Below are positions 1 through 31,338 of a DNA stretch of 31,338 nucleotides, piece after piece. The notes beneath the pieces are model-generated. The model did not search any database, had not been told where the DNA came from, and saw only the letters and a list, made by a program, of their open reading frames with translations. The stretch comes from Halanaerobiales bacterium (GTDB lineage: Bacteria; Bacillota_F; Halanaerobiia; DY22613), in contig JAGMES010000041.1 in NCBI GenBank assembly GCA_023128035.1, positions 1 to 31,338 of the forward strand, in the 5' to 3' direction. The position numbers and the translations under genes are program-made. Position 1 is the stretch's first letter. Each line of letters opens with the position of its first letter.

Positions 1-114
1 TGCTGTCACAGGAGGTGTTACTTCAGTTTCCACTGATTTTGTAGGAAACAAAGAACAACCTGTAAACAAAGCAGCAACCAACAATACAGATAGTATCGCT
101 AAATATTTTTTCAT
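1..114 (-). CDS. Lipoprotein, 3' part outside the window
   Basis: Thirty-eight codons are visible, read leftwards off the window edge. The protein starts MKKYLAILSVLLVAALFTGC: a lysine-rich n-region, a hydrophobic core and an LFTGC lipobox with the lipidated cysteine at residue 20. Signal peptidase II processing and membrane anchoring are therefore expected. A serine follows the cysteine. The start ATG has AAAGGAG about eight bases upstream. It lies 25 bases downstream of the larger lipoprotein gene, also with its cysteine at residue 20, and is probably cotranscribed with it. No function can be assigned because the mature domain is missing. Confidence 0.8.
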   Translation of the reverse strand, partial: MKKYLAILSVLLVAALFTGCSLFPTKSVETEVTPPVTA

Positions 115-139
115 AATTACCACTCCTTTCTATTAATGT

Positions 140-2305
140 TTATTCCACTTCAGTAGTGGTAACAAAAATAAATTCACCATTTACCGAACCAGAACCCAAT
201 CCGCCATATTCACCAGCAAAACTATATGCTTCACTATAACCATTCTCTTTATCTTCATAGGTAACTATCCCTATGCTGTAAGGAACATCCCAACTATAAG
301 CTTTTCCTGGTTCTAATATAATTCCACAATCAACCTCGTTTGCATCTGCAATCCAATCCGCTTTCCATACTATATAATTCGTTGCATCATAAACAATAAT
401 TCCTGAAAGGAATAATGTATCTTCAGGGAGTTCACCTGATATATCTTGTCTCCATGTAAATGTTGGAGTTAAACTAACATCTGTAGCGTTGTTGGAAGGT
501 TCTTCTAAAAATACATTATAAGAAGGCATTGGTATTACATGACGTACAATTCCTTCACCTTCACCAAAACTGTTATAAGGAACAACTTTATAATACAATG
601 GTTTATTTGCTTCTAATTGAGCACCAAAATCATCGAAAAATGTTTCGCTTAAATTACCAATTAAATCATAATTTTCGCCATCAAATCCTCGATAGACATT
701 ATAACCATCTGCACCTTCAACAGAATCCCACTCAATGTTAACTAATATTGTTGCATCATCTGGAGCTGCATTTAAATCAATCTCAACACCATTTGGCAAT
801 TCTATTATACTTGGATCTCCATTTAAATAAAATTTATCAAACATAAGTCTTCTTTGGTCTTTATAAAAACCAATATTTTGACCAAATGTATTTGAAAATA
901 CTTCTAGATAAGCTAAATCACCAGGTAATTCTACATCATTAGGATCATTATTAACTGTCACAGGAACTATGTATAAAGCTGAATTTTCATTAGTATCATA
1001 GACTAAGACCTTTAAATAAGCTGGCCCATTTGGAGTAAGAGTAGTATCAATTTCCAAAGTTACTTCATCTTCCTCCACGTAGAAACCATCTCTAGGATTT
1101 CTATATTCTCCATTAAAGTAAGCATAGATAAGATAAGTTGAACAATCACCAGAAACAGAAATATTAATTTCTTGATTTCCTGAAAGTTCATCCCCTGGCT
1201 CAATATCAAGAAAAATTGTTGGCGGATTATTAGACCAATTAGGGTTAAATAATGCCCTAGTTGGAACTTCATATTCTAAAGTTGCATCTTCAGCAACTTC
1301 TACACCTTGAATACGTACAGTAGCTCTACCTTCTTTTTCTACTAACAATTCAGTAGCATAATCTGCATTGATCTTCATTTCAAAATAACCCTCAGCATCA
1401 GTGGTAACTAAATAATTGTTACACGAAACAGCTACACCTTCAACTGCAGGACCACCACGACCATCAGTTACTATACCTGTAACAGTACCTGTAATAAGCG
1501 AAAACATCCCAACATCAAAAACAGTCTCTTCTTCATCTATAACTTCAACCATTTCCAAACAAGCATCATAACCTTCTAATTGTGCTTCTATTGAATGTAC
1601 TGCTTCAAAAACGTTTACAAATAAATACTTACCATCAGCATCAGAATAAGTTTCAAAATCTCCCCCTCCCAATGTTACATAAACATCTGGTAATGGCTCA
1701 CCTGTTATGGCATCAGTTATTGTACCAGTAACAGAACCATACATGGTATATATCATTTCAAAATTATAAGTAACTTCTTCATCTGCAATAATATTAACAC
1801 TAGTAGTAAACTCTTCATAATCATCCTTTATAGCAGTTAAAGTCTGAACTCCTTCTTTAACCTCTGTAAAACTATAAAATCCTTCTTCATTTGATGTAAT
1901 CTCTAGATTTCCAAGAGTAACTGTAACACCTGCAAGTGGCGTCTTTGTAAGACTATCTACAATCTTACCTTTAATACTACCTTTTTTCTCTACAGGTTCT
2001 TCGGGAGTCATCTTAAAGTTAACTTCAACCATACCCTGAATAAACACAGTCACTTTACGATCAATATATCCATCTTTTTTTGCTTCTAAAGTTATATCAC
2101 CAGCACCTATTCCACTTAAAGTATAAAAACCATCTGCACCAGATAACGTATTTTTACCTCCAACAGAAACCTGTACCTCTGAAATCGGTTTTCCAGTAAC
2201 TTCATCTGTTATTACACCAGAAATTCCACCCGTTGATAAAAAAGAACATCCTGCAAACATCACCATCAAAAAACATAGAAGAGCAAAAAACTTAAATTTT
2301 TTCAC
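140..2305 (-). CDS. Large lipoprotein with tandem carboxypeptidase-regulatory-like repeats and fibronectin-like domains
   Basis: I place the start at a GTG (2305) rather than the upstream in-frame ATG at 2350, because AAAGGAGG sits ten bases before the GTG and the protein then opens with a clean lipoprotein signal ending in MFAGC (Cys20). The protein is about 721 residues. Residues about 25-350 are four consecutive modules of about 80 residues. Each begins like 'G.I.G.ITD..TGEPL..V.VT' and contains '(S/T).(A/E)(D/E)G.Y.F', the signature of CarboxypepD_reg-like / CNA-B-like beta-sandwiches. An Ig-like stretch follows, then a fibronectin type III-like domain with 'GADGYNVYRG' and 'YYKVVPYNSFGEGEG', and a last module with 'PTFTWRQD'. 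No catalytic motif is visible. The likely role is an exposed, protease-resistant surface or envelope protein. The function is unknown. Confidence 0.85.
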   Translation of the reverse strand: MKKFKFFALLCFLMVMFAGCSFLSTGGISGVITDEVTGKPISEVQVSVGGKNTLSGADGFYTLSGIGAGDITLEAKKDGYIDRKVTVFIQGMVEVNFKMTPEEPVEKKGSIKGKIVDSLTKTPLAGVTVTLGNLEITSNEEGFYSFTEVKEGVQTLTAIKDDYEEFTTSVNIIADEEVTYNFEMIYTMYGSVTGTITDAITGEPLPDVYVTLGGGDFETYSDADGKYLFVNVFEAVHSIEAQLEGYDACLEMVEVIDEEETVFDVGMFSLITGTVTGIVTDGRGGPAVEGVAVSCNNYLVTTDAEGYFEMKINADYATELLVEKEGRATVRIQGVEVAEDATLEYEVPTRALFNPNWSNNPPTIFLDIEPGDELSGNQEINISVSGDCSTYLIYAYFNGEYRNPRDGFYVEEDEVTLEIDTTLTPNGPAYLKVLVYDTNENSALYIVPVTVNNDPNDVELPGDLAYLEVFSNTFGQNIGFYKDQRRLMFDKFYLNGDPSIIELPNGVEIDLNAAPDDATILVNIEWDSVEGADGYNVYRGFDGENYDLIGNLSETFFDDFGAQLEANKPLYYKVVPYNSFGEGEGIVRHVIPMPSYNVFLEEPSNNATDVSLTPTFTWRQDISGELPEDTLFLSGIIVYDATNYIVWKADWIADANEVDCGIILEPGKAYSWDVPYSIGIVTYEDKENGYSEAYSFAGEYGGLGSGSVNGEFIFVTTTEVE

Positions 2306-2400
2306 CAGCCCGTAACCTCCTTTAGTAATTTTATAAATATTAATCTTCATTCTCTTAATATATGTTTTCTGTATTTTGTCTATAACTCCTTCATTTAGAC

Positions 2401-2441
2401 AAAAAAAGTCCTCTTCTCAAATCATGTGAGAGGAGGACTTT
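2401..2441 (-). terminator. Rho-independent terminator of the muropeptide operon
   Basis: The arms AAAGTCCTCTTCTCA and TGTGAGAGGAGGACTTT pair with a single G-U, around a loop of about five bases. In the minus direction they are followed by a run of seven T. It lies 36 bases past the gntR stop and would end the operon before the lipoprotein genes. Confidence 0.88.
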
Positions 2442-2476
2442 CTATCATCATACACACACACCATATTCAATTTACC

Positions 2477-3205
2477 TTACCGCTGCATCTCCACCATCAG
2501 TTTATACTTATCTCCCCGATAGATTGCCTCAGCATACTCAAAAGGAGTCTCTTCGTTTTCAAGATATGTAGTTCTCTCCATATAAAGAATTGGTGTTCCC
2601 TTTTCCACCTTCAAAGTAGGTGCTACCTCTAATGGAACCAATCTAGATTCAATTGTCTGTTCTGCCCTTCCCATAAGAAGATGATATTCTTCAGTCAAAT
2701 AGGAATAGAGTGAAGTATTATTTAAATTTACTTCTTCTAAGCCAGGACAATAAACTGCACGAACATAAGTTTCCTCTAAAGCAACTGGTTCCTCATTAAT
2801 CGTTCTAATTCGCCGAATTGAGATCAATGGTTCGGATTCGATCTTCAGTTTCTTACAAATAGCCTCATTCTCCACTTTCTCAATTTTTAAGACTTTGGCG
2901 CCTGGTTTTAAATGCTGACTCTGACTCTCTTCGGTAAAACTAGATAAACGAAATAAATGATGGTGATACTTCATATCAGCCACAAATGTTCCCCGTCCCT
3001 GTTTGCGATAAACATAACCTTCATTGCATAATTCAACTAGGGCACGCCTGGCAGTCATCCGACTAACCCCATAAGTTTCCTCTAAATCTCGTTCTGAAGG
3101 AAGTTGATCTCCAGGTTTTAATTCCCCCAACTTAATATTTTTTTTCAAAATTTCCTTCATTTGATAATATAAAGGTAGAGGACTTTCATTCGATAATTTA
3201 ACCAT
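2477..3205 (-). CDS. GntR/HutC-family transcriptional regulator (NagR/DasR-like)
   Basis: 242 residues, the normal length for the HutC subfamily. The N-terminal winged helix-turn-helix (about residues 8-75) has the hallmark 'LKPGDQLPSERDLEE' and 'VSRMTARRALVELCNEGYVYRKQGRGTFV'-type helices. Residues about 95-240 form a UTRA effector domain that in relatives binds a phosphorylated amino sugar. An ATG with GGAGGAGGG upstream sets the start. It is the last gene of the amino-sugar operon, 57 bases after namZ. The arrangement suggests autoregulation of the whole operon through palindromes upstream of murK that resemble NagR/DasR sites. The effector is probably GlcNAc-6-P, GlcN-6-P or MurNAc-6-P; this is inference from the family and its neighbours. 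Confidence 0.88.
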   Translation of the reverse strand: MVKLSNESPLPLYYQMKEILKKNIKLGELKPGDQLPSERDLEETYGVSRMTARRALVELCNEGYVYRKQGRGTFVADMKYHHHLFRLSSFTEESQSQHLKPGAKVLKIEKVENEAICKKLKIESEPLISIRRIRTINEEPVALEETYVRAVYCPGLEEVNLNNTSLYSYLTEEYHLLMGRAEQTIESRLVPLEVAPTLKVEKGTPILYMERTTYLENEETPFEYAEAIYRGDKYKLMVEMQR

Positions 3206-3262
3206 TCTGTCCCTCCTCCATCATAAATAATTCTGTGAAAACTCCAACAGGAAGAAGTCTAC

Positions 3263-4426
3263 TTATTCATAAAGTAAATACTTCTGACACATAACCTGGA
3301 ATTGATTAATCTCCTCTTTCCAATCAGATTGAATACTTTCCACATCCAAACCTTCATCCAATTCTTTTCGCACCTGATCTGTTCCCCATAGTAAATCAAT
3401 AAAATATCTCTTTTCTTCACCAAAAGTATACCATTGGAAATCATCTGAATATAAACGTTTCAATATTGCCAAAATATTTAATCCAACACAAGAACCTATA
3501 AACTGGTTCTTATTTAATAAATGTATCTGTACACCCTGACAAAGTTGGCCCTGATGTTTGGAAGTCAGTGGTTTAAAGTAAGTTGGCCTAAAATAGATTC
3601 CAGCTAACCCCAAGCTATTTAACTCATCAGCCAACTCTTTTCCCTTAACCCAGGGTGCACCAATAACCTGAAAAGGTAGGGTGGTACCTCTACCTTCTGA
3701 TACATTGGTTCCCTCAAGAAAACAAAGTCCTGTATATAACACTGTCGAATCCAATGTTGGAAGACCCAGCGATGGAGCTATCCAAGCAAATTTAGTTTCA
3801 TCATACCACATCGACCTCTTCCAACCATCCATAGATACCACTGAAAGATCTGCTCCAATCTTAAAAGCATCGTTAAAAAGCAAAGCGAGTTCCCCAATTG
3901 TCATCCCATGACGGGTAAGGATAGGGTATATCCCTACAAAAGAACGAAAATCTAGATCAAGAATATTTCCATCAACTATATCTCCACGAATTGGATTAGG
4001 TCTATCCAAAACTATAAACTTCAATCCAAGCTCTTTAGCTTTCTCCATGGCATAGCTCATTGTATTAATGAATGTATAAAATCTGACTCCAACATCCTGA
4101 ATATCAAAGATTAAAGTATCCAATCCTTCCAACATCTCATCTGTTGGTTTTTTCGTCTTTCCATAAAGACTATATACAGGTAGGCCTGTCTCTGAATCTG
4201 TATAAGAAGTAACTTTCTCCCCTGCCTGAGCTTCACCGCGTATTCCATGTTCAGGGCCAAAAAGAGCCCGCAAATCCACCTCAGGATGTTTATATAATAA
4301 CTCCACTGTTGAAACAAATTCGCTATTCATCCCGGTATAATTAGTAATTAGTCCAACTTTTCGTCCTTTTATTAAATCCAACTTTTCACTTAACAAAGCC
4401 TCAATTCCCAATTTTACCTTTGCCAC
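3263..4426 (-). CDS. namZ: Exo-beta-N-acetylmuramidase NamZ (DUF1343, GH171)
   Basis: 387 residues covering the whole DUF1343 family. Recognisable blocks are 'KVGLITNYTG' (about 24-33), 'LFGPEHGIRGEAQAGE' (about 55-70), 'LIFDIQDVGVRFYTFI' (about 105-120), 'VLDRPNPI' and 'GIYPILTRHGMTIGELA'. In Bacillus subtilis the family member NamZ removes non-reducing terminal MurNAc from peptidoglycan fragments. There is no signal peptide here: the protein starts MAKVKLG, so the enzyme should be cytoplasmic, unlike the secreted Bacillus one. The start is GTG with AAGGGG eight bases upstream. It lies 17 bases after nagB and 57 before gntR in the operon. The released MurNAc would be the substrate of the MurK-like kinase encoded first in the operon. 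Confidence 0.88.
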   Translation of the reverse strand: MAKVKLGIEALLSEKLDLIKGRKVGLITNYTGMNSEFVSTVELLYKHPEVDLRALFGPEHGIRGEAQAGEKVTSYTDSETGLPVYSLYGKTKKPTDEMLEGLDTLIFDIQDVGVRFYTFINTMSYAMEKAKELGLKFIVLDRPNPIRGDIVDGNILDLDFRSFVGIYPILTRHGMTIGELALLFNDAFKIGADLSVVSMDGWKRSMWYDETKFAWIAPSLGLPTLDSTVLYTGLCFLEGTNVSEGRGTTLPFQVIGAPWVKGKELADELNSLGLAGIYFRPTYFKPLTSKHQGQLCQGVQIHLLNKNQFIGSCVGLNILAILKRLYSDDFQWYTFGEEKRYFIDLLWGTDQVRKELDEGLDVESIQSDWKEEINQFQVMCQKYLLYE

Positions 4427-4443
4427 AATCTCTACCCCTTCTA

Positions 4444-5196
4444 TTAAGCTTCTATTTCAATATCCTTCGGCTCTAACAATGCCACCGCTTCACGATCAAT
4501 GATCAGAACTACATCTGGATGAAGTTGCAATACTGAAGCAGGTACACTGCTCTCCACAGTCCCCACCACTGTATTGTAAATAGCTTGCGCTTTTTTCTCA
4601 CCTGATGCCAATAAAACAATCTTCCTTGAACGCATAATCGTTTTAATTCCCATAGAGATCGCTTTTTTCGGAACATCTTCTTTGTTCAAAAAGAAACGAG
4701 CATTACTATCAATTGTCTTTTGAGCCAACTGAATTAGTTGAGTCTTTGCTCCCAGAGCAGTTCCAGGTTCATTAAAACCTATATGAGCGTTTTCTCCAAT
4801 ACCTAAAAGTTGAAGATCAATGCCACCAGCCTCTTTGATCATCTCTTCATACTCTTTACAATAACGCTCTACATCTTCGGAAACTCCGTTGGGTATATGA
4901 ACATTCTCTGGAGAAATGTTTATATGACTAAATAAATTTTGCTGCATAAAGAAATGATAACTTGCTGGATGATCTGTAGCAAGACCATAATACTCATCAA
5001 GATTAAACGTCTTTACTTTTGAAAAATCTACTTTTCCAGCGCGATATGCCTCAATTAGTTGGTTATATAAACCTACCGGAGTACTCCCTGTAGCCAAACC
5101 TAATACCATTTCAGAATTTCGATTAATCTCTTCGATAAACAGCTCTGATGCTTTTTTGCTCATTTCATTCGCATCCGCAGTTACAATAATCTTCAT
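4444..5196 (-). CDS. nagB: Glucosamine-6-phosphate deaminase
   Basis: 250 residues, full length. It converts GlcN-6-P to fructose-6-phosphate and ammonia, the exit from amino-sugar catabolism to glycolysis. Visible motifs are 'LGLATGSTPVGLY' (phosphate loop, about 33-45), 'FNLDEYYGL' with the catalytic Asp region (about 66-74), 'GIGENAHIGFNEPG' with the catalytic His and Glu, and 'SVPASVLQLHPDV'. Family members usually have Asn/Asp-Gly-His in the third motif; here it is Asn-Ala-His, probably a neutral change. I choose the ATG at 5196 over the in-frame TTG at 5202: AGGAGG lies eight bases before the ATG but only two before the TTG. The stop of anmK overlaps this start as ATGA, so translational coupling is likely. 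Confidence 0.95.
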   Translation of the reverse strand: MKIIVTADANEMSKKASELFIEEINRNSEMVLGLATGSTPVGLYNQLIEAYRAGKVDFSKVKTFNLDEYYGLATDHPASYHFFMQQNLFSHINISPENVHIPNGVSEDVERYCKEYEEMIKEAGGIDLQLLGIGENAHIGFNEPGTALGAKTQLIQLAQKTIDSNARFFLNKEDVPKKAISMGIKTIMRSRKIVLLASGEKKAQAIYNTVVGTVESSVPASVLQLHPDVVLIIDREAVALLEPKDIEIEA

Positions 5197-6386
5197 CTGC
5201 AAAACCTCCTGTATACCAAGTCTGCAAAATTGTCTCCCGGCGTAATATCTCCTAAAATGACTGATTTTTTAGCACCTGTTACCTGTGACACATTTGATGG
5301 ATTACCGACTAATGTCTCATTAGCTAAAACTGCAAAAGCAATCGCTTCTTTCGCATCACTGGACCAACCAATCTCTTCTATAGATTCTACTGAAATTTGT
5401 AGTAATTCTTGCTGCAACATTTCCATTAATACAGGATTATAACTTCCTCCTCCACTGACCAATACTCTATGAATAGGGTATCTTGGTAAAACAAAATCAT
5501 TATAACATCTAGCAATACTCCGAGCTGTTAATGCTGTCACAGTAGCAGTCAGATCATACTTATTTAAATCTCTCTCTTGAGCCATTCTTAAAACTTTCTC
5601 TACATATTCTAGACCAAACATTTCTCTTCCTGTGGTTTTAGGGGGACGAATAGAAAAGTAAGGATGAGCTAATAATTGAAATACCAGTTCTTCATCAACC
5701 TGCCCTTGGCAAGCCCAATTACCATCTCTGTCATAGGGAAGTTGACCTTCTGAGAGATGGTTCACTACCCCGTCTATTACCATATTGCCTGGACCTGTGT
5801 CAACTGCCTCAATCTCTTCCATCTTTCCATTAGCAGGGATAAGAGTATAATTACCGATACCACCGATATTTTGCAAAATCCGATTCTCTTTTGAGTAACG
5901 AAAAAGAAGAAAATCTACATAGGGAACTAAAGGCGCTCCCTGACCACCTGCTGCCATATCTCTAATCCTAAAATTACTAATCGTAGTTACGCCTGTCTTC
6001 TCTGCAATCACGCCACCTGCGCCAATCTGCAAAGTAGAAGCAGGGCCAGTATCAGGCCGCGGATCATGATAAATAGTCTGGCCGTGGGAACCGATAAGAT
6101 CAACCTGATCAATTGCCACATTAGCTTCTTCAGCAACCGCAATAGCAGCCTTTGCAAACTCTTCTCCAATAATAAAATTCCACTTACAGATTCGATCTAC
6201 TCCTGCTGTCTCAGGGTTACAAAGTGATAGAATCTCTTCTCTCATTCCTAAAGGGAAATTATAATTGACAAATGCCAATAGCTTGATTTCAGTCTCTAAA
6301 CCACTACCGTGAATCTCCACTAGTGCAGCATCTATACCATCCACTGAAGTTCCTGACATTAAGCCAATAATTTTTTTACTCCCCAC
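5193..6386 (-). CDS. anmK: Anhydro-N-acetylmuramic acid kinase
   Basis: 397 residues, slightly longer than typical AnmK (about 370-385). It starts with the diagnostic 'GLMSGTSVDGIDAALVE' phosphate-binding loop. Other AnmK blocks are 'LIGSHGQTIYHDP', 'TLQIGAGGVIAEKTG', 'GQGAPLVPYVD', 'NIGGIGNYT', 'DTGPGNMVID' and 'VSGGGSYNP'. It opens 1,6-anhydro-MurNAc and phosphorylates it to MurNAc-6-P, which MurQ uses. The start is GTG at 6386, inside the last codons of murQ (11-base overlap). The end overlaps nagB as ATGA. Its presence implies lytic-transglycosylase products reach the cytoplasm, a trait best known in outer-membrane bacteria. Confidence 0.95.
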   Translation of the reverse strand: MGSKKIIGLMSGTSVDGIDAALVEIHGSGLETEIKLLAFVNYNFPLGMREEILSLCNPETAGVDRICKWNFIIGEEFAKAAIAVAEEANVAIDQVDLIGSHGQTIYHDPRPDTGPASTLQIGAGGVIAEKTGVTTISNFRIRDMAAGGQGAPLVPYVDFLLFRYSKENRILQNIGGIGNYTLIPANGKMEEIEAVDTGPGNMVIDGVVNHLSEGQLPYDRDGNWACQGQVDEELVFQLLAHPYFSIRPPKTTGREMFGLEYVEKVLRMAQERDLNKYDLTATVTALTARSIARCYNDFVLPRYPIHRVLVSGGGSYNPVLMEMLQQELLQISVESIEEIGWSSDAKEAIAFAVLANETLVGNPSNVSQVTGAKKSVILGDITPGDNFADLVYRRFCR

Positions 6387-7302
6387 AATTCAACCCTTCT
6401 TTCAAAGCAAGATGAACTATTCCCTGAGATTTTTTAAGTAACCCTTTTGCTTCAGCTACATCTACTCCACATTTGATCATCACAATCGCAGTTTTAACAT
6501 CATTAGCTGCAGAAACTAGAGCCTGATCTGCTACCTCATAATCACATCCAGTAGCAGTCATAATAATCCACTTACCCCGTTCGGCTAACTTTTGATTCGA
6601 AACCTTAACCCCTACCATCAGATTACTATAGACTTTACCCATTTTAATCATCGTTGTAGTAGAGATCATATTTAAAACCAATTTCTGTGCAGTTCCTGCT
6701 TTCATCCTGGTCGAACCTGTAATAACTTCTGGACCCACCACGGGAACAATAGCTACATCAGCCAATTCATTCATTGAAGCCTCTTGATTGCATGTCAAGG
6801 CAATAGTACCTGCTCCCACTTCTTTCCCCTTCTTTATTGCACCAATAGCATAAGGAGTCCGACCACTAGCCGCAATGGCAAAAACCACATCGAGATCGGT
6901 TAGATTGGCTTTTTCAAGATCAGTAAAAGCCTCTATTTCCTGATCTTCTGCCCCCTCCTTTGCCTGAATAAATGCGTTTGCTCCACCTGCTAATATCCCC
7001 ATAATTTGATTTGAATCAACTCCAAATGTAGGAGGGCATTCTACTGCATCTAAAATCCCTAATCGACCACTAGTACCAGCACCAACATAGATGAGTCGAC
7101 CACCTTTTTGCATTCTCTCCACAATCATATCCACCGCTTGACTGATGACTGGAATTACCTCTCCTACCCTCTCAGCCACGAGACGATCTTCTTGATTTAT
7201 CATTTTTAAAATCCCTGCAGTGGATTCTTGATCAATATTTAGAGTCTTAGAATTACGAGTTTCTGTAGTTAATTTAGTTATTTCCTTTGCAACCTGATTC
7301 AT
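6376..7302 (-). CDS. murQ: N-acetylmuramic acid 6-phosphate etherase
   Basis: 308 residues, the normal family length. It cleaves the lactyl ether of MurNAc-6-P to give GlcNAc-6-P and D-lactate. The SIS sugar-isomerase fold is shown by 'RLIYVGAGTSGRLGILDAVE' (about 69-88, with the conserved Glu) and 'VFAIAASGRTPYAIGA'. 'GPEVITGSTRMKAGTAQKL' is the MurQ-specific block, and the C-terminal helices are complete. The start ATG has GGAGG six bases upstream and overlaps the nagZ stop as ATGA. It sits between nagZ and anmK, so it receives MurNAc-6-P from both the AnmK and MurK-like branches. Confidence 0.96.
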   Translation of the reverse strand: MNQVAKEITKLTTETRNSKTLNIDQESTAGILKMINQEDRLVAERVGEVIPVISQAVDMIVERMQKGGRLIYVGAGTSGRLGILDAVECPPTFGVDSNQIMGILAGGANAFIQAKEGAEDQEIEAFTDLEKANLTDLDVVFAIAASGRTPYAIGAIKKGKEVGAGTIALTCNQEASMNELADVAIVPVVGPEVITGSTRMKAGTAQKLVLNMISTTTMIKMGKVYSNLMVGVKVSNQKLAERGKWIIMTATGCDYEVADQALVSAANDVKTAIVMIKCGVDVAEAKGLLKKSQGIVHLALKEGLNCGE

Positions 7303-8906
7303 AACACACCTCCAGGAATTGTTATCGGAAGTTCTCCACTGGCCGATATTTCGCCGGCAATCACTTGAACTGCCCCTTCTAAAGAATATTCATTAAAATC
7401 ATAAGTTGTCAGATAAACCTTTGCCTCTGAAAGCACCTGTAAATCATATGGATTACGGATTGCTAATACCACCAGATTTGAATTTGTTCGGGCCAGCTCA
7501 TTGATTAACTTAGCTTGCTCAGGATTTTTACTGGCATAGAAAGCACTAAAAATAATAAGATCCTTATTTTGAACCCGTCTTTTTACTTCTTCCATCTCTT
7601 TGTCATCTGGATTCATAGTAATAGTTATCGCTTCCACATTTTGATACTTCTCTTTAAATGCACGTATCAGAACTTCTTTAGGACCACCATCTCTTTCTTC
7701 AACAATGGTTAACGCTCCCGCTTCAGGGCAGATAACAATCACATCTTTATTTTCAGCAGGTATAGCTGGGATCAAACCCTGTTCGTCTTTTACTAAAGTC
7801 ACCACTCGCTGGCCGATCTTTCTGGCGAGCTTGCGATGTTCTTCTGAACCAACCATCGCCAATTGTTCCTGACTTCCCCATTCTTCATTCGCAATTTTTT
7901 CTTTCAACTTAAGAATTCGAGTTATTGATTGATCTATCCGTTCTTCGGTTAATCGCCCTGATTCCACAGCCTGTAAAATCCCCTCATAAGATGCTATCTG
8001 AACATCAAAAGTATGAGAGATCAATACCTGATCAGCGCCTGCTTCTATAGCTCTAATAGCCGCCTCTTCAGGGCCAAAATTATCAGCAATTGCTTTCATC
8101 TCCATACAATCAGTTATAATCAATCCATCATAACCCATCTTATCACGTAAGAGATCAGTCAATACTCTTTTTGAAAGGGTTCCAGGTATTCCAGGCTCTG
8201 GCTCAAAAGCTGGAAAGATCACATGAGCTGACATAATTGCTGCCAGACCAGATTTAATTGCATTTTGAAATGGTTTTAGCTCAACTCTCTCCAATCTTTC
8301 CTTATCATGAGGAACAATAGCTAAGGCAAGATGAGAATCAAAAGCTGTATCACCATGTCCCGGGAAATGTTTTCCGCAGGCAATTACTCCTTCTTCTTGA
8401 AGACCATTAATATAAGCAATTCCAAGCTGACTAACCAATTCTGGGTCTTCACCATATGAACGAATTCCAATAACGGGATTCTCTGGATTATTATTCACAT
8501 CTAATACGGGAGCTAAATTAAAATTCACTCCAAAAGCTTTTAATTCACAAGCAACAACCTTCGCCATCTCATATACTGCTTTAGGATCATTTATAGCTCC
8601 CAAAGCCATATTTCCCGGGAAAACCGTTGCATCTTTTGATAAACGACTAACAAGACCACCTTCCTGATCTATAGAAATAAATAATGGAAATCCACTTGAA
8701 GATTCTTTTGCTAAATTTTGAAATTCTGTTGATGTCTTTGCTAATTGGTCATTTGATTTTACGTTTCTGCTAAAATAAATAATTCCGCCTAAATTATTCT
8801 TAATGATAAGCCTCGTCATCTCTGATGTTATCTCTGTTCCAGGAAAGCCAACCATTAAAAGCTGACCTATCTTTTCCTCCAAGGTCATCTCCTGTAATCT
8901 TTTCAC
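7299..8906 (-). CDS. nagZ: Beta-N-acetylglucosaminidase NagZ (GH3)
   Basis: 535 residues. The GH3 TIM-barrel (about residues 1-340) has 'FISIDQEGGLVSRL' (about 76-89), 'KHFPGHGDTAFDSHLAL' (179-195, with the Asp190-Ser-His192 dyad typical of NagZ) and 'GLIITDCMEMKAI', where Asp266 is the expected nucleophile. Residues about 370-535 form the second alpha/beta domain found in the Bacillus type and absent from the short proteobacterial NagZ. It releases GlcNAc from GlcNAc-MurNAc units. No signal peptide is visible (MKRLQEMTLEEKIGQ), so it should be cytoplasmic, unlike secreted B. subtilis NagZ. The start is GTG with GGGGAG ten bases upstream. It lies 21 bases after the amiE-like gene. Confidence 0.92.
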   Translation of the reverse strand: MKRLQEMTLEEKIGQLLMVGFPGTEITSEMTRLIIKNNLGGIIYFSRNVKSNDQLAKTSTEFQNLAKESSSGFPLFISIDQEGGLVSRLSKDATVFPGNMALGAINDPKAVYEMAKVVACELKAFGVNFNLAPVLDVNNNPENPVIGIRSYGEDPELVSQLGIAYINGLQEEGVIACGKHFPGHGDTAFDSHLALAIVPHDKERLERVELKPFQNAIKSGLAAIMSAHVIFPAFEPEPGIPGTLSKRVLTDLLRDKMGYDGLIITDCMEMKAIADNFGPEEAAIRAIEAGADQVLISHTFDVQIASYEGILQAVESGRLTEERIDQSITRILKLKEKIANEEWGSQEQLAMVGSEEHRKLARKIGQRVVTLVKDEQGLIPAIPAENKDVIVICPEAGALTIVEERDGGPKEVLIRAFKEKYQNVEAITITMNPDDKEMEEVKRRVQNKDLIIFSAFYASKNPEQAKLINELARTNSNLVVLAIRNPYDLQVLSEAKVYLTTYDFNEYSLEGAVQVIAGEISASGELPITIPGGVL

Positions 8907-8927
8907 AATATTTTTACTCCCCTTTCG

Positions 8928-10049
8928 CTACTCCTTAATCAATGAACTAAAAATCATATTATGAATTAAAGATCTAAAACGTATATGTTTTGTTGTACAG
9001 GTTGGATGAACCCGATTTGTTAAGAGAATTACTGATAAATTATACGTAGGATCTATCCAGATCGAAGTTCCAGAAAATCCTGTATGTCCAAACGCCTGCC
9101 CCGAAATCAGATCGCCACCAGAGGAAAGCTCACCAGGTTTATCCCATCCCAGACCACGATTTCCACCTAAAATTTTTCGCGTATAGTTTTGAACCATTTT
9201 TTCTATGGTTACTGGACTTAAAATATGCTTATTATTAAACCTACCTCCATTCAATAACATCTGAGTAAAATGGTATACATCTTTAGCTGTTGAAAAAATC
9301 CCTGCATGCCCTGTGACACCACCCATAGCAAAACAATTACCATCATGAACTTTACCAAGAATTAATCCTTCACGGCGATTTACACCCTCAGTATCCTCTA
9401 ACATATTCATTTCATAATCATTATTAAATTCTGTAGCCGCAATCCTGGAAAAAATATGTTTTGGAGGATTGTAATATGTATCTATCATTCTTAGTGGTTT
9501 AAAAATTTCTTTCTTTGCTACTTCATCAAGAGGTTTTTTACAAACTTTTTGAATTAATTCGCCAAGAAGAATAAATCCTAAATCACTATATACTACTTTA
9601 GTTCCTGTTGGGTAATCTAATTCTAGATTTTTAATATATTCAATCCGCTCTTGATTATTTTCACCCTTAAGATAAAGAGGCGCCCAGGCTGCCAGACCAG
9701 AGCAGTGGGTCAAAAGATGCCGCACCCGAACATTCTCTTTTCCATTAACCGCAAAACCAGGAAAAAAAAGATCAACTGGATCATCAAGGCGAATCATCCC
9801 TTTTTCAATCAATTGCATCACTAAAGTTGTAGTAACAACCACTTTAGTCAACGAGGCTAAATCATAAATCGTATCTTTCATCACAGGGCGAGAATTTGGC
9901 GTAATCTCTGCAGAACCAAATTTCTCATAATATAAAATTTCCTGTTGATTCCCAACTAAAAGAACTCCACCAGGAAATACACCATCATTAACTCCCCACT
10001 GCATAATTTTATCCCAACTTTTTGCTCTAGAAAGATCTAATTTCATCAT
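8928..10049 (-). CDS. Serine hydrolase of the beta-lactamase/AmiE type, probable N-acetylmuramyl-L-alanine amidase
   Basis: 373 residues of the class C beta-lactamase-like (S12) fold. The active-site SxxK is Ser66-Leu-Thr-Lys69 in 'DLASLTKVV', the second motif is Tyr153-Ser-Asp in 'VVYSDLGFILLGELIQ', and the third is 'FGHTGFSGTSIW' near the C-terminus. In Bacillus subtilis the homologous position next to nagZ and namZ is held by amiE, an S12-type amidase that strips the peptide from MurNAc; I infer the same job here from fold and context. No signal peptide is present, so it should act in the cytoplasm. Two ATGs (10049, 10046) follow GGAGG; the second has the better spacing. The start overlaps the end of the murK-like gene by about 20 bases. 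An alternative is a generic esterase. Confidence 0.78.
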   Translation of the reverse strand: MMKLDLSRAKSWDKIMQWGVNDGVFPGGVLLVGNQQEILYYEKFGSAEITPNSRPVMKDTIYDLASLTKVVVTTTLVMQLIEKGMIRLDDPVDLFFPGFAVNGKENVRVRHLLTHCSGLAAWAPLYLKGENNQERIEYIKNLELDYPTGTKVVYSDLGFILLGELIQKVCKKPLDEVAKKEIFKPLRMIDTYYNPPKHIFSRIAATEFNNDYEMNMLEDTEGVNRREGLILGKVHDGNCFAMGGVTGHAGIFSTAKDVYHFTQMLLNGGRFNNKHILSPVTIEKMVQNYTRKILGGNRGLGWDKPGELSSGGDLISGQAFGHTGFSGTSIWIDPTYNLSVILLTNRVHPTCTTKHIRFRSLIHNMIFSSLIKE

Positions 10050-11049
10050 TTTCCCTCCATCTCTTTATTAATTTTTGAATATCCACGCAATTTAACGACA
10101 TTTCAGAAGGCAACTTTAACTTCTTAGCTGCCATAACTAATGCACCATAAACAGGCTCCATAATCGGATCTATAATCTCCATATCAGGAAACCGATGAAT
10201 CATTTCCTTAACAAAAGTTGGATAGACATAATCCAATTTATGACTTAAAATACCACCTGTTCCCGCAACTCTAAACCTTCCTGCAAATTCTAAACGTTCA
10301 GCTACAGCGATTGCCGTCTTAGCCAATTCACTTCCACCATCTATTAAAATATCCTGCGCCACCAAATCTCCTGCCTTTGCAATTTCAACGATTAAGGGTA
10401 TTAATTCTCCAATTCTGGCCCGGTTTAACTCCCCATGATATATAGGCGCAATCAGGTCGGTAATATTTTCTACCTTAAAGTGAGAACAAATCTGTTCCAA
10501 AAGAATCGTTTTAACCCCTCTGCCATCAAAACTCCTTAAAGCAGCAGTAATAGCTTGACGTCCCAGATCATAACCACTCCCACGATCATCTAGAAGATAA
10601 CCCCAGCCACCAGCGCGTTCCAATCGGTTCTTTTTAATCCCTAAAGCAATGGCTCCTGTTCCAGCAATAACCACAACACCATCTTCACCACCAACTGCAC
10701 CCATCAAAGCAATATGAGCATCCGTAGTCAAAGTCATCTCTTTTACCTTAGAACCCAATCTTTTTTCTAAAACAGTCCACATTTGAGCATGATCATTTGG
10801 CCGCCCTACTCCTGCCAAGCCTAATACCAGTTGATCTGGCACAATTCTTTCACATTTTGCTTTTTTCAGAACAATTTGAATACTCTCTACAATATGATCT
10901 ACAGCTTTTTCAACTCCTACACTGTGAAAATTCGAAGGACCACTGATTCCCCAACCTTTCATTACTCCCGTTTCCTCTAGAAGATCAACTTCTGCAAGAA
11001 TCGCTCTCGTTCTGGTCCCTCCGCCATCAACACCTAAGAGATATCTCAT
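10027..11049 (-). CDS. murK: N-acetylmuramic acid/N-acetylglucosamine kinase, MurK/NagK-like (BadF/BadG ATPase family)
   Basis: 340 residues of the ASKHA sugar-kinase fold. Motifs are 'LLGVDGGGTRTRAIL' (phosphate 1, about 4-18), 'TDAHIALMGAVGGEDGVVVIAGTGAIALG' in two blocks (phosphate 2, GTG), 'GGWGYLLDDRGSGYDLGRQ' and 'FRVAGTGGILSH' (adenosine). In Clostridium acetobutylicum the family member MurK phosphorylates both MurNAc and GlcNAc at O6. Here it is the first gene of an operon that also carries namZ, nagZ and murQ but no PTS permease, so such a dual kinase is what the pathway needs. The start ATG follows GGTGAGGG. The substrate range cannot be read from the sequence; GlcNAc only is the alternative. 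Confidence 0.82.
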   Translation of the reverse strand: MRYLLGVDGGGTRTRAILAEVDLLEETGVMKGWGISGPSNFHSVGVEKAVDHIVESIQIVLKKAKCERIVPDQLVLGLAGVGRPNDHAQMWTVLEKRLGSKVKEMTLTTDAHIALMGAVGGEDGVVVIAGTGAIALGIKKNRLERAGGWGYLLDDRGSGYDLGRQAITAALRSFDGRGVKTILLEQICSHFKVENITDLIAPIYHGELNRARIGELIPLIVEIAKAGDLVAQDILIDGGSELAKTAIAVAERLEFAGRFRVAGTGGILSHKLDYVYPTFVKEMIHRFPDMEIIDPIMEPVYGALVMAAKKLKLPSEMSLNCVDIQKLIKRWRENDEIRSF

Positions 11050-11073
11050 CTACCCTCACCTCATGTGGATATA

Positions 11074-11086
11074 ATGTATATACCAT
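11074..11086 (-). promoter_or_regulatory. Second, imperfect GntR-type operator
   Basis: ATGTATATACCAT matches the perfect palindrome at 11118-11129 in ten of twelve core positions. It lies 25 bases upstream of the murK-like start codon and 44 bases (centre to centre) from the other copy. It would be a second half of a paired NagR/DasR-like binding region. Confidence 0.45.
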
Positions 11087-11117
11087 TTTAGTTAAAAAAA
11101 TTTTCACTCTTCTTTAT

Positions 11118-11129
11118 TGGTATATACCA
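11118..11129. promoter_or_regulatory. Perfect 12-bp palindrome, probable GntR/HutC operator
   Basis: TGGTATATACCA is a perfect inverted repeat and follows the HutC-subfamily pattern TGGT(N4)ACCA known for NagR and DasR sites. It sits about 69 bases upstream of the first operon gene. The operon's last gene is a HutC-type regulator. A TATAAT-like hexamer on the minus strand at 11147-11152 would place the transcription start just before this site, giving a roadblock-type control, but no good -35 accompanies it. Confidence 0.6.
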
Positions 11130-11184
11130 TTATTTCGTGAAAAAAAATTATATTCCTGCTTTATACAATAAATTTTCTTAACAC

Positions 11185-11221
11185 AAAAAAAGACCTCAAG
11201 CATAAAAACTTAAGGTCTTTT
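11185..11221 (-). terminator. Rho-independent terminator of guaB
   Basis: The arms AAAAGACCTCAAG and CTTAAGGTCTTTT pair across an eight-base loop with one G-U. In the minus direction a T run follows. It lies just past the guaB stop at 11230 and separates guaB from the amino-sugar operon. Confidence 0.88.
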
Positions 11222-11229
11222 GGTATATT

Positions 11230-12723
<1,494 letters not shown>

Positions 12724-12794
12724 TCAAAATTAAATATATATATGCAAAGACACTGCACATAATTTAAGTTTAAGAACACTTAAATATATTTTTT

Positions 12795-12823
12795 AGTCTA
12801 TCAAATCCACTTCCCATTGTCAA
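12795..12823 (-). promoter_or_regulatory. Probable sigma-A promoter of guaB
   Basis: On the minus strand a consensus TTGACA (12823-12818) is separated by exactly 17 bases from TAGACT (12800-12795), four of six matches to TATAAT. Transcription would start near 12788, leaving a leader of about 100 bases before guaB. The leader has only a weak 6-bp hairpin and I recognise no riboswitch in it. Confidence 0.6.
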
Positions 12824-12914
12824 GTAATCTTTAGATCATGATGTAATTTCTGTATTTTTTTAATTTTCTGATTATCTTTAATACTGCACAGTTCGAAATT
12901 ATAAAAAATGGACC

Positions 12915-12936
12915 AAAAAAGTCTCTATACAAGAGA
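12915..12936 (-). terminator. Weak candidate terminator after the HD-GYP gene
   Basis: A 5-bp stem (TCTCT/AGAGA, loop of five) is followed in the minus direction by a C and six T, about 20 bases past the stop. The stem is short and not GC-rich, so efficiency is doubtful. Confidence 0.3.
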
Positions 12937-12956
12937 AATCTCTAACCCATTTATTA

Positions 12957-14153
12957 TTAATTTACATTATTCAATTGAACAAAAGATCCTTTCTGAATAG
13001 CCCGAATAATCTCAGGGTCAAACTGTGTATTAGCATTTTCCCTTAATTCTTCAATTACCACATTTATAGGAAGTGCTTTCCGATAAGAACGATTTGATGT
13101 CATTGCATCCCATGCGTCTGCTACACAGACTATCCTAGCCATAAAAGGAATATCCTCTCCTGCCAAACCGTCAGGATAGCCTTTACCATCAACTCTCTCA
13201 TGATGATGTCGAACAATATTCAAAGCATCATCTAAAAAATCAATAGATCGTAAGATATTCATCCCTATTGTAGGATGTTTTTTTATGGCAAAAAATTCAC
13301 TATCTGTTAGTTTTCCTTTTTTATTTAATATACTTTCTGGTACCCCAATTTTCCCGATATCGTGTAAGAGGGCACCATAATGAATATTATCAATCTCTTT
13401 TTGAGTTAAACCTAAATCATATGCGATAGTGGTAGAAATCTCTGCAACCCTCTGTGAATGTCCGGCTGTATACATATCTTTAGCATCAATTGCTTCTGTA
13501 AGTGCTGAAATAGTTTTTAAATAAATATTCTCACTCTCGCGATCAAACATAAGTCCATTCAACTTCGCGATAAAAAAAGACTGTTGAGCTAAAATTTTTA
13601 TAAAACGAATATCTTCACCATAATGTACAGAATGAGTTACCGCTCCTTCATGTCTATGCATCACAAAGCCTAGCCCATACAGTTTTCTTTCAAAAATTAG
13701 AGGAAAAAAGAGAGTTGAACGAATAAACTTATCATATTTTTGTAATTGTAATAACAGAGGTTCTTTATGTACTAATTCTTGAACCTGATCTTTAATTAAA
13801 ATCATTTCAATTTCTTTTGGTATTTGACTCATCCACTTAAGGAGTGCAGGTTCAATCTCACCTGCAATCGCTTTTAACTCTAAATGATTACTCGTCTTAT
13901 CTTTTAAAAATAGTCCGCCAATTTCAGTATTTGACATTTTTAGAGCCATCTCTAAAATTTCTTGATAAAAATTCTGATTGTTATAATTACCTGCTAGCGT
14001 TTGGCTTGACTCCAACAAAAATGTAACTTCCTTGATTTTTTTTAGTAATTCAATATTTTTATATTTAAGATTTTTATTCTCTAATATAAGTTTTCGTAAT
14101 AATTGCTTAATTGGATCAGGCAAATTGGAGAATTCATCCACTATCCCCACCAT
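12957..14153 (-). CDS. GAF-like sensor with HD-GYP c-di-GMP phosphodiesterase domain
   Basis: 398 residues, no membrane segment. An N-terminal coiled coil (about 15-50) leads into a GAF-like domain (about 50-200). The HD-GYP domain (about 210-390) has the metal-binding His264-Asp265 in 'LLHDIGKIGVPESIL', then 'HHHERVDGKGYPDGL' (about 316-330), the GYP signature, and 'VADAWDAMTSNRSYRKAL'. All motifs look intact, so it should hydrolyse cyclic di-GMP in response to a ligand or redox signal sensed by the GAF part. The start is uncertain: the ATG at 14153 touches the AAAGG, while an in-frame GTG at 14141 has a GGTGGGG before it. A good promoter lies just upstream. Confidence 0.9.
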   Translation of the reverse strand: MVGIVDEFSNLPDPIKQLLRKLILENKNLKYKNIELLKKIKEVTFLLESSQTLAGNYNNQNFYQEILEMALKMSNTEIGGLFLKDKTSNHLELKAIAGEIEPALLKWMSQIPKEIEMILIKDQVQELVHKEPLLLQLQKYDKFIRSTLFFPLIFERKLYGLGFVMHRHEGAVTHSVHYGEDIRFIKILAQQSFFIAKLNGLMFDRESENIYLKTISALTEAIDAKDMYTAGHSQRVAEISTTIAYDLGLTQKEIDNIHYGALLHDIGKIGVPESILNKKGKLTDSEFFAIKKHPTIGMNILRSIDFLDDALNIVRHHHERVDGKGYPDGLAGEDIPFMARIVCVADAWDAMTSNRSYRKALPINVVIEELRENANTQFDPEIIRAIQKGSFVQLNNVN

Positions 14154-14195
14154 CCTTTATCTTAATACCATTATTCTCTACTTATCCATGTGTTA

Positions 14196-14224
14196 ATTAT
14201 ACACCATCCAAAACATTATAACAA
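14196..14224 (-). promoter_or_regulatory. Sigma-A promoter of the HD-GYP gene
   Basis: On the minus strand TTGTTA (14224-14219), exactly 17 bases, then a perfect TATAAT (14201-14196). The predicted start near 14189 leaves a short leader of about 35 bases. Apart from this promoter and the hairpin at 14377-14452, the 313-base gap from 14154 to 14466 shows no gene. Confidence 0.7.
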
Positions 14225-14376
14225 GGTTTTGCATTTTATTTTAAAACATCTTTAAGATATACTAATCATAAAATTTATAAACTAATCTCCATCAACGAAG
14301 AATAACCTCTCTCTTCCTTCCCTTCATTCGAATACAAATAGGCAAATCTTGAGAAAGCAAAAAACTAGGGTCATGT

Positions 14377-14452
14377 AAAAAAGAAATGATAGTAAAAAAC
14401 GTTGCATCAGGGATATTTCCCAGCAACGTTTTTACCATCATTTCTTTTTTTT
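14377..14452 (-). terminator. Very long imperfect hairpin, probable terminator
   Basis: The left arm 14377-14405 and right arm 14423-14452 are complementary over about 28 bp, with one mismatch and one bulged base. The tip carries a second small pairing (GGGATATTTCCC). The outer part is A-rich on one side and T-rich on the other, so it could stop transcription in either direction. It starts 15 bases past the stop of the secreted-protein gene. The stem is much longer than the other terminators here. Confidence 0.75.
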
Positions 14453-14466
14453 AATAACCCGTTCGC

Positions 14467-15357
14467 TTAATCTATATCATCTTGCACAAGTTCGATATTT
14501 TGATCAAACCTAGTTCGTATAAAATTCCGATAACTTCGTTCACTTTCCCCATCTTCCATAACCAACAAAGATAAATCACTAGATATCGTACTTTCTACTA
14601 AGTAATTCCCATTAACAGAAAGATATATAATTCCTGTTCCTAAGCGTGAAATTCTAGTTAAACAACCTTCACCATTCTTTCGTTCCTCTTCCACAAATAA
14701 AACAGCTTTAACCTTATTGGATAGTATCCCGTTATGTTCTTCCTGACCTAAATATGTATATTTTGTCGTACCAACAAAAGGCTGGCCTTGATCATAGGGT
14801 GGCATAGTAGAAGAATATTTTTCTTCCCACTGATGACCTATCTGAATCTCTTCATCTGGAAAAAGGATAAAAAATTGTTCTGCTGTCTGACTCAAATCTA
14901 TTAAACTTACCCCCGTCAGTGCAAAAGATTGATATTTTTCTAAGATCTTTCCCTCTGGCGAAACAATAAGATTTGTCCACTTATAAAGAGACTGCTCTCT
15001 CAACTCAGTTTCTAATTTTTCTTTGTCATTTAACCCCACTGATCTAGATTCTTTATTTAAAATCTTCAATTCCCGCTTATAAAAATCCAGTTTGATATCT
15101 GTATATGTCATCTTTAATAACAAGTTATCGTCTTTTTCAGTAATTTCATTCTCTAACCAACTGGAAATCCCAAAATTAGTAGTTACGTAAATAACCCCTG
15201 TATCCGTAATATTTTCCATCCAAATCTGATTCTTATATTTCAATATCTCATCGACCGAATTGTATTTAAAATCTACTGATTGAGCATAAATACCATTCGA
15301 AAAAAATACCATTAGTAATAATATTGCAAATGATACTATTTTGTATGAAATTTTCAT
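14467..15357 (-). CDS. Secreted protein of unknown function
   Basis: 296 residues from the ATG at 15357, which has GGGGG seven bases upstream; a TTG one codon earlier is less likely. Residues 1-25 are a Sec signal peptide with a hydrophobic core and a probable cleavage at 'GIYAQS'. The mature part is beta-rich with no membrane segment and contains 'TDTGVIYVTTNFGISSWLENEI', broken here by no recognisable motif, and later 'IQIGHQWEEKY' and 'TKYTYLGQEEHNGI'. The late region resembles the general pattern of periplasmic proteins that measure a 'tyrosine-x-gly' beta-sandwich, but I do not recognise the family. It is a single-gene unit between two terminators. Export seems certain; the function is unknown. 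Confidence 0.8.
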   Translation of the reverse strand: MKISYKIVSFAILLLMVFFSNGIYAQSVDFKYNSVDEILKYKNQIWMENITDTGVIYVTTNFGISSWLENEITEKDDNLLLKMTYTDIKLDFYKRELKILNKESRSVGLNDKEKLETELREQSLYKWTNLIVSPEGKILEKYQSFALTGVSLIDLSQTAEQFFILFPDEEIQIGHQWEEKYSSTMPPYDQGQPFVGTTKYTYLGQEEHNGILSNKVKAVLFVEEERKNGEGCLTRISRLGTGIIYLSVNGNYLVESTISSDLSLLVMEDGESERSYRNFIRTRFDQNIELVQDDID

Positions 15358-15442
15358 CAATTGTCCCCCTTACGTATGCCCTCCTATAATTAACTTCTTC
15401 ATTTTTCGCCCGAATCCTTTAACTTATTCCGAAAATTAAACT

Positions 15443-15474
15443 AAAAAACCTCTGTTTATTAAACAGAGGTTTTT
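15443..15474 (-). terminator. Terminator of the porGDAB operon
   Basis: AAAAACCTCTGTTT and AACAGAGGTTTTT form a near-perfect stem with a four-base loop, starting five bases after the porB stop. The A and T flanks could also allow termination in the plus direction. Confidence 0.9.
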
Positions 15475-15478
15475 AAAC

Positions 15479-16417
15479 TTATTTTTTTTCTCCTTCACGT
15501 TGTAAGAGCAACTCCCAACGGTCATCCACACGCCTTTGAATCTTTTCAATCAAATGTTCATTTTCAGGTTTAAATAAATGTTTGAAACGTCCCTGTGGCT
15601 TTAACCATTCTTCAATTGGTAGTTTGTTCTTTGGTTTGTAATTAACTGTGTACTTTGTTCCATCTTCCACTTCAAAAAGTGGCCAGAAACAAGTATCAAT
15701 ACCTGTTCGAGTAATTTCTAAACCTTTTTCTTCTGGTGTTCTCCAACCACGCGGACAGACAGAAAGGATATTAATAAAAGATGGTCCATCAATCGACAAC
15801 GCCTTTTCAACCTTTCGAGTTAAGTCTTTCCAGTTAGATGGTGATGTTTGAGCAACATATGGAATATAATGAGCAGCCATTACATCTGTCAATTCTTTTC
15901 TATATTGCATTTTCCCAGGAATCTTTCTCCCAGCTGGACTTGTGGTAGTATTAGCCCCAAAAGGGGTTGCAGAAGAACGCTGAATCCCAGTATTCATATA
16001 AGCCCCATTATCGTAACAGATATATAATAATTTATGACCTCTCTCCATTGCGCCCGATAATGATTGAAAACCAATATCATAAGTTCCACCATCTCCACCA
16101 AAAGCAATAAAATTAAACTCCTGATCTTCTAAACCTAACTTTTTTCTATTTCTCAATGATTGGTAAGCCGCTTCCACACCAGATAGTGTAGCTGCTGAAT
16201 TTTCAAAAGCATTGTGAATAAAAGAAGTATTCCAAGCAGTGTATGGATAAATCGTGGTGGATACTTCCAAGCAACCTGTAGCACAACTTATAACCAATGG
16301 ATTTTTAGCGGTTGCTAAAATCTGACGAGCAATAACTCCCGCACCACAGCCAGGACAAAGCCTATGCCCTCCACTAAATTTCCCTGCTCGGGTTGCTAGC
16401 TCTTTTAATGTTGCCAA
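15479..16417 (-). CDS. porB: Pyruvate:ferredoxin oxidoreductase, beta subunit
   Basis: 312 residues, the thiamine-diphosphate-binding subunit of a four-subunit 2-oxoacid:ferredoxin oxidoreductase. It has 'HRLCPGCGAGVIARQ' (about 19-33) and 'CATGCLEVSTTIYPYTAWN' with cluster-ligand cysteines, then the TPP motif 'FGGDGGTYDIGFQSLSGAM' and 'YDNGAYMNTGIQRSSATP'. 'SVCPRGWRTPEEKG' supplies a further Cys. The strong match in 'YPYTAWNTSFIHNAFENSA' is typical of the pyruvate enzyme rather than branched-chain or indolepyruvate types. The start is a TTG at 16417 with AGGGGG eight bases upstream; the in-frame context has no better codon. It is last in porGDAB, 12 bases after porA. Confidence 0.93.
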   Translation of the reverse strand: MATLKELATRAGKFSGGHRLCPGCGAGVIARQILATAKNPLVISCATGCLEVSTTIYPYTAWNTSFIHNAFENSAATLSGVEAAYQSLRNRKKLGLEDQEFNFIAFGGDGGTYDIGFQSLSGAMERGHKLLYICYDNGAYMNTGIQRSSATPFGANTTTSPAGRKIPGKMQYRKELTDVMAAHYIPYVAQTSPSNWKDLTRKVEKALSIDGPSFINILSVCPRGWRTPEEKGLEITRTGIDTCFWPLFEVEDGTKYTVNYKPKNKLPIEEWLKPQGRFKHLFKPENEHLIEKIQRRVDDRWELLLQREGEKK

Positions 16418-16429
16418 TTATTGCACCCC

Positions 16430-17614
16430 CTATTCTCGAACTCCGAAATGAATAACTCTTTGTTCAATTTGACCTGTATCATTAACACATTTCACTTTTT
16501 CAATTATCTTCTCTAGATGAGTTACAGTGGTGTCACGCCCACCCAATCCATAAATGATATCTATTATTTTTGCAGTAGCACCAGCATCATATAAAGCAGC
16601 CTTCAAATCAATAAAGAGAGGACCACCCATATCACTAAAAGATTCTGCACGGTCTAATACTCCTATACTCTTTACACCTTGAAGGGCATTAGCTATCTCT
16701 TCACCAGGAAATGGCCTGAAAAGACGAATTTTCAAAAGCCCCACTTTTACGCCCTGTTCTCTCAATTTATCAATAGCTACTTTCGCTGTTCCTGCAGTAG
16801 AACCTATAGCTACAAGTGCCATGTCAGCATCATCCAAACGGTATTTCTCATAAAACTCGTATTGACGGCCCGTTAATTTGGCAAATTCGTCAGCAATCTC
16901 TATAACAACTTTTTTAGCATTCTTCATTGCTTCTACCTGTTGACGCTTATGTTCAAAATAATAATCTTGTAAATCCAGTGGGCCAACGGTTATCGGATTT
17001 TCGACATCTAATAAATACTTATCTGGACAATACTCACCAACGAAATCTTTAACATCCTCATTAGCCACAATCTCAATATTTTCAACAGCATGTGAGATAA
17101 TAAATCCATCCATATTAACTCCAACAGGCAACATCACATCTTTATGCTCAGCGATTCGAATCGCCATAATCGCATTATCATAAGCTTCTTGAGCATTTTC
17201 TCCAAAAAGTTGAATCCAACCACTATCCCGAATTCCCATCACGTCACTATGGTCGCAATGAATGTTTATTGGCCCAGAAAGAGCTCTGTTTACAATAGGC
17301 ATAACAATTGGCAAACGAGAAGATGCAGCAATATATACAACTTCCCACATTAAAGCAAGACCATTTGCAGAAGTAGCAGTCATAGCTCTTGCTCCTGCAG
17401 CAGAGGCTCCAATGGTTGCACTCATTGCACTATGTTCACTTTCAACAGTAACAAATTCTGTATCTATCTCTCCATCGGCCACAAATTGTGAAAACATCTG
17501 CACAATCTCTGTTTGTGGTGTAATAGGATATGCTGCTACCACATCCGGGTTAATCTGTTTCATTACCAGGGCTATTGCTTCATTCCCGGTTAGAGCAATC
17601 CTCTTGGTCATCAT
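16430..17614 (-). CDS. porA: Pyruvate:ferredoxin oxidoreductase, alpha subunit
   Basis: 394 residues, full length. It forms the pyrimidine-binding and transketolase-like part of the enzyme. Key blocks are 'VVAAYPITPQTEIVQMFSQ' (about 25-43), 'FVTVESEHSAMSATIGASAA' and 'TATSANGLALMWEVVYIAAS'. 'GPINIHCDHSDVMGIRDSGW' is the pyruvate-type substrate loop. With PorB, PorD and PorG it decarboxylates pyruvate to acetyl-CoA and reduces ferredoxin. Two ATGs follow AAGGGGG: 17614 and 17611, the second with better spacing. Its order and length match porA of Thermotoga-type operons. Confidence 0.94.
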   Translation of the reverse strand: MMTKRIALTGNEAIALVMKQINPDVVAAYPITPQTEIVQMFSQFVADGEIDTEFVTVESEHSAMSATIGASAAGARAMTATSANGLALMWEVVYIAASSRLPIVMPIVNRALSGPINIHCDHSDVMGIRDSGWIQLFGENAQEAYDNAIMAIRIAEHKDVMLPVGVNMDGFIISHAVENIEIVANEDVKDFVGEYCPDKYLLDVENPITVGPLDLQDYYFEHKRQQVEAMKNAKKVVIEIADEFAKLTGRQYEFYEKYRLDDADMALVAIGSTAGTAKVAIDKLREQGVKVGLLKIRLFRPFPGEEIANALQGVKSIGVLDRAESFSDMGGPLFIDLKAALYDAGATAKIIDIIYGLGGRDTTVTHLEKIIEKVKCVNDTGQIEQRVIHFGVRE

Positions 17615-17638
17615 TTTTCCCCCTTCCGCTGTTAAATA

Positions 17639-17956
17639 TTACTTATCTATCTGATTTTCAAAATCTTCTGGCTCCATCACAATTGCTTTATCTTTAGTAG
17701 GACATTCTTGAGCACAAAGTCCGCAACCTTTACAGTGGTTATAATCAAAACCATGCATTTTGCCACCCTCAACTTCTACAGCAGAATCAGGACAAACAGA
17801 CCAACAAAAAAAACAATGAATACAATTCTCTTTAACCCAAACAGGCCGCCGTACCCTCCATCCACCTGTATTGTATTTATGAGCGTTTCCTGCTTCGTCA
17901 ATCCGGCCACCAATGGGAATTTCCTTCCAACCTGGCTTTTTGATTGCTGTTGACAT
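17639..17956 (-). CDS. porD: Pyruvate:ferredoxin oxidoreductase, delta subunit (2x[4Fe-4S])
   Basis: 105 residues. Two ferredoxin motifs are complete: 'CIHCFFCWSVCP' (about 45-56) and 'CKGCGLCAQECP' (about 75-86). The N-terminal 'GWRVRRPVWVKENC' is typical of PorD. It relays electrons from the TPP site to ferredoxin. The ATG shares one base with the porG stop (TAATG), with AAGGAGGTGA about ten bases upstream, so it is translationally coupled to porG. Confidence 0.95.
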   Translation of the reverse strand: MSTAIKKPGWKEIPIGGRIDEAGNAHKYNTGGWRVRRPVWVKENCIHCFFCWSVCPDSAVEVEGGKMHGFDYNHCKGCGLCAQECPTKDKAIVMEPEDFENQIDK

Positions 17957-18531
17957 TATTCACTCTTCACCTCCTTAAAAGCCCTACGAACACAGTTGAT
18001 ATTTCCATCAATCACTTCAGGCTTATGAGCAAATTTATGTTCAAATTCTTTTTTAATCATCTCCACAAACTCATCTTCACTAAACATACCTGTTATTTTT
18101 ACTACTGCCCCCAACATAGGTGTATTAGGAAAAGCTCTACCTAATTCTTCTTCAGAAATTTTATTTGCATCAATCGTAAAAAGTTCACCATCATATCCGA
18201 TTTTTTCTTTAATTCTACTAACCGTTAAATTAGTATTGATAATAATTTTACCATTCTCTTTCAAACCCTCGGCTACATCTATAGTTGCTGTTAAGGTTTG
18301 ATCCAAAACTACTACCAAATCTGGTTCCTCAATCTGGCAATGAACCGTTAATTTAGAATCACTGATCCGATTATAAGCTATTACTGGTGCACCCATACGT
18401 TCAGGGCCATATTCAGGAAATGCTTGAATATGTTTATCTACTTCTGAGCAAACCTTACCTAATAAGATAGATGCTGTTTTTGAACCTTGTCCACCACGAC
18501 CATGCCAACGAATTTCTAACATTTGAGCCAT
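17956..18531 (-). CDS. porG: Pyruvate:ferredoxin oxidoreductase, gamma subunit
   Basis: 191 residues from the ATG at 18531, chosen because GGAGGGAGG precedes it by seven bases; an in-frame ATG at 18549 would put that ribosome site inside the coding region. The family motif 'EIRWHGRGGQGSKTASILLG' (about 4-23) and 'AFPEYGPERMGAPVIAYNRI' (about 37-56) are intact. It is the CoA/catalytic-domain subunit. First gene of porGDAB, the same order as in Thermotoga maritima. No convincing sigma-A promoter is visible in the 86 bases before it, so read-through from bofA is possible. Confidence 0.95.
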   Translation of the reverse strand: MAQMLEIRWHGRGGQGSKTASILLGKVCSEVDKHIQAFPEYGPERMGAPVIAYNRISDSKLTVHCQIEEPDLVVVLDQTLTATIDVAEGLKENGKIIINTNLTVSRIKEKIGYDGELFTIDANKISEEELGRAFPNTPMLGAVVKITGMFSEDEFVEMIKKEFEHKFAHKPEVIDGNINCVRRAFKEVKSE

Positions 18532-18617
18532 CAATTTTCCTCCCTCCATACTAAATTCCTCATTTCAACTTCTTATTTATTATTAATCAACAATCAAAAA
18601 TTTATTACTAACAATTT

Positions 18618-18881
18618 TCAGGAAATAAAAAATTTCAACAACATTAAGAGCACTACACCCGGAATCCCTAAAAATCCCACAACCAATGCAGTTACTGGAT
18701 TAATAGATAAAGAATATGTAAAAAATTTTCCCACTAGATTAATCAGTAATAGAACCAGAATTCCTACTACGGCATTTAGCAGAATTTTGGTTGTAACTTT
18801 TATAGGGTAGTATAAAATCCTGATAAAAAGATAGATTAATCCTAAACCAAAAAGATATGCAATCACCGTTTGCCAATTCAT
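18618..18881 (-). CDS. bofA: BofA family pro-sigma-K processing inhibitor
   Basis: 87 residues, the same length as Bacillus subtilis BofA. There are three hydrophobic segments (about 7-25, 33-50 and 62-84), and the C-terminal signature 'INPVTALVVGFLGIPGVVLL' is diagnostic. In spore formers BofA sits in the outer forespore membrane and holds the SpoIVFB protease inactive, so it delays sigma-K activation. The start ATG follows GGGGTGAG. It lies downstream of a DUF2508 gene, as yaaL-bofA in Bacillus, although here a terminator separates the two. Some anaerobes keep the family without a proven sporulation role. Confidence 0.9.
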   Translation of the reverse strand: MNWQTVIAYLFGLGLIYLFIRILYYPIKVTTKILLNAVVGILVLLLINLVGKFFTYSLSINPVTALVVGFLGIPGVVLLMLLKFFIS

Positions 18882-18937
18882 CTACTCACCCCCCACAATG
18901 ATATTATTAAATTCTATTCGCCACGAGGTGAGAAAAT

Positions 18938-18979
18938 GAAAAAAGATCAGCTATGTTTAAAATACTAAAGCTGATCTTT
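18938..18979 (-). terminator. Terminator overlapping the end of the DUF2508 gene
   Basis: A perfect 11-bp stem (AAAGATCAGCT/AGCTGATCTTT) encloses a 16-base loop and is followed by six T in the minus direction. The upstream arm is made of the last sense codons (Lys-Asp-Gln-Leu), and the stop codon lies in the loop side of the stem. Confidence 0.8.
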
Positions 18980-19267
18980 AACGATTATCGTGTGCGAACT
19001 TGAAGAATCTCTGGCTTGTTTTAAAAGATAGGAGTATTTTGCTTCAGCAGCTTCCAAAAGATAAATTGCATGGTCAATCAAGTCGGGATCAATCACATTT
19101 TGAAAATAAGTCTGTGCTTGAACCCACTCATTTTTAGCATCTGTAATCTCATTTAATAAATTATTTTTGTCCACACGAAAATCAGTCCATAATACTGTCT
19201 CATCAAAATCAATCCATTCCTTAACTTTCGATGTAATTGTCTGAATCATTTCAGTTCCCCAAGCCAT
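18965..19267 (-). CDS. DUF2508 (YaaL-like) protein
   Basis: 100 residues starting MAWGTEMIQ. I choose the ATG at 19267 since AAGGTGG lies ten bases before it, whereas the ATG at 19276 directly abuts that site. The protein is all-helical with no signal or membrane segment. The central part 'LLNEITDAKNEWVQAQTYF' and the following '(D)PDLIDHAIYLLEAAEAKYSYLLKQA' carry the DUF2508 pattern. In Bacillus subtilis the relative yaaL lies directly before bofA, and the same neighbour is found here, which supports the family call. The function of the family is unknown. The 3' end is shared with an intrinsic terminator. Confidence 0.8.
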   Translation of the reverse strand: MAWGTEMIQTITSKVKEWIDFDETVLWTDFRVDKNNLLNEITDAKNEWVQAQTYFQNVIDPDLIDHAIYLLEAAEAKYSYLLKQARDSSSSHTIIVKDQL

Positions 19268-19344
19268 ATAAATCATCCCACCTTAGAAGTCTTTACAAGT
19301 TAATATTTCCATCTTTTTGTTTTTTTATACTTGATTTTACTTAA

Positions 19345-19380
19345 AAAACGCCTATAACTCGGTCACAACCCGAATTATAG
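19345..19380 (-). terminator. Terminator after the TPR gene
   Basis: In the minus direction CTATAATTCGG pairs with CCGAGTTATAG around a seven-base loop with one G-U, then GCG and six T. It lies about 52 bases past the stop of the TPR gene. Confidence 0.75.
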
Positions 19381-19392
19381 ACGCCCTATTAT

Positions 19393-19428
19393 GCAAATTA
19401 TGAAAATCACGTAAATTACGAAAACCCC
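19393..19428. repeat. Imperfect 18-bp tandem duplication
   Basis: Two adjacent 18-base units, GCAAATTATGAAAATCAC and GTAAATTACGAAAACCCC, agree at 14 positions. They fill the space between the TPR gene stop and its terminator. No function is visible. Confidence 0.4.
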
Positions 19429-19431
19429 GAG

Positions 19432-20394
19432 TCAACTAATTAACCGACTATAATACTGATAATCTGCTAAGTATTCCTCAGCCTCGCCACTTTCCAAAAA
19501 ATTATTTAATGCATATAACTCATAGCTTACTTCTGCGGCTTCTGAAAAGAGTTCTTTTTCGATAAAAGTAGATACTGCTAATTCAAGGTAATTAATCGAA
19601 TTTGTATATTCGCCTTTCTTTTTATACCATAGGCCACGAATATATAAATTCCATGCTAATGTTAACTCATGATAATTCGTCCGTTTAATTACAATTTTTT
19701 CAGCTTTATCTAAATACTTTTCAGCCTCATCTAATTTAAATTCGACAATCATTATCTGTGCAATCTCGTTATAAACCATGGCTTTTTGCTGCTCAGTATC
19801 TGCCCATTCGAGAGCTGAATTTAAATATTTTAAACATTCTGAAAATCTTCCTTTTTCAAAAATAATCAAGGCCAGATTATAGTAAATCTGAAATTGATCC
19901 CCTCCAAACTTAGGTGTAAGTAATTTTTGAGCTTCCATAAAAAGCTCAAAAGCTTCATTTAAATATTTTTTTGAAGTATACTTAGTTAGATAATAATATG
20001 TAATACCTAGATTAATCATTCCCTTACATTTAGCCCACTCCACATCTGATTCTATCATATCTTTAAAAATTGATTCTGCTTCTTCATATTTACCAGTACG
20101 AACTAAGGCAATACCCTTTTTTTCTAAAATTTCTAATAACGTTTGTTCATAAAGTATATCTCGATTCACCAATAAATCATCCAAAAGTTCTAATGCTTTC
20201 TGATAACGATATTTTTTAAAACACTCATTGGCTAATCTCATTTTAACCTGCACAGCAATATCATCTATATCCTCTGCAGCTATAATAGATTCAAATAATA
20301 TTCTTATATCGGCACCATATAATCGCTGTAAATTTTCATGCTCTTCACTATTTTTAATCCTTTTTGATAATTCTTCTTTTAATTTTTTGAACAT
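19432..20394 (-). CDS. Stand-alone TPR-repeat protein
   Basis: 320 residues from the ATG at 20394, which has GAGGTG six bases upstream; an earlier in-frame ATG (20424) abuts its AAGGAG and lies almost at the predicted transcription start. The protein is wholly helical. Tetratricopeptide-type pairs recur about every 37-40 residues, for example 'LANECFKKYRYQKALELLDDLL', 'KYEEAESIFKDMIES', 'NLALIIFEKGRFSECLKYL', 'NEIAQIMIVEFKLDEAEKYL' and 'IRGLWYKKKGEYTNSINYLE', some interrupted by spacer. No helix-turn-helix, signal or enzyme motif is present. The C-terminal 'EEYLADYQYYSRL' resembles in pattern the end of the TPR protein at 30413-31338. No small peptide gene follows it. Probably a protein-protein or peptide-binding scaffold. 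Confidence 0.8.
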   Translation of the reverse strand: MFKKLKEELSKRIKNSEEHENLQRLYGADIRILFESIIAAEDIDDIAVQVKMRLANECFKKYRYQKALELLDDLLVNRDILYEQTLLEILEKKGIALVRTGKYEEAESIFKDMIESDVEWAKCKGMINLGITYYYLTKYTSKKYLNEAFELFMEAQKLLTPKFGGDQFQIYYNLALIIFEKGRFSECLKYLNSALEWADTEQQKAMVYNEIAQIMIVEFKLDEAEKYLDKAEKIVIKRTNYHELTLAWNLYIRGLWYKKKGEYTNSINYLELAVSTFIEKELFSEAAEVSYELYALNNFLESGEAEEYLADYQYYSRLIS

Positions 20395-20436
20395 GAGCGA
20401 CACCTCTGTTAATTTTTTTAGCATCTCCTTATATCT

Positions 20437-20465
20437 ATTATAATACTATTTCACTGTATAATCAA
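20437..20465 (-). promoter_or_regulatory. Sigma-A promoter of the TPR gene
   Basis: On the minus strand TTGATT (20465-20460), exactly 17 bases, then perfect TATAAT (20442-20437). The predicted start near 20430 leaves about 35 bases of leader and supports the downstream ATG as the translation start. Confidence 0.75.
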
Positions 20466-20539
20466 TAATTTTATGTTAAATTAATTATAATTTCCATATT
20501 ATTTTGTCCATTGCACCTAGACTCATTTTTAACCATAGT

Positions 20540-20785
20540 TCATACGTATTGACACCTTGAACAAAAATTTGCGGTAAAAGGTCTGATTAAAGGCAGTACA
20601 ATGGCTACATCTGCCTCTTTCAACATCCCTGCATAAGGATGTAATTTTGTAATATCTTCCATAGTTTTTCGATCTCGAATGACAATAAATTCCCATGGTT
20701 GTTGATTTCCTGCAGACGGTGCTGCCATTCCTGCTTTTAATAACTCCTTAACTACCTCTTCTGAAACCTTTTTTATTTTTTGGAC
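20540..20785 (-). pseudogene. Nitroreductase remnant
   Basis: About 80 codons on the minus strand encode a recognisable middle piece of an FMN-dependent nitroreductase. The segment 'VSEEVVKELLKAG' leads into 'MAAPSAGNQQPWEFIVIRD', the FMN-contact block, then 'HPYAGMLKEADVAIVL'. The usual N-terminus with its RRSIR(K/R) block is missing, since a stop codon lies 18 bases upstream. After 'AIVL' the homology ends and unrelated residues run to a stop, so the C-terminal half is missing too. No ribosome site precedes the internal ATG at 20728. It is a fragment left by two deletions and should not be functional. Confidence 0.8.
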
Positions 20786-20790
20786 TTATT

Positions 20791-20874
20791 TCAATTCTTT
20801 TTGTCACCTTTAAATGGGTGATTAAAGACTAACCAAATAAAAACAGCCACTACCATAATTGAAATGATCAACAT
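20791..20874 (-). CDS. Possible 27-residue single-pass membrane peptide
   Basis: ATG at 20874 with AAAGGAG nine bases upstream. The product is MLIISIMVVAVFIWLVFNHP followed by FKGDKKN and a TGA. Residues 2-17 are a continuous hydrophobic segment and the tail is basic, a topology common for very small inner-membrane proteins that accompany transporters or oxidases. It lies immediately before the nitroreductase remnant in otherwise decayed DNA, so it may be a surviving accessory peptide of a lost gene. I do not recognise a family. The good ribosome site is the main support. Confidence 0.4.
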   Translation of the reverse strand: MLIISIMVVAVFIWLVFNHPFKGDKKN

Positions 20875-21237
20875 TACTTATCGCTCCTTTATTGACCAAA
20901 AAGCTTAATAAAAAGCGCAGTAAATCTCAACTCCTAAACTAGACTATTACATAATATGCGAAAAATAAGTGGGATAGAATTAACTATGTTTAGCTGTTCT
21001 TATCCTTTTCCCGTCAAAATAACACAGTAATGTGAATTTCCCAGAACAAAGCCTGTTCTTTTATCTCATTTACTGTTTACCACATCTTTGAGAGTGTCAC
21101 CCCTTAATCCATTCCTTAAAGCTTCTACAGCTAGAATATCGCTAGATACTATGTTACCCAAATTATTACCTCTGGACTAGGCGCACCACGTAATAGTTTC
21201 TCCAAACAGTATTGATCTGCTTCACCATTCAAATCAT
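20875..21237. other. Decayed intergenic DNA with unrecognised coding remnants
   Basis: No intact gene is visible. On the minus strand two short open stretches in different frames read like protein. One (ending at 21066) contains 'NLGNIVSSDILAVEALRNG' and continues as 'LRGDTLKDVVNSK'; the other (from about 21237) contains 'YDLNGEADQYCLEKLLRGA'. They may be one former gene split by a frameshift. Neither has a start site and I cannot name the family. Confidence 0.35.
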
Positions 21238-21267
21238 AAAAAAAGGGTTCTCATATGAGAACCCTTT
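21238..21267 (-). terminator. Terminator of the amylase gene
   Basis: AAAGGGTTCTCAT and its exact complement ATGAGAACCCTTT form a perfect 26-base palindrome, followed by a T run in the minus direction, 12 bases past the amylase stop. Confidence 0.9.
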
Positions 21268-21279
21268 CTTAAAAGTAGC

Positions 21280-23244
21280 TTATTCATGAACAAGAATAGC
21301 TCCAGTATGACCAAACAGTCCAGTAATAGTAATCTGTCCATTCACCACAGTATACTGATTACCAGTTAAAGCATCGGTAACAGTAGCACCATTAGGAATA
21401 CTCAGTTGCCATGCATTTACAGTAACATTATGACTAGTCGAATCATTATTTAAAGCTACAATAATTCGATTATCTTCATCCCAACGTCCAAAAGAGTAAA
21501 TTTTATTATTGTTATCTACCAATAATGGTTTAAAAGAACCAGTTTTCAAAGCTGGATATGTTTTACGAATCTGAATCAAATTCTTATAAAGAGTCAGGAT
21601 ATCATTGTTCCAATCTGCAGGATCCCAGCGGAAAGATGCACGATTGTACGGATCATTACCACCAGTCATCCCAATTTCATCCCCATAATAAATACATGGT
21701 GTTCCAATAAAGGTCATCTGGAAGACCGCTGCTACTTTTAACTTCCAAATATCTTCATCAGCTCGATATAAGAATCTAGCGGTATCATGAGTAGAAAGAG
21801 AATTTAACATTGTCAACTGAGCTTGTCGTGGAATTTCAGCCAATCTCTGAGTTAATTGAATATCAAAAGTATTTGTATCAATTACTTGAGTATTATTATG
21901 AGTATCTTTACCAGCCACCCAGTTAGATACAGGAATAATAAAACCATAATAATTCATGGCAGCATCCCACTGGTCTCCACCTAACCAACTTACTGAATTT
22001 TCCCAGAACTCTCCCAGCATATAAGCATCAGGATTCACACTCTTGATATAAGTTCTGATCTCTTGCCAAATCTCATGATTTCCTTCCTCTGTACCATTCT
22101 TTCCAATCTCATTTGCTACATCAAAACGCCATCCATCAATATTATATGGTGCTTTTAGATAATGTTGAATAACAGAATCAGAATTTCGATAAATCTCATC
22201 ACCTAATTGTGTACTTGAGAAATCTAACTTTGGCATTGTAGGTAATCCCCACCAACTTACATAATCATTTGGCCAATTACTAAAAGTATAAAAAGAACGC
22301 CATGTACTGGATTGACTTTCATAAGCACCTAAAGAAGCATAATCATTATCCTTGTCAAACCAATAATGCCATGTTCCAGTATGATTGAAAACACCATCTA
22401 AAACAATACTCACACGATAATCACCAGCAAAATCATTGGTACTATGTGCTTTGTCAACCAGATAGGCAAGGTCATTATTACTTCCAAAATGAGGATCTAC
22501 TAAATAAAAATCCTGGCAATCATATTTATGGTTATTTGGAGATTGGAAAATTGGGTTTAAATAAATTGCATTAATCCCCAATTCTTCTTGCAAATATGTA
22601 GGTAATTTTTGATAAACTCCAATTAAGTCACCATTATAAAATTCATGACCCACTCCATCCATAGACTCATCCCAACCCTTAGCAATTACTGAATCACCTA
22701 AATAGACGTATTCTCCATCTACAACATCATTACTGGTATTACCATTACAAAAGCGGTCGGGGAAAATTTGATAAAAAATAGCATCTTTTACCCAGTCTGG
22801 TGTACTAAACTGTGGAACGATCCAGAAATCACCCTGAGAAGGTTCGTTGCTAGAAATTCCCTTTGCGTTCAACCAGGCATTTTTCCAACCATCACTAATC
22901 TGCAAACGATACCATTTTGTTGATGAACTACCTGATATAACACCTTCCCAGATATCAAAAACTCCTGTTGGGTCATTTTTTACCCAATACATATTTACAT
23001 AGTGAAACTGTCCATCTCCACTATCGTAATACTTAATAGTTCCTCCAGTGATATCACTTTTAAAAACCCGTAATCTGATATACGCATTGTCATTAGCAGT
23101 AGGTTCTTGTGGACTAAAGTACATCGGACCCTGATCGTGAAATACACCATCCCATTCAACATTGTTGTCATTAGATGCACCAAAAGCCATCGTTCCCCAG
23201 AACAACATCACCAAACATAACAAAACACCAACTCTTTTAAACAT
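21280..23244 (-). CDS. Secreted GH13 alpha-amylase/neopullulanase-like enzyme
   Basis: 654 residues. Residues 1-23 are a Sec signal peptide with probable cleavage after 'MAFGA'. Residues about 28-140 form an N-terminal beta domain of the CBM34 type, placing the enzyme near the neopullulanase/cyclomaltodextrinase group. The GH13 barrel (about 160-560) has 'AIFYQIFPDRFCNG', 'VLDGVFNHTG', 'GWRFDVANE' with nucleophile Asp375, 'MLGEFWEN' with acid/base Glu412 and 'LSTHDTARF' with His486-Asp487. A C-terminal beta domain follows. All catalytic residues are present, so it should hydrolyse starch or pullulan outside the cytoplasm. AAAAGGAGG lies seven bases before the ATG. It is a one-gene unit with a strong promoter, an operator and a terminator. 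Exact specificity cannot be read from the sequence. Confidence 0.93.
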   Translation of the reverse strand: MFKRVGVLLCLVMLFWGTMAFGASNDNNVEWDGVFHDQGPMYFSPQEPTANDNAYIRLRVFKSDITGGTIKYYDSGDGQFHYVNMYWVKNDPTGVFDIWEGVISGSSSTKWYRLQISDGWKNAWLNAKGISSNEPSQGDFWIVPQFSTPDWVKDAIFYQIFPDRFCNGNTSNDVVDGEYVYLGDSVIAKGWDESMDGVGHEFYNGDLIGVYQKLPTYLQEELGINAIYLNPIFQSPNNHKYDCQDFYLVDPHFGSNNDLAYLVDKAHSTNDFAGDYRVSIVLDGVFNHTGTWHYWFDKDNDYASLGAYESQSSTWRSFYTFSNWPNDYVSWWGLPTMPKLDFSSTQLGDEIYRNSDSVIQHYLKAPYNIDGWRFDVANEIGKNGTEEGNHEIWQEIRTYIKSVNPDAYMLGEFWENSVSWLGGDQWDAAMNYYGFIIPVSNWVAGKDTHNNTQVIDTNTFDIQLTQRLAEIPRQAQLTMLNSLSTHDTARFLYRADEDIWKLKVAAVFQMTFIGTPCIYYGDEIGMTGGNDPYNRASFRWDPADWNNDILTLYKNLIQIRKTYPALKTGSFKPLLVDNNNKIYSFGRWDEDNRIIVALNNDSTSHNVTVNAWQLSIPNGATVTDALTGNQYTVVNGQITITGLFGHTGAILVHE

Positions 23245-23266
23245 CGCACAGCCTCCTTTTAATTTT

Positions 23267-23282
23267 ATGCAAACGTTTGCAT
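23267..23282. promoter_or_regulatory. Perfect palindromic operator, CcpA (cre) or LacI-family type
   Basis: ATGCAAACGTTTGCAT is a perfect 16-bp inverted repeat around a central CG, fitting both the cre consensus TGWAANCGNTNWCA closely and LacI-family sugar-regulator sites. It starts about five bases past the predicted transcription start, where binding would block elongation. Confidence 0.75.
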
Positions 23283-23293
23283 ATCTAATATTT

Positions 23294-23322
23294 ATTATAC
23301 TTCTAAATTACGGGAATTTCAA
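23294..23322 (-). promoter_or_regulatory. Sigma-A promoter of the amylase gene
   Basis: On the minus strand TTGAAA (23322-23317), exactly 17 bases, and a perfect TATAAT (23299-23294). The transcription start should be near 23287, about 43 bases before the start codon. Confidence 0.82.
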
Positions 23323-23428
23323 TAAAAAACGGCTAAAAATAGATGAATCACATAGGAGAGCTGTGCAAAAAAAATTATATGTTGGGGATTGTTTATTTCC
23401 TATTGGCAATTTTTTGATATAAAACACT

Positions 23429-23602
23429 CTAAATGTCCAGACTAGCACCCTTATCTCTAAGCCATTGTTTTCTTTTTAAATAGTCTGGCAACACTTTATC
23501 TACTGTGTTCCAAAAATCGTCACCATGATCTTTATGTATAAGATGAGCCAAGATATAAAAAACCCTGACCACTTCTAAACTGTCTATTGACCCTACTAGA
23601 AT
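23429..23602 (-). pseudogene. Remnant of a DUF45/YgjP-like metallopeptidase
   Basis: A minus-strand frame ending with a TAG at 23429 encodes 'VFYILAHLIHKDHGDDFWNT' followed by 'VDKVLPDYLKRKQWLRDKG'. This is the C-terminal pattern of YgjP/DUF45 proteins, where HEL(C/A)HLIH is followed by H..FW and a P.Y..R..WL motif. The first His-Glu of the HExxH zinc motif is replaced by Tyr-Ile, the frame is closed by a TAA about 58 codons upstream of its end, and no start is present. DUF45 genes commonly follow hsdR in type I R-M operons, as here. It cannot be active. Confidence 0.6.
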
Positions 23603-23636
23603 TTAAATCTTCCCATTCAGCTAGTTTACTATAAAT

Positions 23637-26412
23637 CTAATTTAGTTTTTTCTCTATCATTTCTTCATACAATTCTTCCAAAGCCTTAAATCTTGCTTCC
23701 ATATCTTCTGAATATCTTTTAAGTATCTCTTTTAATTTTTCTAAAAAACTATCATGCAATGCAGGGTCTGTTTTTCTTTTTAGGTTAATCTCTTTTCTCC
23801 AACCCCAGCAAGATTAACACTTTCATCTTTATATCTATGTCTTATTCTTGCTTGTATGTGTCCAAAGGCCTTCATACCAACCGTGTACTTTACATCAATA
23901 TCAAAGTTGATAAGTATATCAATGCTGGCAAGATATCTTTTATAATATACGTCAAATCGTGCCCTGGTTTGTACATTTTCACAAACCTCAATACACTTTT
24001 CTAATACTTCATACTGTTTGATCGGGTCTTTAATTTTATACAAAACATAATCTTCTATTTTGGCTACACCTTGATCTACGAATAAATTAATAAGTCTATT
24101 ATATCTATCTCTGAGAATTGGTTTTTCTGTATTAATATCAGCTAAAGCTCTAACTTCATCACCACTGTAAACACGCAAAGTTTCTGCAAGATGACCCGAA
24201 ATTCCTACATAATCAACTATGTAACCTGTCTTTTTATTTTTATAGGTTCTATTAACTCTAGTTATCGCCTGGAAAAGAGTATGTTCTTTCATAATCTTTT
24301 CCAAATACATAACCTGCTCTACTGGTGCATCAAAGCCTGTTAGAAGTCGGCTACAGACTATCAATATACCAATACTTGTTTCTGGCTTGTCGTAGTTATA
24401 TTCTTTCTTGAAGTTACTAACAGCATTTAATCTTTTTGATTCCTTTGATAGCCTTGTCATATCAGAAGGCTCGTTTACTTCATTAGAAATGACTACCGCG
24501 GTTTTTAGAAACTTTAATTTTTTTATTAATTCATCATCTTTCATGTAGGCATTTTCAAACTCGATAATCTTTTCTTTAATGGCTTCGTCTAGATAATTTT
24601 TATATTTTACTGTAGCAATTCTTGATACACATACGACCTGAGCCTTGAACCCGTTTTTTAAGATTTCGCTGGAGTAATGAGCAATAATATCCTTTGAAAC
24701 GGTCTTTATGTGGTCATCACTTTCAAGAAAATCTCTGTAGGTTCCATATCTTTTATTGATTTCTTCGATCTCTTTTTCTGTCTTATTCTTAAATAGTTCA
24801 TCAAATTCAAAGTCAAACTGAGCTTCTTTAACTATCTTAATATTATCTTTTCTGCCTATGTATAATATTTGTAAAGTAGCCCCATCCTTCACAGATTCTT
24901 TAGCTTTATATTCATCTATATATTCACCACCAAAAATATCTATAGTCTTCTTTTTATGTCTTTCAGTTATAAGTGGTGTACCTGTAAAGGCTATCATTGT
25001 AGATTTTGGGAACGCCTTAAATAAGTTTCCTGCGAGTCCAAAAGGATTATTTTGTGTTCTATGGGATTCATCAATTAAAATAAGTATTCTTTCAGATTCA
25101 TTTACTGTACCAAGTTCCTCTATTTCTGGCAGCATATCTTTTTCTATTATTCCAGATTCAATCAAGCTATTGGCAAGTTTTTTCTCCTGTATCTTATCGC
25201 CAAACTTATGCATCATTACTAGAGTAAGGTTTGAACTATTTCCTGATAGCTTGGGTTTTAGTTGATTTGCTCTGTCAACATAGTGTACGGTTTCTCCAGT
25301 AAGTTTAGCAGTTTCACCTAGCTGTTCTTCAAGGTCTGTTCTATCATTTACCATGATAATCTTATAATCCTTTAGTTTGTCCATAAAACGCATCTGTCTT
25401 ACTAAAAAGACCATAGTAAAGCTTTTTCCTGAACCTTGAGTATGCCATATGACACCGCTTCTATCTAAGTAAGTATCTCCTCTAAGCAGTTTATCAATGA
25501 TCTTTTGGACTGCTCTAAATTGCTGGTATCTACAAACAATTTTAACTTCTTTTTTAGCTTCTATTGGTTTAAACATGGTAAAATGCTTTACTATCTTTAA
25601 TAAGTTCTCTTTATTTAGCATTCCCTGTATAAGGGTTTCTTGAGAACGCACCTTACCTAGTGGAGCATCAAAGATTTTATACTTCTTTGGATATATACTC
25701 TTCCATTCCAAATAATGTTCATAATCAGATGAAATAGTTCCTACCCTTGCTTTCTCTCCATAGGTTGAGATCATAAATTGATTATAATAGAAAAGTGCTT
25801 CTTCTCCTTCTTTTTCTCTTTTTCCTTCTGTATTTAATCTTCTGTTTTGGTATCTTAGTAATTGTCTTATCCCTTCTTCCATAGCATCTGAAGCAAAGGA
25901 AGATGGTAGTTTGCACTCAACAACCACCAGTGGGATACCATTTACAAATAGTACAATGTCAGGTATTATGAATTTTTTTGCTGTTCCTACTGTATCTATT
26001 CTAAATTGATTGATCGCAAGAAACTCATTGTTTTTTGGAGTTTCAAAATCAATGAGTTTAACGGCAGGATTTTCCTGCCCTGTGATCTCATTTTTATCTA
26101 CTCTTGGTTTTGTACCTATTAATAAATCTGTGATTGCTTTGTTGTGTTCGAGGGGGTTTTGAAAATTTGTCTTTGTAATCATGTTATATAGTTCATCAAG
26201 TTGTTTGTGAGCCATTCTATTCCTTCATCTGTTGTGTTAATTTTCTTAACCCACTTTTTAAACTCTTTTTTTATGACTATCTCTCTAAAGTTATCACGTA
26301 GACTATCTTTAGGGTTTTGTGGTATACATTTTTCCCCATGATTTATGATTGTCCAGTTTAAGTCTTTGAGCTGATCTAAAAATGGTTTTTCAACCAATAG
26401 ATATTCAGTCAT
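23637..26412 (-). pseudogene. hsdR: Type I restriction endonuclease subunit R, disrupted
   Basis: The gene starts at ATG 26412 (GGGGAG five bases upstream), 'MTEYLLVEKPFLDQLKDLNW'. After about 65 codons a one-base deletion in an A-rich run near 26220 shifts the frame: the first frame stops at 26179 and the second resumes with 'KQLDELYNMITKT'. The rest has the nuclease motif 'PDIVLFVNGIPLVVVECK', Walker A 'TQGSGKSFTMVFLV', 'ILIDESHRTQ' and 'AFTGTPLI', then the helicase domain. Near 23780, after 'NLAGVGEK', the frame ends early. A further C-terminal stretch, 'DPALHDSFLEKLKEILKRY', continues in another frame to a TAG at 23637, so part of the C-terminal helical domain was deleted out of frame. 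The motor motifs survive but no full-length product is possible. Confidence 0.9.
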
Positions 26413-26435
26413 ATAATCTCCCCTTTTTATACACC

Positions 26436-27649
26436 TCAATCCTCTGTTTTTACTCTTACTTTTCCAGTTAGCAAATCTTCCATAAGTCCTGCTTTTAGTT
26501 TTTTGAGTTTTTGCAGGTATTGCTCTTCTTTTTTGATGAGTTGGTCTTGTTTCATTAAAATTTTTCCTATTTCTTTTCTTTCATTTTCTTTCGGCAAAGT
26601 AATTATAATACTTTCTATTTGTCCACCACTTATATTTGGTGGATCAGTACCTAAAATGTTTAATTCTATTTGCCTAATTGAATTTTCGTATTGAATGCTA
26701 TAGTATAAAAAATATCTATCATTTTCATCATTAAACTCAAATTTCCCTACTCTTTAATTTAACATAGCTGGTGCATCACGTAAACTTAGAAATGATATTT
26801 TTAAATTTCTACCTATTAGTGGTCGTGTCATTGCGATAACAATATCATTCTCTCTCAAAATATAATCAAAAAACTTGTCCATAAATGAGATAGGTAAATA
26901 AGAAATTGCATCCCACTTTACCTTGTTGAATCCAACATTTGCTATTTTTAGCCACCTTGCACCATTTTCACTTGAGTTTTCACTAGAAAAAGCATATCCA
27001 CCAACTAATCTAGATAAATTTTTAATAGTCCCTACTCCCCAATCCTTCGGTATCCTACCAACACCTTCTACTTCCTTAAATTCTGTTTCGTTGGCCCATT
27101 TACCATCCTTAATCCTTATCTTCCCTGTAAGAAGGTCATTCATAAGACCACTTTTTATCTTTTTATATTTTTCTATTGTTTGTTCAGTTTTTTCTATGTT
27201 TTGGTCTAGAGTTGAGAGTATTTTTGCTATTTTAGTTTGTTCTTTATTTGATTTAGGTATAACTAATGATACTGATTCTATAGTAACTGCACTTAAACTT
27301 GGTACACCAGACGCTTCATTGTACTTAATCCAATTAATTGTACAAAATTTATAATATATCCATAATGGTACATACTCTTTTTTATATCACTATAAAATAA
27401 AGTATCAATTGTCCAAAAAGGAATGTTTATATATTGTGGTTTATTAATTGTGCCCTTTCTCCCAATTAAAACAGATTCTTTCTTATATAAAGGTTTTTTT
27501 GACCATCCTATTTGACCTCCAGAGCCTAAAATAGGATATTTCCCTTTACTATCTTCTACTTCTTTTTGACTTTTACCATGTTTAATTTTTAATAGTTCTC
27601 CAATTTTTTTCTCTTCCCATCCTTCAGGTATATTTCTTACCTCTTCCAC
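26436..27649 (-). pseudogene. hsdS: Type I restriction-modification specificity subunit S, disrupted
   Basis: GTG start at 27649 with GGGGGTGA upstream, 15 bases after hsdM. The first recognition domain begins 'IPEGWEEKKIGELLKIKHGK' and runs to about 27355, where a one-base deletion shifts the frame. In the other frame the expected 'INWIKYNEASGVPSLSAV' follows. The central conserved helix ('LSTLDQNIEKTEQTIEKYKK', then 'GLMNDLLTGK') and the second recognition domain come next. At 26754-26756 a TAA stands where related proteins have Gln in 'AMLNQRVGKF', an apparent CAA to TAA change. The same frame then stays open to the second conserved helix and 'GLMEDLLTGKVRVKTED' before a TGA at 26436. Two independent lesions, so no functional S subunit. 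Confidence 0.9.
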
Positions 27650-27664
27650 ATTATCACCCCCAAC

Positions 27665-29990
27665 CTATACTGCATCATATCCAAGTTCTTTTAAGAAGTC
27701 ATTTAACTCATTTCTTACCGTTTCTCTTTCTTCCAATATCCAATTAAGGGATGCTTTATAATTATCCCACAGATTTTCTATCATTCTTACAATGCTTTGA
27801 AGTTCATCTTGTAAGAATGAATTCATAATTTCAATTAATCTCCTATAAAATCTATCAAGTACTGTTGCTTCTACTTCGTCATCTATTACTTTATTGGATG
27901 CTCCTATAATCAAAAGGTTCAATACATTGTATTCTGACTCTTTCAGTTTTTTATCATCAAATAATTTCTCTAGTATTCCTTCTCTTTGATCTTTGATAAG
28001 CTCATATATCTTTTCATATCTTGATAATGTAAGCCCACTCACTTCTTTATTCTTAACTTTCTCTCTTAAGTCACTAAGTTGTAAATCAATTATTTCTCCC
28101 ATCGTTAAGAGGTTTGAAATCCAACCAGATGCTGCTATTGCCTTTAAATCATCCTTTATCTCATCATAGAAAGATACAAACACCCCTTCTAATTGATTTG
28201 TATCAAGGGATTCAAAAGAAATGAACGTATCTACAAAGGACTTAATTAGTTCATTTTTAACCTCTACCACATCTTTTACATCATCAAGATTGGATACTTT
28301 TATTTTTACACTTTGCCACCAGTCTAAGAATTCTTTGTTTATACTAACTCTTTTACCCCTTACACCTTCATCATTTTCGATAAAATCCTTTATATCTTCT
28401 TTTCTACTCATCTCATCTATAAACTCAAAGTATTTATCATTTTTTTCTTCAAACATTTTAAGAATATTAAAACCCTGTTTTTTACATAGCTCGATATTAT
28501 CATGAACTTCACTTTTTGGAACTCCACCATAAAGATGTCCTGTTACATCATTTTTTTCTGCATCGTCTGAATTATCTATATATCTTCTGATGTTAAGATT
28601 AAAGCCTTCCTTTTCTATCTCTTCTATTAATACAAGTCTAGAATACTTCTCTGTCTCTGCTTTATTATCATAAGTATGAACAATCTTTTGAATATCCTGT
28701 GGTCTTAATATATTCTGATTCTTTCCTTCTTTGTAGTCTTTATCGGCGTTAATAAACAATATTTCCTTTCTTTCTTTTGCCCCATTCATATTTATAACAA
28801 TTATACAAGCCGGTATCCCTGTTCCATAAAATAATCCAGATGGTAGTCCTACTATTGCTTCTATTAAACATCTATCATCTTTTGTAATAAGTCCTTCTCT
28901 TATATCCTTTTCTTCACCACCTCTAAAAAGAACACCATGAGGTAATATACATGCCATTTTACCATTCTCTTTAAGGGATGCTACCATGTGTTGCAAGAAC
29001 ATAAGGTCTGCCTTTTTACCACTCTCTGGAGTAAATCCAAATTCAAATCTTTCTTTATATTCCATCTCTTTTTTTGAATAATTCTGCGAAAAAGGTGGAT
29101 TTGCAATGACTCTATCAAATCTCTTTAACTCCCCTTTCTCATCAAAAAAGTGTGGATCGATAAGGGTATCTTCATTAGCTATATCAAACTTTACGATATC
29201 ATGAAGTATCATATTCATTTTACACATAGACCAGGTGGATCCAGCAAGCTCTTGACCATATAAAAACATATCCCTTGAATCTCCACCGTTTTCTTCAATA
29301 TAATATAAGCATACCACCAGAACCATAGGTAGGGTCATATATTTCGTGACCTTCTTCTGGTTTAATAATTTTAACTAAACAAGAAACTATTTCTGAAGGT
29401 GTATAAAATTCTCCGCCTTTTTTTCCAGCTGAACTTGCAAAATATTTAATAAGATACTCATAGGCAGCCCCCAACAAATCAGGTGATTCAAAATCTTCAT
29501 TCTTCATTGGAATATCGTTAAACACATTAATAAATTCTATCAATGTAGAGTCTTTCATAGAGGTCTTGCCTACTTTTTTAGTAAAATCTATGCCCTTTAA
29601 AACGCCTTCTAGCTTGTTAATATTCGCTTCTTCTATAGCAAATAATGCTTTATTTAATGCATCAGCTACATCTTTTTTAACATGGGCCAGCCCTTCATTT
29701 TTACCATCTTCAACATAATTCCATCTTGCATCTTCAGGAACAAAAAAGGTTTCCCTATATCTTTCAGGTTTTATTATCTGTCCCTCTATCTTTTCTTTAC
29801 TCCAACCAGCATCCTCATATTTTTTTCTTAACTCATTTTGCTTCTCCTGAAATTGATCCGATAATCTTTTTAAGAAAAACATACCAAAGATATATTCCTT
29901 ATATTCACTTGCCTCCATCTTACCCCTTAATACATCTGCTGCTTTAAATAATAGGCTTTCTAATTTTGCTAATGATAATTTACTGCTCAT
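27665..29990 (-). pseudogene. hsdM: Type I DNA methyltransferase subunit M, frameshifted
   Basis: The start is ATG 29990, with AAAGGAG eight bases upstream, '[20 protein letters not shown]'. The N-terminal HsdM helical domain is complete. The AdoMet-binding motif '[10 protein letters not shown]' is reached at about residue 227; the frame then runs into TGA at 29295. The other frame continues with '[19 protein letters not shown]', the catalytic 'VIANPPFSQNYSKKE' and the rest to 27665. The break lies in the short AT repeat 29296-29309 (two TTATA units); a lack of 2, 5 or 8 bases would explain it. Motif I and the NPPF motif are thus on separate products. Unless the frame can be restored by slippage, the methyltransferase is inactive. 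Confidence 0.9.
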
Positions 29991-30091
29991 AGATGTATCT
30001 CCTTTCAAAATAGCTACAGTCACCTTATATCTATTATTTATTTCTTCATTTGTTAGCTTTGTTCCTTTAACATAGCATAATTTGATTTTGG

Positions 30092-30126
30092 CAAAAAAAA
30101 ATAAGCAATTGATCAATTGCTTATTT
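30092..30126 (-). terminator. Perfect-palindrome terminator after the small exported-peptide gene
   Basis: A 28-base perfect palindrome (AAATAAGCAATTGA and its exact complement, 30099-30126) followed by eight T in the minus direction. It lies 97 bases past the TGA of the peptide gene but only three bases past the stop of the overlapping longer frame (30129). The hsdM gene begins about 100 bases further on. I see no clear promoter for it in that gap. Confidence 0.85.
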
Positions 30127-30223
30127 CACTATTTCCATGCTGTCCTTTTTGAATCATATACAGTAGCGCCTTTTGTTTCCTTTATTTCTAACTCAACTGC
30201 GAAAGTAGGGTTTATAACAAAAC

Positions 30224-30367
30224 TCAATCTCCAATAGGAACCCAAGGTCCACACATTACTATTTCTTCAGATTCCAAAACTGGTAAATCAGACCCTCCAG
30301 CTAATATAACACTTGAATTAATTAACAAACAAAAACAAATTAATACAAGACACATTATTTTTTTCAT
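30224..30367 (-). CDS. Small exported peptide, candidate quorum-sensing pro-peptide
   Basis: 47 codons, with an excellent ribosome site: AAAGGAGG seven bases before the ATG at 30367. It opens MKKIMCLVLICFCLLINSSV, a typical Sec signal with lysines and a hydrophobic core, and a likely cleavage after 'VILA'. A mature tail of about 24 residues remains, acidic in the middle and ending in 'EEIVMCGPWVPIGD'. It starts 45 bases after the stop of a TPR protein on the same strand and has no recognisable enzyme domain. Phr, PapR and NprX pro-peptides that pair with Rap, PlcR and NprR have this size, signal and position; the match is of architecture only. A second frame stays open past its stop (to 30129), so a lost base near 30225-30260 and an original length of about 79 residues are also possible. 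Confidence 0.6.
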   Translation of the reverse strand: MKKIMCLVLICFCLLINSSVILAGGSDLPVLESEEIVMCGPWVPIGD

Positions 30368-30412
30368 TCCTTTTCCTCCTTTCTTTATATTTATATTTCT
30401 TTTTATTACTTG

Positions 30413-31338
30413 CTAAGTCCTTCTTTCTAAATTATTTCTGTATTTCTCATATTCACTACGGTAAAATACATATTCAGATTCATCACCATATCTTAAAGAT
30501 TGTAAATACTTAAATAATGTTATCTCATATAACAGCTTCAAGCAATCTATATCTTGATCTCTACTGAATGCTAATTCAGCAAAAGCATAAGCCATATCCA
30601 AATTATCCATTTTAAAATAATATAACGCACTTCCATAAAGATTTCTATTCAATTCATCTAATTCATTTTTTTCATATAACCAATTCCAAGCTTTTTGTAA
30701 TAGTTCTATACCTAACTCAAATTTACCTGTATTAATATAAATAATTGCTATCTCATTCCATACATGCCCTATTGCATTCTCTATAATAAATTTTTTATTT
30801 TTAATCATAGTAAGTATTTTTAACGCTTCATGGTATTCTTCTTTTTCGACCAAAATATAAGCATAATTAAGCTTACAGGTTATTTCCAACTCAGTAAATT
30901 GAAAATTCTCTGACATTTTTAGCGCCTCATCAATATATCTTTTTGCTTCAACTAATTCATCAAATATTTCTGTAGTAATCTGTATTTGATTTAATTCTCT
31001 ATTAATTTTTTCCCCATCTATCTGTTTTTCTTTAAGTCTATTTTCAAGCCTTTTCATATTAATTCTATGATTTCTTTGCTTATACTTATAGATCAAAGAA
31101 ACAGCTACATTTATATATGTTTCAATAATTAATCTTACTACATCTTCTTTTTTAATTAAATCAATCTCTAATTCTAATTTTCTTTGTGCTAAACCTAAAG
31201 CATCCATAAAAAACCTTATTGCTTCGTCATACTCTCCAATATATCTTTTAGCATACCCCATAGCTTTATTTATTCTGATCTTTAAAATATTTTCTAATAT
31301 CAACTTTTTTTCGATACTTTCATAATAAAGATCACTTA
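30413..31338 (-). CDS. TPR-repeat protein, candidate RRNPP-type peptide-responsive regulator (5' part outside the window)
   Basis: The reading frame is open from the window's right edge to the stop at 30413, about 307 residues, so the true start lies outside and the TTG at 31303 is not needed as a start. The visible part is entirely helical, with TPR-type pairs such as 'MGYAKRYIGEYDEAIRFFMD', 'CKLNYAYILVEKEEYHEALK', 'NEIAIIYINTGKFELGIELL' and 'ALYYFKMDNLDMAYAFAELA'. The C-terminal 'SEYVFYRSEYEKYRNNLERR' looks like that of the TPR protein at 19432. If the missing 5' part encodes a helix-turn-helix, it would be of the PlcR/NprR type; otherwise Rap-like. It is followed 45 bases later by an exported-peptide gene. 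Confidence 0.75.
   Translation of the reverse strand, partial: SDLYYESIEKKLILENILKIRINKAMGYAKRYIGEYDEAIRFFMDALGLAQRKLELEIDLIKKEDVVRLIIETYINVAVSLIYKYKQRNHRINMKRLENRLKEKQIDGEKINRELNQIQITTEIFDELVEAKRYIDEALKMSENFQFTELEITCKLNYAYILVEKEEYHEALKILTMIKNKKFIIENAIGHVWNEIAIIYINTGKFELGIELLQKAWNWLYEKNELDELNRNLYGSALYYFKMDNLDMAYAFAELAFSRDQDIDCLKLLYEITLFKYLQSLRYGDESEYVFYRSEYEKYRNNLERRT

Follow-up and report, generated by a model that had tools for sequence, protein, structure and literature searches.

A TPR receptor without an HTH domain and its adjacent propeptide gene form a candidate RRNPP-type signalling pair in Halanaerobiales

Results

The end of a 31,338-nucleotide contig from a Halanaerobiales bacterium (the whole stretch is referred to here as the window) carries a gene for a TPR protein with a small secreted-looking peptide gene directly downstream, and this pair very probably represents RRNPP-type quorum sensing, in which a TPR receptor without a helix-turn-helix (HTH) domain and its pro-signal act via a protein partner. 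What we observe directly is the pair itself, its recurrence in relatives, a common and in places repeated tail motif, the lack of an HTH, the similarity in fold, and Spo0A and oligopeptide-binding proteins in the genomes of two relatives. These genomes, a Halothermothrix MAG (G001) and Anoxybacter fermentans (G008), encode one Spo0A each and have 11 and 9 matches, respectively, to the oligopeptide-binding family SBP_bac_5.

ORF calls and an AGGAGG confirm the preliminary description of a TPR gene cut at the window edge and followed, 45 bases past its stop and on the same minus strand, by a 47-codon ORF with a strong ribosome-binding site (Table 1). A protein search identified the full-length receptor, P0001 (386 aa, encoded on a 31,628-base contig), which is identical to the window ORF at 306 of 307 residues over the common part and has 79 additional N-terminal residues, placing 79 codons of the window gene beyond the edge. 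The N-terminus of the 47-aa peptide scores 3.4 with a hydropathy proxy, not SignalP, and has two lysines in residues 1–10; the cleavage point after residue 23 is our guess. The hairpin and T-run that follow the peptide gene fold with an energy of −11.6 kcal/mol (z −3.4) and, judged from the sequence, are the probable intrinsic terminator of the receptor-peptide unit, as had been proposed. A consensus terminator scan lists none at this position; the stem has two G-C pairs and the scan requires three. Downstream of the pair (23780..30116, minus strand) lie type I restriction-modification-like genes, named by eye, of which the M and S genes are each present as two ORFs, as if interrupted.

Table 1. 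Positions in the window of the receptor-peptide unit, peptides at related loci, and TPR units with a tandem-HTH gene.
Feature	Location	Strand	Basis
TPR receptor gene, C-terminal 307 codons	30413..31338 (ORF as called 30413..31336)	-	ORF call; cut by window edge
Propeptide gene, 47 aa, ATG start, MKKIMCLVLICFCLLINSSVILAGGSDLPVLESEEIVMCGPWVPIGD	30224..30367	-	ORF call
Ribosome-binding site AGGAGG, 7 nt 5' of peptide ATG	30375..30380	-	sequence
Signal-peptide-like residues 1-23, KK and hydrophobic core	30299..30367	-	hydropathy proxy
Presumed mature signal region GPWVPIGD, pattern [GSD]PxxP[IVL]; ends approximate	30227..30250	-	motif common to paralogues' peptides
A+U-rich hairpin and T-run, 96 nt past peptide stop	30098..30127	-	fold
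Two tandem 61-aa peptide genes, ends DPWVPIGVD and GPWVPVGDD	L002 (G001)		
62-aa peptide, end GPWVPVTDD	L003 (G001)		
67-aa peptide, GPTAPIEV three times and GPTAPIEA once	L004 (G001)		
41-aa peptide, end SPTIPITDPWTTPISAIF	L009/L021 (G001)		
38-aa leaderless ORF, GPGLPLED twice and GPGLPPED once	L001 (G001)		
Tandem-HTH units	L025 (neighbour L019), L027, L028, L045 (=L018), L051, L052, L059, L061, L062, L065, L068, L070		

Both the window ORF and P0001 match Pfam TPR_8 and TPR_12 above the cut-offs, and TPRs are the only above-threshold Pfam matches in P0001. The preliminary description had suggested looking upstream for an N-terminal HTH or a Rap-like bundle, and neither was present: the domain search gave no HTH match in P0001, P0004 or P0014, and RapH_N is absent from the P0001 Pfam matches at E<=0.1. 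No protein of G001 or G008 passes the RapH_N cut-off (best E 0.35 and 0.97), which a B. subtilis control does pass. The AF2 model of the receptor (pLDDT 88, pTM 0.86) is all-helical with about nine helical pairs, and the predicted fold is similar to Rap, NprR and AimR, and also to some eukaryotic TPR proteins. The first helix of the model begins at residue 8, and the fold matches to AimR and NprR start past residue 100 of those chains. A profile search of the PDB with the receptor returned designed TPR proteins, MamA and CDC27, and no RRNPP receptor, Rap included, up to E 10; the NCBIfam search gave no match over cut-off for the receptor family and the PHROGs search weak matches only (best E 0.0029). 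At the sequence level, the receptor is assigned to none of Rap, NprR and AimR.

The protein search yielded 13 further homologues besides P0001 with 41–50% identity, one of them annotated in A. fermentans, and the nine proteins found by a profile protein search were all among these initial homologues. Four are identical (P0004 and P0006) or nearly identical (P0005 and P0009) to the copies at L001, L003, L002 and L004, respectively, and 8 of the 14 homologues, P0001 included, are without genomic context. A single-sequence scan of genome contigs gave no receptor relative and a search with alignment A1 gave four loci. Among 59 class genomes, full-length receptors of the window's family (family A) are found in G001 and G008 only, as are the matches to P0018 at E<=1e-10. 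The window's IMP dehydrogenase, a gene named by eye, shares 84% identity with that of G008 and 80% with that of G001, the best two among the same 59 genomes. Viral contigs and phage and plasmid collections contain no match to the receptor family, so a mobile-element origin is not seen in those collections.

Genomic context is available for six family-A receptors besides that of the window, five in the MAG and one in A. fermentans. Immediately downstream of five of the six lies a small ORF with a tail that conforms to [G/S/D]PxxP[I/V/L], as compared with GPWVPIGD in the window. The suggestion that each relative would be followed by a secreted small ORF therefore holds for four, which have signal-peptide-like starts and a related motif, and in part for L001, which is leaderless and has the motif; it fails for L020, the A. 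fermentans copy, where no such ORF was recognised. Three or four copies of the motif occur inside single precursors at two loci (L001 and L004). The tandem copies at L002 differ at five codons, two synonymously (36 and 45) and three with an amino-acid change (53, 58 and 60), and the amino-acid changes are confined to the last nine residues. Repeats within a precursor and change in the tail only are as predicted for a processed signal. The closest relative of the window peptide, and its sole sequence-level homologue in the protein search, is P0015, which shares 45 of 47 residues, the differences being at positions 29 and 46. The receptor tree gives no supported grouping of the window receptor with the other GPWVP receptors, and co-divergence of peptide and receptor is accordingly not demonstrated.

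The 3' end of the L020 receptor gene differs from those of its family-A relatives. An insertion sequence (L020 7227..9016) starts 42 nt past the receptor stop; it contains a transposase-like ORF and is bounded by terminal inverted repeats of 22 nt (7227..7248 and 8995..9016). Just beyond it lies an rluD-like gene, which is also a neighbour at L004 (genes named by eye). On the receptor strand, outside the transposase ORF, no peptide ORF of at least 40 aa is listed, and the peptide gene therefore appears, from the sequence, to have been lost beside the insertion sequence.

We counted downstream peptide genes with a fixed rule: a start codon between −110 and +62 relative to the stop, a length of 30–110 aa, a Shine-Dalgarno match of at least 5/6, a hydrophobic N-terminus, and two or more Lys/Arg close to the start. 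By this rule, whose thresholds were set after the first positives were known and whose signal-peptide criterion is the hydropathy proxy, 30 of 55 TPR genes are followed by a candidate, as compared with 0 of 120 non-TPR ORFs. The positives are 20/38 in G001, 9/15 in G008 and 1/2 in the window. Together with the recurrence of the pair and the tail motif, this count supports the RRNPP-type pairing, with the layout of Rap-Phr, NprR-NprX and AimR-AimP, that had been put forward for the window. The 55 genes are the distinct hits in G001 and G008 plus the two window genes; they include three gene fragments and four extra tandem-array genes, and exclude L013–L015, which are weak matches from three further genomes, as well as the TPR-like ORF L003 11911..12867. 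The controls were 120 ORFs drawn from 13 of the longer sequences, with 22 TPR-like ORFs and ORFs less than 300 nt from an end set aside. A stricter earlier rule was positive for 7 of 126 ORFs, all seven of them TPR genes.

Within family A, five of seven receptor genes are positive, the leaderless L001 and L020 being the misses. Elsewhere, slightly weaker secreted ORFs are present at L036, L037 and L041, and at L069 an ORF of 116 aa, repeat-rich and secreted-looking, lies upstream. Two TPR genes that have etf-like neighbours in common are followed by tiny leaderless GTG ORFs, one of 13 aa (MRRNGPGWDDSDL; L050/L073, at L073 2208..2249, listed by the ORF filter) and one of 12 aa (MRRITGPGLDED; L053/L074, at L074 2352..2390, read by eye). 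In the remaining 17 rule-negative TPR genes no peptide ORF was recognised. The second TPR protein of the window (19432..20424, minus strand, 330 aa) was considered as a second pair and rejected because no peptide gene follows it; the same holds for similar proteins at L017 and L011.

TPR genes and secreted-looking small ORFs are greatly expanded in G001 and G008 (e.g. L025–L064), where other tails include DPVWDDEPD, NPNWADEPD, DPAWDDEP, NWPDPDEN and GPWPDPDTDG, and the precursor at L055 contains many GPIEQP-like repeats. L065 carries a five-gene TPR tandem array (4218..9354, minus strand) with a rule-positive small ORF only after the first-transcribed gene (8317..9354).

For 12 of 51 TPR units, four array genes being counted as one, a gene for a tandem-HTH_3 protein of 169–183 aa (98 aa at L027) lies no more than 1.6 kb away. 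This gene is downstream and convergent in 11 of the 12 and upstream on the same strand at L028, and three of the 12 units have a second tandem-HTH gene upstream. A genome search with the tandem-HTH proteins gave 50 matches; among the 30 loci fetched, some of which overlap, 17 have a TPR-like ORF and 13 have none, the query itself having been built from TPR neighbours. The TPR, peptide and HTH genes of these units possibly form a split three-gene module. None of the seven family-A units has a tandem-HTH gene nearby, and the listed ORFs of six loci reveal no common neighbour except in the orthologous L004/L020 pair; the protein partner of the family-A receptors is therefore probably unlinked.

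Discussion

We infer from the RRNPP family how the pair would work. The 47-aa pro-signal would be exported by Sec, processed so that a short stretch of its C-terminus around GPWVPIGD is left, and taken up again via an oligopeptide permease; inside the cell it would bind the concave TPR groove of the cytoplasmic receptor and switch it. With no DNA-binding domain of its own, the receptor would have to act by binding a protein partner, which could be a response regulator or an HTH regulator encoded elsewhere (cf. Rap-Phr and Rap(pLS20)-Phr-Rco), and we infer this partner and the direction of the switch in the same way. Rap proteins act on response regulators such as Spo0F or ComA. The Rap of pLS20 is described as binding the repressor Rco, which the peptide releases (excerpts of PMC7430634), and by analogy this is the nearest known mechanism for a receptor without an HTH that works with a separate HTH protein.

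The published RRNPP signature is a receptor of 250–500 aa with TPRs and an adjacent propeptide of 10–100 aa, with a Sec signal peptide at the strict level (excerpts of PMC10075063), and the window pair falls within its length, TPR and adjacency limits, with a 386-aa TPR_8/TPR_12 receptor and a 47-aa propeptide 45 bases downstream; for the signal peptide the hydropathy proxy is clearly positive. Rap-Phr resembles the window pair in that its TPR receptor is about as long and lacks an HTH, forms a TPR superhelix and has an apparently secreted pro-signal adjacent to it, and shares with the window's family several paralogues per genome and duplicated signal copies or genes (excerpts of PMC5199041); repeated signals and duplications of the peptide gene are also described for AimR, NprR and PlcR (excerpts of PMC9765709). 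Unlike Rap, the window receptor has no RapH_N match and no detected sequence-level similarity to Rap, its tail type is GPxxP[IVL]x[DE] rather than a Phr penta- or hexapeptide, and its host belongs to Halanaerobiales rather than Bacilli. NprR-NprX and AimR-AimP resemble the window pair in TPR fold and adjacent pro-signal, whereas NprR and AimR have an N-terminal HTH (excerpts of PMC10075063), and an N-terminal HTH of the NprR, PlcR, Rgg or AimR type is absent from the window receptor. RopB is an HTH-bearing Rgg-type regulator. Its pairing with LCP (excerpts of PMC10518010) resembles L073, L074 and, as repeats, L001 in having a tiny leaderless ORF adjoining a TPR receptor; unlike RopB, the receptors described here have no HTH.

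Three other explanations have to be weighed, one of which is a narrower form of the RRNPP explanation. A canonical Rap phosphatase or response-regulator blocker would be of equal size, lack an HTH and have the predicted Rap-like fold, and the paralogue expansion and peptide duplications are as reported for Rap-Phr (excerpts of PMC5199041), yet RapH_N is unmatched in P0001 and stays below cut-off in G001 and G008, and no Rap appears in the PDB sequence search; we consider this form unlikely.

Very unlikely in our judgement is a secreted antimicrobial or toxin-like peptide with the TPR protein as its immunity or maturation factor. A small secreted-looking peptide adjoining a helical protein would suit such a pair, and FxSxx_TPR, an NCBIfam model for the TPR partner of a peptide, matches P0004 (E 0.012) and P0014 (E 0.32) below threshold and P0001 not at all; against it, the listed neighbours at six loci, inspected by eye, include no radical-SAM, lanthipeptide or dedicated transporter gene, and the tails are short, acidic and in some precursors repeated. 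We give slightly less credence still to a non-signalling membrane or structural micropeptide beside a general TPR scaffold, for which the hydrophobic N-terminus could serve as a membrane anchor and with which the many TPR genes of these genomes without a recognised peptide agree. This is opposed by the tails, in which the paralogues' peptides resemble each other, to which all amino-acid changes at L002 are limited, which are repeated in some precursors, and which L001 retains without a hydrophobic segment.

The RRNPP explanation, which we prefer, also bears on the proposal that the pair belongs to a new subfamily. RRNPP_detector reported 21 novel candidate subfamilies, Anoxybacter being unnamed in the main text (PMC10075063), and an HTH-less candidate among the subfamilies from that source, 'subfamily 17 of Anoxybacter fermentans', is placed by FoldTree in clan B with Rap, NprR and QssR (excerpts of PMC12700828). 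It resembles the window receptor in lacking an HTH and in lineage. Because the family-A copy of A. fermentans is without a peptide, subfamily 17 would more probably correspond to another of the TPR groups described here than to the window's family. The part of the literature covered here contains no description of GPxxP signals or of a split TPR-peptide-HTH module. The proposal thus stands for the peptide code, which seems new, and not for HTH-less RRNPP candidates of A. fermentans, which are already in print (PMC12700828).

A broader reading, on which we are evenly divided, is that HTH-less RRNPP receptors have multiplied in a Halanaerobiales lineage to give a large set of TPR-peptide pairs with codes of their own, partly as split three-gene modules with a separate, usually convergent tandem-HTH gene. 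It would comprise about 26 candidate pairs in the MAG and about 10 in A. fermentans, with the window-type code [G/S/D]PxxP[I/V/L]x[D/E] and others such as DPxWDDEP, NWPxPD and a leaderless GPG[W/L]D. The window pair suggests that peptide signalling resembling Rap-Phr extends to the anaerobic Halanaerobiales, far from Bacillus, and gives a testable signal family in which the repeated copies within single precursors hint at what the mature peptide is. Sister families that have a tandem-HTH gene nearby would offer a route to asking how HTH-less RRNPP receptors reach their targets.
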